This document shows, piece by piece, positions 1 to 63,958 of a DNA stretch of 63,958 bases (position 1 is the first letter of the stretch; every line of letters begins with the position of its first letter). Under the pieces are notes generated by a model that did not search any database, had not been told where the DNA came from, and saw only the letters and a program-made list of their open reading frames with translations. The DNA is taken from the NCBI GenBank assembly GCA_009773355.1, contig WRPG01000025.1, positions 1 through 63,958 of the forward strand, given 5' to 3'. This DNA is from Limisphaerales bacterium (lineage in GTDB: Bacteria; Verrucomicrobiota; Verrucomicrobiia; Limisphaerales; SXTU01). Both the position numbers and the translations under genes were made by a program.

Positions 1-110
1 GTCAAGCGCGCGCAGCCCCAAAATCGGCGGAAGCCCTCGTCGGCACGGCCCGCAGAAGTCGGAGTTTGAAAATCAGCCTTTGTTCAGCGTTTCCCTAGGA
101 CGGAGCCGCA

Positions 111-683
111 GTGTTTTTCTCCGCGCATAAGGACAAAGCCGCCCTTCAGGCCCAGGTCGCTGAACTCCGCGAGCAAGCCCGGCAAACCGAGGCTAAAGCA
201 GCAGACCCCAAAGAACTCGAACGCCTCCGCGCCCAGGCCCGCGAGGCGGTGGAACACAAGAAGGAGGCCGAGGAAGTCCACCGCCTGCGCGGCGAGGTGA
301 CGCTGTTGCGCAAGGACAAGGCCGTGTTCGAGCAGGCGAAGGCTGAGAATGTGCACCTCCGCGAACAGGTGCAAGTGGGCAAACGCTTGCAGGCCGAGAA
401 CAATGCGCTGCGCGGACAGTATCAATCTGCCGTTCAGGGTTTGCAGCAACGGACACAAAAGGACTCATGCATCGCGAACCTGAAGCAGATTGATGGCGCC
501 ATCCAGCAGTGGGCATTGGAATACAAGAAAGTGGCCGCTGACCGATACTCGCTTCAGGATCTCAGCCTGCTGGCGTTCCTGCGGGGTTCAGTGCTGCCGC
601 TGTGTCCTGCGGGTGGCACTTATGCGCCCGGCTCCACCGTCTCGGTGGAGCCCACTTGCTCGATGCTAGGGCACACGCTCTGA
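111..683 (+). CDS. Coiled-coil protein with pseudopilin-like C-terminus
   Basis: A 190-residue protein of unknown function. Residues 1 to about 125 are rich in Ala, Glu, Lys, Leu and Gln with heptad character, so a long coiled coil is expected. The last 65 residues (NLKQIDGAIQQWALE, then CPAGGTY and a C-terminal GHTL) resemble the C-terminal part of verrucomicrobial pseudopilin-like proteins. The start is GTG, preceded by GGAG five bases upstream; an in-frame TAG at 96-98 rules out a longer frame. No N-terminal membrane segment is visible, which is odd for a pilin relative, so the protein is either cytoplasmic or has lost its N-terminus. The gene precedes an oxidoreductase operon by 45 bases, with no obvious functional link. 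Confidence 0.6.
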   Translation: MFFSAHKDKAALQAQVAELREQARQTEAKAADPKELERLRAQAREAVEHKKEAEEVHRLRGEVTLLRKDKAVFEQAKAENVHLREQVQVGKRLQAENNALRGQYQSAVQGLQQRTQKDSCIANLKQIDGAIQQWALEYKKVAADRYSLQDLSLLAFLRGSVLPLCPAGGTYAPGSTVSVEPTCSMLGHTL

Positions 684-728
684 GCAGTGCAGGCTTCACA
701 CGCCCGGAATTCAGCGTAGCTTTTGGCC

Positions 729-2012
729 ATGCAAAACACCGCCGTCCTTGGTCCTGCCTCCCGCCGCCAGTTTCTGGCCGCCAGTTCCGCCGCCACCCTC
801 GCGGCCCCCGCCATCCTCCACGCCGCCAATCGCAGCGACAAGCTGCGCATCGGCCTCATCGGCTGCGGCGGGCGCGGCACGGGTGCGGCGGCGCAGGCGC
901 TCACGGCGGACAGCAACGTGGAGCTTTACGCGATGGGGGATGTGTTCAAGACGCAGATCGAGAACAGCCAGCAGTCGCTCAAGAAGCAGTTCGAGAAAGA
1001 CTCGACGCGCGTGAACGTCGCGGAGTCGCGCCAGTTCACCGGCCTGGACGCCTACCAGAAGGTGCTCCAAAGCGGCGTGGACGTGGTGCTGCTCACCACG
1101 CCCGGCGGCTTCCGTCCGTTCCACCTGCGCGCGGCCATCGAGGCCGGCAAGCACGTCTTCTGCGAGAAGCCGATGGGCGTGGACCCGGCGGGCATCCGCT
1201 CCGTGCTGGAGTCCACGCGGCTCGCGAAGGTAAAGAACCTCGCCATCCGCGCCGGATTCAACTTCCGCTTCGAGTCGCCTTACCGCGCCGCCATGCAGCG
1301 GGTGCAGGACGGCGCGATTGGCGACCTTGTCGCGATTTACTCGACGCGCATGAGCAACCGTCTCGCGCGCTTCGACGGCGTGCGCAAACCCGAGCAGACC
1401 GACCTCGAATGGCAGCTCCGCAACTGGCACCATTTCGTCTGGCTCTCCGGCGACTTCATCCTCGAAGTCACCGCGCACAGCATTGACAAGGTCGCGTGGG
1501 CGATGCGCGACGTGCCGCCCGCCAAGTGCCACGCCAGCGGCGCGCGGCACCAGGCCACCGTGGGCGACTGCTTCGACCAGTGGGACGTGACTTACGAGTG
1601 GGACAACGGCGTGATGGCCTTCCTCAAGACGCGCTACCAGAACGGCTGCCACAACGAGCACCGCGACGTGCTCATCGGCACCAAGGGCAAGTGCGAGCTG
1701 GGCTGGGGGGCCGCCAAGATCACGGGCGCGGTGAACTGGCGCTACACGGGCGAGAAGCCCGTCTCGCACCAGGTCGAGCACGACGAGCTTTTCGCGGACC
1801 TGCGCGCGGGCAGGACGCCGAACGACGGCCAGCGCATGGCGCAGAGCACGATGATGGGCATCATGGGCCGCATGAGCGCCTACACCGGCAAGGAAGTGAC
1901 CTGGGACTTCGCCATGAAATCCAAGCTCGCCACCATGCCCGAGAAGCTGACGTGGGACATGAAGCTGCCGGAGCCGAAACCCGCCGAGCCGGGCAAGACG
2001 CCGTTGGTTTGA
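729..2012 (+). CDS. Secreted Gfo/Idh/MocA family oxidoreductase
   Basis: NAD(P)-dependent oxidoreductase of 427 residues, likely acting on a sugar or polyol outside the cytoplasm. A Tat-type signal is visible (SRRQFLAASSAA, residues 11-22). The Rossmann glycine motif GLIGCGGRGTG starts near residue 42, and the family motif EKP (CEKPMGVDP) lies near residue 147. The ATG at 729 is preferred over an upstream TTG at 723 because it places the twin arginines near the N-terminus. It opens a run of three same-strand genes with short gaps (18 and 47 bases) that includes a second enzyme of the same family and an SGNH hydrolase, consistent with degradation of a modified carbohydrate. The substrate cannot be predicted. 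Confidence 0.93.
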   Translation: MQNTAVLGPASRRQFLAASSAATLAAPAILHAANRSDKLRIGLIGCGGRGTGAAAQALTADSNVELYAMGDVFKTQIENSQQSLKKQFEKDSTRVNVAESRQFTGLDAYQKVLQSGVDVVLLTTPGGFRPFHLRAAIEAGKHVFCEKPMGVDPAGIRSVLESTRLAKVKNLAIRAGFNFRFESPYRAAMQRVQDGAIGDLVAIYSTRMSNRLARFDGVRKPEQTDLEWQLRNWHHFVWLSGDFILEVTAHSIDKVAWAMRDVPPAKCHASGARHQATVGDCFDQWDVTYEWDNGVMAFLKTRYQNGCHNEHRDVLIGTKGKCELGWGAAKITGAVNWRYTGEKPVSHQVEHDELFADLRAGRTPNDGQRMAQSTMMGIMGRMSAYTGKEVTWDFAMKSKLATMPEKLTWDMKLPEPKPAEPGKTPLV

Positions 2013-2030
2013 CCGCCGAACGCTGCTGCC

Positions 2031-3212
2031 ATGAAACCTTCGCTTTCCCTCCCCTTCGGCCGGTTCATTGCCTGGCTGTGTCTCGGCGTCGCCATCCCGC
2101 TCTCCGCGCAGACCGCCAGGCCGGTTCCACCGGTCCCCACCGGCGGATTGCGCCTCACGCTGCCGCCGACGGTTTACGCCGTGCCGGGCGTGCCGATGAA
2201 CCTGCACTTCGCCAACACCGTGCTCACCAAGCCGGAAGTCGTGCCCGCCTTCGCCGTCGAGTGTGGCGTCGGCCAGGCGCTCTCGAACCGCTGGACGCTG
2301 ACCGCGACGGCGGCGCAGGTGGGCCGGCACCCGTTGGCGCTGCGCGCGGGCTTGTCCCCGGGCGGAGTTCAGGAGCGCGCCCAGACTGTGGTGCAAGTGG
2401 TGCCGCCCGACGCGGGCAAGGGGCGGGACATCGCGCTGCTCATCGTCGGCGACAGCCTCACGCACGCCTCGGCCTACCCGAACGAAATGGCCCGGCTGCT
2501 GGCCCAGCCGGGCAACCCCAAGTGGCGGCTGCTGGGCACGCACCGGCCCGGCGGCGCGGCCACGAACGTCGCGCACGAAGGCTACGGCGGCTGGACGTGG
2601 AACCGGTTCAACACGCTGTTCAACCCCGAGCGGCCCCAGCCCGGCTACACCAACAGCAGCCCGTTCGTCGCCGCCACCGGCCCGCAGGGGAAGCCGCAGC
2701 TCGATGTGGCGCATTTCATCGCGCAGCACTGCGGCGGACGCGCGCCGGACTTCGTCACCTTCCTGCTCGGCATCAACGACTGTTTCAGCCTGAAGGCGGA
2801 CTCGCCGGAGCAGTTGGAGGCCGGCATCACGCGCGTGTTGCAGGAGGCGGACAAGCTGCTGGCGGCCTTCCATGCGGCCGCGCCGCGCGCCGAGCTGGGC
2901 GTCGGCCTCACCACGCCGGGCAACGCGCGCGACGGCGCGTTCGAGGCGAATTACAAGGGCCGCTATTCGCGCGCCAACTGGCGGGCGGTGCAGCACCGGC
3001 TGGTCGAGCGGCAGCTCGCGCATTTCGGCGGGCGCGAGGCGGAAGGCATTTTCATCGTTCCCACCGAGCTTAACCTCGACATCGTCGGCGGGTATCCCGA
3101 CAACAACGCGGTGCATCCGAACGTCACTGGCTACCAGCAGATCGGCGCGAGCTTTTACGCGTGGCTCAAGTGGCGGCTCGCCGAGCACGACCGGCTGAAG
3201 CCGGCGAGGTAG
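2031..3212 (+). CDS. Secreted SGNH/GDSL-family hydrolase
   Basis: Predicted exported esterase or deacetylase, 393 residues. Residues 1-28 form a Sec signal (hydrophobic stretch, then SAQ). A beta-rich domain of about 100 residues precedes the SGNH fold. Block I is [12 protein letters not shown] with the nucleophile Ser142; block II carries the glycine in EGYGGWTW; block III is LLGINDCF with the Asn; block V is [10 protein letters not shown] with the catalytic His, where the usual Asp position reads Asn. Located between two Gfo/Idh/MocA oxidoreductases on the same strand, it may remove an acyl group from the sugar those enzymes oxidise; that is inference. Confidence 0.88.
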
Positions 3213-3259
3213 CGTTGCCGCGCGTTGACCCGGCGGCCCGTTCGCCTCAAGCTGGCCGC

Positions 3260-4618
3260 ATGAAAGCCACACGTTCGTCCGTCTCCCCTGCCCTCTCGCG
3301 CCGTCGGTTTGCCCAGGCCGCCGCCGTCGGCGCGGTGCTCGGGTTCCCCGCCGTCCTGAGCGCGCGCAACCCCAATGACAAGCTCGCCATCGCCATCGTC
3401 GGCGCGGGCGGGCGCGGCGCGGCCAACACCGGGGGCATCGCGCCGACCGAATACATCGCCGCGCTGTGCGACGTGAACCAGCGCAACCTCGACGCGGCGA
3501 AGGCGAAGTTCCCGCAGGCCGCGACCTTCACGGACTTCCGCAGGCTCTTCGACCACGCGAAGGACTACGACGCCGTGGTCGTGAGCACCTGCGAGCACAC
3601 GCACGCGTTCGCGACGATGCTGGCGCTCAAGGCCGGCAAGCATGTGTATTGTGAGAAGCCGCTCACCTACAACATCTGGGAGGCGCGCAAGGTCCGCGAA
3701 GCCGCGGCTGCCCGCCCGAAGCTCGCGACGCAGATGGGCATTCAAATCCATTCGACCGAGAACTACCGGCGCGTGGTCGAGCTGATCCAAGCCGGAGCCA
3801 TCGGCGGCGTGCGGGAAGTTCATGTGTGGGTTTCCCGCGCGTGGGGCTTGCAGAGCGAGGAGGCGGCGAAGCGAAACCAGGACCGTGTCTTCGTGACCGA
3901 CCGGCCGAAGGAGGCGATGCCCGTCCCCGCCGGACTGGACTGGGACTTGTGGCTCGGCCCCGCGCCGGAGCGGCCCTTCCACGAGGTTTATTTCCCCGGG
4001 CCGAAGTGGTATCGCTGGTGGGACTTCGGCAACGGCACGATGAGCGACCTTGGCTCGCACTGGAACGACCTGCCGTTCTGGGCGCTCAAGCTCAAGGCCC
4101 CACTCACCGTCGAGGGCTTTGGCCCGCCCGCGCACCGCGAGATCGCGCCGGCCTCCATGCACGCCACCTACGAATACGCCGCGCGCGACGGCATGCCGCC
4201 GGTGAAGCTCACCTGGTATCAGGGCGAGGACAAACCGAGGCTCTGGACGGAGAAGGCGATTCCGCAGTGGGGCAACGGCCATCTCTTCGTCGGCGACAAG
4301 GGCATGCTGCTCTCCGACTACGGCAAGCATGTGCTGCTGCCGGAGAAAGACTTCGCGGACTTCAAACGCCCCGAGCCGACCATCCCGCGCGTGAAGAGCC
4401 ATTACGACGACTGGTTGAGCGCGATCAAGAACGGCACGCAATCCAGCGCCAACTTCGAGTATTCCGGCTGGCTCACCGAAGCGAACCATCTCGGCAACGT
4501 GGCGTATCGCGTCGGCAAGAAGCTGGAGTGGGATCCGGTGAACCTCCGCGCGAAGAACGCGCCGGAGGCCCAGCCCTTCATCCAGCGCGCGTATCGCCAG
4601 GGCTGGTCGCTGGCCTGA
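3260..4618 (+). CDS. Secreted Gfo/Idh/MocA family oxidoreductase
   Basis: 452-residue oxidoreductase of the exported type common in Planctomycetes and Verrucomicrobia. The Tat motif SRRRFAQAA is at residues 13-21; the dinucleotide-binding motif [12 protein letters not shown] lies near residue 50, and [14 protein letters not shown] carries the EKP motif. The C-terminal half has the tryptophan-rich segments typical of this subfamily ([18 protein letters not shown]). The start at ATG 3260 is chosen over an upstream in-frame start at 3161 because the latter lies inside the previous gene and precedes no signal sequence. It ends the three-gene run begun at 729. Confidence 0.93.
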
Positions 4619-4623
4619 CGTGC

Positions 4624-4687
4624 CGGCGACTTCCAGTCGCCGTCCGTTGCGTGCGCCGAAAGCCACACGTTTGGAGCTTGGAGCTTG
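4624..4687. repeat. Small hairpin plus heptad run
   Basis: Directly after the oxidoreductase stop codon lies a hairpin with an 8-bp stem, CGGCGACT-TCC-AGTCGCCG (4624-4642). Further on, two and a half copies of the heptad TTGGAGC occupy 4671-4687. The 17-base heptad run recurs in the same orientation at 10045-10061, and the hairpin core recurs in the arms at 7523-7602. The two parts may be independent insertions. Confidence 0.7.
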
Positions 4688-4712
4688 CGCCGGCCGCCGC
4701 CATATTCCCGCC

Positions 4713-5258
4713 ATGAGCGCAGGCACCACCGTCAAACTCAGCCGCGATTGCGCGGCCATCCAAATCCCCGTCGGCACCGAGGTCACGCTGAAGGCGGCGA
4801 CGCCCGTGGACATCGTGCAAACCCTCGGCGGCACCTACACCGTCCACAGCATGGGCGGCCTCTTCCGCATTGATGGCAAGGACGCCGACGCCCTTGGCCT
4901 CACGCCAGAGACCGCCACCGCGACGGCCTCCCCGGCCCCACAAGCTGTTTCGGAGCAAGCCGTCTGGGGCGTGCTCAAGACCTGCTTCGACCCCGAAATC
5001 CCCGTCAACATCGTGGATCTCGGACTCGTGTATGACATGGGCGTCGAACCAATCCCCGCCGGCGGCCACAAGGTCTTTGTGAAGATGACACTCACCGCGC
5101 CCGGTTGCGGCATGGGGCCGACCATCGCCCGCGACGCGCAGCAAAAAATCCTTTCCCTCAACGGCGTGGAGGACGCGAGCGTGGAAGTCGTCTGGGATCC
5201 GCCCTGGCACCAATCCATGATCTCGGCGGAGGGGCGGAAGATTCTGGGGCTTGGGTGA
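4713..5258 (+). CDS. sufT: SufT-like MIP18/DUF59 iron-sulfur maturation protein
   Basis: 181 residues. The N-terminal 80 or so residues match the SufT-specific region (LSRDCAAIQIPVGTEVTL). After a low-complexity linker of Ala, Thr and Pro (residues 65-85) comes the DUF59/MIP18 domain with FDPEIPVNIVDLGLVYDM and the conserved cysteine motif LTAPGCGMG. SufT proteins help mature Fe-S proteins in the cytoplasm. No other suf gene is present nearby, so this is an orphan copy. It follows the oxidoreductase by 94 bases that contain a hairpin, so it is probably separately transcribed. The ATG at 4713 is the first start that aligns with the family; an in-frame start at 4620 would add 31 unrelated residues. 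Confidence 0.85.
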   Translation: MSAGTTVKLSRDCAAIQIPVGTEVTLKAATPVDIVQTLGGTYTVHSMGGLFRIDGKDADALGLTPETATATASPAPQAVSEQAVWGVLKTCFDPEIPVNIVDLGLVYDMGVEPIPAGGHKVFVKMTLTAPGCGMGPTIARDAQQKILSLNGVEDASVEVVWDPPWHQSMISAEGRKILGLG

Positions 5259-5268
5259 ACCCGTGCCT

Positions 5269-5341
5269 GGTAGGGCCGACCTGCCGGTCGGCCTTTGCGA
5301 ACTGGAACCACCCCGAGGCCGCGCAGCAGCGCGGCCCTACC
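5269..5341. repeat. GGTAGGG...CCCTACC composite palindrome, copy 1
   Basis: 73 bp between convergent sufT and cutA. GGTAGGG (5269-5275) and CCCTACC (5335-5341) are inverted ends. They enclose two hairpins: GGCCGACC-TGCC-GGTCGGCC (5274-5293) and GGCCGCGC-AGCA-GCGCGGCC (5317-5336). The same architecture recurs at 7078, 38046 and 52107. In this position it could end transcription from both sides. Confidence 0.9.
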
Positions 5342-5352
5342 ATCCCGTCAGT

Positions 5353-5679
5353 TCAAGTCACGCTCGCCGCCAGCCAGTCGAGGTATCTGCGGTTCCCCTC
5401 CGTCAGCGGCAGCGCGATGAACTCCGGCGTATTGTAAGGATGCTTGGCCACAATGAGCTTCTCCAAGGCCGCCAGCTTCGAGCGCGTGGCCTTGAAGATG
5501 ATGAGCACCTCCGCGTCCGACTCCAACTTGCCCCGCCACCAGTAGTGCGACTCAATCTTCGGCACGACGTTCGCGCAGGCAACGAGCTTCGCGGTCAACG
5601 CCGCCTTCGCCAGCATCCGGGCCGTCTTCAAGTCCGGCGCGGTGACGAGGACGAGGCGGAAGGCGGTGGCGCGTTTCAT
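5353..5679 (-). CDS. cutA: Divalent-cation tolerance protein CutA
   Basis: 108 residues, the usual length of this small trimeric cytoplasmic protein. Family signatures are ACANVVPKIESHYWWRGKLE and the C-terminal HPYNTPEFIALPL. CutA proteins bind divalent copper and are associated with metal tolerance, but their precise role is unsettled. ATG start at 5679. It is convergent with sufT across a palindromic element and is followed upstream on its own strand by another large palindrome (5695-5864), so it is probably monocistronic. Confidence 0.95.
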   Translation of the reverse strand: MKRATAFRLVLVTAPDLKTARMLAKAALTAKLVACANVVPKIESHYWWRGKLESDAEVLIIFKATRSKLAALEKLIVAKHPYNTPEFIALPLTEGNRRYLDWLAASVT

Positions 5680-5694
5680 GCGAAGAGGACTGCC

Positions 5695-5864
5695 CGCGAA
5701 TCACGCGAATGGACGCGAATGAAACAAGCCCGTGCCGGCGTTTTGCAAACGCCGTCCGCAAGTCGGGCGAGCAGAGGCGGCCACAAAGGTCTGTGGCGTT
5801 CGGGCGGCGGCTGCAAAGCATCGACACCTGGACTTGGCATTCGCGTCTATTTGCGTCATTCGCG
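5695..5864. repeat. Palindromic element with 27-bp inverted arms
   Basis: Arms 5695-5721 and 5838-5864 are inverted copies matching at 24 of 27 positions. Each arm is built of three 9-10-base units of the type CGCGAATGGA. Between them lies at least one further perfect hairpin, CGGCGTTT-TGC-AAACGCCG (5736-5754). The element fills the whole gap between the cutA start and the end of the S1/P1 nuclease gene, so it overlaps the probable cutA promoter. Confidence 0.85.
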
Positions 5865-5875
5865 GGCGGCTCGTT

Positions 5876-6958
5876 TCACTTCTCCGACTTCTTCTTCGTG
5901 CTCTTGGGCTTGGCGTCTGACTTGCCCTCGCCTTTCGCCTCCGCCTGAAGTTTGCGCGTGGCGAGCTGGTTTTTTAGAAAGTTGTCCACGGGCGCACTTT
6001 GGTAGGCGGTGAGCCACAGGTCGCCGAGCAGTTGGGCGGCAAGGTTGATTTGCCTGCTCAGGACGGGAAAGCCCTCCATCCCCTTCTCGCCGTTGCCGGA
6101 GAGGCGTCCGTCCTTGTTCATCTCGTAGAGCGGCTCCACCAGCTTGTGCTGGTCGGCGATGAAGCGCATCACGACCTTGAAGACCTCCTCCGCGTCGCGC
6201 ACGGCTGCGCCATCGAGCGCGAGCGGGGCGGCGGGGCGGAGCTTCGCGCGCAACTCGGCGTCCTTCAGCCCGCCCACCTTGCGGAGATAGCCGCCGTCAA
6301 TCCACGAGTGGAAAGTCTTGTTCGTCGCGTAGTCCTTCGGGTTCGCGCCCACCCAGCCGTTGAAGTGCTTCGTTGTGTGCAGCGGCTGCGAGGCGTCGCC
6401 CACGTAGTGGCCCATCGTGCCCATGATGTAGAGGATGTTCTGCCGCGCCTGCGCGACCTCCTCCGGCGTGCCCATCTCTTCATAAACCTTCAGATAGCTG
6501 AAGCCGGACTTGAGCTTCGCGTAGTTCTCCACGATGGCCCACGGCAGGAAGCCGGGCAGGTATTTGATGCGGTCGTTGTCCTTCTCGTCGGCGGGGAATT
6601 TCTCCGGCGACTTCGCGCGCACGGCGGCCATCTGCGCGGTGAACTCGTAGCGGAACGGACTCAAGCTCGTCGCCAGCGGCGCGTAGTAGTCGGTCAGGTA
6701 TTCCATGTCGAAGTAATGGTCGAGGCCGTTGAAGTGGCGCAGCGGCCGGTCGTTCGTGTTGCGCCAGCGGTCCGGCTCGCCCGCGAGGAAGGCGACGCGC
6801 TCGCGGGCGGCGGCGTCACGCAAAGCGGCGGGGAAGCCCGCCGGCAGCGAATCGAGCGCGAGGAGGTTCACGGTGCGATGGCCCTCGTAATCCCATGCGC
6901 GGAGCGGGAGGACGGCGGCGAGGGCAAGCAACAGCGGGGCAAGGAAACGGCTTTTCAC
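5876..6958 (-). CDS. Secreted S1/P1-type zinc nuclease
   Basis: Predicted exported phosphodiesterase/nuclease, 360 residues, that would cleave single-stranded nucleic acid in the periplasm or outside the cell. A signal peptide (residues 1-22) ends so that the mature protein starts with Trp (WDYEGH). This matters because in P1 nuclease the N-terminal Trp amine and backbone bind zinc. GHYVGDASQPLH carries the conserved His/Asp zinc ligands. The start is GTG 6958; an ATG-containing extension upstream runs through repeat DNA and is rejected. The last 25 residues are a Lys/Ala-rich tail not typical of the family. A palindromic island separates it from apbE. Confidence 0.87.
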   Translation of the reverse strand: MKSRFLAPLLLALAAVLPLRAWDYEGHRTVNLLALDSLPAGFPAALRDAAARERVAFLAGEPDRWRNTNDRPLRHFNGLDHYFDMEYLTDYYAPLATSLSPFRYEFTAQMAAVRAKSPEKFPADEKDNDRIKYLPGFLPWAIVENYAKLKSGFSYLKVYEEMGTPEEVAQARQNILYIMGTMGHYVGDASQPLHTTKHFNGWVGANPKDYATNKTFHSWIDGGYLRKVGGLKDAELRAKLRPAAPLALDGAAVRDAEEVFKVVMRFIADQHKLVEPLYEMNKDGRLSGNGEKGMEGFPVLSRQINLAAQLLGDLWLTAYQSAPVDNFLKNQLATRKLQAEAKGEGKSDAKPKSTKKKSEK

Positions 6959-7005
6959 GGCGAGAGAGTGGGCAAGCTCCGCGAGGCTGGCAACCGCTGA
7001 GTTCG

Positions 7006-7192
7006 GCCACAAAGAGGCGCAAAAAGGCGCAAAACTCCGTGCCCCCGCACGACCGGTTTCTCCCAGCGCCCACGGTCGGTAGGGCGCGCTGTCCTCAGCG
7101 CGCTGCCGAACGCCCATGGTGAACAGGTGCCAGCGGCGGGTTGAGAACAACCCGCCCTACCAGCTTTTGCGCCTTCTGTGCCTCTTTGTGGC
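7006..7192. repeat. Nested palindromic island (copy 2 of GGTAGGG element)
   Basis: The outer arms, 7006-7034 and 7165-7192, are inverted copies (about 25 matches over 28, one gap) made of ten-base units of the type CGCAAAAAGG. Nested inside is a GGTAGGG...CCCTACC element (7078-7161) that itself holds two hairpins, CGCGCTG-...-CAGCGCG and GGCGGGTTG-AGAA-CAACCCGCC. The last base of the right arm overlaps the TAG stop of apbE. It occupies the space between the nuclease start and the apbE end. Confidence 0.88.
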
Positions 7193-8367
7193 TATTCCGG
7201 CTCTGACAGTTGCGGCCAGTGCGATGTGCGGCGTGGCACCAGTCGCTCGTCATCGCGGAGGATGAACAGCACACCGAACTTCTCCCGCTCCGCCAGTGCC
7301 CACGCGCGCTCAAAGCCCAACACCGTCAGCGCCGTGCCCAACGCGTCCGCGCGCATCGTGTGGCTGTGAACGACGCTGATCGACGCGATGGCGGAATCCG
7401 TCGGCCAGCCCGAGCGCGGGTCGAGGTGGTGGGAAAAGCGGCGACTCCCGACGGTGAAGAAGTTCCGGTAGTCGCCGGACGTGGCGAGAGATTGGTTGGT
7501 CAAGGTGAGCGTGGCGGCGAGCGCCCGTGCCGGCGACTTGTAGTCGCCGTTCTGCGTGCTGACGCCAGCCAAGGACGGCGACTGCAAATCGCCGGCACGG
7601 GCTTCGGGCCGCTCCACGCCCACGCGCCAGCCGGGGCCGAGCGCGCCGTTGCCCCGCGCACGGAACTCACCGCCGACTTCCACGAGATACTCACTCACGC
7701 CCAGCGCCTCCAGCTTCTCGCCAAGGCAATCGCTCGCGTAGCCGGGGCAGAGGGCGGACAAGTCCACAGCCACGTCCGCTTGCGACTTCCGCAGCGCGGG
7801 CGGGTCGAGGCGGACGTGAAGTTTTTGCCAGCCGACACGTTTCAATGCGGCGGTGATTTCGGCGTCCGACGGCACGCGCCCTTTCCGTCCACCCGGACCG
7901 AAGCCCCAGAGTTGCACCAGCGGAAACACCGTCACGTCGAACGCGCCGTCCGTGAGTCGGCTGACTTCCAGCGCCTCGCGCACGACCAACGCCGTGTCGC
8001 GCGGGACGGGGAACCAGTTGGTGTCGCGCGATGCGTTGAAGCGCGACAGGTCCGAGTCCGCGCGCCAGGTGGACATTTGTTGCTCCAAGTCATCCAGCCG
8101 GGCTTGCAACGCCTGCTCGACAGCGCGGGCCGGCGGAGTGTTCGTGGCCGGACGATACTTGGCGGACCAGGTGGAACCCATCGTGAAGCCGTGAAGGGTG
8201 AGCGCTGCTGGCTCGGCGGCGGAGAGCGAGTGCGCCGAAAAGTAGAGCAATATGAGCGACAGAAGCAGCGCGCGGCGGAGCGCCGGTGTCCAACCGGCGT
8301 GCTCCACGAGGCAAATCAACGCGCCGGTTGGACACCGGCGCTCCACGCGGGCTTGGGCTGCGCTCAT
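7192..8367 (-). CDS. apbE: ApbE-family FAD:protein FMN transferase
   Basis: 391 residues. ApbE attaches FMN to a Ser/Thr of target flavoproteins outside the cytoplasm, for example in respiratory NQR/RNF complexes. Family motifs: TMGSTWSAKY near residue 60, DVTVFPLVQLWGFG, the nucleotide-binding CPGYASDCLGEKLEALG with VEVGGEF, and HHLDPRSGWP near the C-terminus. The ATG overlaps the TGA of the upstream heme-protein gene (ATGA, 8364-8367), arguing for coupling. Two palindromic elements lie inside the frame. One (8277-8344) encodes residues 8-31, pushing the hydrophobic signal to residues 33-48. The other (7523-7602) encodes about residues 256-282, between catalytic motifs. Whether the protein still exports normally is unknown. 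Confidence 0.9.
   Translation of the reverse strand: MSAAQARVERRCPTGALICLVEHAGWTPALRRALLLSLILLYFSAHSLSAAEPAALTLHGFTMGSTWSAKYRPATNTPPARAVEQALQARLDDLEQQMSTWRADSDLSRFNASRDTNWFPVPRDTALVVREALEVSRLTDGAFDVTVFPLVQLWGFGPGGRKGRVPSDAEITAALKRVGWQKLHVRLDPPALRKSQADVAVDLSALCPGYASDCLGEKLEALGVSEYLVEVGGEFRARGNGALGPGWRVGVERPEARAGDLQSPSLAGVSTQNGDYKSPARALAATLTLTNQSLATSGDYRNFFTVGSRRFSHHLDPRSGWPTDSAIASISVVHSHTMRADALGTALTVLGFERAWALAEREKFGVLFILRDDERLVPRRTSHWPQLSEPE
7523..7602. repeat. Intragenic palindrome in apbE (middle)
   Basis: Arms 7523-7550 and 7575-7602 are inverted copies matching at 26 of 28 positions, with a 24-base loop. Each arm also contains its own small hairpin around GGCGACT/AGTCGCC, the same core found at 4624-4642. 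The reading frame stays open and the insert appears as a Gly/Ser/Ala-rich stretch (AGDLQSPSLAG, NGDYKSPARA). Confidence 0.92.
8277..8344. repeat. Intragenic palindrome in apbE (N-terminus)
   Basis: The two arms, 8277-8299 and 8322-8344, are perfect 23-bp inverted copies (core CGCCGGTGTCCAACCGGCG), with a 22-base loop. They lie between the apbE start codon and the codons for the hydrophobic signal segment. Confidence 0.94.
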
Positions 8368-11300
8368 TGCCCCTTCAGGAACGCCATTAGGTCCGCCAGC
8401 TCCTGCCGCGTCATGGTCTTCTCCAGTTCGTTCGGCATGAGGGAGATGCTGCTGCTGGTGAGCTTGGCGATGTTGGAGCGGAGAATGGTTTCCTCGATGC
8501 CTTGCGCGGCGCGGAGGGTGACGCTGGTGGGGGTGTCGGAAGTGAGCAGGCCGGTGAGGGAACGGCTGTCCTTGGTCTCGACTTCGTAGGCGGTGAAGCC
8601 GGGGTAAATCTCGGCGTCGGGCACGAGGATGTGGAGGAGGATGGCCTCGGCGGGCTGGAGGCGCACGCCGGTCAGCTCGGGGCCGACGCGCGCGCCTTCG
8701 CCGGCGAACTGGTGGCACGCGGCGCAGGTCTTCACGAAGACGGCCTTGCCGTTCTTCGCGTTGGCGGGGAGCGTGAGGACGGCCTTGTGGTCCTCATAGA
8801 CCTTCATGCGGTCGGCGGCGCCCTGGGGCTGGAAGGCTTTGGTGGCACGGGCGGCCACGGCGACGTCGCGGTGCTTAAGGAGCGGGTTGCGGCGGTTCGC
8901 GGGGACGGCCCAGGGCTGCACCACGCCCTTCTCGACGGCTCCGAGCAGGACGAGTTGGAGCGCGGGCTGGGAGAGCATCGCGGTGAGGACGGCGTCGCGG
9001 ACGGGCGGGGTGTAGCTGCGCCAGCGCTCGCGCTCGACGAACCACTCGCCGGCCTTCGCGCCGGGCAACTGGCTCAACGCGCGCACAGCGGCGGCCTGCA
9101 ACTCGTTCGGCGTCTGCGGGGCGATGAGCGACTGTAGGGCCGCGCCGGCGGTGGCGGCGTCGCTGTGGGCGAGGAGGTCAATGGCGGCGAGGCGCTCGGG
9201 CGTGGGGGCGGAGGCGGTCGCGACGGTCTTGCTGGCGGCGGCGAACAATTCGCCGAGGCGGCGCGCGGTGTCGGGGTTGGCCGACGCGAGCGTGACGAGG
9301 GCGGAACGGCCATCCTTACCGAGGCCCTTGGCGCGCGCGCCGTTGCCGAGTCCGGTGGCGAAGGCGGATTGACTAGGCACATTCAGCTCGTGGTTTGAGG
9401 CCAAGACTCTAGCCAACATGGTTTGAAGGTCGTCGCGTTGATGAGCAGCCGGAAGAATCTGTCCTAGTTCGCGCATGGTTGGCCCCGTATTTGAGGCAGT
9501 TGTCCATTGTTCCAAGGCATCTCGTAAAAACTCGTCGGTGCGGTTGCCAATCGAACTGAACACGGCCGCGCGCAACCATCGGTCAGTGGAATTTCTGACG
9601 ATGGCAGCCAAGGTATGGACGGCGACGCTGCCTTCCACATCTCCGAGGGCAAGTGCCCGGCGGAAGGAAACTCGCGGAGCTTCCTCGTAGTTTCGTGTCC
9701 GCAATTGCTCCCGCACTTTGCCTTTGGTCTTTTCCGCTATCGGCTCTGCAATTTCGATAGCAGTGACCGCTACTTCAGGATCATCGCTAGTCATTGCCCC
9801 CAACAGGACATGCTCTTGAAGCAGTCCTTGCCGGTCCAAAAGGCGCAATGCAGTCGCCAACGCGAAGCTCTCCGGAATGGTTCCACGAAGTATCGCGGGC
9901 TTCTCAGTAAGCTTCGCAAGCGAAGACGGGGTTTGCGGGTCGTTTCGCTCAACAAGCAGTCGAAACCCCGTTGTCCGCACCCACCCGTTCGCATCTGTCA
10001 GCTTGGCCACCAACTCCTTCGTGCTCGCGGCGGCGAGGTTCAACTTGGAGCTTGGAGCTTGGGTTTTGGAGCTTGTCGCGGTGACGCGATAAATTCTCCC
10101 CATCGTCTTCCCTGCCTCGTAGTCGAGGGTGCCGCGGATGAACTCGGGGAGATACTGCGGGTGGTCAATCACCTTGCGATACATGTCGCAGATGTAGAGC
10201 GCGCCGTCCGGGCCAGTGGCGCTGAAGACGGGGCGGAACCAGGTGTCGGCGCTGGCGAGGAATTCGCGGCCGGGCGTGGCGGGCGCGGACTTGAAGGTGG
10301 GGCCGTCGGGCGTGAGCACCTGGCGCTGGACGAGGTTTTGCGCGGGTTCGCAGATGAAGGCGCTGTTCGCGAAGGCCGCCGGCAGCGCACCGCCGCGCCA
10401 CAGGCTGATGCCGCACGCGCTGGTGAAGGTGCCCGCGTGCGGCGTGCTCATCAGGCTGGGGATGAACGCGGCGGTGGTGTGGTCCGCGCTCAGGGGCCAG
10501 ACCTTCGCGGCGTCGCCGGGCGGGGCGACGTCCTGCACGGTGTCGGAGAAGGCGAGGTGCGGGTTGCGCTTGAGGTAGCGCGGGTGCAGGACGACGTGCT
10601 GGAGGGGGTTGCGGTTCGAGCAGGTGAACTTGCGGCCGAAGTCATCGAAGGCGAGGCCGAACTGCCCGACGCCGGGCCACGGCTCGATTTCCAGCGTGTC
10701 CGGGTGGAAGCGGGCGTCGCCGCGCGGGAGGGCAATCTCGCCGCGCTCGGGGTGCTCGGGGCAGGTGACCTTGCTCGCAACAAGGCCGCTGGTGACGTGA
10801 ATCCAGCCGTCGAGGCCGAGCGTGGGATGGCTCACGCGGAGCTGCGTGGTGCTGGTGGTGCCGAAGCTGGTGAGGAGGACACGCTTCACGTCGGCCTTGC
10901 CGTCGCCGTCGGTGTCCTTGAGATAAAAAATGTCCGGGGCGCAGGTGACGATGAGGCCGCCGCGCCAGCACATGAGGCCGTTCGGGAAGGTGAGGCCAGT
11001 GGCGAACTCAGTGCGCTTGTCATAAGTGCCGTCGCCGTTGGTGTCCTCGAGCATGGCGATGATGCCGGCCGGCGGTTTGTTCGTGCCGGGGCCGACGGGG
11101 TAGCCGCGATTCTCGGCGACGAACATGCGGCCACGTTCATCCCACGCCAACGCGACGGGCGACGCGGTGAGCGGCTCGGCGGCGGCCAGCTCGACGCGCA
11201 GGCCGGCCTCGACTTGGAGCGAGGCGAGGGCCTGGGCGGGCGTGAGGGGTTTCGCCGTGGTCATGGCGGAGGTGTCGGCAGCGCGGAGCGGAAGGGCGAG

Positions 11301-11420
11301 AAACTGGCAGGCGAGGAGGATGATAAGCGAATGGGGACAAGCGAATGATGAAGAGAAGATTCGTTTGACCCCATTCGTTTGACAGAAAGGGCTAGGGCGT
11401 GCGGTGCGGGCGGTTTTCAT
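8364..11420 (-). CDS. PVC-type heme-binding CxxCH protein (propeller-HEAT-cytochrome)
   Basis: 1018-residue exported protein of the large family restricted mostly to Planctomycetes and Verrucomicrobia. A signal segment (residues 32-48) precedes a propeller-like dehydrogenase domain with Ca-type loops such as DTNGDGTYD and DTDGDGKAD. Next come HEAT-like helices (about 460-830) and a C-terminal heme domain with CAACH in KTCAACHQFAGEGARVGPELTG. The role is probably oxidation of an external substrate with electron transfer to cytochrome c, but no member substrate can be named. The start is ATG 11420. Two repeat inserts sit in frame: one encoding residues 14-32, just before the signal core, and a heptad run encoding about 449-459. 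The segment for residues 470-680 looks less GC-rich than its flanks. Confidence 0.9.
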   Translation of the reverse strand: MKTARTARPSPFCQTNGVKRIFSSSFACPHSLIILLACQFLALPLRAADTSAMTTAKPLTPAQALASLQVEAGLRVELAAAEPLTASPVALAWDERGRMFVAENRGYPVGPGTNKPPAGIIAMLEDTNGDGTYDKRTEFATGLTFPNGLMCWRGGLIVTCAPDIFYLKDTDGDGKADVKRVLLTSFGTTSTTQLRVSHPTLGLDGWIHVTSGLVASKVTCPEHPERGEIALPRGDARFHPDTLEIEPWPGVGQFGLAFDDFGRKFTCSNRNPLQHVVLHPRYLKRNPHLAFSDTVQDVAPPGDAAKVWPLSADHTTAAFIPSLMSTPHAGTFTSACGISLWRGGALPAAFANSAFICEPAQNLVQRQVLTPDGPTFKSAPATPGREFLASADTWFRPVFSATGPDGALYICDMYRKVIDHPQYLPEFIRGTLDYEAGKTMGRIYRVTATSSKTQAPSSKLNLAAASTKELVAKLTDANGWVRTTGFRLLVERNDPQTPSSLAKLTEKPAILRGTIPESFALATALRLLDRQGLLQEHVLLGAMTSDDPEVAVTAIEIAEPIAEKTKGKVREQLRTRNYEEAPRVSFRRALALGDVEGSVAVHTLAAIVRNSTDRWLRAAVFSSIGNRTDEFLRDALEQWTTASNTGPTMRELGQILPAAHQRDDLQTMLARVLASNHELNVPSQSAFATGLGNGARAKGLGKDGRSALVTLASANPDTARRLGELFAAASKTVATASAPTPERLAAIDLLAHSDAATAGAALQSLIAPQTPNELQAAAVRALSQLPGAKAGEWFVERERWRSYTPPVRDAVLTAMLSQPALQLVLLGAVEKGVVQPWAVPANRRNPLLKHRDVAVAARATKAFQPQGAADRMKVYEDHKAVLTLPANAKNGKAVFVKTCAACHQFAGEGARVGPELTGVRLQPAEAILLHILVPDAEIYPGFTAYEVETKDSRSLTGLLTSDTPTSVTLRAAQGIEETILRSNIAKLTSSSISLMPNELEKTMTRQELADLMAFLKGQ
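10045..10075. repeat. Heptad run TTGGAGC inside heme-protein gene
   Basis: Four consecutive heptads (TTGGAGC three times, TTGGGTT once) plus TTG. On the coding strand they give the low-complexity peptide SSKTQAPSSKL. The same 17 bases occur at 4671-4687. No inverted partner is seen here. Confidence 0.85.
11325..11380. repeat. Heptad-armed palindrome at heme-protein N-terminus
   Basis: Arms 11325-11346 and 11359-11380 are inverted copies matching at 19 of 22 positions, with a 12-base loop. Each arm is three heptads (AAGCGAA, TGGGGAC, AAGCGAA in the left arm). The element is translated as part of residues 14-32 of the heme protein, immediately before its signal sequence. Confidence 0.85.
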
Positions 11421-11550
11421 TAGTGCGAGAATTGACGGCGAGGTTAGCCGCTGCCGTCACGCGCGCACGCGGAAAGTTTTGCGAGGAACAGTCTGGAAAA
11501 ACGGCTTGTTCGCCGCGTTGGCCGGCGTATCCTGCCGATATTCCGATCCC

Positions 11551-13002
11551 ATGAAACCCGCGCTCTTGCCCGCCCTTGTCTGCATCCTGGCCTCGCTGTC
11601 GCCGGCTTTGTTCGCCGCACCCAATGACGCCAAGGCCACGGCGGTCCGCGAACTGGTGGCCATTCCCAAAGACACTCAAGGACCGACCGCCAAATCGTCC
11701 GCGGAGGCGATGGCGTCGGCTCGGGCGTGGCGCGAGCGCGCCAGCCTGGATTATTATGACAAGGCCGGCCTCCGCAACGCGCGGTGGGACGCCGACGCGC
11801 GCGTGGCGCTCAAAGAGTTTGCAGCCCGTGGCACGCTGACAGACCCGAAGGTGGCGGCGGACGCCGAGGCCCGGCTTGACCGGGCGATTCGGAACGTGAA
11901 GAAGGCCGGCTGCGACGACCCGTTGCTGAACTACATTTTCGTCCGCGTCGCCCGTGCCAGCGATGGCGTCACTTGGAAAGCCTACGCCGATGAGATGCAG
12001 CCCGTAACAGACGCGCTGCTCGCCAGCCCGGCCCCCTGCTCCTGGAAGTTGTGGGCCTGTTTGCGCGTGGCCGAGGCGATGGAAAGCGCGGCGCCAGACA
12101 AGCGCAAGCTGCCAGAAAAGGCCTACCAGTTCCGCAACGCGGCGGTCGTGGAGCTGTTTCACATCCTCAAGGATCCGGCGCTGCCCGCCGAGGAGTTTTA
12201 CCAGGCGGCGGACGGCGTGGCGAAATTCTTCAAGCCCTACAAGGCCGCGTTCGGTGACACCTTTCTCGCGCTGGAGCCGGTGGTTCTGGGCCGCTGGCCA
12301 AACGACGCCCGCGCCCGCCTGACGATGGGAGACTTTTACGTGGATCACGCCTGGAACGCGCGCGGCGGCGGTTACGCGCAGAAGGTCACTGACCAGGGCT
12401 GGAAAGATTTTGAAGCGCGCCTGCTGGTGGCCGAGAAACACCTTGAAAAAGCCTGGCAGCTCGACCCGACGGACGTGCGAATCGCCCAGCGGATGATGAC
12501 GGTGGAATTGGGGCAGGCAAAGGGCCGGGACCGGATGGAGCTCTGGTTTCAACGGGCCATGAAGCTCAGTCCCAACGACGCCAACACCACGCACAGCAAG
12601 CTCTATTATCTCGAACCCAAGTGGCACGGATCCGCCCGGGACATGCTCGCCTTTGGCCGGGAGTGCGCGACCAACGCCGCGTGGGGCGGGACGGTGCCGC
12701 TGACCTTGGTGGACGCCCACCGCCGCCTGGCCGGCTATGTGGAGCCAAAGGAGCGGCAAGCCGAGTATTGGAAACAGCCGGCGGTCTGGCGCGACCTCAA
12801 GCTCGCCTACGACCGCTACTTCAAGGAACAACCGGCGGCCAGCCGGCAGGCGTTCATACGGCATGCCTATTGGTGTGAACAATGGGACGTGGTGCATCGG
12901 GAACTCAAATCCCTGGCAAAGCCAAACCATTCCTTCTTTGGCGGCAGGGAGGAGTTTGACAAGATGGCCCGCGTCGCCGCCGAGCGGGCGGCAGCGAAGT
13001 AG
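11551..13002 (+). CDS. Secreted helical-repeat protein of unknown function
   Basis: 483 residues. A Sec signal peptide is evident (residues 1-22, ending LFAAP). The rest is rich in Ala, Trp and charged residues and looks like TPR-type helical hairpins (AEKHLEKAWQLDPTDVRIAQ, then WFQRAMKLSPNDANT). I do not recognise a specific family. The ATG at 11551 is divergent from the heme-protein gene across a 130-base spacer that should hold both promoters. The next gene begins six bases after its stop, so the pair is an operon coding for two envelope proteins. Confidence 0.75.
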   Translation: MKPALLPALVCILASLSPALFAAPNDAKATAVRELVAIPKDTQGPTAKSSAEAMASARAWRERASLDYYDKAGLRNARWDADARVALKEFAARGTLTDPKVAADAEARLDRAIRNVKKAGCDDPLLNYIFVRVARASDGVTWKAYADEMQPVTDALLASPAPCSWKLWACLRVAEAMESAAPDKRKLPEKAYQFRNAAVVELFHILKDPALPAEEFYQAADGVAKFFKPYKAAFGDTFLALEPVVLGRWPNDARARLTMGDFYVDHAWNARGGGYAQKVTDQGWKDFEARLLVAEKHLEKAWQLDPTDVRIAQRMMTVELGQAKGRDRMELWFQRAMKLSPNDANTTHSKLYYLEPKWHGSARDMLAFGRECATNAAWGGTVPLTLVDAHRRLAGYVEPKERQAEYWKQPAVWRDLKLAYDRYFKEQPAASRQAFIRHAYWCEQWDVVHRELKSLAKPNHSFFGGREEFDKMARVAAERAAAK

Positions 13003-13008
13003 CCAGCC

Positions 13009-13911
13009 ATGAAAATGTTCCGGATTCCCGCGCTCCTGCTGGTCTTCACCGCGCTCACCGGCTGCATCGAGTTCGAGCGGCAGACGGTGACTTACGAGCA
13101 CGACGCGCAGTCCGACACGCTGCGCGTTCACCAGACCTACCACGGCATTTACGGCGCGGATGACGTGACGCAGGTGAGCGAGAAGGAGCGTGAGCAGCTC
13201 GCCGACGTGATGAAGGGCCAGCGGACATTTTTCTTCTCCAACTGGATTTTCGAGCTGAACGTCGAGAGCCTGAAGGATGCGCTTGCCGGCAGCGGCACAC
13301 CGGAAACCAACTCACTCAAAGAAGCCTATCGGCGTGCGACGACGAACCTGCTGACGCAGCTCATTGCGAACGTGCGCGTGGAGAATGGGAAGTTCTACCT
13401 CAACGAGAAGGGCCAGCCGTGCGGCACACAGCGCGTAACCATCCGTAACGTGAGCAAGCTCCTCGCGTCGGGCAACGAGGCCATCCGCAAGGTTTGGGAA
13501 GTCGAGTTGAAGGACAAACCCACCGCCGAGGAGCGCGAACTCATCAACGCGTCGCTGGCACGCCCCGAGCCGTTCATCACGCTGACAGGCCAGCAGATAC
13601 GGATTCGCTCACCGTTTCCAAAGTCCGAGTTCGATAAAATCGGCGCTGACGACGAGAAGCTGCGGCACCTCATCGCGGAATTCACCCGTGTCGGCGGCTC
13701 AATGTCGCACGAGAAGGGGGAGATTCATCTGCGCTTTGGTCGCACGGATGTCACGCGAGAGACCGTGACGCTCCCGATGGCCGGCAAGGAGAGCTATCGA
13801 GCCAACGCGCTGACTCACATCCGCGACACCTTCAGCCTCGCGAAGGACTTCGATCCGAAGAAGGACGCGGAGGATTTCCTGCGGGCAAAGGCGGCTGGGC
13901 CGAAGCGGTAG
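13009..13911 (+). CDS. Predicted lipoprotein of unknown function
   Basis: 300 residues with a clear lipobox, LTGC, placing lipidated Cys19 after a short hydrophobic signal. The mature part is mixed alpha/beta with no family I recognise; it contains many charged residues and no further Cys pairs. It lies six bases downstream of the secreted helical-repeat protein and is probably co-expressed with it. Its TAG stop (13909-13911) is part of the inverted end GTAGCGCAG of a palindromic island, so the present C-terminus may have been fixed by that insertion. Confidence 0.72.
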   Translation: MKMFRIPALLLVFTALTGCIEFERQTVTYEHDAQSDTLRVHQTYHGIYGADDVTQVSEKEREQLADVMKGQRTFFFSNWIFELNVESLKDALAGSGTPETNSLKEAYRRATTNLLTQLIANVRVENGKFYLNEKGQPCGTQRVTIRNVSKLLASGNEAIRKVWEVELKDKPTAEERELINASLARPEPFITLTGQQIRIRSPFPKSEFDKIGADDEKLRHLIAEFTRVGGSMSHEKGEIHLRFGRTDVTRETVTLPMAGKESYRANALTHIRDTFSLAKDFDPKKDAEDFLRAKAAGPKR

Positions 13912-14042
13912 CGCAGGCTTGCAGCCTGCCGTTTCGCGGGTTTTAACCCGCAGACATCAGGCGCTTTTCCAGCCCGCTCGGAATGCAGGACGGCTCGCCG
14001 GTTACAAGCCGGCTGACACAGCAGACTGCAAGTCTGCGCTAC
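13908..14042. repeat. Composite palindromic island, GTAGCGCAG...CTGCGCTAC
   Basis: 135 bp with perfect 9-bp inverted ends (13908-13916 and 14034-14042). Inside are at least four hairpins: GCAGGCT-TGC-AGCCTGC, CGGGTT-TT-AACCCG, GCCGG-TTACAA-CCGGC and GCAGACT-GCA-AGTCTGC (14021-14037). It follows the lipoprotein stop codon. The remaining 127 bases up to gcvP show no structure I can identify and no recognisable glycine riboswitch. Confidence 0.85.
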
Positions 14043-14169
14043 GCCGACTGCACCGCTCGACTCCGGAATTCGGGTTGAACCCAAATCAATCTTGCATTGC
14101 CCCGGCTCGTTTCTACCTTCGCCGGGTGCTTTGCACGGAAACTATCCGCAACTGACTGACACTGACTCG

Positions 14170-17040
<2,871 letters not shown>

Positions 17041-17139
17041 GCATGGCGGGCGGGTTTGGGCCACAGCCCATTCAACCACTGGCAAGTCATGGAACCTTGC
17101 CTCGTCACCGGGCTGCCGCCATTCTCCGTCCACATCGCC

Positions 17140-18399
17140 ATGACTCGTGCCCATCTTTTCCGTGCCTTGCTCGCCACTTCGGTTGCGCTGACCGCATCGG
17201 CCACCGCCGCTTCCCTCGCCCCCACCGACTGGCCGGCGTGGCGCGGGCCGACGCGCGATGGCATCGCCGCGCCGGGCCAGAACCCGCCGACGCAGTGGAG
17301 CGAGACGGAAAACGTCCTCTGGAAAGTCCCGCTGCCGGGGCGCGGGCACAGCTCGCCTACGGTCGTGGGCGAGCGCATCTACCTCGCCACGGCGGACCCG
17401 GTGAAGCGCGCGCAGTTCGTCCTCTGCCTCGACCGCCAGACCGGCAAGCAGGTGTGGCAGACCGAAGTCCACGCCGCCAACGCGGAGGGCGGCAAGCACG
17501 CCAACTCCACCGCCGCGTCGTCCACCGTGGCCTGCGATGGCGAGCGGTTGTTCATCAATTTCCTCAACGGCGGCGCGGTGTTCACGAGCGCGCTGGACTT
17601 GTCCGGCAAATTGCTCTGGCAGCAGAAGGTCTGCGACTTCGTCGCGCATCAGGGCTTCGCGTCCTCGCCGGTGTTGCACGCGGGGCTGGTGCTCGTGGCG
17701 GCGGACCACCGGGGCGGCGGCGTGGTCGCGGCGCTGGACCAGAGGACGGGCAAGCCGGTCTGGAGCGAGTCGCGGCCCAAGCTGCCGAACTACACCACGC
17801 CGGCCATCGTGCAGGCGGCGGGCCGCACGCAGATGGTGCTGGCGGGCGTGAACCTGCTCACCAGCCTCGACCCGCTCACGGGCAAGAAGCTCTGGGAAAT
17901 CCCCGGCTCCACGGAGGAATGCGTCGTGACGATGGTCACGGACGGCGAGCGCGTCTTCGCGGGCGGCGGCTATCCGAAGAACCACACGGTGGCCGTGCTG
18001 GCCGACGGCTCGGGCAAGGTGGCGTGGCAGAACACCGCGCGCGTCTATGTGCCGTCCATGATTGCGCGGGCGGGCCATCTCTTCGCCGTGATGGACGCGG
18101 GCGTGGCGGTCTGCTGGAAGTCCGACACCGGCGAGGAGCTGTGGAAGGAGCGGCTGGGCGGCGACTTCTTCGCGTCGCCGGTGATGGTGGGCGACCGCAT
18201 CTATGCCTCGAACGTGGGCGGGAAAATCTTCGTGTTCACGGCCACGCCGAAGGAGTTCAAGCTGCTCGCGCAAAACCAGCTCGGCGAGGAAGCCTTCGCG
18301 TCTCCGGTGATTTGCGGCAGCCGCATTTACCTGCGCGTGGCGACGAAGGGCGCGGCAAGGCAGGAGTATCTGTATTGCGTCGGTGCGGCGGGAAAGTAG
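17140..18399 (+). CDS. Exported PQQ-binding-like beta-propeller protein
   Basis: 419 residues with a signal peptide (residues 1-27) and the signature opening of this family, DWPAWRGPTRDG. Repeated blades of the type GKKLWEIPG, GKVAWQNT and GEELWKERLGG indicate a PQQ/BamB-like eight-bladed propeller. Members are common in PVC bacteria as exported proteins of unknown substrate. An upstream in-frame ATG at 17056 is rejected because it leaves the signal sequence internal. It lies 99 bases after gcvP and is unlikely to be functionally linked. Confidence 0.87.
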   Translation: MTRAHLFRALLATSVALTASATAASLAPTDWPAWRGPTRDGIAAPGQNPPTQWSETENVLWKVPLPGRGHSSPTVVGERIYLATADPVKRAQFVLCLDRQTGKQVWQTEVHAANAEGGKHANSTAASSTVACDGERLFINFLNGGAVFTSALDLSGKLLWQQKVCDFVAHQGFASSPVLHAGLVLVAADHRGGGVVAALDQRTGKPVWSESRPKLPNYTTPAIVQAAGRTQMVLAGVNLLTSLDPLTGKKLWEIPGSTEECVVTMVTDGERVFAGGGYPKNHTVAVLADGSGKVAWQNTARVYVPSMIARAGHLFAVMDAGVAVCWKSDTGEELWKERLGGDFFASPVMVGDRIYASNVGGKIFVFTATPKEFKLLAQNQLGEEAFASPVICGSRIYLRVATKGAARQEYLYCVGAAGK

Positions 18400-18405
18400 C
18401 TGCCG

Positions 18406-18437
18406 GTAGCAACTCCGACGTTGCGTCGGTTGACTAC
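18406..18437. terminator. Hairpin between convergent genes
   Basis: GTAG at 18406 and CTAC at 18434 close an imperfect hairpin with inner stem CCGAC-GTTGC-GTCGG. It lies between two convergent genes, and its CTA bases form the TAG stop of the minus-strand gene. It may be a bidirectional terminator, or a short relative of the GTAG-ended palindromes seen elsewhere in the window. No T-run follows on either strand. Confidence 0.5.
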
Positions 18438-18772
18438 TTCGTAAACTGACTCTCAATCAATCTCCCCGTCGCTGGATCGATGCGACAACGGAAGCCGGCG
18501 AAATTAGCTACCCACAACGGATCCTCGGCTAGAAACCCAACATAGGCGTCTGTGTCACCGAACCCGCGCCCAAGATTTTCTGCGACCCAAAGCCTCTCCC
18601 CAGTCGACGAGTAAGCGACGAGGTTTGGTGCGGGCAAACCGCGAGGATACGCCATGTAATCGTGAACGACGAGCAGGCGCTCTCCGAGGCGTATCGCGTC
18701 CAACACGTTGAGTGGTAAATCGAGATGCCCATCACCCCAAGCCACTCTATTGTTTTTGACTCCGAGCTTCAA
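18434..18772 (-). CDS. Hypothetical 112-residue protein
   Basis: I do not recognise a family. The protein is soluble, with no signal peptide, and shows short beta-like blocks (GERLLVVHDYMAY, NLVAYSSTGERLWVAENLG, DPATGRLIE) suggestive of propeller-like or sheet structure. The local composition is less GC-rich than its neighbours, hinting at later acquisition. It starts 19 bases from the peroxiredoxin stop on the same strand and could be co-transcribed with it. Confidence 0.6.
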   Translation of the reverse strand: MKLGVKNNRVAWGDGHLDLPLNVLDAIRLGERLLVVHDYMAYPRGLPAPNLVAYSSTGERLWVAENLGRGFGDTDAYVGFLAEDPLWVANFAGFRCRIDPATGRLIESQFTK

Positions 18773-18791
18773 AAAGGTAGGCGGCTCCTAA

Positions 18792-19427
18792 CTACTTGTT
18801 CGGCTGCGGCGTGTAGCGGAGGTAGGGCTTCACCTTGCGCGCGCCCTTGGGGAACAGCGCCGGGATTTCCTCGTCCTTCACCGCGAGCGTCACGATGCAT
18901 TCCTGGCCGTCCTGCCAGTCGGCGGGCGTGGCGACCTTGAACTTCGAGGTGAGCTGGAGCGAGTCCACCACGCGGAGGATTTCGAGGAAGTTGCGCCCGC
19001 AGGACATCGGATAGGTGAGCGTGAGCTTCACCTTCTTGTCCGGCCCGATGACGAAGACGGAGCGCACGGTGGCCTTGTCGTCCACGTTCGGATGAATCAT
19101 GTCGTAGAGCGCGGCGACGGTCTTGGTGGGGTCGGCGATGATGGGGAAGTTCATCGTCGTGGCCTGCGTCTCGTTGATGTCGCGAATCCAGCCGTGGTGC
19201 GCATCCACCGGGTCCACGGAGATGGCGATGCACTTCACGTTGCGCCGGGCGAACTCGTCCTTGAGCTTCGCGACCGCGCCCAGCTCGGTGGTGCAGACGG
19301 GCGTGTAGTCGGCGGGATGGGAGAAGAGGATGCCCCAGCCGGTGCCGAGCCATTGGTGGAAGTCAATCTGGCCTTCAGTGGTGTCGGCCTGAAAATTCGG
19401 AGCGGTGTCGCCAAGTCGGAGTGCCAT
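18792..19427 (-). CDS. 1-Cys peroxiredoxin (Prx6 type)
   Basis: 211 residues. The peroxidatic cysteine is Cys45 in HPADYTPVCTTELG. The C-terminal half has the Prx6 features (GRNFLEILRVVDSLQL and a long C-terminal extension ending in KPYLRYTPQPNK). It reduces hydrogen peroxide and organic hydroperoxides in the cytoplasm using an external thiol. The ATG at 19427 matches the family N-terminus (MALRLGDTAPNF); an in-frame upstream start would add 27 unlike residues. It follows the M20 peptidase on the same strand by 87 bases. Confidence 0.93.
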   Translation of the reverse strand: MALRLGDTAPNFQADTTEGQIDFHQWLGTGWGILFSHPADYTPVCTTELGAVAKLKDEFARRNVKCIAISVDPVDAHHGWIRDINETQATTMNFPIIADPTKTVAALYDMIHPNVDDKATVRSVFVIGPDKKVKLTLTYPMSCGRNFLEILRVVDSLQLTSKFKVATPADWQDGQECIVTLAVKDEEIPALFPKGARKVKPYLRYTPQPNK

Positions 19428-19514
19428 AGTCGTGTTTTTAGTTTCGGTTCGCGGGTGGGAAAGTAGGGAAGCGGAAGGCGCGGCACAAGTCTGGGGTGCG
19501 GGGTCCAAGCCCGC

Positions 19515-20912
19515 TCACTTCGCCGCCGCCACATCCGTCACAGCGTGCCAGATGAACTCCATGAACTGGCCCAGGCCCTTCACGCTGATGCGCTCGTCGT
19601 TGCCGTGCATGCCGGTGACTTCCTTGTCGGAGTAGACCGTGCCGACGCCGTAGGCCTGCACGCCCTTGGCGCGGAGCTGTGCGGAGTCGGTCGCGCCCAC
19701 GACCATCATGGGCAGGGTGATGGCGCCGGGGAACTGCCGCTTCTGCGAGCGCTCCAGCGCGCCGAACATCTCGTTGTCGTGCCGGGACGGCGGAGCCGTG
19801 GGCCGGCCGCCCACGGGCGGGACGACCTCGATCTGCGGATCGGCGATGACCTTGCGCAGGGCGGCGGCAAGGCGTTCCACGTCCTCGTCGGGCAGCGCGC
19901 GCACGTCCACCTGGGCCAGCGCGTCGCCGGGGATGACGTTGATGCGGAAGCCGCCCTTGATGATGGTCGGCACGAGCGTGGTGCGGGTCATCGCGTGGTA
20001 GGTGCCGAAGTTCAGGCGCAGTTTCTCCTGCGCCAGCGCGCCGACGGCAGGGTCTTCGAGCTGGTTGAACAGGAGCGCGTCCGCCGGCGGGCTGATGGTG
20101 GCGAGGCGCTTGAAGAACTCGCGAGTGGTGTCGTTGAGGCGCATCGGAGCCTGCCACTCGCCGACCTTCGCGACGGCGGCGCAGAGGTGGACGATGGCGT
20201 TGTCCGGGCGCGGGCGGGAGCCGTGGCCGCTGGTGCCCTTCGCCGAGATGAGGAAGGGGCGCGGGACTTTCTCGGTGGTGGAGACGCCGACGTAGGTGAC
20301 CCGTCCGTTGGACTCGTGGATGCGCCCGCCCTCGTTGAGCGCGTATTCACAGGCGAGCTTGTCCCAGTGCTTCTGAACGAGGAAATCAATGCCGACGTGC
20401 GTGGTGCCTTCCTCGCCGGACTCCGCGAGGAAGATGACATCGCGGTCGAGGGGAACCTTGTGGCGGTGAAGCAGCAGGAAGATTTCGAGGAAGGCGGCAG
20501 TCATGCCCTTGTCGTCCAGCGCGCCGCGCCCGTAAACCCAGCCGTCCTTCACAATCCCGGCGAACGGCTCGACGGTCCACTTCTCGCGCTCGACGCCGAC
20601 GACATCCGTGTGGCCCATGAGCAGGAGCGGCTTCTTCTTGCCGTTGCCCTTGAGCCGCGCGACGAGGCTGCCGCGCGCGGGTTCGAGCGCGAGGATTTCG
20701 CTGGGGATGCCCTCGCGGTCGAGGAGGGCTTTCAGGAACTGCGCGCCGCGCGTCTCGTTGCCGGGCGGGTTGACGGTGTCCACGCGGATGAAAGCGGCGA
20801 GGTTGGTGACGGTTTCGTTGAGCGCGGCGGGAAAGTTTGGCTGCGGCAGCGGGGCGGCGGGGACGGGGGCGGCTGCGACGAGGCCGAGCGCGAGGAGAAG
20901 GAGCCGTTTCAT
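19515..20912 (-). CDS. Exported M20-family metallopeptidase
   Basis: 465 residues with a Sec signal (residues 1-20). Zinc and catalytic residues of the ArgE/DapE/ACY1 family are present: MGHTDVVGV (His101, Asp103), GRGALDDKG (Asp133) and AESGEEG (Glu167 base, Glu168 ligand). A dimerisation-domain motif SGHGSRPRPDN follows, and GMHGNDERI supplies the last ligand His. It probably removes acyl groups from amino acids or hydrolyses dipeptides in the periplasm. The ATG at 20912 opens a good signal peptide; longer in-frame readings are antisense noise. Confidence 0.92.
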   Translation of the reverse strand: MKRLLLLALGLVAAAPVPAAPLPQPNFPAALNETVTNLAAFIRVDTVNPPGNETRGAQFLKALLDREGIPSEILALEPARGSLVARLKGNGKKKPLLLMGHTDVVGVEREKWTVEPFAGIVKDGWVYGRGALDDKGMTAAFLEIFLLLHRHKVPLDRDVIFLAESGEEGTTHVGIDFLVQKHWDKLACEYALNEGGRIHESNGRVTYVGVSTTEKVPRPFLISAKGTSGHGSRPRPDNAIVHLCAAVAKVGEWQAPMRLNDTTREFFKRLATISPPADALLFNQLEDPAVGALAQEKLRLNFGTYHAMTRTTLVPTIIKGGFRINVIPGDALAQVDVRALPDEDVERLAAALRKVIADPQIEVVPPVGGRPTAPPSRHDNEMFGALERSQKRQFPGAITLPMMVVGATDSAQLRAKGVQAYGVGTVYSDKEVTGMHGNDERISVKGLGQFMEFIWHAVTDVAAAK

Positions 20913-21057
20913 GACTGGAAGCTGGCCGAGTGGTAGCGCAGGCGGGCGAAGGCGGCAAGCCGCTGCATTTTGGACTGCGGCGGCAAGCAGAGCGCGACGG
21001 CGCAGTCCAAGACGCGCGCTTCCCATCATCACGCCACTTGCTATGCTCGCGCATCAC

Positions 21058-22389
21058 ATGAGCGCCACCGCCGCCGAAACGCCCGCACCCGCCGCTCCCA
21101 CTCCGGCTCCCGCCAGCCCGCGCCTCATGTCGCTCGACGCCCTGCGCGGCTTCGACATGTTCTGGATTCTCGGCGGCGACTTCATCGTCACCACGGCGGG
21201 CCGGATGTCCGGCGGCAACGACCAGACGTGGACACTCTTCGGCTGGCTGGCGGGCCAGTTCCGGCACAAGGACTGGGAGGGCTTCGCGTTCTACGACCTG
21301 ATTTTCCCGATGTTTGTGTTCATCTCCGGCGTGTCGGTGGTGTGGTCGCTCACGAAGGAAACTCAAACTCACGGCCGCGCTGGCGCATTGCAACGCGTCG
21401 TGCGCCGCGCGGCTCTGCTCTTCGTGCTGGGCATCTTTTACTCCGGCGGCCTCACGAAGGAGTGGCCGGACATCCGCGTGCTCGGCGTCCTGCAACGCAT
21501 CGCGCTCGCGTATCTCGGCGCAGGACTGATCTTCTGCCTCGTCGGCGCGCGCATGAAGGCGCTCGCGGGCGTCATCGCGGGCATTCTGGTGGGCTACTGG
21601 GCGTTGATGAACTTCGTGCCCATCCGCGACCTCGCGCTCGACAAGGCCAGGCTCGCCGAACTCGCCGAGAAGTCCGGCGACTCGCGCGGGGCCATCGCCC
21701 TCAAGTCCGAGACCAACCCTTCCGCGACGGCGAACAGCCGCGCCTGGGCCAAGGCCCGCGAGTTGTTCCGGCAAACCAAGGAGCGCACCACCGGCCAGTT
21801 CGGTCCCGGCCACAACCTCGCCAACCACCTCGACTTCCAGTTCCTGCCCGGCCGCAAGTATGACCTCTTCTACGATCCCGAGGGGGTCCTCAGCACCCTG
21901 CCCGCCGTGGCCACCTGCCTGCTCGGCGTGCTGGCCGGCGTCTGGCTACGCCGCGAGGACTTCTGCGACAAGTGGAAGGTGATTTACCTCCTGAGCTTCG
22001 GGGCGCTCGCGGTCATCGCAGGCTTCGCGTGGGGCATGTCCTTCCCCGTGGTGAAGAAGATTTGGACTTCGAGCTTCGTGCTCGTGGCGGGTGGCTACAG
22101 CGCGATGCTGCTGGCCGTCTTTTATCAGGTCGTGGAGGTCTGGCAGCGCCGCGACTGGTGCCAGCCTTTCGTGTGGATCGGCATGAACTCCATCACGATC
22201 TACGTGGCGAACAACCTCCTCTCGTTCCGCACGGTGGCGAACCGCCTGGTCGGCGGCGATGTGAAGCGGATGCTTGATGCAAACATCGCCGACGGCGCGG
22301 GCAACCTGCTCGTGGCGCTCGTGGGCTTCACGCTCATCTTCGCCTTCGTGAACTTCCTCCACCACCGGAAGATTTTCCTGCGGCTGTAG
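21058..22389 (+). CDS. DUF5009/HGSNAT-like integral membrane acyltransferase
   Basis: 443 residues with about ten membrane segments. The opening MSLDALRGFDMFWILGG is the hallmark of the DUF5009 family, related to human heparan-alpha-glucosaminide N-acetyltransferase, which moves acetyl groups across a membrane onto sugars. The C-terminal WIGMNSITIYVANNLL is also typical. The first 25 residues are an Ala/Pro linker. ATG 21043 would add five residues; neither start has a clear ribosome-binding site. It is divergent from the M20 peptidase gene across 145 bases. Confidence 0.85.
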   Translation: MSATAAETPAPAAPTPAPASPRLMSLDALRGFDMFWILGGDFIVTTAGRMSGGNDQTWTLFGWLAGQFRHKDWEGFAFYDLIFPMFVFISGVSVVWSLTKETQTHGRAGALQRVVRRAALLFVLGIFYSGGLTKEWPDIRVLGVLQRIALAYLGAGLIFCLVGARMKALAGVIAGILVGYWALMNFVPIRDLALDKARLAELAEKSGDSRGAIALKSETNPSATANSRAWAKARELFRQTKERTTGQFGPGHNLANHLDFQFLPGRKYDLFYDPEGVLSTLPAVATCLLGVLAGVWLRREDFCDKWKVIYLLSFGALAVIAGFAWGMSFPVVKKIWTSSFVLVAGGYSAMLLAVFYQVVEVWQRRDWCQPFVWIGMNSITIYVANNLLSFRTVANRLVGGDVKRMLDANIADGAGNLLVALVGFTLIFAFVNFLHHRKIFLRL

Positions 22390-22425
22390 CGGCAGCCGAA
22401 ACACGAGAGCGCGCGGAGCAGCGGC

Positions 22426-23379
22426 TTACTCCTTCAGCCGGAAGCCCGGAAACACCACCTCCGTCACCGTCACCGCAAGGAAGACGGCGCTGATGACGGC
22501 GTTGAGACGGAAGAAGGAGTTGTTGACCCAGTTCAGGCTCCGCCGCCGCGCGAGGAAATGCTCGAAGATCAGGCAGCCGGCGATCAGCCCCAGCCCGACG
22601 TAGTAGGCCAGCCGGAAGCCCGCCATGAGTCCGAAGATCCCCAGTAAAATCCACATGATCGCGTGCGCGAGCAGCGAGGCGGACAGCGCGTTCTTCGGCC
22701 CCCACGCGACGACGAGCGAATGCAATCCGTGCGAGCGGTCGAACTCGAAGTCTTGAATCGCGTAGATGATGTCGAAGCCGATGAGCCAGAACACCACCGC
22801 CACCGCGAGGACGATGGGGAGGACGCCGGTCAGCCCGCGCTCGGCCACCACGCGCCCCAGCGGCCCCATGCCGAAGGACGGCTCCACCGCGCTGAAGCCG
22901 AGCTGCCCTTTCACCGCCAGCCACGCGCCCACCGGCGCGAGCGCCAGCGCGACGCCCAGCCAGACGTGCGTGTAGCTGGTGAACCGCTTCGTCAGCGAGT
23001 AGAAGCACACGAAGAACAGCGCGACCGGCGAGAGGTAAAAGCACAGCGGGTTCAGCAGCCACGCCGCGCCCACGAGACCCGCACCCGCCAGCAGGCACAG
23101 CGCCCATGCGGAGACGAGGGAGATTTGGCCGGCGGGCAGGTGGCGGTTTGCCGTGCGGGGATTCGCGGCGTCGAACTTGCGATCCACGATGCGGTTGAAG
23201 GCCATTGCGCACGTCCGCGCGCAGAACATCGCGAGCAGGATCAGCCCGAACGTCCGCCAGCCCGGCCAGCCACGCGTGTCGCGCGCCGCCACGACCATCG
23301 CGGCCAGGGCGAAGGGCAGCGCGAAGACCGTGTGCGAAAGCTTCACGAACTCGGCCCACTTGCGGAGCGTGGCAAACAT
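22426..23379 (-). CDS. UbiA-family polyprenyltransferase (MqnP-like)
   Basis: 317-residue integral membrane enzyme with eight or nine hydrophobic segments. The first Asp-rich motif reads NRIVDRKFDAANPRTANR and the second DIIYAIQDFEFDR. The ANPRTANRHLPAG form is characteristic of the subfamily that includes MqnP, which prenylates the dicarboxylic precursor in futalosine-pathway menaquinone synthesis, as well as 4-hydroxybenzoate prenyltransferases. Other mqn or ubi genes are not in this window, so the exact substrate is inferred. ATG 23379 is preferred to a TTG six codons upstream. Confidence 0.88.
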   Translation of the reverse strand: MFATLRKWAEFVKLSHTVFALPFALAAMVVAARDTRGWPGWRTFGLILLAMFCARTCAMAFNRIVDRKFDAANPRTANRHLPAGQISLVSAWALCLLAGAGLVGAAWLLNPLCFYLSPVALFFVCFYSLTKRFTSYTHVWLGVALALAPVGAWLAVKGQLGFSAVEPSFGMGPLGRVVAERGLTGVLPIVLAVAVVFWLIGFDIIYAIQDFEFDRSHGLHSLVVAWGPKNALSASLLAHAIMWILLGIFGLMAGFRLAYYVGLGLIAGCLIFEHFLARRRSLNWVNNSFFRLNAVISAVFLAVTVTEVVFPGFRLKE

Positions 23380-23428
23380 CGGCGGGGATGCTGGCAAATC
23401 GCCGGACGGAGTGCCACGCAGAACGTGC

Positions 23429-24127
23429 TCAGGCGGGCGGCGATGTCGTGCTGAACTTCGGAGCCAGCACGTCGAGCGCGGCCTGCGCGGCCTGGCGAAC
23501 GTGCTTCCGCATTGCCTCGGCGGCGGCCTCCGGCCGCTTGGCGGCCAGCGCCTTCAAAATCTCCAGGTGCGCGCGGATGGCGTCCTCCTGCGCGTGGCTG
23601 CGGTTGCCGACAACTTCACGGATGACCTGCGCGAAGCGGCCGTAGCGGGCGATTTCCTCCGCGAGCCGGCGGTTGCCGCACGTCGCAGCGAGCAGCTCGT
23701 GCATCGCACGGTCCACCGCCCACGCGCGGCGTGACCAGTCGTCGTCGCGCTTCCGCTCGGCCAGCAGCTCCTCGAAGGTGCCGATCAGGTGTTTCACCTC
23801 GCGCGCGTCCACGCCGTTGCACGCCAGCCGCGTCGCCTCGCCTTCCAGCAGCCCGCGCACGTCGTAAATGTCCTCGATCTGGCGCGGGCCGAAGGGCCGC
23901 ATCACCGCGCCGCAGTTCGGGCGGACCTCCACCAGCCCGACCGACGCCAGCTCGGAAATCGCCTCGCGCACCGGCGTGCGGCTGACGCCGAAGCGCTCGG
24001 CCAGCTCCGTCTCCACCAGCCGGTCGCCGCCGGCCCAGCGGCCCTCGAACATCTCGCGCAGCAGCCGCCGCACAAGGTCCAGCCGGAAGACCGGCTCCGC
24101 CTCGGTCCGGGTGGCGCGCTTCTTCAT
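23429..24127 (-). CDS. GntR-family transcriptional regulator with FCD domain
   Basis: 232 residues. Residues about 15-80 form the winged helix (LVETELAERFGVSRTPVREAI), followed by an all-helical FCD effector domain with metal-type His/Asp positions (DRAMHELLAATC, RAHLEILKAL). FCD regulators usually bind an organic acid or sugar acid. The gene is divergent from the DUF1549/DUF1553 gene, and two identical palindromes in the spacer are its probable binding sites, so it likely represses both itself and the divergent catabolic unit. Confidence 0.93.
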   Translation of the reverse strand: MKKRATRTEAEPVFRLDLVRRLLREMFEGRWAGGDRLVETELAERFGVSRTPVREAISELASVGLVEVRPNCGAVMRPFGPRQIEDIYDVRGLLEGEATRLACNGVDAREVKHLIGTFEELLAERKRDDDWSRRAWAVDRAMHELLAATCGNRRLAEEIARYGRFAQVIREVVGNRSHAQEDAIRAHLEILKALAAKRPEAAAEAMRKHVRQAAQAALDVLAPKFSTTSPPA

Positions 24128-24137
24128 GGAAAATTAG

Positions 24138-24167
24138 TTGTATACAAACCGACGATATTGTATACAA
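24138..24167. promoter_or_regulatory. Twin GntR operators TTGTATACAA
   Basis: Two perfect palindromes, TTGTATACAA at 24138-24147 and again at 24158-24167, centred 20 bases apart (about two helical turns). They lie between the divergent GntR gene and the DUF1549/DUF1553 gene. The TnGTATACnA form is typical of FadR/FCD GntR operators. The local AT richness stands out in this GC-rich DNA, and the palindromes also resemble -10 sequences. Confidence 0.85.
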
Positions 24168-24191
24168 AGCGACGTCGAACATGCCAGCACA

Positions 24192-27100
24192 ATGAGCCGA
24201 GTTTTTTCATCAGCTCCAACCGCCAACCGATGGCCCCCCTTGAGCCGGCTGGCCGCGCGTGGCAACCTTCTCGGCGTGACACCCAACCTGTCGCTCCCGC
24301 GTCCCGGCAAGCACCGGCTGGTGTCGCTGCTGGCCGGTTTGCTGAGTGGCGCGACTGCGATGCTGGCGGCGGACGTGGACAAGTCAAAGCTGCCGTCAGC
24401 CGCGTCGCGCCCGGTGGACTTCACGAAAGACATCAAGCCCCTTTTCGAGTCGAAGTGCTACTCCTGCCACGGCCCGGACAAACAGAAGGGCCAGTTGCGC
24501 CTCGACCGGAAGGCGGACGCGCTCAAGGGCGGCGACTCGCACGCACCGGACATCATTCCCGGCAAAAGCGCTGATAGCCCGCTGATCCACTTCGTCGCCG
24601 GCCTCGTGCCGGACATGAAGATGCCGCCGAAGGGCGAACCGCTGTCGAGCGGGCAAATCGGCCTGCTGCGCGCGTGGATTGACCAGGGGGCGCAGTGGCC
24701 GGACGACGGCTCCGGCGTGAGTGCGAAGCACTGGGCGTGGGAGCCGGTGAAGCGGCCGGCGGTTCCATCCGTAGGAGACGACGTGAGGAGTCTCATTTCT
24801 CCTGCGGCCAAAAGTCAGAGACTCCTCACGTCGTCTCCTACCCAGAATCCGATTGACCGTTTCCTCCTCGCCAAGCTCGCGGAGAAGGGCCTCATGTTCT
24901 CCCCGTCCGCCGACGCGCGCACGCTCGTCCGCCGGCTCTACTTCACCACCATCGGCCTGCCGCCGACGCCCGAGGAAGTCGCGGCGTTCGAGCGCGAGTT
25001 CCAAACCGGCAATCGGCAATCAGCAATCGGCAATCTCGTGGACAAGCTTCTCACTTCCCCGCACTTCGGCGAGCGTTGGGCGCGTCACTGGTTGGACGTG
25101 GTGCGCTTCGCGGAGAGCAACGGCTACGAAACCAACGGCACGCGCAAGAACGCCTGGCCTTACCGCGACTGGGTCATCCGAGCCTTCAACAGCGACATGC
25201 CCTATGACCGCTTCATCGCCGAGCAGTTGGCGGGCGACGCGCTCGGCGTGGAAGAGGCCACGGGTTTCATCGTCGGCGGCCCGACAGACGTGGTGAAGTC
25301 GCCCGATCCCGTGCTCACCGCAAACCAGCGCGCCGAGGACTTGAACGACTTCGCCGCCACGACCGCGAGCGCGTTTCTCGGCCTCACGCTCCACTGCGCG
25401 CGTTGCCACAATCACAAGTTCGACCCCATCGCCACGACGGATTACTACGCGGTGGTCGCGTGCTTCGCGGGCGTGCAGCACGGCGAGCGCGCGGTGAAGC
25501 CGGCGAACGCCGCCGAACTGACGGCGAAGGCCGACGCGCTGCGTGCGCAACTCGCCGTCGTCACGCGCCAGTTGGAGCGCTTCGAGCCGGTCGCCCGGAC
25601 GGGCACGAACGCGTCCGCCCGGCTGCGTCCGCCGGTCACGCGCGGCCTGAACCTCGAGCGCTTCGCCCCCGTGGCCGCGAAGTTCCTTCGCTTCACCATC
25701 GCGGAGACGACGCAGTTGGAGCCATGCATTGACGAGCTGGAGGCGTTCACCGTCGGGACCGGGTCGCGCAACGTGGCGTTGGCCGGCGCGGGTGCGAAGG
25801 CCACGGCGTCGAGCACACTGCCGGGCTACGCGATTCACAAGCTCGCGCACGTCAACGACGGCCTCTACGGCAATGACCGGAGCTGGATTTCCAACGAGCG
25901 CGGCAAGGGCTGGGTGCAGATCGAGTTTGCGAAGACCGAGACGATTGACCGCGTGCAATGGAGCCGCGACCGCGACAACGTGCCGCGCTACAACGACCGC
26001 CTCGCGACGCGCTACCGCATCGAGGTATCACGCGACGGCGCGGCATGGCAGACAGTGGCGACCTCAGATGATCGGCAGGCGTTTGGCGGGAAAGCGCCCG
26101 GCGGCGTCACCTATTCGGCGGAGGGCATGGCGCCCGCCGAAGCTGCCCGGCTGGCCGAACTGCTCGCATCGCGCAAGAAGCTGGAGGCGGACATCGCGGC
26201 GGTGACGACGTTCCCGATGATCTATGCCGGCAAATTCGTGAAGCCCGGCGACACGTTCCGCATGCACCGCGGCGACCCGATGCAGCCACGCGAAAAAGTT
26301 GGCCCCGGCGCGCTCGCATCGTTTGGTCCGAAGCTTTCGCTGCCTGCCGAAGCGCCCGACCAGGAGCGCCGTCTCGCGCTGGCGAAGTGGCTTGGCTCGC
26401 CGGAGAACCCGCTCACCGCGCGCGTCATCGTGAACCGGCTGTGGCATTACCACTTCGGCACCGGCCTCGTGGACACGCCAAGCGACTTCGGCCTGAACGG
26501 CGGGCGGCCGTCGCATCCCGAGTTGCTCGATTGGCTGGCGAGTGAATTGGTGGCGAGCGGCTGGAAGTTGAAGCACATTCACCGGCTGATACTGACGAGC
26601 GGAGCGTTCGCGCAGGCCGGCAGTGCTTACGCATTACGTTTTACGGCTTACGAGACTGGAAAACGTAATAGCGTAAAACGTAAGGAGAGCGGTGCGGACC
26701 CACGCCTCGTGGATTCCTCCAACCGCCTCCTTTGGCACTTCCCCGCGCGCCGCATGGAGGCCGAGCCGCTGCGCGACGCGATGCTCGCCGTCAGCGGCAA
26801 GCTCGACCGCACGATGGGCGGGCCGGGCTTCGACCTGTTCGAGGCGAACAGCAATTACGTGAAGGTCTATAACTCGCGCGCGGACTTTGGCCCGGCGGAG
26901 TCTAGGCGCATGGTTTATCAATCCAAGCCGCGCACGGAGCTGGACAGCACCTTCGGCGCGTTCGATTGCCCGGACGCCGGACAGGTCTCGCCCAAACGCA
27001 CGAGCAGCACGACGCCGTTGCAGGCGCTGAACCTGTTGAACAGCCCGTTCGCCGTGCAACAGGCGCAGTTCTTCGCGGAGCGGGTAGAGCGCGAGGCAGG

Positions 27101-27263
27101 GCAGGCAAAGGACGCCCAGGTGAAGCGCGCCTTTCACCTAATCTTCCTGCGCGAGCCGGTGAAGGAAGAGCTGGTCGCCAGCGTGAAGCTGGTCGAATCC
27201 CACGGCTTGCCGTCGCTGTGCCGCGCGCTTTTCAACGCGAACGAGTTCCTGACCGTGTTTTGA
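24192..27263 (+). CDS. DUF1549/DUF1553 planctomycete-type cytochrome protein
   Basis: 1023 residues. Order: signal-like N-terminus; C-type heme domain with CYSCHGPDKQKGQ near residue 90; DUF1549; CARCHNHKFDPI near 400; a discoidin/F5-8C-like carbohydrate-binding insert (about 535-640); then DUF1553 with NRLWHYHFGTGLVDTPSDFG and NRLLWHFPARRMEAEPLRDA. Such proteins pair with DUF1501 partners in exported catabolic systems of PVC bacteria; the chemistry is not established. The ATG at 24192 is used because an earlier TTG lies within the operator. Three unrelated repeat inserts are translated in frame, at residues 194-217, 272-282 and 812-831. The gene is controlled, probably, by the divergent GntR protein. 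Confidence 0.92.
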   Translation: MSRVFSSAPTANRWPPLSRLAARGNLLGVTPNLSLPRPGKHRLVSLLAGLLSGATAMLAADVDKSKLPSAASRPVDFTKDIKPLFESKCYSCHGPDKQKGQLRLDRKADALKGGDSHAPDIIPGKSADSPLIHFVAGLVPDMKMPPKGEPLSSGQIGLLRAWIDQGAQWPDDGSGVSAKHWAWEPVKRPAVPSVGDDVRSLISPAAKSQRLLTSSPTQNPIDRFLLAKLAEKGLMFSPSADARTLVRRLYFTTIGLPPTPEEVAAFEREFQTGNRQSAIGNLVDKLLTSPHFGERWARHWLDVVRFAESNGYETNGTRKNAWPYRDWVIRAFNSDMPYDRFIAEQLAGDALGVEEATGFIVGGPTDVVKSPDPVLTANQRAEDLNDFAATTASAFLGLTLHCARCHNHKFDPIATTDYYAVVACFAGVQHGERAVKPANAAELTAKADALRAQLAVVTRQLERFEPVARTGTNASARLRPPVTRGLNLERFAPVAAKFLRFTIAETTQLEPCIDELEAFTVGTGSRNVALAGAGAKATASSTLPGYAIHKLAHVNDGLYGNDRSWISNERGKGWVQIEFAKTETIDRVQWSRDRDNVPRYNDRLATRYRIEVSRDGAAWQTVATSDDRQAFGGKAPGGVTYSAEGMAPAEAARLAELLASRKKLEADIAAVTTFPMIYAGKFVKPGDTFRMHRGDPMQPREKVGPGALASFGPKLSLPAEAPDQERRLALAKWLGSPENPLTARVIVNRLWHYHFGTGLVDTPSDFGLNGGRPSHPELLDWLASELVASGWKLKHIHRLILTSGAFAQAGSAYALRFTAYETGKRNSVKRKESGADPRLVDSSNRLLWHFPARRMEAEPLRDAMLAVSGKLDRTMGGPGFDLFEANSNYVKVYNSRADFGPAESRRMVYQSKPRTELDSTFGAFDCPDAGQVSPKRTSSTTPLQALNLLNSPFAVQQAQFFAERVEREAGQAKDAQVKRAFHLIFLREPVKEELVASVKLVESHGLPSLCRALFNANEFLTVF
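24771..24841. repeat. Intragenic palindrome with perfect 24-bp arms
   Basis: Arms 24771-24794 and 24818-24841 are perfect inverted 24-mers beginning GTAGGAGACGACGTGAGG and ending with its complement; the loop is 23 bases. The element is read in frame between the heme domain and DUF1549 of the surrounding gene, adding the stretch SVGDDVRSLISPAAKSQ and beyond. Confidence 0.95.
25007..25035. repeat. Heptad run CGGCAAT inside DUF1549 gene
   Basis: Four consecutive heptads (CGGCAAT three times, CAGCAAT once), translated as TGNRQSAIGN. No inverted partner is present. The flanking protein sequence continues normally, so the run looks like an in-frame insertion in a surface loop. Confidence 0.88.
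26626..26684. repeat. Heptad-armed palindrome inside DUF1553 gene
   Basis: The left arm (26626-26652) is CTT plus ACGCATT, ACGTTTT and ACGGCTT. The right arm (26660-26684) is the inverted type with AAAACGT units, one of them expanded by one base. It is read in frame as an insert containing YALRFTAYETGKRNSVKRKE. The heptads ACGTTTT and ACGCATT recur in the intergenic element at 36918-36946. Confidence 0.85.
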
Positions 27264-27281
27264 ATTTCGATGAAGGCCGCG

Positions 27282-27668
27282 TCAGCCAGGAAACTCCTCG
27301 AACACCCGCAGGCCGGGAATGGCCTTGAAGTGCTTGTCCTTCGTGAGCACGGCACCGCCCGCCTTCATCGCGCAGACGGCGATGATGGCGTCGGTGACGG
27401 GAATCTTGAAACCGGCGCGGTCGGTCTGCCAGAGGACTTCCTCGGCGGCTTCCCACACGTTGTTCAGCGTGGGGATATAGAGCAGGCAGTCCATGTAGTC
27501 CGCCAGTGCGCGGCGGGCCTTGGGCGTCCGCATCCCGCGAATCACCTCGCAGCGAATGACGCCGCAGGTCGCCAGGTCGTGCCGCTGGGCGTAAGGTGCA
27601 AACACCTGCGCCGGGTCGCGGCCCGCGCGCAGGTGCTCGATGTAAATGCAGGAGTCTATGAGAATCAC
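27282..27668 (-). CDS. vapC: VapC-type PIN-domain toxin
   Basis: 128 residues, normal for VapC ribonucleases that cleave tRNA or rRNA. Acidic PIN residues are visible: Asp5 in MILIDSCIYIEHL, Glu in IRCEVIRGM, Asp in VTDAIIAVCA and Asp in LTKDKHFKAI. The start is GTG. It follows the antitoxin gene by 12 bases on the same strand. The module is antisense and wedged between a DUF1549/DUF1553 gene, whose stop is only 18 bases away, and the DUF1501 gene that normally pairs with it. Confidence 0.93.
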   Translation of the reverse strand: MILIDSCIYIEHLRAGRDPAQVFAPYAQRHDLATCGVIRCEVIRGMRTPKARRALADYMDCLLYIPTLNNVWEAAEEVLWQTDRAGFKIPVTDAIIAVCAMKAGGAVLTKDKHFKAIPGLRVFEEFPG

Positions 27669-27680
27669 GGGCGGCGGGGG

Positions 27681-27977
27681 CTACTTTTTCTGGCGCTTCA
27701 ACTTGGAGTAGCTCACCGGCCCGGCGGGGGCAACCGGAGGTGGCACTGCGCCCGGCGTCTCTGCCAGGCGCAGCGCCATCAAGTCGTAGCTCGGATCCAC
27801 GGCTTCGAGGATCTCGGCCCTGCTCAGGCCGAGGCCGGTTTTGCCGAACTCGGCGAGTCTCGCCTTCCTGTCCATTTCCTTGAGGGCGAGATCCACCGCC
27901 TCGGTTTTGCTGGCGGCTCCGCTCCACTTCATCACTCTTTCGAGGATGCCTTCGTCAATGTGCATCGTCATCTTCAT
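27681..27977 (-). CDS. vapB: VapB-type antitoxin
   Basis: 98 residues. The N-terminus [20 protein letters not shown] with [15 protein letters not shown] matches the short ribbon-helix-helix VapB family (VapB/DUF2191). Residues 60-98 are a Pro/Lys-rich tail, longer than in typical members, that would wrap the toxin. It binds VapC and, with it, the operator just upstream. The ATG at 27977 is the first of three closely spaced in-frame Met codons. Confidence 0.9.
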
Positions 27978-27982
27978 GGCCG

Positions 27983-28006
27983 GAGTATGGCATTGATGCC
28001 ATACTC
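27983..28006. promoter_or_regulatory. Probable VapBC autoregulatory operator
   Basis: A perfect 10-bp inverted repeat, GAGTATGGCA - TTGA - TGCCATACTC, ends six bases upstream of the vapB start codon. Position and symmetry are those of a type II toxin-antitoxin operator. The divergent DUF1501 gene begins 55 bases further on. Confidence 0.8.
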
Positions 28007-28060
28007 AACGCAAGCCCTTTTTTCAGGCCTTTCCTTGCTGTCATCACGTTTCGGTCTGCC

Positions 28061-29536
28061 ATGAAAAAACCATCATCAAGCCAGCCTCATTTCGTGGATC
28101 GTCGCGATTTCCTGCGCTTCAGCGGCATGGGTTTGGGCGGGGTCGCGCTCACTTCGCTGCTGGCGGAGCAAGGCTTGCTGGCGGCGGACAAGTCGCCCAT
28201 CCGGCCGGCGATTGACCCGGCGCGGCCCTACGCGCCGCGCCCGGCGCACTTCACGCCGAAGGCCCGGCGCGTGCTGATGATTTTCTGCACCGGCGCGTTG
28301 AGCCATGTGGACACGTTTGACTTCAAGCCGGAGCTGGTGAAACGGCACGACACGCCGATGCCGGGGCAGGACAAGCTCGTCACTTTCCAGGGCGAGAACG
28401 GCAACCTCATCAAGCCGCTCTGGGAGTTCCGCGCGCGCGGCCAGTGCGGCAAGATGACCAGTGATTTGCTGCCCCGTCTGGGCGAGTTGGCGGACGACCT
28501 GTGCTTCATCCACTCGATGACCGGCAAGTCGAACACCCACGGCCCCGCCGAGAGCCAGATGAGCACGGGCTACATCCTCGACGGCTTTCCCAGCATGGGC
28601 GCGTGGGTGAGTTATGCGCTGGGCAGCGAGAGCCAGAACCTGCCGGCCTACGTCGCCATTCCCGACCCGCGCGGCGTGCCGCAAATCAGCACGCGCCAAT
28701 GGGCCCCCGGCTTCCTCCCGGCGGCGTATCAAGGCACGCCGTTCAACGCGGACAAGCCCATCGCCAACCTCGCGCGGCCCGCGTCCATCCCCGAGAATGC
28801 CGATGCGGCCACGCGCGACTTCGTGAAATTCCTGAACGAGCGGCATCTCACGCAGCATCCCGGCGACACGGAGCTTTCCGCCCGCATCGCCAGCTACGAA
28901 CTCGCCGCCCGGATGCAACTCGCTGCCGCTGAAGTCAGCGGCACGCACGGCGAAAGCGCTGCGACCCTCGACCTCTACGGCGTCAACGACACGAACAAAA
29001 CCAAGGCTGGCTTCGCGAAGAACTGCCTGCTCGCGCGGCGGCTCCTGGAGCGAGGCGTGCGGTTTGTGCAGCTCTTCAACGGCGCTTACGCGATGGGCGA
29101 GGGCGTCGGCAACTGGGACGGTCACAAGACCATTGCCGCGCAATACCCAGGCCACGCGAACATCCTCGACCAGCCTTGCGCCGCGCTGCTGCGCGACTTG
29201 AAGTCACGCGGCCTGCTGGCGGACACGTTGGTTGCCTTCGTGACCGAGTTCGGGCGGATGCCGACGTTCCAGAAGGGCGCGAGCGGCCGTGACCACAACC
29301 CGAGCGGCTTCACCATCTGGCTGGCGGGCGCGGGCGTGAAGCGCGGCTTCAGCTACGGCGCGACGGATGACTTCGGCTACCGTGCGGTCGAGAACGTCAC
29401 GACCATTTACGACCTCCACGCCACGCTGCTGCACCTTCTCGGCCTCGACCATGAGCGCCTGAGCTTCTATCACAACGGCATCGAGCGCCGGCTGACGGAC
29501 GTTCACGGGCACGTCATCGAGAGCGTGCTGGCCTGA
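28061..29536 (+). CDS. DUF1501 protein, Tat-exported
   Basis: 491 residues. A Tat-like signal ([23 protein letters not shown], here described by its core RRDFLRFSG at residues 14-22) is followed by the sulfatase-like DUF1501 domain. Signatures include [34 protein letters not shown] and the C-terminal [20 protein letters not shown] with YNG-type ending [16 protein letters not shown]. It is the normal partner of a DUF1549/DUF1553 protein; here the partner ends 797 bases upstream with vapBC in between. Function in the pair is unknown. Confidence 0.93.
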
Positions 29537-29615
29537 GCGTCAACCAAACTTTTTCCTCCGGGGTTTCTTACTTCTTGAGCGGGTCTGTGACCGGGCATAC
29601 CTTCGCGGCATACCG

Positions 29616-31115
29616 ATGGCGCAAGGCCTGTATTTGTCGCAGAAGATGTCGCAGTCAATGGTGCTGGCTCCCCAGCTCCAGCAGTCTCTCGCGCTCTTGC
29701 AGGCCCCCATCCTCGAGCTGCGCGCGCAGGTCGAGGCGGAGCTGGAGCAAAACCCGGTGCTCGAGGAGTCCATCAACGGCGAGATGGAGCTGGACGACAA
29801 GCCCGGCAAGGAAAAGGAAGAAGTCGCTGAACAACTTGACCCTGCCGAACCGCCGGCCGACCTGACCTCCGACTCGGTCCCGGAGAAGGAAAGCTCCGAG
29901 CCGGTGGATGACTTTCAAGCCGAGTTCGACAAGCTCGCGCAACTGGACCAGGAGTGGCGCGACCATTACGCGCAGAGCAACACGCCCATGCGTGCCAGCG
30001 AGGAGGACGAGGAGCGCCGGCAGTTCATGTTCGATTCGCTGGTGGCCGGGCAGTCATTGCAGGAAATGCTGCTGGAGCAGGTGCGCGATTCCGAACTGAC
30101 GCCCGATCAGCTCCCGCTCGCGGAAATGATCGTCGGCAACATTGACGAGCGCGGCTGGCTCGCGGCGAGCCTGGAGGAACTCGCGGGTTCCACCGGCATG
30201 CCAGTGGAAAAATTCGCCTCCGCCCTGAGGGTCGTGCAGACCTTCCAGCCGCCGGGCGTCGGCGCGCGCGACCTGGGCGAGTGCCTCAAGCTCCAGCTTG
30301 AGCGCGCTGGCCGGCAGGACACGCTCGAATACCGGATTGTCACCGGCCACATGGAGGCGCTGGGCCGCCGCCGCTTTCCCGAGATTGCCCGCGCGCTGAA
30401 CCAGGATGTCGTGGATATTCAGGAGGCCGCCGACCGCATCGGGCATCTGGAGCCGCATCCGGGCCGCGCCTTCCTGCCGGACAACGACCAATACATTGTC
30501 CCCGAGGTCTTCGTGCAGAAAGCCGGCGAGGAATGGGTCGTGACGCTGAACAACGACCAGGTGCCGCACCTGCGCATCAGCAACACCTACAAGGATCTCA
30601 TGGCGCGGCAGGAGACCGACCCCGCCACGCGCGAATACATCCGCGACAAGATCCGCGCCGGCAAATTCCTCATCAAGAGCCTCCACCAGCGCCAGCAGAC
30701 CATCCACAACATCGCCACCGAGATTGTGAAGCGGCAGCGCGACTTCATGGAGCTGGGCCGCGCGCACCTCAAGCCGCTCACCATGAACCAGGTCGCCGAG
30801 GTCGTCGGCGTCCACGAGACCACCGTCAGCCGCGCCGTCTCCGGCAAATACATGGAGACCCCGCACGGCGTCTTCGAGATGAAGCACTTCTTCACCTCCG
30901 GCTTCACGGCGGCAGACGGCCAGGCCGTCGCCAACACCAGCATCAAGGACATGGTGGCCGAGATCATCAAGGGCGAGGACCAGTTCAGCCCGCTCTCCGA
31001 CGACGCCATCGTGAAGCTGCTCGTCGCCAAGGGCATCACCATCGCCCGCCGCACCGTCGCCAAGTATCGCGGCGAGCTGAACATCCTGCCCTCGAACCTG
31101 CGGCGAGTGTATTGA
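29616..31115 (+). CDS. rpoN: RNA polymerase sigma-54 factor
   Basis: 499 residues. Region I is Gln/Leu-rich (QKMSQSMVLAPQLQQSLALL), followed by an acidic region II. The core-binding and helix-turn-helix regions follow (VAEVVGVHETTVSRAVSGKY), and the RpoN box ARRTVAKYRGELNILPS sits 20 residues from the C-terminus. It directs transcription from -24/-12 promoters with AAA+ activators, none of which is encoded in this window. ATG 29616 gives the standard N-terminus MAQGLYLSQKMSQSM. It lies 79 bases after the DUF1501 gene and is probably a separate unit. Confidence 0.97.
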   Translation: MAQGLYLSQKMSQSMVLAPQLQQSLALLQAPILELRAQVEAELEQNPVLEESINGEMELDDKPGKEKEEVAEQLDPAEPPADLTSDSVPEKESSEPVDDFQAEFDKLAQLDQEWRDHYAQSNTPMRASEEDEERRQFMFDSLVAGQSLQEMLLEQVRDSELTPDQLPLAEMIVGNIDERGWLAASLEELAGSTGMPVEKFASALRVVQTFQPPGVGARDLGECLKLQLERAGRQDTLEYRIVTGHMEALGRRRFPEIARALNQDVVDIQEAADRIGHLEPHPGRAFLPDNDQYIVPEVFVQKAGEEWVVTLNNDQVPHLRISNTYKDLMARQETDPATREYIRDKIRAGKFLIKSLHQRQQTIHNIATEIVKRQRDFMELGRAHLKPLTMNQVAEVVGVHETTVSRAVSGKYMETPHGVFEMKHFFTSGFTAADGQAVANTSIKDMVAEIIKGEDQFSPLSDDAIVKLLVAKGITIARRTVAKYRGELNILPSNLRRVY

Positions 31116-31120
31116 AGTCC

Positions 31121-31229
31121 GGCGGAGCGTGGCACTCCGGGCCGCAGCGGGTGGCTTCGTCAGCCGGGTTCAAGTTCCAGCTCACCTTTGCTGCTGCTGC
31201 CCCTGCGGGCCGGAGTCCCGCGCTCCGCC
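31121..31229. repeat. Large inverted repeat after rpoN
   Basis: Arms 31121-31149 and 31201-31229 are inverted copies matching at 25 of 29 positions (GGCGGAGCG... at the left end, ...CGCTCCGCC at the right). The 51-base loop shows no further obvious pairing. It starts six bases after the rpoN stop and could act as its terminator; it is another family of palindromic insert. Bases 31230-31340 show nothing further. Confidence 0.8.
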
Positions 31230-31340
31230 GATGCCAAGAAAGGTGTTGAACGCTTTCCCCAGACGCGCTCCTATCGCGTCAGTTCGCCAGAAACCTGTTT
31301 GCAACCTGACACGGCTTGTCCGCGTCCAAACCCTCAACCT

Positions 31341-32453
31341 ATGAAATCCACACAACTCCTCTCCGTTGCGCTCGGCCTTGCCTTGCTGGCCGGGGCCGCC
31401 TCCGCCGCCAACTGGACCTCCGGCATGACCGAAGGCAAAGTCACCCTCAAGTCCGCCGGGCCGATCACCTTCGGGCCGGACGGCATCCTGTTCATCGCGG
31501 ACACCAAGTCCGCCGCCATCGTCGCCATCGCCACCGGCGACACGAAGGGCGGGGCCGCCAAGGCCGTGAAGGTGGACGGCATCAACTCGAAGGTCGCCGC
31601 CCTGCTCGGCACCGCCGCCGACCAGATCATCCTCGACGACCTCGCGGTGAATCCCGCCTCGCACACCGCCTACCTCGCTGTCACGCGCGGTCGTGGCGCA
31701 GGCGCGACGCCCGTGCTCGTGCGCGTCAAGGGCGATGGCAATCTCGAAGTTGTCTCGCTCGACAAGGTGAAGCACGCGCGGGTCGAACTGCCCGACGCGC
31801 CGGTGGACGGTGTGCAGGGCGAAGGCAAGCGCCAGAGCAACCCGCGCCAGGAATCCATCACCGACATCGCGTTCTTGGAGGACCGCCTGCTGATCGCCGG
31901 CCTGTCGAACGAAGAGTTTTCCTCAACGCTGCGCGCGATTCCGTTTCCGTTCCAAAAAGTCGCCAACGGCACGAGTGTCGAGATTTACCACGGCGCGCAC
32001 GGCCGGTTCGAAACGCGCTCGCCCATCCGCACCTTCGTTCCGTTCAAGGTTGGCCAGGAGGCGCAGTTGCTCGCCGCCTACACCTGCACGCCGCTCGTCC
32101 AGTTTCCTATCAGCGAGCTGAAACCCGGCGCGAAGATCAAGGGCAAGACCATCGCCGAGCTGGGCAACCGCAACCGTCCGCTGGACATGATTGTGTATCA
32201 GAAGGGCGGCAAGGACTGGCTCCTGCTGGCCAACAACAGCCGCGGCGTGATGAAGATCACCACCGACAGCATAGAGAACGCCGAGTCCATCACCGCGCCC
32301 GTGGGCGGCGGCGGCATCAAGGGCACGAAGTATGAGACGATTGATGCATGGAAGGGCGTCGAGCAGCTCGACAAGCTCGACGCGGGCAACGCGCTCGTCA
32401 TCCGGCGCGGCGAGGGCGGCGCGCTGAATCTCGAATCGCTCCCGCTCCCGTGA
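31341..32453 (+). CDS. Exported beta-propeller-like protein of unknown function
   Basis: 370 residues, signal peptide at residues 1-22 (ALLAGAASAANW). Internal repeats such as FGPDGILFIADTKSAAI and DWLLLANNSRGVMKI suggest a seven-bladed propeller. No catalytic motif is recognised. The downstream gene starts inside its stop codon (GTGA), so the two exported proteins are translationally coupled and may form a complex. The ATG at 31341 is preferred because upstream in-frame codons lie in the repeat-rich leader. Confidence 0.7.
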   Translation: MKSTQLLSVALGLALLAGAASAANWTSGMTEGKVTLKSAGPITFGPDGILFIADTKSAAIVAIATGDTKGGAAKAVKVDGINSKVAALLGTAADQIILDDLAVNPASHTAYLAVTRGRGAGATPVLVRVKGDGNLEVVSLDKVKHARVELPDAPVDGVQGEGKRQSNPRQESITDIAFLEDRLLIAGLSNEEFSSTLRAIPFPFQKVANGTSVEIYHGAHGRFETRSPIRTFVPFKVGQEAQLLAAYTCTPLVQFPISELKPGAKIKGKTIAELGNRNRPLDMIVYQKGGKDWLLLANNSRGVMKITTDSIENAESITAPVGGGGIKGTKYETIDAWKGVEQLDKLDAGNALVIRRGEGGALNLESLPLP

Positions 32454-33670
32454 GCGGGCGGCGCGGACAATCCCTGTTTCCAAGCTGGAGGCCGGCACTC
32501 GCCGGCCTCCTCTTTGTCTGGCTGGGCTGGCTTGTGCCGGCCTTCGGCGCGGAGGCCCCGAACCAGCCGCCCGGCTTCTCTGCCGTCTTCCTCCGCTGGG
32601 CACCGGTGCCCTGGGAAACCAACCGCCTCGTCCTCGAAGTCTCCGGCATCGCGAAGGACACGCTGGCCGCGCTGCAATCCACCAACTGGCCCGCAGCGAA
32701 CTGGCCGGCGCTGCTCTCCGTCTTCGTCGAGCAGCCGGGAGTCGAGCCGGTGCCGATGCTGGGCGAGCATCGCATCGAGGGCGCGCTGCTCCGCTTTGCG
32801 CCCGCGTTTCCGCTGGAGCCGGGGCTGCGCTACCGCGCGGTGTTCGATGCCGGCCAACTTCCGGGTGCGGATTCAGCGGTGGCCGGAAAGGTGACTTCGA
32901 TTCTGCAAGTCCCCGTGCGACCCGAGCGCGCCACCACGACCGTCACCCAGGTTTACCCCAGCGCCGACGTGCTGCCGGAAAACCTCCTCAAGTTCTACGT
33001 CCATTTCTCCGCGCCCATGAGCCGGGGCGACATCTACGAGCACATCCGCCTGCTCAACGAGGCGAACCTGCCGGTGGAACTGCCCTTCCTCGAACTCGCC
33101 GAGGAGCTGTGGAGCCACGACATGCTGCGGCTCACGCTCTTCATTGACCCGGGCCGCATCAAGCGCGAGGTGAAGCCGCTGGAGGAAATCGGCCCCGCGC
33201 TTGTCGCCGGCCGGCGCTTCACGCTCGCCATCGGCAGCGGCTGGAAGGATGCCAACGGGAACCGGATGAAGCAGGCGTTCTTCAAGCGCTTCACCGTCGG
33301 CCCACCCGACCGCGACCCGCCCGACCCTCGCCGCTGGGGCTATCAAGCCCCGCCCATCCGCACCCGCGAGCCGCTGGCCATTGACCTCGCCAAGCCGATG
33401 GATTCCGCGCTCGCGCTGCGGATGATTCACGTCGTGGACGAATCGGGCCGCGCGGTTCCCGGCCAGCCCTTCCTCACCGAGCGCGAGCGCATCTGGAAAT
33501 TCCTCCCGCAGCACTCGTGGAAGGCCGGGCGTTACGCGCTCATCGTCGAGACGACCATCGAAGACCTCGCCGGCAACAACATCGGCAAGCCGTTCGAGGT
33601 GGATGTGTTCGACGGCGTGGCGCGGCGGCTGGAGCAGAAGACTGTGAAACTACCGTTCGAGCTGAAGTGA
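32450..33670 (+). CDS. Exported Ig-like-domain protein of unknown function
   Basis: 406 residues. The start is GTG 32450, overlapping the previous stop by the GTGA quartet; a signal peptide follows (LLFVWLGWLVPAFGAEAP). At least two Ig-like sandwich domains of the bacterial Big_5/SbsA type are suggested (FYVHFSAPMSRGDIYEHI, then YALIVETTIEDLAGNNIG). Likely a periplasmic or surface protein working with the product of the preceding gene. No enzyme motif is visible. Confidence 0.72.
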   Translation: MSGRRGQSLFPSWRPALAGLLFVWLGWLVPAFGAEAPNQPPGFSAVFLRWAPVPWETNRLVLEVSGIAKDTLAALQSTNWPAANWPALLSVFVEQPGVEPVPMLGEHRIEGALLRFAPAFPLEPGLRYRAVFDAGQLPGADSAVAGKVTSILQVPVRPERATTTVTQVYPSADVLPENLLKFYVHFSAPMSRGDIYEHIRLLNEANLPVELPFLELAEELWSHDMLRLTLFIDPGRIKREVKPLEEIGPALVAGRRFTLAIGSGWKDANGNRMKQAFFKRFTVGPPDRDPPDPRRWGYQAPPIRTREPLAIDLAKPMDSALALRMIHVVDESGRAVPGQPFLTERERIWKFLPQHSWKAGRYALIVETTIEDLAGNNIGKPFEVDVFDGVARRLEQKTVKLPFELK

Positions 33671-33672
33671 GA

Positions 33673-33750
33673 GAAGTAATCAGTAATCAGTGTTCAGTAT
33701 TCAGTCGCGCAGACCGGACGTTTCACTGAAAACTGATTACTGATTACTTC
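33673..33750. repeat. Heptad-armed palindrome, TAATCAG type
   Basis: Arms 33673-33698 and 33725-33750 are inverted copies matching at 25 of 26 positions; the left side continues to a fourth heptad (to 33704). Units are TAATCAG, TAATCAG, TGTTCAG, TATTCAG. It sits between two convergent genes and contains the TAA stop of the minus-strand gene. Its layout mirrors the larger element at 44095-44535 but with a short loop and no gene. Confidence 0.93.
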
Positions 33751-34718
33751 CCCCGATTCGCCAGCAGCGCCTGCACCGCCCACCCCGTCGTGGACATCCG
33801 CTGCGCGTAGCTCTCGCCGCCGGTCGGGCGCGTGGTGGCCGGCCAGCTTCCGTCCGCTTTCTGCTGCGCGATGAGGAAGGCGCGTCCGCGCCGCACCATC
33901 GCCTCCATTTCCGCATCGCGAGGCAGTTCAGCCAGCGCCAGAAGCACCAGCGCGGTGTCGAAGGCCTCGGCGGGCACGTTCGGATACGGCCCCCAGCCGC
34001 CATCGCTGGTCTGTGCTCGTCGGAGAAATGTCAGCGCCTCCGCCTGCCGCCGCATGGATTCGCCTGAGTCATCTCGCACCGCGAAGCGCAGCAGCGTCGC
34101 GGCGGCGGGGACGTTGTTCATCGGTGCCTGGCGAAGCCAGCCTGCCGCCTTCGCCGCCGCGAGCCTTGCCGCGCCGGAGTCAGACTGCGTCAGCACCCGC
34201 CACGCGCTGAAGGTCGCCAGCGTCGTCCCGTAGGTGGCCGGCGAGCCGAGCGTGTCCTGCTCCTCAATGCGCCACGTCCCATCCTCACCTTGATCGGCTG
34301 CCACCTTGTCCGCCGCCGCACGCAACGCCATCCGATCACTGCTGTGTCCGGTCTCCACCGCCGCAAGCAGCGACGCGGCGAACTGGAGATTCGCCAGCCG
34401 CTTGTCGCTGAAGCCGGGGTCGCCCTGGTTGTGCTCCCACCGCGACGGCTGGCTCACCCACGCGGTCGTGTCCGCGAGCGCGGACTCTGGAATCGCGAAG
34501 CCGCTCCGCCTGGCCGCGTAGAGTGCCCGTGCGGCGTCGCCGTTGTTGTGGCAGGAGAAGCAGCCGTTTTCGCGGGACCACGCGGGCACCTCGCGCACGA
34601 GGAACGTGACGGCGCGGCGCTCGGCGGCGTCAGCGTTGCGCCTGGTCGCGCGCGGCGCGCAGCCGGCACCGGTGCCGACGATCAGCAGCAAACATCCAAT
34701 GGCAGCACACCGGCGCAT
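33744..34718 (-). CDS. Lipoprotein with terpene-cyclase-like alpha/alpha barrel
   Basis: 324 residues. The lipobox GAGC places the lipidated Cys near residue 20. A possible heme or metal motif, CFSCHNN, follows near residue 53. The rest carries prenyltransferase/squalene-oxidase type repeats (SDGGWGPYPNVPAEAFDTAL, ADGSWPATTRPTGG), which form an alpha/alpha toroid. Exported members of this fold in PVC bacteria have no assigned function. Start ATG 34718 is preferred to 34763 because it positions the lipobox correctly. The stop codon lies in the right arm of a palindromic element. Confidence 0.75.
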   Translation of the reverse strand: MRRCAAIGCLLLIVGTGAGCAPRATRRNADAAERRAVTFLVREVPAWSRENGCFSCHNNGDAARALYAARRSGFAIPESALADTTAWVSQPSRWEHNQGDPGFSDKRLANLQFAASLLAAVETGHSSDRMALRAAADKVAADQGEDGTWRIEEQDTLGSPATYGTTLATFSAWRVLTQSDSGAARLAAAKAAGWLRQAPMNNVPAAATLLRFAVRDDSGESMRRQAEALTFLRRAQTSDGGWGPYPNVPAEAFDTALVLLALAELPRDAEMEAMVRRGRAFLIAQQKADGSWPATTRPTGGESYAQRMSTTGWAVQALLANRGK

Positions 34719-34828
34719 GGTTTGACGGGCGCGAGCTTCGCCCCACCGGCTCCGGGCTGCCAAGCGATTCCCGCTGCCCGGCTTGGGTTTCGGCTGGAAT
34801 TTGTCCGGCTTCGGCCCACACTTCGGGC

Positions 34829-35521
34829 ATGAAGTCCAAGCTCCTTTGCCTCGCTCCCATCTGCCTTGTCTCGGCGGCTCTGCTCGCGGCGGACGCGCCG
34901 AAGTGGGTCACGCTTTTCAACGGCAGGAACCTCGACGGCTGGGAGGTCAAGGGCGGCACGGCGAAGTATGAGGTGAAGGACGGCGTCATCGTCGGCACCA
35001 CGGTCGAGGGGAGCGCGAACACCTTCCTCTCCACCAAGCGGGATTACGCGGACTTCGTCTTCGAGGCCGAGGTGTTGTGCGACAAGGAGCTGAACAGCGG
35101 CTTTCAAATCCGCAGCCATGTTTATCAGAAGGACACCCCGCAGCCGTCGCAGCCCAAGCGCGTGCGCAAGGCGGGCGAGGTGTTCGGCTACCAGTGCGAG
35201 GTCACGTTTCAGGCCAAGGGCACCAGCGGCAACTTCTGGGACGAGGGCCGCTTCACCAAGTGGCACGACAACCTGACCAACCGCCCGCCCGCGCTCACGG
35301 CGTTCAAGGACGGCCAGTGGAACCACTACCGCATCGCCGCGCAGGGCGACCGCATCCGCTCGTGGGTGAACAGCGTGCCGTGCGCGGATTTCCGTGACGC
35401 GACGGACAAGACCGGCTTCATCGGCTTGCAAGTCCACGGCATCAAGGCGGGCACCGGGCCGTTTCAAGTGCGGTGGAAGAACATCCGCCTCCGCGAGTTG
35501 AAGCCGGGCGAGGAGCCGTGA
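34829..35521 (+). CDS. Exported DUF1080 (3-keto-disaccharide hydrolase) protein
   Basis: 230 residues, signal peptide 1-20 (VSAALLAAD). The family pattern is clear: WVTLFNGRNLDGWEVKGG, then DYADFVFEAEV, NSGFQIRSH and FIGLQVHG near the C-terminus. DUF1080 proteins have a concanavalin-like jelly-roll fold; some members hydrolyse 3-keto-glucosides produced by Gfo/Idh/MocA oxidoreductases, of which two are encoded at the start of this window. It is divergent from the preceding lipoprotein gene. Confidence 0.92.
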   Translation: MKSKLLCLAPICLVSAALLAADAPKWVTLFNGRNLDGWEVKGGTAKYEVKDGVIVGTTVEGSANTFLSTKRDYADFVFEAEVLCDKELNSGFQIRSHVYQKDTPQPSQPKRVRKAGEVFGYQCEVTFQAKGTSGNFWDEGRFTKWHDNLTNRPPALTAFKDGQWNHYRIAAQGDRIRSWVNSVPCADFRDATDKTGFIGLQVHGIKAGTGPFQVRWKNIRLRELKPGEEP

Positions 35522-35555
35522 CCTTTGAACTGCCGGCGAATCACGCCTTTCGGAC

Positions 35556-36089
35556 ATGAAAACTTTCAAGAAAGTCCTGCTCGCGCTGGCCGCGCTGGTG
35601 GCGGCGCTGCTCGGAGTCGGCCTGCTGTTGCCGGGCAGCTATCGCGTCGAGCGCCAAGTCGTCATCCGGGCCAGGCCGGACACGGTCTTCGCCAAGGTCA
35701 ACACGCTGAAGCACTGGCCGGAGTGGACTGCGTGGACGGTGGCGCGCTTTCCCGACATGAAGCTGGCCTTCAGCGGCCCGGACGCGGGCGTCGGCGCGGT
35801 CTATTCGTGGGCAGGCAAGACTTCCGGCGACGGCACCTTGAAACTCACCCGCTGTGAGCCGGGCAGGCTCATCGCCTACGATCTCGACTTCGAGCACGGC
35901 AAGTATCTCTCGAAGGGCGAAATCACCTTCACGGCGGAGGGCGAGGCGGTCGCGGTCAAGTGGACGAACGCCGGTGACCTTGGCGCAAACCCGGTCAACC
36001 GCTGGTTTGGCCTGCTGATGGACCGGATGATGGGGCCGGACTTGCAGACCGGGCTGGACAACTTGAAGCGGTCGTCTGAAGCGAAGTAG
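35556..36089 (+). CDS. SRPBCC-family protein with N-terminal membrane anchor
   Basis: 177 residues. A hydrophobic segment (about residues 5-25) is followed by YRVERQVVIRARPDTVFAKV, WPEWTAWT and a C-terminal long helix (LMDRMMGPDLQTGLDNLKR), the layout of the polyketide-cyclase/START-like SRPBCC fold that binds a hydrophobic ligand. Ligand unknown. It begins 34 bases after the DUF1080 gene on the same strand and may be co-transcribed with it. Confidence 0.85.
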   Translation: MKTFKKVLLALAALVAALLGVGLLLPGSYRVERQVVIRARPDTVFAKVNTLKHWPEWTAWTVARFPDMKLAFSGPDAGVGAVYSWAGKTSGDGTLKLTRCEPGRLIAYDLDFEHGKYLSKGEITFTAEGEAVAVKWTNAGDLGANPVNRWFGLLMDRMMGPDLQTGLDNLKRSSEAK

Positions 36090-36147
36090 TGCGTGCTGAA
36101 TCCAGCCATGCCACCTCGCGTCTGCGCCTTGCCCAGTCCATTCAATT

Positions 36148-36855
36148 ATGAAGCCGCGACAACCTCATCATTCCGCCTTCACGCTCATTGAACTCCTCGT
36201 GGTCATCGCCATCATCGCGATCCTGGCCGGGATGCTCCTGCCCGCGTTGTCCAAGGCGAAGACGAAGGCCAACCAGACCTTCTGCACGAACAGCACCAAG
36301 CAGTGGGCGATGGTCTCGCAGCTCTATTGCGATGATCAGGACGACAAGCTCCCCTACGCGTGGAGCCGGCTAGGGGTCCAGGCGAACAGCTTCGATTATT
36401 TGCTCTCGCCTTACTTCCGAGGCCAGGCGTTCAACTCCGCGCAACAGGGGACAAGCTGGACGAATTCACTCTCCAGGTGCCCCGACCGCCAGAAGGAATG
36501 GCACAACGCGACCAGCCCCGAATACCCCGGCTCAGGCAACCCGTGGCGCATCAGCTACGGCATGAACCAGCACACGTCGCTCAACTTCGTCAACGGCGCG
36601 CCCGCCACCGCCGGCGACTTCGTCGCCACCGCGCGCCGGGCGCAGGTCAGCAGGACCGCCGACACCTATCTCGTCGGCGACCTGTCCTACCGGCGCAACC
36701 ACCCGCCCATCGAGAACCTCACCACCAACCACGTCGGCTACCGCCACGGCACGCGCTTCCCGGACGGCCAGGCCATCACCGGCTACGTGGACGGCCATGT
36801 GGGCCACTTCGACCGCCACAAGACCAACGGGGTTATCATGGAGTTCAAGCAGTGA
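36148..36855 (+). CDS. Type II pseudopilin-like protein with H-X9-DG motif
   Basis: 235 residues. Prepilin peptidase motif SAFTLIELLVVIAIIAILA near the N-terminus; cleavage before Phe would expose the methylated hydrophobic helix. The C-terminal H-X9-DG region appears as RHGTRFPDGQAITGYVDGHV. Verrucomicrobia and Planctomycetes carry many paralogues of this family; they are probably components of secretion pseudopili or surface fibres rather than classic pili. No assembly genes are adjacent. Confidence 0.93.
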   Translation: MKPRQPHHSAFTLIELLVVIAIIAILAGMLLPALSKAKTKANQTFCTNSTKQWAMVSQLYCDDQDDKLPYAWSRLGVQANSFDYLLSPYFRGQAFNSAQQGTSWTNSLSRCPDRQKEWHNATSPEYPGSGNPWRISYGMNQHTSLNFVNGAPATAGDFVATARRAQVSRTADTYLVGDLSYRRNHPPIENLTTNHVGYRHGTRFPDGQAITGYVDGHVGHFDRHKTNGVIMEFKQ

Positions 36856-36857
36856 GC

Positions 36858-36946
36858 GAATAACGCGTAACCCGTAATGCGTAAGGGGAACCAGCCGGCA
36901 ACCGGCGACCCAACCCGCTTACGTTTTACGCATTGCACGTTACTTC
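36858..36946. repeat. Heptad-armed palindrome, AACGCGT type
   Basis: The left arm (36858-36885) carries AACGCGT, AACCCGT, AATGCGT. The right arm (36918-36946) carries ACGTTTT, ACGCATT, GCACGTT in the inverted sense, so the two are related but diverged in order. It lies between convergent genes (pseudopilin and helicase). Its heptads match those of the intragenic element at 26626-26684. Confidence 0.85.
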
Positions 36947-36950
36947 CCGC

Positions 36951-39719
36951 TCAATGCCGCCGCATCGAAAGCTGGTGGTTCACGCGTTTGGTCTGCGCGT
37001 ATTCCAGCGGCGGCAGGTCGGTGAGCGTCGGCGAGTCCGTCTCGCGGAGGATCGCCTTCGCGCGGTCTTTCAACGCTTCCCAGCGCGGCCATTCCAGGTC
37101 GGGCGCGTGGGCGATCTGCCGCAGCACGCTGCGCCACTCGATGATCATCCGGTCAATGTCCCCGATGCCCAGGAAGTCCGTCGTCCAGCCGTTCTTGCCC
37201 AGCGGATCGCGATGCACGTCCGCCGCGATCTCCTCCGCGCCCGCGCCGTATTCGGGCGGCACGCCTTGATCGAGGTAGCCGGTGAAGGTCTGCGGGCCGA
37301 ACAGCCGCCGGCACGCCAGCGCGATGCGTCCGTCCCAGCGCGCGTCGCCCTTCGCGAAGCGGTGCCCCGCATGCAGGTTTGCGAGTTCGTAACTCAGCTC
37401 CTCGATGGACAGCGACTCATCCTCCAGCGCCGCCGCGACCGCGAGGCCGTCGCCGGAGTGGAAGAAGCTCACGATGCGCCCGCGCCGCGTCGGCACGCCC
37501 GCCGCGTCCACGAGGCCGAGCCGCCGCCAGATGGTCGCGACACCGGTGCCGGTGGGGAGCTGCTTGCACAGCGGCACGCACGGGCAGCGTGAGCAAGCCT
37601 CGGGGAAGACCTCGCGTTCCGGCGGCTTCCAGAGCGCGACGCCGTGGGTGTCCACGCAGGCCTTGAGCGTGAGCTGTCCGAGGGCGACCACCGCGCGCAC
37701 GGGGCCGAGGCCGACCTCCGGCACATGCTCGGCGAACTCGTCCTTCAACCGCGTCGCCTTCGGATACTCGAGGGCCACCACGGGCGTCTTCTCGGATGCG
37801 AAACGGTTTTCCAGCACGGGCACGACGTGCTCGCGCCAGGCGGCCAAGGAGACCTGCCGCGCACCCCAATTCGTGAACTTCCGCACCCACTTCGCGAGCA
37901 GGATTTGCTGGCCGTTCAACACGTCCGCCACCGCGAGCGAGCGGGCGAACGTGCCGTCGGACAACTGCACCAATGTCCCGCCCTCGCCAAGTTTCTCGAC
38001 CGCCGCTTCTACCATGAGCGCAGGGCGGAGGTGGACTCGCGCGCCGGTAGGGCCGACCTGCAGGTCGGCCTCCCCCGCGTCAGCGAGCGAAGCGATGCGA
38101 GCGCTGTCTTCCGAATCCGCCGAGCCGCCGACATCGCTTCGCTTGTCGGCAGGGAGGACGCGCGGCAGCGCGTCCCTACCAGCGTCGGGTGGCAGAGCGC
38201 GTTTCGGCAGCACATCCGCCGTCGTCGCGCGCCGCTTGGTTGCCACCGGCCCGCTCATCTTCAGCATGGCCAGCACGCCTTCGCCCAGCGGCTCCATCAC
38301 CTGCACCTGCGACGCCGGCACATCCTTGAGCGCGGGCCACGTCTCCCATTCGCCCCGGCTGTTGAGGAACTGCCGCACCATCTTGCGGACGTGGCGCGCC
38401 CGTTCGCCGTCGGTCTTGAGGCCGCAGGGGGTGTCGGGATTCTTCAGCGCGCCCTCGACGCCAAGCAGAATCGGCTTCGTCGTGAACAGCCGCTCCTGCA
38501 CGCGCACGGCCTCGCGGAACGGGTCCAGCCCCGCCTGCGCCGCCGCGCCCATGATGCCCAGCAGCGCGCTCCAGTCCACGAGGCCCGACCGCGCGAGAAA
38601 CGCCGGGCGTCCGTCCAGCAGCCGGATGCCGTTCGCCGACACCAGCACGTAGCCGATCTCATCAATGCCCCGCCGCCCCGCGCGGCCGAACATCTGCAAA
38701 ATCTCATCCGGTCGGATGGGAATCTCGACGCCGTCGCGCCGATACGATGCCGCTGCGAGCGCGACACTGCGCAAAGAGAAGTTAATCCCCGCCGCCAACC
38801 CCATCGTCGCGACCACGACGCGCAACTGCCCCGCCTTGGTCAGCGGCTCGACGACGCCCGCCCGCGCGCCGTAGCTCATGCCGCTGTGGTGATAGGCCAC
38901 TCGACAGCGCAGCATCCGCGCGACCTTCTCGCCGACGAGCGACTTCTGCTCGGTCGTGAGCGTGAGCGGATTCGGGTTCGGGAGAAAGCGCGCGAGTTCG
39001 CCGGCCAGGGCTTCCGTCTCCTTGCGGCGCGGCGCGAAAATCAGCACCGGCCCCAGGTCATCCGCCAGCGCCTTCGCCACCAGGCGCGGCCAGTAGCCTT
39101 TCACCTCGCTGGGGACATGGACGCTCAGGTCGTTGGCGTGAACTTCCTCCAGCGGCACGGGCCGGTGCAGGTGCCGCACGAGTTGCGCCTTGCGCCCGAG
39201 CCGTTCCAGCCATTTCACGATGTGGTGCGGATTCTCGACGCTGCCGCTCAGGAGCAGCAGGCGCGTCTGCGGCGGAGCCATCGCGATGGCCAGCTCGTAG
39301 TTCAAACCCCGGTCGCCGTCCGCGAGCATCTGATACTCGTCAATCACCAGCAGCGCCGGGCCGTCGCCACGAATGAGCCGGTATTTCTGCGTCTCCAGCG
39401 TGGCGACCAGGATGGGCGCGTCGAGGTTCTCGCTCAGGTCACCGGTCGCGATGCCAACGTGCCAGCCGCGCGCGCGCCACTCGGCGAGCTTGTCGTTCGC
39501 GAGCGCACGCGTGGGCACGGTGTAAATGGCCTGCCCGTGCGGCTTGCCGAAATTCGACCACAGCTCGAAGACGAGCGTCTTGCCCGAGCCGGTCGGCGCG
39601 TGAACGACCACGTCCTTGCCCGCGCGCAACGCGGTGACGGCCTGCTGCTGCCACAGGTCAGGGACCGTGACTTGGTTGAAGGCCGGCTGGGCGGCGGATT
39701 GTTCCTCGTGGGAAGACAC
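36951..39719 (-). CDS. SKI2-like DEAD/DEAH-box helicase
   Basis: 922-residue superfamily 2 helicase. Walker A is APTGSGKT (residues 41-48), motif II is DEYQ (127-130) instead of DExH, and motif VI is QMFGRAGRRG near residue 350. The helicase core and the following winged-helix-like region resemble SKI2/MTR4-type enzymes, some of which act in RNA turnover or DNA repair. A cysteine cluster EACSRCPCVPLCKQL lies near residue 710 and may bind zinc or an Fe-S cluster. A palindromic element of 135 bp encodes residues 514-558 in frame. Both this insert and the motif II variant need attention if activity is to be predicted. Start ATG 39719. Confidence 0.87.
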   Translation of the reverse strand: MSSHEEQSAAQPAFNQVTVPDLWQQQAVTALRAGKDVVVHAPTGSGKTLVFELWSNFGKPHGQAIYTVPTRALANDKLAEWRARGWHVGIATGDLSENLDAPILVATLETQKYRLIRGDGPALLVIDEYQMLADGDRGLNYELAIAMAPPQTRLLLLSGSVENPHHIVKWLERLGRKAQLVRHLHRPVPLEEVHANDLSVHVPSEVKGYWPRLVAKALADDLGPVLIFAPRRKETEALAGELARFLPNPNPLTLTTEQKSLVGEKVARMLRCRVAYHHSGMSYGARAGVVEPLTKAGQLRVVVATMGLAAGINFSLRSVALAAASYRRDGVEIPIRPDEILQMFGRAGRRGIDEIGYVLVSANGIRLLDGRPAFLARSGLVDWSALLGIMGAAAQAGLDPFREAVRVQERLFTTKPILLGVEGALKNPDTPCGLKTDGERARHVRKMVRQFLNSRGEWETWPALKDVPASQVQVMEPLGEGVLAMLKMSGPVATKRRATTADVLPKRALPPDAGRDALPRVLPADKRSDVGGSADSEDSARIASLADAGEADLQVGPTGARVHLRPALMVEAAVEKLGEGGTLVQLSDGTFARSLAVADVLNGQQILLAKWVRKFTNWGARQVSLAAWREHVVPVLENRFASEKTPVVALEYPKATRLKDEFAEHVPEVGLGPVRAVVALGQLTLKACVDTHGVALWKPPEREVFPEACSRCPCVPLCKQLPTGTGVATIWRRLGLVDAAGVPTRRGRIVSFFHSGDGLAVAAALEDESLSIEELSYELANLHAGHRFAKGDARWDGRIALACRRLFGPQTFTGYLDQGVPPEYGAGAEEIAADVHRDPLGKNGWTTDFLGIGDIDRMIIEWRSVLRQIAHAPDLEWPRWEALKDRAKAILRETDSPTLTDLPPLEYAQTKRVNHQLSMRRH
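38046..38180. repeat. GGTAGGG...CCCTACC composite palindrome, copy 3, in helicase
   Basis: 135 bp, exactly 45 codons, bracketed by GGTAGGG (38046-38052) and CCCTACC (38174-38180). It holds three hairpins: the perfect 20-base palindrome GGCCGACCTGCAGGTCGGCC (38051-38070); AGCGAAGCGATG (38086-38097) with its complement (38132-38143); and GGACGCG-CGGCAG-CGCGTCC (38156-38175). Confidence 0.93.
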
Positions 39720-39920
39720 GGCGCGACGATAGGCGAAGCGCGCGAAACAGGAACGGCATTTCTTCCTTCCTTGATCGCCACCCTGGTCATTCTCCTGCGC
39801 GCCGGCAGCGTGACCCCGCGAGGCGGAGCCGGGTCAAGTGGGCCAATCCCAGCACCGGACAGCAATCCCGGCTCCCGGTCGTCAGCCGCGAGAAGGCACC
39901 GCGGCACCGCAACCGCACGG

Positions 39921-41297
39921 TCATTGCTGCGCAGGCGGGGCCGTGACCGGCGCGGGATTGCGGAAGAGCGCGAGGAACACCAGCATGATGATGCCGGCGA
40001 AGATGGCGGGCTTGCCCCAGAGCGGCTTCCACTCGATGGCCTTCAGCTCGGCCTTGCGCGCGGCGGCCTTCTCCTCGTTGACCTGCTTGAGCGAGGCTTC
40101 CAGCGCGGGCTTGGCGGCGGCTTCGGCCTTGGCCAGAGCTTCGCTAAGTTTGCCGGCTTCCTCGGCCTTCGCCTTCACGATGACGGCCTGGGCCTTGGAG
40201 GCGTCGGTGGTGTGCTGGGCCTCGATTTTGCCGGCGACCTGCGCGCCGACGAACATGCCGAGGCCGAGCGTGAACAGCACCAACATGCCCTGGGCCTGTG
40301 CACGGATTTCCTTGGGCGCGACCTGGTCGGTGTAAATCTGGCCGGTCACGAAGAAGAAGTCGTAGCAGATGCCGTGAAGCAGGATGCCGGTGGTGATCAT
40401 CCAGGCGACTTCGTCCGGCGCGCCGACGGCGAACAGGCCGTAGCGCGTGACCCATGCCAACATGCCGACAGCGAGCATCCACTTCACGCCGAGCCGCGCG
40501 AAGAAGAAGGGCATCACGAGCATGAAGAAGATTTCGGACATCTGCCCGTAGCTCATGGTCTGGCCGATGGGCAGGCCGCCCATTTCCACGATGCGGCTGG
40601 TAATCATGTAGTAGAACGCCAGCGGGATGCAGATGAGCGTCGAGGAAGCCATGAAGATGAGATAGCTGCGGTTGGTGAGGAGCAGCTTGAGCGCCTCGAA
40701 CCCGAGAATCTGGCCGACGCTCACCGGCCCGCTCGCGGTGGGCGGCGTGTGCGGCAGCGCGAAGCTCAGGAGACCGAGCAACACGCCTGAGCCGATGGTC
40801 AGGTGGAACATGTTGATTGAGGTGTCGGCCTTGAGCTGAGTGAGCGTCAGGCCCGCCGCGATCCACCCGATGGTGCCCAGCACGCGGATGCCGGGGAATT
40901 CCTTCTCCGGGTTGGTCATGCACTTCATGGCGATGGTGTTGGTCAGCGCCAGCGTGGGATAGTATGTCATCATGTGCGCGAAGAACATGGTGTTGATCGC
41001 GCTGGGTGACGGGTTCGCGCCGCCCATCAGCGTCGTGGCGTAATACATGAAGCCCGCGCCCAGCAGATGCATCACGCCCATGACCACCTGCGCCGGGAAG
41101 AAGCGGTCGGCGATCATGCCCACGAAGAACGGCGCGATCATGCCCGCGATGGGCCCGACGGAATACATCGTGCCGAAATCCTCCGCCTTGAAGCCGATGG
41201 TCGAGAGGTAGTTCGGTCCCGTCACATACCAAGACCCCCAGATGAAGAACTGGAGGAACATCATGACGGAAAGCAGGAGGCGGTGCTGAAAGCTCAT
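39921..41297 (-). CDS. MFS transporter of the nucleoside:H+ symporter family
   Basis: 458 residues with about twelve membrane helices. The N-terminus ([20 protein letters not shown]) and overall pattern match the NupG/XapB nucleoside:H+ symporter family of inner-membrane permeases. An unusual feature is a charged, Ala/Lys/Glu-rich segment of about 65 residues between the last two helices (roughly residues 370-430), predicted as a coiled coil on one face of the membrane. The substrate may be a nucleoside or a related sugar compound. ATG 41297. The 201 bases before the helicase gene contain no gene. Confidence 0.87.
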
Positions 41298-41418
41298 AGA
41301 TTTCGGGCGACGCTAGGGAAAGTGACGCGGGGCGGCAAGTGCGGAAATCAGTCCGCCGCGAGCTGGAACGCAAGAAAAGCAGTGGCGTCCAGCAGGTTCA
41401 ACCGGTAGAATAAACCCT

Positions 41419-41446
41419 TTGACAGCGAGGAAATCGCGAGTAACAA
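41419..41446 (+). promoter_or_regulatory. Candidate promoter of the sulfate-assimilation operon
   Basis: TTGACA at 41419-41424 and TAACAA at 41441-41446, with a 16-base spacer, lie 23 bases before the cysI start codon. The stretch is the most AT-rich part of this spacer. The overlapping palindrome ACAATTGT and the small stem GCGA-GGAAA-TCGC could take part in regulation. No known sulfur riboswitch is recognised here. Confidence 0.4.
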
Positions 41447-41468
41447 TTGTAAGGTCATCAATTCACTT

Positions 41469-43151
41469 ATGATTACGACAGAGACGACGCCAAAGCTGAC
41501 CCACAACGAGGTCATCAAGGACGCCATTCCCACCTTGGCTGGCAACATCGCAGCCACCGTCGCGTCCGGCTCGGACCAGTTTTCCGCCGACGACCAGCAG
41601 TTCATCAAGTTCCACGGCATCTACCAGCAGGACGACCGCGACCTGCGCAAGACCCAGAAGAAGTTCATCATGATGATTCGCGGGCGCATCCCCGGCGGCA
41701 TCATGACCCCCGCACAGTGGATCACCTTCGATGACCTCGCTTCGACTTACGGCAACAACACACTGCGCATCACCACGCGGCAAAGCATCCAGTTCCACGG
41801 CGTCGTGATGTCGGGCCTTGGACCGCTCATCAAGAAAATCAACGACTCCCTCCTCTCGACGCTCGCGGCCTGCGGCGACGTGAACCGTAACATCACCGCC
41901 TCGCCCACGCCCGCGCAAACCACCGCTCGTGCCGCGATGATTGCCGACGTGCACAAGGTAGTCGCCGCGCTCGCGCCCAAGACAAAGGCCTATCACGCCA
42001 TCTGGATTGACGGCGTGCAGCTCAACCTCGACGACCCGGCGAACAAGGACTTCGTGGATCCGCTCTACGGCAAGACCTACCTGCCGCGCAAATTCAAGAC
42101 CGCCTTCGTCCTGCCGCCGAACAACGACATGGACGTGTTCACCAACGACCTGGGCTTCATCGGCATCGTCGAGAACGGCCAGCTCGTCGGCTACAACCTC
42201 GCCGTCGGCGGTGGCATGGGCCGCAGCCACGGCCAGGTCACGACCTACCCGCGCCTCGCAGACGTATTCGGCTTCTTCAAGGCCGAGCACATTGTGGAAA
42301 TCGCCAAGGCCGTGCTGACTGTTCACCGCGATTTCGGCGACCGCACCGACCGCAAGCACGCTCGCCTCAAATACGTCGTCGCTGAGCGCGGCGTGGACTT
42401 CGTGCGTGGGGAAATCGAGCAGCGCGCCGGCATCAAGCTGGAGCCGGCCCGCGCCTACCAGTTCACCACCACCAGCGACACCTACGGCTGGCACAAGGCG
42501 ATTGACGGCACGAACTTCCTCACCCTCTTTGTCGAGACGGGCCGTGTGAAGGACGTGGACAGCCGCCGGCAGAAGACCGCGCTGCGCCGAATCGCGGAGA
42601 AGTTTGGCAACATCGAGTTCCGCCTGACCGGCAACCAAAACGTCATCCTCGCCAACGTCAGCGATGCCGACAAAGCCAACATCAACGCCGTCTTCACCGA
42701 GCATGGCGTCCGCACGGAAAACCAGACCAGCCTGCTGCACGGCAACTCGATGGCCTGCCCCGCGCTGCCCACCTGCGGCCTCGCGCTCGCCGAGAGCGAA
42801 CGCGCCCTGCCCGGCCTTGTGGACCGCATCGAGAAGCTCTGCGGCGACCTCGGCCTCGGCGCGGAGGAGATCGTCATCCGCTCCACTGGCTGCCCGAACG
42901 GCTGCGCGCGTCCCTACATGGCGGAGATTGCCTTTGTCGGCAAAGCGCCTGGCCGCTACCAGCTCTGGCTCGGCGGCAACGCCTCCGGCACGCGCCTCAA
43001 CAAGCTGTTCAAGGACGTGCTCAAGGAAGCCGAACTGGAGAGCGAACTCCGCCCGCTGCTCGCTCGCTTCGCGAAGGAGCGGAATGCCGGCGAGCGCTTC
43101 GGCGACTGGTGCGAGCGGGTGTTGCTCAAAGAAACGGCCTCGACGAATTGA
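41469..43151 (+). CDS. cysI: Sulfite reductase hemoprotein (nitrite/sulfite reductase family)
   Basis: 560 residues. Siroheme and 4Fe-4S ligands are seen in SMACPALPTCGLALAESE near residue 430 and STGCPNGCARPYMAEI near residue 475. The siroheme-binding arginines fall in TRQSIQFHGV. The form TGCPNGC with the CysI-type spacing supports reduction of sulfite to sulfide in the cytoplasm, although nitrite cannot be excluded by sequence alone. Its electron donor (a CysJ flavoprotein or ferredoxin) is not encoded nearby. It is the first gene of a six-gene run with cysH, cysD and cysN, which makes the sulfite role much more likely. Confidence 0.93.
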   Translation: MITTETTPKLTHNEVIKDAIPTLAGNIAATVASGSDQFSADDQQFIKFHGIYQQDDRDLRKTQKKFIMMIRGRIPGGIMTPAQWITFDDLASTYGNNTLRITTRQSIQFHGVVMSGLGPLIKKINDSLLSTLAACGDVNRNITASPTPAQTTARAAMIADVHKVVAALAPKTKAYHAIWIDGVQLNLDDPANKDFVDPLYGKTYLPRKFKTAFVLPPNNDMDVFTNDLGFIGIVENGQLVGYNLAVGGGMGRSHGQVTTYPRLADVFGFFKAEHIVEIAKAVLTVHRDFGDRTDRKHARLKYVVAERGVDFVRGEIEQRAGIKLEPARAYQFTTTSDTYGWHKAIDGTNFLTLFVETGRVKDVDSRRQKTALRRIAEKFGNIEFRLTGNQNVILANVSDADKANINAVFTEHGVRTENQTSLLHGNSMACPALPTCGLALAESERALPGLVDRIEKLCGDLGLGAEEIVIRSTGCPNGCARPYMAEIAFVGKAPGRYQLWLGGNASGTRLNKLFKDVLKEAELESELRPLLARFAKERNAGERFGDWCERVLLKETASTN

Positions 43152-43190
43152 ACTTCGTTTCCACCGAAGTTTGACCGGACCTCTCCTCGC

Positions 43191-43421
43191 ATGGCCGAAG
43201 AAAAGCATTACCGCAGCCTCGTCAAAGCTGTCTCCTGGCGCATCACCGGGACGCTCGACACCATCCTGATTTCCTGGCTCATCACTGGCCAGATGAAGTG
43301 GGCGTTGAGCATCGGCTTTGTCGAGCTGTTCACCAAGATTGCCCTCTACTACGTTCACGAGCGCATCTGGAACCGGCTCGACTTCGGCCGTGTGAAGGCC
43401 AAGGACGATTTCGACATTTAA
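43191..43421 (+). CDS. DUF2061 small membrane protein
   Basis: 76 residues, two hydrophobic segments, with the DUF2061 pattern SLVKAVSWRITGTLDTILISW and KIALYYVHERIWNRL. Function unknown. DUF2061 genes recur beside sulfate-assimilation genes in several bacteria, and here one lies 39 bases after cysI and 17 bases before cysH, so a membrane role in sulfur uptake or export is a reasonable guess. ATG at 43191. Confidence 0.9.
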   Translation: MAEEKHYRSLVKAVSWRITGTLDTILISWLITGQMKWALSIGFVELFTKIALYYVHERIWNRLDFGRVKAKDDFDI

Positions 43422-43438
43422 CCACGCTTGCCCACAGC

Positions 43439-44107
43439 ATGACCCCCGGACAAATCACCCAAGCCAACGCCGCCCTGCGCGGCAAGTCCGCGCTCGAAGT
43501 CGTGCAATGGGCCATCGCCCAAGCCGGCGGTCGCGCCATCGTCTCGACAAACTTCCGGCCTTACGAGGCCGTCATCCTCCACCTCGTCACGCAAGTGCAG
43601 CCGGACATCCCGGTGCTCTGGGTGGATCACGGCTACAACCGCGCCGCCACTTACCGGCACGCCGAGCAGCTCAGGTCGCAGCTCAAGCTCAACATCAAAG
43701 CTTTCGTTCCCAAGCTCACCGCCGCGCACTACGACGCCGTCCACGGCGGCATGCCCGAGCCGACGCCGGAGAACGAGGAGCGCATCAAGGCCTTCAGCAC
43801 CGTGATGAAGCTAGAACCCTTCCAGCGCGGCATGAAGGAACTCGCGCCCACCGTCTGGCTCACCGCGCTGCGCAAAGTCCAGAACCCGAACCGCGCCGGC
43901 CTCGACATCGTTTCGCCCGACGGCAATTTCAACTCGCTCAAAGTCAGCCCCGTCTTCCACTGGTCCGACGCTGAGATGGAAGTGTATCTCAAGCAGCAAA
44001 ACCTCCCGAACGAGTGGGATTATTTCGACCCAGCCAAGGCGGACGAGAAGCGCGAGTGCGGCCTCCACGCGGCGTGGGGTGGAAAGGCGGTTGAAGGGAA
44101 TAGGTGA
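43439..44107 (+). CDS. cysH: Phosphoadenylyl-sulfate reductase
   Basis: 222 residues. CysH reduces PAPS (or APS) to sulfite using thioredoxin. The nucleotide-binding start (AIVSTNFRPYEAVILHLV) and the catalytic cysteine in ECGLH (Cys207) are present. The paired CC...CC motif that binds 4Fe-4S in APS reductases is absent, which points to the PAPS type. After ECGLH the protein ends with about 13 residues, the last of which (EGNR and the TGA stop) are encoded by the left inverted repeat of the element at 44095-44535. Thus the element was inserted at the very end of cysH and replaced its stop codon. Confidence 0.92.
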   Translation: MTPGQITQANAALRGKSALEVVQWAIAQAGGRAIVSTNFRPYEAVILHLVTQVQPDIPVLWVDHGYNRAATYRHAEQLRSQLKLNIKAFVPKLTAAHYDAVHGGMPEPTPENEERIKAFSTVMKLEPFQRGMKELAPTVWLTALRKVQNPNRAGLDIVSPDGNFNSLKVSPVFHWSDAEMEVYLKQQNLPNEWDYFDPAKADEKRECGLHAAWGGKAVEGNR

Positions 44108-44535
44108 TGGGGAATAGGGAATAGGGTGCGATGGCGACGCCACAGACATTTGAGGACACGGAAGCGTGGAAGGCAGCGCGTGTGCTTACGCAGAAGGTTT
44201 ACACCCTGTGTCGCCGCGAGCCGCTGGCGCGTGATTTTGGACTTTGTGACCAGTTGCGCCGGGCGGCTGTCTCGGTGATGAACAATCTGGCGGAAGGCTG
44301 GGAAAGCATCCACTTGGCCGAGAAGAAACAGGCTTACAACTACGCGCGCCGTTCCTGCGGCGAAGTTCGCTCCATGACCTACGTGATGCTCGACAACCAC
44401 TTCATCACCGCTCCCGAACAACTCGAATTCCTCACCCACTGCAAATTCACCGGCAAACTCATCACCGGCCTCATTCATTCCGTAGACCGACGCTGACCGC
44501 AAACCCTATTCCCCATTCCCCATCACCTATTCCCT
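44095..44535. mobile_element. IR-flanked four-helix-bundle element inside the cys operon
   Basis: 441 bp. Inverted repeats 44095-44127 and 44503-44535 match at 32 of 33 positions and each is made of four heptads of GGGAATA type (one reads GGTGATG). They enclose a single gene with almost no spare DNA (3 bases before its ATG, 6 after its stop). The left repeat supplies the stop codon of cysH; the right repeat ends one base before the cysD start codon. As RNA, the repeats would pair into a 33-bp stem closing the gene as a loop, the layout of 23S rRNA intervening sequences. No transposase is present and no target-site duplication is evident. Confidence 0.9.
44131..44496 (+). CDS. Four-helix-bundle protein (23S rRNA IVS / Avd-like family)
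   Basis: 121 residues. The family core is plain: WKAARVLTQKVYTLC, FGLCDQLRRAAVSVMNNLAEG and NYARRSCGEVRSMTYVMLDN. These four-helix-bundle proteins were first seen encoded in intervening sequences of 23S rRNA genes and are related to Avd of diversity-generating retroelements; they form pentameric barrels and bind nucleic acid. The biochemical role is unknown. Here the gene is neither in rRNA nor beside a reverse transcriptase but sits alone between long inverted repeats in the cysH-cysD junction, in the same direction as the operon. No ribosome-binding site other than the repeat itself precedes the ATG. Confidence 0.95.
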   Translation: MATPQTFEDTEAWKAARVLTQKVYTLCRREPLARDFGLCDQLRRAAVSVMNNLAEGWESIHLAEKKQAYNYARRSCGEVRSMTYVMLDNHFITAPEQLEFLTHCKFTGKLITGLIHSVDRR

Positions 44536-44536
44536 C

Positions 44537-45475
44537 ATGTCTTCGTATCACCTAGACCACCTTCAATACTTGGAAACCGAAGCGATTCACATCATGCGTG
44601 AAGTCGCCGCCGAGTTCGAGCGGCCCGCCGTTCTCTTCTCCGGCGGCAAGGACTCCATCTGCATCCTGCGACTTGCGGAGAAGGCCTTCCGCCCGTCGGA
44701 CATTCCGATGCCGTTCCTGAACGTCGAGACCGGCCACGAGTTTCCGGAGTTGATTGAGTTCCGAGACCGCCGCGCCAAGCAGCTCGGCGCGAAGCTCATC
44801 GTCCGCACCGTGGAAGAGGCATTCGCGAAGGGCATTGCACATCCGACGCCCGGCCAGATCAGCCGCAACCAGCTCCAGATTCCCGTGCTGCTGGGCGCGA
44901 TTGAAGAGTTCCGCTTCGACTGCTGCATCGGCGGCGCGCGCCGCGACGAGGAGAAAGCCCGCGCCAAGGAACGCTTCTTCAGCTTCCGCGACGCCTTCGG
45001 CCAGTGGGACCCGAAAAACCAGCGCCCCGAAATCTGGAACCTCTACAACGCCCGCGTGAACCCCGGCGAAAACATGAGGGTCTTCCCGCTCTCGAACTGG
45101 ACCGAGATGGACGTGTGGGAATACATCCAGCGCGAGAAGCTGGAGGTGCCGAACATCTACTTCAGCCACGAGCGTGAATGCTTCCGGCGCGGCGGCCAAT
45201 GGCTCCCCCTCCCGCCTCCGCACACCGACGCTGGCAAACCCGACCCCTACGCCGGCGCGCGCCCGACCGCGAAGGAGCCGGCGAAGAAAATGGTCTGCCG
45301 CGTCCGCACCATCGCCGACATGATTAGCACCGGCATGATCGAAAGCCCTGCCGACAACGTGACCGACATCATCCGCGAAGTCGCCGCCGCCCGCGTCACC
45401 GAGCGCGGCACCCGCGCCGACGACAAGGCCAGCGAAGCCGCGATGGAAGACCGCAAGAAGGCCGGTTACTTTTGA
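44537..45475 (+). CDS. cysD: Sulfate adenylyltransferase small subunit
   Basis: 312 residues. ATP-pyrophosphatase loop SGGKDSICILRLAEKAF near residue 35, then RRDEEKARAKERFFSFRD and the MDVWEYIQREKLEVPNIYFSH motif. With CysN it makes APS from sulfate and ATP in the cytoplasm. The start codon follows the right inverted repeat of the IVS-like element by one base, so the natural ribosome-binding region has been replaced by repeat sequence (TATTCCCTC). Translation of cysD may therefore depend on the element. cysN starts 11 bases after its stop. Confidence 0.96.
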   Translation: MSSYHLDHLQYLETEAIHIMREVAAEFERPAVLFSGGKDSICILRLAEKAFRPSDIPMPFLNVETGHEFPELIEFRDRRAKQLGAKLIVRTVEEAFAKGIAHPTPGQISRNQLQIPVLLGAIEEFRFDCCIGGARRDEEKARAKERFFSFRDAFGQWDPKNQRPEIWNLYNARVNPGENMRVFPLSNWTEMDVWEYIQREKLEVPNIYFSHERECFRRGGQWLPLPPPHTDAGKPDPYAGARPTAKEPAKKMVCRVRTIADMISTGMIESPADNVTDIIREVAAARVTERGTRADDKASEAAMEDRKKAGYF

Positions 45476-45486
45476 ATCACCCCACC

Positions 45487-46806
45487 ATGCCACACACTGC
45501 TCATCCAATCGAGTTGCTCCGCTTCAACACCTGCGGCTCCGTGGACGACGGCAAGTCCACGCTCATCGGCCGGCTCCTCTACGACTCCAAGTCCATCATG
45601 GAGGATCAGCTTGAGGCGTTGGAACGTTCCGCCGACATCACCGGTGGCGGGGCCATCAACCTCGCGAACCTCACCGACGGCCTCCGCGCCGAGCGCGAGC
45701 AGGGCATCACGATTGACGTGGCCTATCGCTACTTCGCCACGCCGCGACGCAAGTTCATCGTCGCGGACACGCCGGGGCACGTCCAATACACGCGCAACAT
45801 GGTCACGGGCGCGAGCACCGCGAACCTCTCCATCGTGCTCGTGGACGCGCGGCTCGGCGTCATCGAGCAGACGCGGCGGCACACCTACCTCGCGGCGCTG
45901 CTGGGCATTCCGCACCTCGTCATCGCGGTGAACAAGATGGACCTCGTGGACTGGAGCGAGGACCGCTTCCTGGAAATCCGCGACGAGATTGAAGCGTTTC
46001 TGCCCAAGCTCGACGCGTTCAAGGACGTGAAGTTCATCCCCATCAGCGCGCTCAACGGCGACAACGTCGTCGAGCCGTCGAAGCACACGCCGTGGTATGT
46101 CGGCCCCGCGCTGCTCGGCCATCTGGAGACCGTCCACATCGCGAGCGACTGGAGCCTCAGCGGCTTCCGCTTCCCGGTGCAATGGGTGAACCGCCCGAAC
46201 AACCCGACCGACAAAGCCCTGCACGACTTCCGCGGCCTGAGCGGACAGATTGCCGGCGGCATCGTGAAGGTTGGACAGAAAATCATGGTGCTGCCCAGCG
46301 GGATGAAGAGCACGGTGAAGGAGCTTTGGACCTACGACGGCCCGCTGAAAGAGGCCTTCTGCCCACAGCCCGTCACGGTCGTCCTCGAGCACGACCTCGA
46401 CGTGAGCCGCGGCGACATCCTGGTGGGCCTCGACCACCTGCCCGGCATGGCGACCGAGCTGCGCGGACGCGTCTGCTGGATGAACCCGCGCCCGCTCCAG
46501 CGCGGGAAGAAATACTTCCTCAAGCACACCTCGCAGACCGTGCAGGCCATCGTCACGAGCCTCGACAGCCGCATCAACATCCAGACCTTCGACCCCGAGC
46601 CGGAGCCGGCGGAACTGGCCGCCAACGACATCGGCGAGGTCCGCATCCGCACCGCGAAGCCCATCGTGTTCGATGCCTACAGCAACAACCGCCTCACCGG
46701 CTCGTTCATCCTCATCGAGCAGGGAACGAACGCCACCGTCGCCGCCGGGATGCTCTACGCGCCGACGGAGCTGGTGAAGCCGGAATACAACGACTTCGCG
46801 ATTTAG
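45487..46806 (+). CDS. cysN: Sulfate adenylyltransferase large GTPase subunit
   Basis: 439 residues. GTPase motifs: GSVDDGKSTL (G1), DTPGH (G3) and NKMDLVDW (G4), followed by EF-Tu-like domains II and III. GTP hydrolysis drives APS formation by CysD. The protein ends at EYNDFAI with no fused CysC (APS kinase) domain. An alternative TTG start at 45472 overlaps the cysD stop; ATG 45487 is preferred. Last gene of the operon. Confidence 0.97.
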   Translation: MPHTAHPIELLRFNTCGSVDDGKSTLIGRLLYDSKSIMEDQLEALERSADITGGGAINLANLTDGLRAEREQGITIDVAYRYFATPRRKFIVADTPGHVQYTRNMVTGASTANLSIVLVDARLGVIEQTRRHTYLAALLGIPHLVIAVNKMDLVDWSEDRFLEIRDEIEAFLPKLDAFKDVKFIPISALNGDNVVEPSKHTPWYVGPALLGHLETVHIASDWSLSGFRFPVQWVNRPNNPTDKALHDFRGLSGQIAGGIVKVGQKIMVLPSGMKSTVKELWTYDGPLKEAFCPQPVTVVLEHDLDVSRGDILVGLDHLPGMATELRGRVCWMNPRPLQRGKKYFLKHTSQTVQAIVTSLDSRINIQTFDPEPEPAELAANDIGEVRIRTAKPIVFDAYSNNRLTGSFILIEQGTNATVAAGMLYAPTELVKPEYNDFAI

Positions 46807-46853
46807 GCTGGCGGCTTGCCCGCGCCCGCCATGCAGGCTATCAAGCTTCTGTC

Positions 46854-47465
46854 ATGGCCATTGCGACCACCGAGCTTGCCCCGGTTTCCTGGGCGCGTAT
46901 GATTCGCGCCGTGGAGAAAGTTCGCGAACGCCTGCTGCGCGCTGCGCGCGCGTTGGAAGCCGCCGGAGTGCCCTACGCCATCGTCGGCGGGAACGCCGTT
47001 GCCGCGCACGTCTCCCGCGTGGATGAGGCAGCGGTGCGGGCCACGCGTGATGTGGACATTCTTTTGCGCCGGGCCGATTTCGACTCCGCCCGCAAGGCAC
47101 TTGAGGCCGCTGGGTTTGTTTTCCGACGGCTGACTGGCTTGGGGATGCCCGGCGTGATTGACGCTTTCCTCGATGGTCCAAACGCAAGTGTGCGCGACGC
47201 GCTCCATGTGGTTCCAGCGGGGGAGAAAGTCCGGCCCGACAACCTTCTGCCCGCGCCCGACGTGACGGAATCCGAGCCGGGCGATCAGTTCCGCCTCGCG
47301 AGCCTCGAAGCCGTGGTCCGCATGAAGCTCGTCAGCTTTCGCGACAAGGACCGCACGCACCTCCGCGACCTGCTGGAACTCGGCATGGTGGACGCGTCGT
47401 GGTGCCACCGTCTTCCGCCGGCGCTCGCCGCCCGGCTGCGCGAATTGGTGGACAATCCGGAGTGA
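46854..47465 (+). CDS. Nucleotidyltransferase-fold protein
   Basis: 203 residues. An N-terminal helix is followed by a minimal nucleotidyltransferase core: IVGGNAVAAHVSRVD, then TRDVDILLRRADF with the paired acidic residues. The C-terminus contains EAVVRMKLVSFRDKDRTHL, a pattern shared with AbiEii-like and DUF6036-type proteins often linked to toxin-antitoxin or defence modules. No partner antitoxin gene is adjacent; the neighbours are cysN (47 bases upstream) and a convergent large gene. Start ATG 46854. Confidence 0.75.
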   Translation: MAIATTELAPVSWARMIRAVEKVRERLLRAARALEAAGVPYAIVGGNAVAAHVSRVDEAAVRATRDVDILLRRADFDSARKALEAAGFVFRRLTGLGMPGVIDAFLDGPNASVRDALHVVPAGEKVRPDNLLPAPDVTESEPGDQFRLASLEAVVRMKLVSFRDKDRTHLRDLLELGMVDASWCHRLPPALAARLRELVDNPE

Positions 47466-47471
47466 CCATCC

Positions 47472-50400
47472 TCAGCGCAGAATCACCGTGTCCGCCACGG
47501 CGAGGTCGAGGGTCAGCACCGTCTGGCCGCCTTGCTTGCTCGTCGTGACTTTGCCGCCACTGGCGAGTTCGATTTTCTTCTGCGGCAACGCGGTTTGGAG
47601 CGTGACCTTCAGTCCCTTCAACGGCGTCGGCGTCCAGTTCACCAGCACGAGGGCGGCGGCGGACTTGGACTCGATGAGATTCGCCTCCACCAGCGGCTCG
47701 GAGCAGACCACAGGGCGCTCCGCCTTCGCCACGGGTAAGCCGATGAGCTGGCCTGCGCCCGCGTGGAACTTGGTCGGGATGAAATGCGCGAGCGAGTCGG
47801 CGGCGCTGGTGCGGTCGCCGGGGCGCTTGGGAATCGCGGGTTGGAAGTAGGTCAGCGCTGGGAGGAAGCCGCAGTAAATCGCCCGGCCAGTTCCGTGCGT
47901 CCGTGCGACGACGGCAGGCGAGCCGTCCTTGAACGTCCCCAGCACTTCGCTCCCGCTGGCGGTGAACTTGCCCAGCGCGGCGAAGACCGGGACGGTGCCG
48001 CCGGACTTCATCGTGACCTGGTCGAGCGGCTCGCAAAACGGCAGGTCCGTCTTCTCAAACAACACGAGCGGATTTGTCGAGATGGTCAAGGGCTGTGGCT
48101 GCACGCCGAGCAGCGTGCGAAGGGTGGCGTTCGGCTGGTTGAACTCGTCGAGCAGGCCCGCGCCGGCCGTGGCGAAAAGCTGGCCGCCCTTTTGCACCCA
48201 GTCCGCCAGCGCGCGCGACGCGGCCTGGCTCACGTTCGCGTCAGTCAGATAGAGCGCCGTGTAGCCCGACAGCGTGCCGCGCAAGGCGTCTTCCTCCTCC
48301 ACAATGTCGAGCGGCGTCTGCTGATGGCGCACCGCGACGGCGAGCGCGCGCTTGTTCGGGCCGAAGGGCGCGCGGTGGTTCTGCCACACGTCACCAGCAT
48401 GCGAATACCAAAGCGCGGCCTTGCCCCAGCGCGGGCGGCCGTCCTGCACCACGTCCTCGAACGTCGCCAGCTCATGGAACGCGCGGCGCACCTCCACGAA
48501 CATCTTCGGGCTGTTCACGTAGTTCTCCGTGTAGGCCGCCTGCACGGGACGGAACTCGAAGAGGTTCACGATGGTCATGCCGTGGCCGAGCGCGCCGTAG
48601 AACAGCCGCCGCCAGCTCTCGGGCCGATTGCCGGGCATGTGCGGCATCACGTAGAAGTGGCTGTCGCGGCGCGGCTCGTAGCGGTTCGCAGCACGGGCGA
48701 GGTCGAGGAGCAAATTGTTCATCTGCTGCGAGCCGACGGGCACTTGGAAGATGTAATCCTCGCTCCACGGCATCGTCATCCCACCCGCGCGGAACAGGGA
48801 GATCCACATGTGAGCATCGCCGAGATAGAGCGGGCCGTGGTGCGGGGAAAAGTTCGCGCCGGTGTCCGCGTTGGGCAGCGCACGCTTGATGAGGTCCGTG
48901 CGCTCCTTCAACTGCTGGGTGCCGAAGTGATACGCGTAGAGCTTCGCAAAATAGAAGAGCCGTGGGTTCGTCCCGCTCAACGCGGGCGAAGCATCGTAGG
49001 CAACTTTGCTCCAGTCGCCACCGGCAGCGGGATTGATGTCCTCGGGCTTGAGACCGCGACCGCGCGCCCATTCGCGGAACGGTTCGTCGCTCTTGGCGGG
49101 CGGACGGCCCAGGCCGATTTCGTCACCGAGGCTCACCACGCGGATGTCTTCGAGCTTCTGGCCGTCCTGCTTCAGCTTCTCAAAGTGCTCGTTGAGCTTC
49201 GGCGTCGGCACGCTGCGCACGTCAATGTAGGCACTTGCCCGCGACGTGCCGGACTTCGTGTTCCGGGCGCGCACGTTCAGCGCGAACAGCTTGAGAAACT
49301 CCTCGCGCGCGGCGGTGTATTTGGCATCGCCGGGCCGCTCGTCGAAGGTGAAACCGTAAATCAGCGTGCGCTCCGGCGGCTTGCCGCGCACGGGCGTTTT
49401 CTTCAGATGCGCGAGCAGGTCGTAGAGGAAGGTGTCTGTCGTGCGAAAGCGGCGCGTCCAGCGCGTGTTCGCGTCGTAGGCGACTTCGAGCGCGTTGGTG
49501 CGGCTCTCGAACTTCGCGACCGATTCCAGCTTGCCCGCCGCGTTCTTCACGCCGAATTCCAGCCGGTAGTGGACGGGCGCGCCCTTGGTCTTGGACGCGG
49601 CGGTGAAGCGCCACTGGCCGTCGTTGAGCGTGTCGAGCAGACTGCCGACTTCCTCCCAGTCCGTGACCGCGCCCGGCTCGGCGGTGAGCGACTTCGGCTT
49701 CCACGCGCGCTGGTGAATCCAATACGGCGAGTGCTCGATGCCTACAGGCACGCTCAACGTCAGCGGCGTGGTGGAGAGGTTGTGAAACTTCAGGAACACG
49801 TCGCCCGCCTGGGTAAGCAGGCCGTCGAGCGGCAGGTAATTCTCCTTCGCGATGCGCGCCTTCACGCCTTCCTCGTCCTTGGTCAGGACGATGACGTCCA
49901 CATGGCGGCGCGCGGCCGGCTCGGGCTGGTTCTCGGCGACGAGCGTGAGCCGCGCGCGGCCCGGCGCGAGTTCCACCCAAGCGTCGTGGCCTTCCCAAAC
50001 CGTGTTCTCCACCTGGCCCCAGTCCCAGCCGACCTCGGTTTTCAGCCCCTGGCGGAAGGCCCAAATCTTCTGCTGGTCGCGTGCGCCGTAGGGCCGGTCG
50101 AGCTTCACCTGCCCGCCCTGCTCGACGCGCAGCCGGAAACGCGTCTCGAAGCGATACGCCGCCTCGTAGCGCACGAGCGCGAGGTAGCGCCCGGCGGCGG
50201 GCACCTCGACTTCGACGGACGCCTCGGCTCGCGCGCACTGTTCAGGCGCGCCGAGACAGCCCTTGCGGCTGAGGAAGGTGTTCGCCAGCGACGCGGCGTA
50301 ATAGTTCTCGCCCCAGTTCATCGTGCGCCAGCCGTTCGCACCGCCCGACTTCACCGCAAATTCCTCGGCCTCGATGATGAAGCTCCCGTCCGCCTGCGCA

Positions 50401-50537
50401 GCCACCGGCTGTCCGCCGCGATAGCCGGGAGCCAGCGCGGCTTCGTTGCCCGCGGGAGCGCCATATGCCGACCCGGACAGCACCCACACCGCAAGCGAAA
50501 CGAAGACGAAGTAGGGAAGGCGGTAGGTTGGAGTCAT
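47472..50537 (-). CDS. Large exported glycoside-hydrolase-like protein
   Basis: 1021 residues with a signal peptide (residues 1-26). An N-terminal segment (about 50-210) looks like a carbohydrate-binding beta-sandwich (SFIIEAEEFAVKSGGANGWR). The central region (about 380-700) has TIM-barrel-like features (IYGFTFDERPGDAKY, VVSLGDEIGLGRPP). Residues about 730-900 resemble the beta-galactosidase trimerisation domain (LYLTDANVSQAASRALADWV and GGQLFATAGAGLLDEFN). Overall it recalls GH42/GH-A relatives found in PVC genomes, but catalytic glutamates cannot be assigned confidently. It is monocistronic and convergent with the preceding gene. Confidence 0.7.
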   Translation of the reverse strand: MTPTYRLPYFVFVSLAVWVLSGSAYGAPAGNEAALAPGYRGGQPVAAQADGSFIIEAEEFAVKSGGANGWRTMNWGENYYAASLANTFLSRKGCLGAPEQCARAEASVEVEVPAAGRYLALVRYEAAYRFETRFRLRVEQGGQVKLDRPYGARDQQKIWAFRQGLKTEVGWDWGQVENTVWEGHDAWVELAPGRARLTLVAENQPEPAARRHVDVIVLTKDEEGVKARIAKENYLPLDGLLTQAGDVFLKFHNLSTTPLTLSVPVGIEHSPYWIHQRAWKPKSLTAEPGAVTDWEEVGSLLDTLNDGQWRFTAASKTKGAPVHYRLEFGVKNAAGKLESVAKFESRTNALEVAYDANTRWTRRFRTTDTFLYDLLAHLKKTPVRGKPPERTLIYGFTFDERPGDAKYTAAREEFLKLFALNVRARNTKSGTSRASAYIDVRSVPTPKLNEHFEKLKQDGQKLEDIRVVSLGDEIGLGRPPAKSDEPFREWARGRGLKPEDINPAAGGDWSKVAYDASPALSGTNPRLFYFAKLYAYHFGTQQLKERTDLIKRALPNADTGANFSPHHGPLYLGDAHMWISLFRAGGMTMPWSEDYIFQVPVGSQQMNNLLLDLARAANRYEPRRDSHFYVMPHMPGNRPESWRRLFYGALGHGMTIVNLFEFRPVQAAYTENYVNSPKMFVEVRRAFHELATFEDVVQDGRPRWGKAALWYSHAGDVWQNHRAPFGPNKRALAVAVRHQQTPLDIVEEEDALRGTLSGYTALYLTDANVSQAASRALADWVQKGGQLFATAGAGLLDEFNQPNATLRTLLGVQPQPLTISTNPLVLFEKTDLPFCEPLDQVTMKSGGTVPVFAALGKFTASGSEVLGTFKDGSPAVVARTHGTGRAIYCGFLPALTYFQPAIPKRPGDRTSAADSLAHFIPTKFHAGAGQLIGLPVAKAERPVVCSEPLVEANLIESKSAAALVLVNWTPTPLKGLKVTLQTALPQKKIELASGGKVTTSKQGGQTVLTLDLAVADTVILR

Positions 50538-50595
50538 GGTCTTCCTGACGCGAAGAAGTGGAAGCTCTTCAAGGCGAGGCCACGCTTGCCACCTC

Positions 50596-51402
50596 TCAAG
50601 CTGGTTGCAGTTGCGCCTTCAGCTTGGCCATCAACACCGAATAGAAAAGCGACTTCAACAGAGCCGGGCTGGTTTCAGGCAGCGCGTAGTAGCACAGAGA
50701 TTGGCCCCGTTCATAAACGGTGATGGTCACACAGAGTTCGTTCGTGCGCCGATTGCGAGTGATGCTATTGGCTTTTTCGGAGGCATCCGCCCACAAGTCA
50801 TCGTGTTCGAGCACATCCTTCGGGAACTCCTTGGGAAGTGAGAGTGCGCTCTCAATGAGTTGCCGTGCTTCTGAGGTCGAAACCGGGAACTCAAAAGTCT
50901 TGGGGCGTGCGTGCCGCCAAGTGCCTCCTGGGACTGGGTGACTGATGGAGCCGCCGGTTCGCCCATCATCCCAGACACCGAACTGAATCTGAGGCAGGTT
51001 GCGGGCGGCCTCACCGGGGCGGAAGATGACCAACTGTTTTCCCGGCGGATAAAGGTGCGACGTCGCAGTGCCAGGGTCCAAGACTTCCAGCAACTCGACT
51101 TCAAACCGCAGCACAGCATTGGGGGGCACCTTTCCAGCACCCTTGGCACCGTATGCCAAATGAGGACTCACGGTGAGTTCCCGCTTGCCTCCTTCGCGCA
51201 TCCCTTCAATTCCTTTGACCAAGCCCGCGATGTGGTCTCGCCTGCCCAGCGCGATGCGACACGGCACGCCGTCGGCGTAGGTGTTCATGCACTCCTCGCC
51301 GCGATTGAGGAATGCACGGAAATGAACGAGGGCAGCTTTGCCGGAAGTTGCCTCACGGCCACCGCCAACCCGCAGCTCCTTGATGTCAATTCCACCGGTC
51401 AT
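50596..51402 (-). CDS. FKBP-type peptidyl-prolyl isomerase fusion
   Basis: 268 residues. The first 110 residues form an FKBP domain (GLVKGIEGMREGGKRELTV, LAYGAKGAGKVPPNAVLRFE). The remaining 155 residues are an unrecognised alpha/beta domain rich in charged residues. No signal peptide is visible, so it may act in the cytoplasm. The ATG overlaps the exosortase stop codon (ATGA, 51399-51402), so it is translated together with the exosortase. An FKBP linked to an exosortase could help fold substrates or the exosortase itself; this is inference. Confidence 0.85.
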   Translation of the reverse strand: MTGGIDIKELRVGGGREATSGKAALVHFRAFLNRGEECMNTYADGVPCRIALGRRDHIAGLVKGIEGMREGGKRELTVSPHLAYGAKGAGKVPPNAVLRFEVELLEVLDPGTATSHLYPPGKQLVIFRPGEAARNLPQIQFGVWDDGRTGGSISHPVPGGTWRHARPKTFEFPVSTSEARQLIESALSLPKEFPKDVLEHDDLWADASEKANSITRNRRTNELCVTITVYERGQSLCYYALPETSPALLKSLFYSVLMAKLKAQLQPA

Positions 51403-53111
51403 GGTTTGAGCGGATGTTGGAACTCTGGCACCGCCTCGGCGATAAATTCCTTCACTCGCGCGAAGGCCTTGTCCTCGTCGCCGGGCAGGCATTGCGCGAA
51501 GCAGGCCACGTAGGCCCAGCGTTGCAACGTGCCGGTGCGCAACAGTTCCTTCGCCATCGCGGCGAGCCGCTCGGAGCGATGCGCCGTGACCGCGCCATCG
51601 GCCACGAACCAATAGACATAAACGGCGCGCACGGGGATGCGCTGGCCGTTGTCGAGCGTCAGGACCTTGCTCGCGGTGAGCTTGAGCGCGGGGATTTCGC
51701 GTGGCTGCGGCCGGGCGACGGGCAAGCGCACTTCCTCGGTCTTCTCGATGAGCCAGCCCTGGCCGGTGAGGCAGTATTGCGGCTGGTGAATGCTCGTGCG
51801 GTCGCGGCCCATGAGCACGACTTGCAGCAGGAGCGGCGAGCCATCGGCGGCGGTGTAGAGGCGCTTGCCGATGGAGGTGTCCGGGGGCAGGCCTTCCAAC
51901 TCTTCCTTCACCGCCGGCACTTCCTCCGAGTTCATCCCGGCGACGCGCTCCGGCAGGGGAATCCGCCAGCGCAGCGAGCCGGGCTGTGGTTCCGCCAGCA
52001 CGCCGGGGCGGCCGAGGGTCTGGCGGGCCTGCAAGTTGTATATCGCGCCACCCGCCACGGCCATGAGCAGCAAGGCGGAGACAAGTGGTGCGGTGAGCAA
52101 CGGCCTGGTAGGGACGCGCTGCTGCGCGTCCGGCTGGCCGACCGGCAGGTCGGCCCTACCGGCGGGCGCGGCAACCGGCGTTTCCTTCTCCCGCATCAGC
52201 CAGCCCGCGAGGAACATCAGCCCGATGGCCACGGCAAAGGTGACATAGCCCAGATTGGTCTCCGCCGCCGCGCCGGTTTTGTGACCGAACGCCTCCGCGA
52301 GGATGATGACGGTGGTGATGCGCGCCACGTTGCCGGCGACCGCGAGCGGCGCGGCCAACACGATCATCACGGCGCGTTTCCACGGTGCCTTGAAAGCCAC
52401 GTAGCCGTAGATCGTCGTCACCGCCAGCAGCGACGCGAGGCTGCGGATGCCGCTGCACGCCGGGGCTACGTCGTAGTTGAAGCTGCGCGTGGAGTTGAAA
52501 ATGCGCGTGCCGTCGCGCAGCACGTCGAGGCCGAGCAGGTCGTGGCCGATGCCGACGGAAATCTGCGTCACAAGCAGGCGCAGGCGGAACAAAAGGCCTT
52601 CGCCCAACGCCTCCAGCGGCACGCAAAAGCCCAGCAGCAGAAATGGGAAGAAAGTCTTCCGCGCCCAGCCCGGTCCCCACACCAGACCGACGAGGCACCA
52701 AACCCCGCCCGCGAGCGCGACCATTGAGACGCGCGGCTGCTGCACGGTGAACGCGACTGCGTGCAACGCCAGCGCCAGCGCCAGACCGACGAGCGCGGGC
52801 AGCCAGCGGCGCGTCGGGGTGGCGACCAGTTCCTTGTGCCGCAGCCAGAGCAGCACGAGCACGACGACCGGCACGAGCTTGCCGTGTTCCGCTTCAAGCG
52901 CGGGCGCGCTCCAAGCACCCCACATCCACGCGAAGAGCGAGGGCTGGTTCGTGAAGTTAAATGAGCAGTGGCCGAGGAAGTGGAACAGCACCGCCCATGC
53001 GCTAAGCAGCATGAAGAACAGCGGCTTGTCCGGCAGCCGCGCCCAGAACGCGCGGAACTCCACGAGGAATTCCTCCGCCAGCGTGGGCGCGGGTTTGGGG
53101 TCGTCGGCCAT
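51399..53111 (-). CDS. Exosortase fused to an EpsI-type domain
   Basis: 570 residues. Residues about 30-305 are an eight-helix exosortase core with catalytic Cys219 in ACSGIRSL, Arg264 in GNVARITTVI and His277 in EAFGHKTG. These enzymes cut and transfer PEP-CTERM-type proteins at the membrane. Residues about 345-570 carry an EpsI/DUF3485-like domain (YCLTGQGWLIEK, VYVYWFVADGAVTAHRS). Between the two, residues 318-335 are encoded by a 54-bp palindromic element. No PEP-CTERM substrate or polysaccharide-synthesis gene occurs in this window. ATG 53111. Confidence 0.9.
   Translation of the reverse strand: MADDPKPAPTLAEEFLVEFRAFWARLPDKPLFFMLLSAWAVLFHFLGHCSFNFTNQPSLFAWMWGAWSAPALEAEHGKLVPVVVLVLLWLRHKELVATPTRRWLPALVGLALALALHAVAFTVQQPRVSMVALAGGVWCLVGLVWGPGWARKTFFPFLLLGFCVPLEALGEGLLFRLRLLVTQISVGIGHDLLGLDVLRDGTRIFNSTRSFNYDVAPACSGIRSLASLLAVTTIYGYVAFKAPWKRAVMIVLAAPLAVAGNVARITTVIILAEAFGHKTGAAAETNLGYVTFAVAIGLMFLAGWLMREKETPVAAPAGRADLPVGQPDAQQRVPTRPLLTAPLVSALLLMAVAGGAIYNLQARQTLGRPGVLAEPQPGSLRWRIPLPERVAGMNSEEVPAVKEELEGLPPDTSIGKRLYTAADGSPLLLQVVLMGRDRTSIHQPQYCLTGQGWLIEKTEEVRLPVARPQPREIPALKLTASKVLTLDNGQRIPVRAVYVYWFVADGAVTAHRSERLAAMAKELLRTGTLQRWAYVACFAQCLPGDEDKAFARVKEFIAEAVPEFQHPLKP
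52107..52160. repeat. GGTAGGG...CCCTACC composite palindrome, copy 4, in exosortase
   Basis: 54 bp, exactly 18 codons, bracketed by GGTAGGG and CCCTACC. It holds two hairpins, GGACGCGC-TGCT-GCGCGTCC (52112-52131) and GGCCGACC-GGCA-GGTCGGCC (52136-52155). The second hairpin is nearly identical to the first hairpin of the intergenic copy at 5269, and the first matches the third hairpin at 38156. Confidence 0.94.
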
Positions 53112-53200
53112 CGGCGTGAAACTTACCCGACGACTCGGGAAAGCCCAAGCCTGTCCAACTCCGGCGAAGTCCGTAGGCTTCCGGTTCGTCAGCACCAACC

Positions 53201-54217
53201 ATGAGCCACCGCCTGCCAGTGCTTGTCCTCCTCCTGTTGCCTGTCTCCACGCTGGTCGCCGCCGACCGCTACGCCGGTTTGGAGACGGCGAAATATCTCG
53301 GCGCGCTCAAGGTCGAGACCACCCTGCCCGGCACGAAGAACTTCACCGAAGGCCCGGCGGTGAACGCGGACGGCCATGTCTTCTTCACCAATCCCGGCGA
53401 GATTTTGAAATGGGAGCCGGCGACCAAAACCTTGTCCGCGTTCCGCAAGCCGAGCAACGGCGCGAACGGCCAGGCGTTTGACCCGCAGGGACGACTGCTG
53501 CATTGCGAGGCGGCGGACGGCACGAACGGCCGTGTCACCCGCACCGACATGCAGACTGGCGAGATCGCGGTGCTGTGCGACAAGTTCGGCGGCTTCCCGC
53601 TCGGCGGGCCGAACGACGTGTGCGTGGACGGCAGCGGCCGCATCTACTTCACCTCGCGCCTCGCGAACACGAACCCGGCCACGGGGAACGTCAACTCCGT
53701 CTATCGCATTGATCCCAACGGCAAGACCGCGCGAATTCTCGCCGCGCCGGACATTGACATGCCCAACGGGCTGGCCGTCTCGCCGGACAGCCACACGCTT
53801 TACCTCATCGAGTCGGATGGACGCGCGAACCGCGCGCGGGTGATTCGCGCCTACGACCTCAAGCCCGACGGCGCAGTCGCCAATCATCGCATCCTCTACA
53901 CTTTCTATCCCGGTCGTGGCGGCGACGGGATGCGCGTGGACGCGGCAGGCAACCTCTACATCGCCGCCGGCCTGCACAAGACGCGCGGCACCAGCGAGAC
54001 GCTCGACACGCGGCCCGGCATCCACGTCCTCACGCCGCAGGGGAAGCTCGTGGCGTTCGTCGAGACTCCGGAAGACACGATCACGAACTGCGCCTTCGGC
54101 GGCCCAGACCACCGCACGCTCTACGTGACCTGCGGGAGATTCCTCCTGAGCCTGCCAGCGAAGCACGCCGGCAGCCCGCTCTACCGGACGGGGAAGCAAC
54201 CACCGCTCTCCAAATAA
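53201..54217 (+). CDS. Exported SMP-30/gluconolactonase-family protein
   Basis: 338 residues with a signal peptide (residues 1-21, STLVAAD). Six-bladed propeller motifs are clear: FTEGPAVNADGHVFFTN, GGPNDVCVDGSGRIYFTS and MPNGLAVSPDSHTLYLIES, where the conserved Glu, Asn and Asp bind the divalent metal. It probably hydrolyses sugar lactones in the periplasm, which would fit oxidised-sugar metabolism by the window's Gfo/Idh/MocA enzymes and sugar dehydrogenase. Divergent from the exosortase gene by 89 bases. Confidence 0.92.
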   Translation: MSHRLPVLVLLLLPVSTLVAADRYAGLETAKYLGALKVETTLPGTKNFTEGPAVNADGHVFFTNPGEILKWEPATKTLSAFRKPSNGANGQAFDPQGRLLHCEAADGTNGRVTRTDMQTGEIAVLCDKFGGFPLGGPNDVCVDGSGRIYFTSRLANTNPATGNVNSVYRIDPNGKTARILAAPDIDMPNGLAVSPDSHTLYLIESDGRANRARVIRAYDLKPDGAVANHRILYTFYPGRGGDGMRVDAAGNLYIAAGLHKTRGTSETLDTRPGIHVLTPQGKLVAFVETPEDTITNCAFGGPDHRTLYVTCGRFLLSLPAKHAGSPLYRTGKQPPLSK

Positions 54218-54221
54218 AAAT

Positions 54222-54294
54222 GGCAAGGCGCCCCTTCAAACCAGGCTGCGGCAAGAAAGGAAATCCGCAACCCGGTTTTTAGGAGCGCCTTGCC
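54222..54294. terminator. Long interrupted hairpin between convergent genes
   Basis: A perfect outer stem GGCAAGGCGC (54222-54231) pairs with GCGCCTTGCC (54285-54294); inner pairs AAACC/GGTTT and TGCGG/CCGCA extend it. It lies between the convergent SMP-30 gene and a small secreted-protein gene, consistent with a bidirectional terminator, though no poly-T tract follows. Confidence 0.6.
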
Positions 54295-54351
54295 CCCTGC
54301 TGCTCAACCCACGAACGGCCTGGAAACCCATAACCAGACCGCCCGTGAAAT

Positions 54352-54693
54352 TCACTTCTTGGCCGTGACTTCGACCTTCTCGGCGGTCAGTTCCAGTTTG
54401 TCGCCCACCTTCTTGCAGGTGGCGGTGACGGTGATGTTCTTCACCGTCTCGCAAATCTGGCTGTGGAAGCCTTTGCTCACCTCGTTCTGCACGAGATAAT
54501 ACTTCGTCTTCTTGCCGTCCTTCTCGACGGTCAGCACGTTCTGGCAGGTCTCGGTTTCCTTCAGGCAGCACTTGGCGCAGCAGCCCTTGCCGCTGAGGGT
54601 GATGGTCTTGCCCTTGCTTTCGGCGGCGGCGTTGAAGGCCAGCGCGCAGGCGATCACGGCGGCGGCGAGGGTGGTGGTCAGGAACTTCTTCAT
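54352..54693 (-). CDS. Small secreted cysteine-rich protein
   Basis: 113 residues; signal peptide 1-24 (AVIACALAFNAAAES). The mature part has a cysteine cluster GCCAKCCLKETETC and two later cysteines (SQICETVK, TATCKKVG), which suggest metal binding or disulfides, with a beta-rich OB-like remainder (KYYLVQNEV). Similar small proteins are annotated as DUF6370-like in PVC genomes, but I assign no function. Start ATG 54693. Confidence 0.75.
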   Translation of the reverse strand: MKKFLTTTLAAAVIACALAFNAAAESKGKTITLSGKGCCAKCCLKETETCQNVLTVEKDGKKTKYYLVQNEVSKGFHSQICETVKNITVTATCKKVGDKLELTAEKVEVTAKK

Positions 54694-54801
54694 GTCTGAG
54701 TGTGTGGTTGAATGTCTGGCGTGAGTGGACATCCGCCGCTGTCGCGCCGCTCCCCCTCCCTTGGCGGAAACCAATCGCAAATTGTCTGCCCCGCCGCCGC
54801 C

Positions 54802-57162
54802 TCAGTGGTTGAACGCAAACTCCTTCGTGTTCATCAGCGCCCAGAAGAGGTCGGCGAAGAACGCCTCGCGCGGATCGGCGGCGCTTTGCTGGCGGGTCAC
54901 GGCCTCGCGCTCGGTGGCGGTGGGCTGGCGGCCCAGCGTGGTGAGGTAGAGCTGCTCGGTGAGCTTCGCATCGTCCGGGAACTCCTTGAGCAGGCGGGCC
55001 AGGCGGGCATCGGGCGACTTGATCTTCTTCACCAGATCCTCGCCATTGTTGAGGTGCAGGAGCTGCGGGAGCGTCACGTCACCGCTGCGCTCGCACGCGC
55101 AGGCGGTCACGCGGTCGCTGCGGCCGAAGAGCGTGAGGAAGTAGCTGTTGACCGTCGGGTCCGGAAGCTGCACCGCGCGCAGGCCCACCGGATACCCAGG
55201 GAAAGTCTCCGGCACGCCGGTCGCATCTCCCACCGCGTCCAGCAGCACCTCGGCCGGCAGCCGGCGCGCGTAGAAGTGCGAGTGGAACCGCTGGTCGGCG
55301 GCATTCGCTTTCGTGGTGTCCGCACTGAGCTGATAGGTGCGCGACGTGACGACCAACCGCATTAGCTTCCGCAGGTCATACCCGCTGGCAAACTCCCGCT
55401 TCAGCAGCGCCCACAGCTCGGGGTTCGACGGCGGATTGCTGTCGCGCAGATCGTCCACCGGTTCCACGAGGCCAACCCCCATGAAGTGCCGCCAGACGCG
55501 GTTCACCATCGCGGCGGCGAAGAACGGATTCTCCGGCGCGGTCAGCCAGTCCGTGAACACCTCGCGCGGGTCCGCGCCCTCGGGCATCACCAGCGCGCGG
55601 CGGTCCAATGGCTGCGCGGCCATCATCTGGCGCGTGCGCGGCTGCTGCACGGCCGGCGGTTTCGCGCGCGCGGACTTGATCTGCTGCGCCAGCTCGGTGA
55701 CGCGCTTCTCGGCGACGGTCACTTCTTTCGCCCGTTTTTCGGCTTCCTTCGGCTCAAGCCCCAGCGCGACGGCTTCCTTCGCCTTCACGACCTTCTCCTC
55801 GGCCTGCGTCAGTTGCTTCGCGAGCTGCAGCTCGTTCTGCGTGCCGAGCTGCAACGCGGTGAACCCATCCACCGGCTCCTTGCGGTCCAGCGACACCCGG
55901 GCGAAGAACGCCGCGAAGTGATAAAAGTCATCCTGCGTGTAGCGCTCCAGCGGATGGTTGTGGCACCGCGCGCAGCCGATGCGCGTGCCGAGGAACGCCT
56001 GCGCCACCGAGTCCGGCAGGTCGGACTGCTCCGGCTGGCGCTTCTCGCCGACGGTGTAGATGAAGTAGCCCACCGCCGGCGTCTCCGCGGCGGAACCGCG
56101 CGCCGTCAGCACGTCGCGGGCGAGCGCGTCCCACGGGCGGTTCGCGGCCACCTGCGCGCGCAGCCAGCTCTGCAAGGCCCGCACGCCCTTCGCCCCGCGC
56201 ACGTCATGGTCGCGCTCCTTGCGGTTCTGGAGCAGGTCGGCGAGCTGGAGCGTCCAGTAGTCCACGAAGCGCGGGCTGCCAATAAGCTGGTCCGCCAGCT
56301 TCGCGCGCTTGTCGGGCGCGGTGTCCTTCGCAAACGCCGCCGCCACCTCCGCCGTCGGCAGCGAGCCGGTCAGGTCCAGATGCACGCGCCGACAATACGT
56401 CGCGTCGTCGGCCAGCGGCGCGGGCGGGAGCCGGAGCGCCTGGAGCTTCTTGAAGACCGCGTCATCAACCGCGTTGTTCCGCGCCACATAGTCCGCCGCC
56501 TTCACCTTGTTGTCGTAGGGCATCGTGAACGACACCACCTCGACCAGCCCCTGGAAATGCACGCGCACCGACGCCTCACCCGCGCGCAACGCCCTGGCCA
56601 CGCCCTCGGGCGTGACCTTCACCGTGGACTCGTCGTTCGAGAAGAACTGCGCGAGCCAGGTCACGTCGCGCTCGCGGCCGTCCGTGTAGGTGGCGCGGGC
56701 GGAGAGCGGCAGCGTGTCGCCGGGCTTGAGCGGGCGGGTGACGGGCGAGAGCGTGAGCTTGGCCACGCGCGCCTCGTTCGTGGTCGGGCCGGGCGCGCCC
56801 GCGAGAATCCAGTCGCGCAGCAACTGATGCCCCGGCGACCCCGGCGCGAACCGCGCGCCGCCCTCATGCGGCTCCGTGGCGAGCGCCTTGGTGAGCAGCA
56901 GGCTGGCGTCCGGCTGGGCGAAGTTCAGGCGGCGGCCCCGGCTCTCGCGGGTGAGCCGCTCGTAATCCTCCTCCGGCGCGAACCCGCGCAGGGACAGTCT
57001 GAATCCATTCTGCCCGGCGAGCTTTCCGTGACACGCGCCCATGTTGCACCCCGCGCGCGTGAGCAGCGGGATGACATCCTCACGGAACGACGGCGCGGCA
57101 GGCGTGGGAAGCGCGAGCGCGAGCAATGCGGCGAGGAGACCAAGCTTGGCGGGTGGAACCAT
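54802..57162 (-). CDS. DUF1549/DUF1553 protein with Big_2-like domain
   Basis: 786 residues. A signal peptide (1-22) is followed by a heme-like motif GCNMGACHGKLAG, a bacterial Ig-like domain (about 130-205, with TYTDGRERDVTWLAQF), DUF1549 (VHLDLTGSLPTAEVAAAF, GCARCHNHPLERYTQDDFY), a charged coiled coil (about 415-475) and DUF1553 (MVNRVWRHFMGVGLVEPVDD, YARRLPAEVLLDAVGDATG). It differs from the gene at 24192 in lacking the discoidin-like insert, and it has no translated palindromes. Its usual DUF1501 partner may be the gene at 59209, separated here by a transporter and a small membrane-protein gene. ATG 57162. Confidence 0.92.
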   Translation of the reverse strand: MVPPAKLGLLAALLALALPTPAAPSFREDVIPLLTRAGCNMGACHGKLAGQNGFRLSLRGFAPEEDYERLTRESRGRRLNFAQPDASLLLTKALATEPHEGGARFAPGSPGHQLLRDWILAGAPGPTTNEARVAKLTLSPVTRPLKPGDTLPLSARATYTDGRERDVTWLAQFFSNDESTVKVTPEGVARALRAGEASVRVHFQGLVEVVSFTMPYDNKVKAADYVARNNAVDDAVFKKLQALRLPPAPLADDATYCRRVHLDLTGSLPTAEVAAAFAKDTAPDKRAKLADQLIGSPRFVDYWTLQLADLLQNRKERDHDVRGAKGVRALQSWLRAQVAANRPWDALARDVLTARGSAAETPAVGYFIYTVGEKRQPEQSDLPDSVAQAFLGTRIGCARCHNHPLERYTQDDFYHFAAFFARVSLDRKEPVDGFTALQLGTQNELQLAKQLTQAEEKVVKAKEAVALGLEPKEAEKRAKEVTVAEKRVTELAQQIKSARAKPPAVQQPRTRQMMAAQPLDRRALVMPEGADPREVFTDWLTAPENPFFAAAMVNRVWRHFMGVGLVEPVDDLRDSNPPSNPELWALLKREFASGYDLRKLMRLVVTSRTYQLSADTTKANAADQRFHSHFYARRLPAEVLLDAVGDATGVPETFPGYPVGLRAVQLPDPTVNSYFLTLFGRSDRVTACACERSGDVTLPQLLHLNNGEDLVKKIKSPDARLARLLKEFPDDAKLTEQLYLTTLGRQPTATEREAVTRQQSAADPREAFFADLFWALMNTKEFAFNH

Positions 57163-57248
57163 CGGTGGGTTCAGACTGTGGGCTGCGCGGCACGATTCAC
57201 CGCGCAATGGCTTTGCCTTCGGCCCCGCCGATGCGTTCTACTCCCCGC

Positions 57249-58559
57249 ATGTCAGCCACCCCCGGCGCACTGCGCGCCACCAATGCCCGCCAGTGGGTCA
57301 TATTCTACGCCGTCACGCTGGCCGTCATCACCTACGTGGACCGCGTGTGCATCTCCAAGTCCGCCGAGTTCATCATGCGCGACCTCAACCTCACCAAGGT
57401 CCAGATGGGCTACGCCTTCACCGCCTTCGGGTGGGCCTACGCATTGTTCGAGATACCCGGCGGCTGGCTCGGCGATAAGATTGGTCCCCGCAAGGTGCTC
57501 ATGCGCGTGGTCATGATGTGGTCCGTCTTCACCATCGCGACGGGCTGGGCGTGGGGGCTGGTGTCGCTCGTCTTCTTCCGCTTCCTGTTCGGCATCGGCG
57601 AGGCGGGCTGCTTCCCGAACCTCACCAAGGCCTTCACGCTCTGGCTCCCGGTGCAGGAACGCGTCCGCGCCCAAGGCATCATGTGGCTCAGTGCGCGCTG
57701 GGGCGGGGCCTTCACCCCGTTGCTCGTGGCCTGGATGCTTACCTTCATGGAATGGCGCTACACGTTCCTCACCTTCGGGATGCTCGGGGTCGTGTGGGCG
57801 TGGTTCTTCTATTCGTGGTTCCGCGACAATCCCAAGGACCACCCCGCCGTCAACGCCGCCGAACTCGCCCATATCGGCGACTCCGGCAATGGCGTGGACG
57901 CCCACGCCTCCGTCCCGTGGCGACGCCTCTTCGCCAGTCCCACCGTGTGGCTGCTCTGGGGCCAATACTTCTGCATGAGCTACGGCTGGTATTTCTATGT
58001 CACCTGGTTCCCGACCTACCTCAAGGAAGAGAAGACCTTCGTGGACATGACCGACTGGCAACGCTCCCTCATGGCGTGCGTCCCCCTCTTCTTCGGCGGG
58101 CTGGGTTCCATCTTCTGTGGCTTGGTCTCCGGCCCGATGGCGCGCAGCCCGCTGGGGCTGGCGCGGACCCGTCGCCTCATGGGTTTCCTCGGCCTCGCGG
58201 GTGCGGCGGCGATGCTACTCGGCTCCACCTTCCTCTCCAACCCCTTCCTCGCCGTCCTCGCCATCGGCCTGGCGAGCTTCTGCAACGACTTGGCCATGCC
58301 AGGCGGTTGGGGAGCGTGCATGGATGTCGGGGGCAAGCACACCGGCTCCCTCTCCGGCAGCATGAACATGATGGGCAACGCTGGTGGAGCCGTCGCCCCC
58401 ATGGCGGTGCCCCTCATCCTGGCGGCCACGAACAACAATTGGAGCATCAACTTCTACGTCTTCGCCGCCGTGTATGGCTTCGGCGCGCTGTGCTGGGTCT
58501 TCCTCGACCCCGTCACGCCGCTGGAGAAACCGCAGGATGTGCCTGCGTCGCATTCCTGA
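57249..58559 (+). CDS. MFS transporter of the anion:cation symporter family
   Basis: 436 residues, twelve membrane helices. The signatures TYVDRVCISKSAEFIMRDL and GGWLGDKIGPRKVLM fit the ACS family (hexuronate, galactonate and related organic anions). It likely imports a sugar acid, consistent with the oxidised-sugar enzymes in the window. ATG 57249 gives the usual start; upstream in-frame Met codons at 57207 and 57231 are possible. It is divergent from the DUF1549/DUF1553 gene and may be regulated with it. Confidence 0.9.
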   Translation: MSATPGALRATNARQWVIFYAVTLAVITYVDRVCISKSAEFIMRDLNLTKVQMGYAFTAFGWAYALFEIPGGWLGDKIGPRKVLMRVVMMWSVFTIATGWAWGLVSLVFFRFLFGIGEAGCFPNLTKAFTLWLPVQERVRAQGIMWLSARWGGAFTPLLVAWMLTFMEWRYTFLTFGMLGVVWAWFFYSWFRDNPKDHPAVNAAELAHIGDSGNGVDAHASVPWRRLFASPTVWLLWGQYFCMSYGWYFYVTWFPTYLKEEKTFVDMTDWQRSLMACVPLFFGGLGSIFCGLVSGPMARSPLGLARTRRLMGFLGLAGAAAMLLGSTFLSNPFLAVLAIGLASFCNDLAMPGGWGACMDVGGKHTGSLSGSMNMMGNAGGAVAPMAVPLILAATNNNWSINFYVFAAVYGFGALCWVFLDPVTPLEKPQDVPASHS

Positions 58560-58658
58560 GCAAGCAGGTGAGCAGTAAAATGAGATGACTGACCTTTTCC
58601 ATCAACAAAGCCAGGATGCCCCTGATGTGACTCACAAACTCATGAAGGAGATGGCGAA

Positions 58659-59198
58659 ATGAGGCTGATCTGCCGGCTGTTGAGATCCATCCAGATCGCA
58701 TTGGGTTCGGTCTTCGGCCTTTGTCTCGTGGGTGCTGCTTTATGTTTCGGTATCCCGTTAGGCAGGATCCCTCTCCTTCCGCTTATGATCGTGCTCTGGC
58801 CAGTTGCTCTGTTACTCGCCTGCTTGGGGCCTGTGTTTCTGCTAGCCAGTGCCCTATTTGGAATTGGGCAGTATGGCCTCCAAACTTGCGGAGCCCCGGA
58901 GGAAACTGGTCTGCGGTTGAGCGACCGTGCAGCTGGCTTTCTTCGCTTCGTTTTATGGTCGGAAATCAGAGAGATTAGGCGTGTCCAAATGCCAAAATCT
59001 ATTCTCACTGAAGCTGTGCTTCACTCTGGCGAGGTCGTTGACATCCACATCCCCGATCTGGACAACCTCGCCCGCCTATTAGCACGGAAGGGCATCCCGT
59101 TCCGGGGTCGCGAACAACCACTCACATTTCCCTTCGATTGCGATCCCATTGTCTCGCCTCCCCCATCTCCACGAAGTGACGAAAGCAGTCTGAGGTAG
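58659..59198 (+). CDS. Small membrane protein of unknown function
   Basis: 179 residues. Two hydrophobic segments (about 10-35 and 40-65) are followed by a soluble domain with no recognised motif. A proper Shine-Dalgarno sequence AAGGAG lies eight bases before the ATG, unusual in this window. The local base composition is noticeably more AT-rich than neighbouring genes, and the codon choice differs, so it may have been acquired horizontally. It ends 10 bases from the convergent DUF1501 gene. Confidence 0.65.
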   Translation: MRLICRLLRSIQIALGSVFGLCLVGAALCFGIPLGRIPLLPLMIVLWPVALLLACLGPVFLLASALFGIGQYGLQTCGAPEETGLRLSDRAAGFLRFVLWSEIREIRRVQMPKSILTEAVLHSGEVVDIHIPDLDNLARLLARKGIPFRGREQPLTFPFDCDPIVSPPPSPRSDESSLR

Positions 59199-59208
59199 CT
59201 ATCGGGAG

Positions 59209-60594
59209 TTACACCAGGCCCTTGATTGGCTCGCCGCCGGTGAGGGTGTCTTGCAGGGTCTTGGGCAGGCCGTCCATCACGCGGACTTCGCCGAGGTCGA
59301 GCAGGGTGTGCATGACGGTGGCGAGGAGGTTTTGCATCGTTACCGGATTGTCCGCCGGGGTGCCGCCGTCGCGGGCGGAGGCCCCGATGACTTTGCCCAT
59401 TTGCAGTCCGCCGCCGTAGAGCAGCAACGGGGCGAGGCCGCCCCAGTGGTCGCGTCCGCCCCGGGCGTTGATGCGGGGGGTGCGGCCCATCTCGCCGCAG
59501 CAGACGAGGAGGATCTTGTCCCGCAGGCCGCGCGCCTCGCAGTCCTCGATGAAGGCGGAGACGGCGTGGTCGAAGGGGCGGCCCACGTAGTCCATGCCGG
59601 TGGTCATGGGGGCGTTGTTCACGTCGGCGTGCATGTCCCAGACGAAGCTGGTGGTGACGGTGACGAAGCCCGCGCCGCGTTCGCACAGGCGGCGGGCGAG
59701 GAGGAGGAGCCGGCCCAGGGTGGCGGCGTTGTCGGCGTAGTGTTCGCGGTTCTTCCACGCGGGGCTGAAGCGGTCGCGGGGCATGAGCGGGGCGGTGTCG
59801 TAACGGGCGACGACTCGCGGGTCTTCCCGCTGGAGGTCGAAGGCGTCACTGAGGCCGCGTTCGAGGGCGGCGAAGGCTTGCTGCTGGAAGGTGTCGGTGC
59901 CGTCGAAGGTGCCGCTGGCCTGGAGGCGATGCTTCCATTGGTCGAGGGAGGAGAGCAAGGCGTGGCGGTCGTGCAGGCGGGCCTGCGGGAGGTTGAGCTT
60001 CATGTCCGCCTGCAAGCCGCCCCCGGCTCCGGGCACGAAGGGCGCGTAGGCGGAGCCGAACTCGCCGGTGGACTCGAAGTTGCCGAACTGCGTGATGGCG
60101 GGGCCGGACGCCATGTCCACGGCGCGGGGGAAGAGGGCGACGTTGGTGGGCATGGCGGTGTCGGGCCGCAGTGCGCCGGCCACGCGGGCGTAGAGGGTGC
60201 CCATGTTGGCGCGCAGCGTGTCGCGGCCGACGATGGGCTTGATGTCGTGGTTGGCATCGCCGGTGGCGAAGGATCGGACGATGGAGAACTTGTCGTTGAG
60301 CTGGGCCAGACGCTCGAAGGTGGAGCCAAACGTGATGCCGGGAATCCTGGTTGGAATCTCACCGGTCGCGGAGCGTATCTCGCGGGGCGCGTCCATCTTC
60401 GGGTCGAAGGTCTCGAACTGGGAGGGACCGCCGTGCTGGAATAGGAAGATGACGGACTTGTCGCGGAGGGGGAGCTTGGCGGCCCGGGCAGTGGCCTTCG
60501 CCGCCAGCAGGTCGGCGAGGGTGAGACCGCCCAGCGAAAGGCCGCCGACGCGCAGGAACTGGCGGCGGTGCAGGCGGTCTTGCAGCGTGAGCAT
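59209..60594 (-). CDS. DUF1501 protein, Tat-exported (second copy)
   Basis: 461 residues. The Tat motif HRRQFLRVGGLSLGG is at residues 9-23, followed by FLFQHGGPSQFETFDPKMDAP and GRTPRINARGGRDHWGG, which are the DUF1501 core motifs in sulfatase-like order. It is divergent from the sugar-dehydrogenase gene across a 310-base spacer that contains a composite palindrome. Likely partner of the DUF1549/DUF1553 protein at 54802. Start ATG 60594. Confidence 0.93.
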   Translation of the reverse strand: MLTLQDRLHRRQFLRVGGLSLGGLTLADLLAAKATARAAKLPLRDKSVIFLFQHGGPSQFETFDPKMDAPREIRSATGEIPTRIPGITFGSTFERLAQLNDKFSIVRSFATGDANHDIKPIVGRDTLRANMGTLYARVAGALRPDTAMPTNVALFPRAVDMASGPAITQFGNFESTGEFGSAYAPFVPGAGGGLQADMKLNLPQARLHDRHALLSSLDQWKHRLQASGTFDGTDTFQQQAFAALERGLSDAFDLQREDPRVVARYDTAPLMPRDRFSPAWKNREHYADNAATLGRLLLLARRLCERGAGFVTVTTSFVWDMHADVNNAPMTTGMDYVGRPFDHAVSAFIEDCEARGLRDKILLVCCGEMGRTPRINARGGRDHWGGLAPLLLYGGGLQMGKVIGASARDGGTPADNPVTMQNLLATVMHTLLDLGEVRVMDGLPKTLQDTLTGGEPIKGLV

Positions 60595-60670
60595 GAGTGG
60601 AGCGTTGGACGTGACTTGGTGCCCGCAAATTGAACTGTGAATTCAAGTCGCGCCCGCCAATCGCCGCTCT

Positions 60671-60831
60671 CTCATTGGCACCCGGCTTCAGCCGGGTGGA
60701 CGCCGCAGGTGAAGGCGGAAACCGTTTCAACGGTTTCTGCCGGGGAGTGACGGGAGGCAACGAGCAAGCCGTTGAAACGGCTCGCGCTGCCTCGGGGGCT
60801 GGTCACCGGGTTGAAACCCGGTGCCAATGAG
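60671..60831. repeat. Composite palindromic island with four hairpins
   Basis: 161 bp with perfect 12-bp inverted ends CTCATTGGCACC (60671-60682) and GGTGCCAATGAG (60820-60831). Four internal hairpins follow one another: CACCCGGC-TTCA-GCCGGGTG (60679-60698), GAAACCGTT-TC-AACGGTTTC (60718-60737), AGCCGTT-GA-AACGGCT (60767-60782) and CACCGGGTT-GA-AACCCGGTG (60804-60823). It fills the spacer between divergent genes, so it overlaps one or both promoters; the rest of that 310-base gap (60595-60670 and 60832-60903) shows no recognisable feature. Confidence 0.92.
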
Positions 60832-60903
60832 ATGGGCGGCAAGTTGCCCACAGTCGGCCAAACGCTGAATTGACGCCGGTGGCCTCCGGTCTAGCCTTGT
60901 TGC

Positions 60904-63153
60904 GTGAACCACCTGACTTGCTCCCTCCTCGTGCTGCTCGCGGGGAGTGTCTTCGCCAATCTCCTCGCCGCCCTCGCCAACGACGGCCTGCCCTCTGGCC
61001 TCGACAAGCGCATCCCGCTCACGACCTCACGGGTGGTCGGCTCGCCGGAGCCGCCCCTGATGCTGCGGGCGAAACGGGCGTGGCCGGCGACGAGCTTCAA
61101 TCACCCGCTCTTCATCGGGCGTGACGCGGGGAGCGAGCGCTTCCTGGTGGTCGAGCAGGCGGGGCGCATCCTGGCGATTCCCCGCGACCAGTCGCAGAGC
61201 ACGACGAACCTGTTCTTCGAGCTGCCGAACCACGACCTTTACTCGTTCCACTTCCACCCCGGCTTCGCGACGAACCGCTTCATCTTCGTCTTCGCCAACG
61301 GGCCGAACAAACTCCAGACCAACAGCACGGGCGTCGTGCTGGGTGGCACGAACCGGTTCAACCGCATCCTCCGCTACACCGTCACTGCGGAGGGCAAAGC
61401 GAACCCCGCATCCGAGCATGAGATCATCAAGTGGTGGTCGAACGGACACAACGGGGGCGAGATGGTGATCGGCCTGGACGGGATGCTCTACATCACGTCC
61501 GGCGACGGCACGAGCGACTCGGATGGCAACAACACCGGGCAGGACATCAGTGACTTGAACTCCGGCCTGTTGCGCCTCGACATCGAGCATCCCGATCCGG
61601 GCAAGGCATTCTCCATTCCGAAGGACAACCCGTTCTGGAACATCCCCGGCGCGCGGCCGGAGCTGTGGGCCTACGGCTTCCGCAACCCGTGGCGCATCAC
61701 GATGGACCCGGCGGACGGCGGCCTGCTGGTCGGCGACATCGGGCAGGACCTCTACGAGATGATTGAGCTGGTGACGCGCGGCGCGAACTTCGGCTGGAGC
61801 GTGCGCGAGGGAAATCATCCCTTCCACGCGCAGCGCAAGCTCGGCCCGCATCCGGTCACGCCGCCGCTCATCGAGCATCATCACGCCGAAGCACGCTCCA
61901 TCACCGGCGGCGTGGTGTATCAAGGCAGCCGGTTCCCCGAGCTGCGCGGCGCTTACGTCTACGGCGACTACGGCACGGGGAAGATTTGGGCGGCGAAACG
62001 CAAGGGCCACCAGGTCACCTGGCACCGCGAGATAGCCGACACGCCGCACGCGATGGTGGGCTTCAGCGAAGGCCGCGCGGGGGAAATCTTCTACGTGGAC
62101 TACGCCGCCGGGCAGCTCTTCGAACTGGAGCCAACGCCTCCCGTCGCGAAGAAGCGCCCGCCGTTCCCGAAGAAACTCAGCGAGAGCGGGCTGTTCGCCA
62201 AGGTGAAGGGCCACGTCGTGCAGCCCGCGCTGATTCCGTATTCCGTCAACTCGCTGCTGTGGTCCGACGGCACGCACAAGGAACGGTTCATCGCGCTGCC
62301 GGGCGAGACGCAAATCACCTTCAGCGAGGGTGCCTGGAAGTTCCCGGAGGAAACCGTGCTGGTGAAGAGCTTTGCCCTCGACCTCGAAGCCGGGAACCCG
62401 AAGTCGCGGAAGTGGATTGAGACGCGCTTCATGCTGTTCGAGCAGAACGAGTGGGTGGGCTACAGCTACCGCTGGAACGACGCGCAGACCGATGCGGAAC
62501 TGGTCGAGGCGAAGGGCGCGGACCGCGACTTCAGAATCAAGGACGCCCGCGCGCCCGGCGGCTCGCGCAAGCAGACGTGGCATTATCCCAGCCGCGCCGA
62601 GTGCATGACCTGCCACAGCCGCGCCGCGCAATACGTGCTGGGGGTGACCACGCCGCAGATGAATCGCGAGCACGACTACGCCGGCGTGAAGGCGAACCAG
62701 CTCCGCACCCTCGCGCACATCGGCGCGTTCAACCTGAAGCCGGACAAGGCCGGCGTGGTGAAGCTGCCCAAGCCGCCGGAGAAGATGGCGAGCCTGACGA
62801 ATCCCTACGACGAGACCGCCGACCTGAATCTCCGCGCCCGCTCCTACCTGCACGCCAACTGCGCGCACTGCCACGTCGAGGCCGGCGGCGGCAACTCCGC
62901 CATCACACTGAACTGGAACACCACGCCGGAAAAGATGCGGCTCATCGGCATCGCCCCGCTGCACGACAAGTTCGGCCTCGCGGACGCATTGCTGGTCGCG
63001 CCCGGCGCGCCGGAGCGCAGCATTCTGATGCAGCGCGTGCTGCGCCTGGGCCAGGGCGGGATGCCGCCGCTGGCAAAGTCACTCGTGGACGAGCCGGCGG
63101 TGAAGATGCTGGGCGAGTGGATTCGCGGGGTGAAGCCGCCAGAGGCGAAGTGA
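60904..63153 (+). CDS. PQQ-type sugar dehydrogenase fused to a cytochrome-like domain
   Basis: 749 residues. A signal-like N-terminus precedes a glucose/sorbosone dehydrogenase propeller (about 60-400) with HNGGEMVIGLDGMLYITSG, AYGFRNPWRIT and VGDIGQDLYEMIELV. The C-terminal region (about 420-749) has two CxxCH heme motifs, CMTCHSRA and CAHCHVEAG, matching the 'SO2930-like/PQQ' C-terminal domain. The fusion could pass electrons from sugar oxidation to its own hemes. GTG start at 60904 follows the family N-terminus; the TGA stop lies in a heptad repeat (63150-63173). It is flanked by a mobile element on its 3' side. Confidence 0.9.
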   Translation: MNHLTCSLLVLLAGSVFANLLAALANDGLPSGLDKRIPLTTSRVVGSPEPPLMLRAKRAWPATSFNHPLFIGRDAGSERFLVVEQAGRILAIPRDQSQSTTNLFFELPNHDLYSFHFHPGFATNRFIFVFANGPNKLQTNSTGVVLGGTNRFNRILRYTVTAEGKANPASEHEIIKWWSNGHNGGEMVIGLDGMLYITSGDGTSDSDGNNTGQDISDLNSGLLRLDIEHPDPGKAFSIPKDNPFWNIPGARPELWAYGFRNPWRITMDPADGGLLVGDIGQDLYEMIELVTRGANFGWSVREGNHPFHAQRKLGPHPVTPPLIEHHHAEARSITGGVVYQGSRFPELRGAYVYGDYGTGKIWAAKRKGHQVTWHREIADTPHAMVGFSEGRAGEIFYVDYAAGQLFELEPTPPVAKKRPPFPKKLSESGLFAKVKGHVVQPALIPYSVNSLLWSDGTHKERFIALPGETQITFSEGAWKFPEETVLVKSFALDLEAGNPKSRKWIETRFMLFEQNEWVGYSYRWNDAQTDAELVEAKGADRDFRIKDARAPGGSRKQTWHYPSRAECMTCHSRAAQYVLGVTTPQMNREHDYAGVKANQLRTLAHIGAFNLKPDKAGVVKLPKPPEKMASLTNPYDETADLNLRARSYLHANCAHCHVEAGGGNSAITLNWNTTPEKMRLIGIAPLHDKFGLADALLVAPGAPERSILMQRVLRLGQGGMPPLAKSLVDEPAVKMLGEWIRGVKPPEAK

Positions 63154-63212
63154 TTAGTAATTAGTGCTTAGTGAGGTGGCGTTGCGATGTGGCCGAGGCG
63201 ACTAATCCCTAA
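63150..63212. repeat. Heptad palindrome (GTGATTA type), right arm disrupted
   Basis: Three heptads (GTGATTA, GTAATTA, GTGCTTA) plus GTG lie at 63150-63173 and include the TGA stop of the dehydrogenase gene. On the right, ACTAATCCCTAA (63201-63212) looks like the start of the inverted arm, after which IS5-type sequence begins. The palindrome therefore appears to have been split by the IS insertion. Confidence 0.6.
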
Positions 63213-63958
63213 GAACCTATCCGAATAACCCGGCTTGCTGCCAGGTGATGCAGGCGCAGGCCAAGTGGAGGAGCGCTTCATAGTTAGCCGCCTGCTTCTC
63301 CCAGCGCACGAGCAGCCGACGAAAACGATTCAGCCAGCTATGCGTGCGCTCCACCACCCAGCGGCGGGGCTGATACCCCGGCTCCGTGGCCAGGGCCTTG
63401 ACTTCCTCGCCGCGCGTGCGCAGGTGCAGGGCCAACCCATACTCCACCGCCAAGGCCCGCGTCTGCGGGTAGTCGTAGCCCTTGTCCAAGCACAAGCTCT
63501 GCGGCCGTTGCGCGCTGGGCAGCGGCCGGGAGGTGGGCAGCCGCGCCAGCGTTGGCCCCAGCAGCTTATGATCGTTGCGGTTGGCCCCGGCCACCACCAG
63601 CGCGACGGGCACCCCCGCCGCCTCGACCAGCAGGCTGCGCTTGGTCCCCTGCTTGGCCCGGTCGGTGGGGTTGGGGCCGCTTTTTTTCCCCCGCCAGCGG
63701 GGCCTTGGCCTGGCAGCCGTCGGCACTGAGCCACGCCCAGTCCAAGCCCTTGAGTTCATCGTAGCCGGTGAGCGCGGCCTGCCAGAGCCGGTGGAAGAAG
63801 CCCGCGCGCACCCACGGTTGAAACCGGTCGTGCGCGGTGGAACCGGGACAGATACCGGTGGCGTCCAGCGCCTTCCACTGGCAGCCGGTGCGCAGGACAA
63901 AGAAGATGCCGTCCAGACAACGGCGGTCCGGCGCGGGCGGCCGGCCCCCGCCAAAACG
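63211..63958 (-). mobile_element. IS5-family insertion sequence, cut by the window edge
   Basis: The element runs to the end of the window and lacks its far end. The near end probably lies at 63211-63213, where AGAACCTATCCG begins next to a CTAA target-like sequence; the transposase stop is within ten bases of it, as in compact IS5 elements. Only one end can be seen, so terminal inverted repeats and target duplication cannot be verified. Confidence 0.75.
63217..63958 (-). CDS. IS5-family transposase, two overlapping frames
   Basis: DDE transposase read from two frames. The upstream frame (63566-63958, open at the window end) encodes LDGIFFVLRTGCQWKALDA and DWAWLSADGCQAKAPL with the first catalytic Asp. 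The downstream frame (63217 to about 63690) encodes SGPNPTDRAKQGTKRSLLVE, AGANRNDHKLLG (second Asp) and VVERTHSWLNRFRRLLVRWE (Glu). They meet at a run of seven A (63681-63687 on this strand): with one A fewer the two frames would be one. This may be programmed slippage, as in several IS5 subgroups, or an inactivating base insertion. Confidence 0.85.
   Translation of the reverse strand, partial: VLAGAGRPRRTAVVWTASSLSCAPAASGRRWTPPVSVPVPPRTTGFNRGCARASSTGSGRPRSPATMNSRAWTGRGSVPTAARPRPRWRGKKSGPNPTDRAKQGTKRSLLVEAAGVPVALVVAGANRNDHKLLGPTLARLPTSRPLPSAQRPQSLCLDKGYDYPQTRALAVEYGLALHLRTRGEEVKALATEPGYQPRRWVVERTHSWLNRFRRLLVRWEKQAANYEALLHLACACITWQQAGLFG

Follow-up and report, generated by a model that had tools for sequence, protein, structure and literature searches.

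The 441-bp unit that occupies the whole cysH–cysD junction of the window (the entire 63,958-nucleotide stretch analysed here), in which a small IVP gene lies between inverted arrays of heptad repeats, is typical of its gene family and not exceptional. The family probably represents a widespread insertion unit devoid of a transposase and placed between co-directional genes, whose protein recognises its own arms and whose gene-less copies are non-autonomous derivatives.

The unit at the cysH–cysD junction

The features of the junction, and the only other heptad-periodic arm pair of the 64-kb window, are as follows.

43439–44107, forward strand: cysH (PAPS reductase), the upstream host gene, with its stop inside the left arm
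44095–44127, forward strand: 5′ arm, AGGGAATAGGTGATGGGGAATAGGGAATAGGGT, GGGAATA-type heptads with the G-rich strand running into the unit; includes the CysH stop
44131–44496, forward strand: IVP gene, 121 codons plus stop, PF05635/TIGR02436 four-helix bundle
44503–44535, reverse strand: 3′ arm, matching the reverse complement of the 5′ arm at all but one position
44537–45475, forward strand: cysD (sulfate adenylyltransferase subunit 2), the downstream host gene
33673–33750, no strand assigned: gene-less hairpin of AGTAATC-type heptads (arms and loop of 26 nt each), related to the arms of the unit and dispersed

The two arms, 33 nt each, are complementary at 32 of 33 positions (97%) and are separated from the gene by GCG (3 bases) on the left and CCGCAA (6 bases) on the right. 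The CysH stop codon TGA (44105–44107) falls within the left arm, and one base lies between the end of the right arm and the cysD ATG at 44537; arms, gene, spacers and stop and start positions are, to the base, those described in the initial annotation. Shuffled flanks scored no higher than 14, whereas the arm score here is 30.5, which indicates that the arms did not arise by chance. Folding of the 33-bp RNA stem is predicted (z −3.3), and the mRNA might be excised or cleaved there, for instance by RNase III, as the initial annotation suggested. Imperfect inverted repeats with 67-nt arms (72–73%) also occur in the window at 60670–60832 and 5692–5867, outside the heptad-periodic set.

The IVP/S23 family has been on record since the 1990s and its function was never assigned; to our knowledge, no catalytic function is known for it. 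Profile searches assigned the window gene to PF05635 (23S_rRNA_IVP, E 1e-25) and TIGR02436 (E 3e-24), and its protein both exceeds the curated cut-off of these profiles and shares the XCC0516 fold. The structure model (pLDDT 96.6) matched 2gsc (XCC0516) best, followed by 2rld (BT_0352) and the phage Avd 4dwl, the latter with a TM of about 0.8. XCC0516 of Xanthomonas campestris forms a pentamer whose subunits are four-helix bundles (PMC4990558, PMC3936711). The PF05635 gene is the only gene within the unit, where no transposase family was matched, and a search for phage carriers of the family gave no match.

Repeat framing across the family and its coupling to the protein

To see how general the framing is, 58 genomes of the same order, some of them fragmented, were searched for the family, and 91 distinct genes were read with their flanks. 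Arms were detected by aligning the left flank to the reverse complement of the right one, with the 99th percentile of shuffled flanks as the threshold and with arm lengths derived from ungapped local alignment. Inverted 7- or 8-nt repeats exceeding this threshold framed 79 of the 91 genes. At a lag of 7 the self-identity of the arms in this set was 0.63, and at a lag of 14 it was 0.60, compared with 0.26–0.32 at most other lags, while the value of 0.40 at lag 8 was contributed by octad units. When named genomes were scanned with XCC0516, 80 loci were obtained, 78 of which had enough flank, and in 60 of these 78, distributed over many phyla, the gene was framed; the framed loci include Xanthomonas, Bacteroidota, Planctomycetota, Nitrospirota, Acidobacteriota, Clostridia and a Methanophagales archaeon. 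Of eight family genes on cyanobacterial plasmids, seven were framed. When the tested interval was displaced by 750–1050 bases along the same loci, only 0–2 of 89 were scored as framed versus 69 of 89 in place. Thus, the initial annotation's question whether the family is framed by heptads at other loci was answered by many such cases, and its own counter-case, arms decayed or absent in all relatives or a family framed nowhere else, is not what these genomes contain. Many of the units, such as GTTGATA and AGTATTC, are not quadruplex-like. A common core of the repeat units (A-G-K-K) was considered and rejected, being barely above that of shuffled units.

Inverted arms were also seen around another gene. 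GxxExxY genes (TIGR04256; loci L101 and L107–L133, e.g. L112, 1417–1896) lie between arms of CACGGATGAA type, whose period of 10–11 is different, and 22 of 27 exceed the shuffle threshold. At the L112 junction, which has a valS-like frame downstream, either GxxExxY genes or gene-less hairpins of the same type are found, depending on the species. At locus L037 (1500–2850) one helicase-like frame contains three gene-less inverted-repeat insertions of differing heptad or octad types within 1.4 kb.

The repeat follows the protein. On a protein tree built on 107 columns, the repeat period (7 or 8) required 4 changes, compared with a mean of 17.7 and a minimum of 13 in 1000 shuffles, and arm similarity fell with increasing protein distance (Mantel rho −0.19, null SD 0.03). 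Close proteins had like repeats even among pairs without flank homology. The pairing is not rigid, since one protein clade at cysH–cysD bears two different heptads.

The same correspondence was observed genome-wide in Xanthomonadales. The IVP gene is framed by GGGAATC in three Xanthomonas species, by GGGATTC in Dokdonella immobilis and by GGGGACC in Pseudoxanthomonas wuyuanensis, and X. arboricola, X. vasicola and D. immobilis have one family gene apiece. Counted as overlapping double-heptad matches, which are not numbers of loci, GGGAATC occurred 319 times in X. arboricola, 162 times in X. vasicola and 31 times in D. immobilis; GGGATTC 40, 51 and 295 times in these genomes, respectively, and 13 times in P. 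wuyuanensis; and GGGGACC 129 times in P. wuyuanensis and 0 times in each of the other three, with reversed control patterns giving 0–3 matches per genome. Each of the four genomes is rich in the very heptad that frames its own IVP gene. Gene-less dispersed copies sharing the ends of a complete copy are present in Xanthomonadales and few in the window's own genome according to a non-exhaustive count; GGGAATA occurs there at only a few sites, and no resident gene with arms like those of the AGTAATC hairpin was found among the eight loci read. The 7-base repeats scattered in some genomes, which long lacked an explanation, are hereby tied to one small ring-forming protein, and as each genome's repeat is tied to its own gene, the repeats and the IVP family each gain a testable partner.

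Placement, occupancy and the origin of the units

The units sit between co-directional genes with their arms abutting stop and start codons: 35 units have the ATG of a long frame no more than 15 nt from the right arm, whereas the antisense direction gives 2. The antisense stop-codon tally was left out because the arms themselves hold stop codons. The arms are conserved at 0.79 versus 0.64–0.65 for the neighbouring spacers, which argues that they are under constraint. Fast-evolving arms, or arms rewritten in place, had been suggested by the nuoJ–nuoK and cysH–cysD junctions and were rejected, as orthologous arms are on average at least as conserved as the gene; in-place rewriting is a possibility for these two junctions alone.

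At cysH–cysD in the window's genus, two species carry the GGGAATA unit, three have the same protein clade with different arms, one contains a GxxExxY gene between CACGGATT arms and two have a gene-less CACGGATGAA hairpin. Every one of the eight species read thus has some insert, and no empty site was found among them. One member of the cysH–cysD protein clade was found at cysD–cysN instead. At a cysD–cysN junction (L104, G006), cysN has apparently taken up the unit's right arm as N-terminal coding sequence. At nuoJ–nuoK four species have a clean, empty junction; four further species, among them that of the window with a gene-less one, each have a different hairpin. ATGA is seen on either side of the insert in two of the filled sites (G000, G003) and once in the empty site; a target-site duplication would look like this, but selection for stop and start codons would equally give the pattern. 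The empty-site check proposed in the initial annotation was therefore borne out in part: occupancy varies and nuoJ–nuoK is empty in some species, but cysH–cysD is never empty in the eight.

Three related units are alike from arm to arm while their left flanks are unrelated; similarity that stops at the arms agrees with the discrete, arm-bounded unit that had been proposed. For the most part, orthologous units are kept stably from one species to the next and even from one family of the order to another, so movement appears to be rare. The cysH–cysD unit is old and mostly vertical in descent, and many other units are likewise old and inherited vertically. The earlier reading of the insert is supported in part, by the framing at other loci and the variable occupancy, and not by the age and vertical descent of this particular unit.

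The mechanism we favour starts from one gene for a pentamer-forming four-helix-bundle (IVP/S23) protein, enclosed on its two sides by inverted arrays of 7- or 8-nt repeats. The protein most likely recognises, presumably by binding, the repeat of which its own arms are built, and plausibly each ring subunit reads one repeat. Units and gene-less hairpins would have been inserted at co-directional gene junctions, the latter as putative non-autonomous derivatives on which the resident protein acts in trans. The enzymes of movement would be those of host replication or repair, given that the protein matches no transposase family. Whether this amounts to a new bacterial mobile class with neither transposase nor reverse transcriptase, in which a lineage-specific code of 7 or 8 nt is read by a pentamer that spreads hairpins bearing it into operon junctions, is a stronger claim that we put forward tentatively and with some doubt.

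The coupling of repeat and protein, the conserved arms and the sites between co-directional genes would also suit a nucleic-acid-binding regulator, for which the hairpins are operators in mRNA or DNA, its own arms serve autoregulation, and the sites arose by slippage and selection; that most Xanthomonas repeats are transcribed (Rehm et al., PMC4692102) points the same way. We nevertheless consider a regulator unlikely in view of entire units at unrelated sites with likeness confined to the unit, of the clean emptiness of nuoJ–nuoK in some species and of the differing genes (IVP, GxxExxY) framed at cysH–cysD. The hairpins might instead stem from another process (replication slippage, template switching or another element), with the IVP gene as a passenger that landed inside. 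Hundreds of heptad matches in three Xanthomonadales genomes with a single gene each, and the framing of another gene family, GxxExxY, by arms of another period, could be taken in this sense. A passenger, however, is not expected to have a repeat whose period and sequence track the IVP tree, nor a heptad identical with the genome-wide one, which makes such an origin improbable.

Movement at the RNA level by reverse transcription, DGR- or retron-like with the reverse transcriptase supplied in trans, would accord with the Avd-like fold, with the sense placement in operons and with the two RVT_1 matches of the window's genome, both on contigs other than the window. PF00078 (RVT_1), the only reverse transcriptase profile used, gave no match in the draft genomes of X. 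arboricola, X. vasicola, D. immobilis and P. wuyuanensis; its absence from four genomes with about 130–320 matches to their own heptads leaves this route very improbable. Finally, retention of the unit at cysH–cysD in several species would be expected of an ordinary vertical gene beside a chance or terminator-like inverted repeat, an explanation refuted by the heptad arms that family genes have in many phyla and by shifted controls near zero. The transposase-less insertion unit thus remains the reading that we prefer.

Comparison with known systems

The window protein resembles the Avd protein of diversity-generating retroelements in fold; unlike Avd, its gene has cysH and cysD as neighbours and neither a reverse transcriptase nor template/variable repeats beside it. 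IVP genes have also been reported in cas loci (PMC3936711). On two cyanobacterial plasmids with the order cas6–IVP–cas4 (L301, L302), the IVP gene is heptad-framed, and because of these two cases the association may be one of junction insertion, which suggests that IVP genes of cas loci are operon-junction insertions and not cas genes.

The heptads themselves had been reported before from Xanthomonas and cyanobacteria, but no partner gene was given for them. Rehm et al. (2015) treated the GGGNATC heptads of Xanthomonas and Nostoc as G-quadruplex repeats, mostly intergenic and often in convergent inverted pairs, of which GGGAATC forms 70 in X. campestris, and made no general link to mobile elements (PMC4692102); no partner gene was found named in that paper. 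Identical heptads occur here, with GGGAATC around the IVP gene of three Xanthomonas species, whereas many of our units are not of the quadruplex type. No paper linking heptad repeats to the PF05635/TIGR02436 family was found in the open-access literature, preprints and most subscription journals lying outside this scope.

In REP–RAYT and MITE–transposon pairs a gene is framed by a repeat that is also dispersed, gene-less, through the genome. The present units are similar in that the gene-less dispersed copies share their ends with the complete copy, but they differ in containing no transposase and in having as the repeat a tandem heptad array, whose period goes with the protein clade.

An IVP gene with complementary ends is an arrangement already known from 23S rRNA. 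Mobility has long been suspected for the intervening sequences with an S23p/IVP frame in Leptospira and Coxiella, and that of Coxiella has a 28-bp stem and a length of 428–444 nt (PMC4990558). The cysH–cysD unit likewise has an IVP frame between complementary ends of similar length; its location is between cysH and cysD and not in a 23S helix, and the loci checked revealed no 23S context apart from one weak 15-mer hit. Unlike the 23S intervening sequences, the units reside in protein-coding operons, have heptad arms and are accompanied by dispersed gene-less copies. If true, the mobile-class reading would account both for the dispersed heptads of Xanthomonas, cyanobacteria and other groups and for the 23S rRNA intervening sequences.
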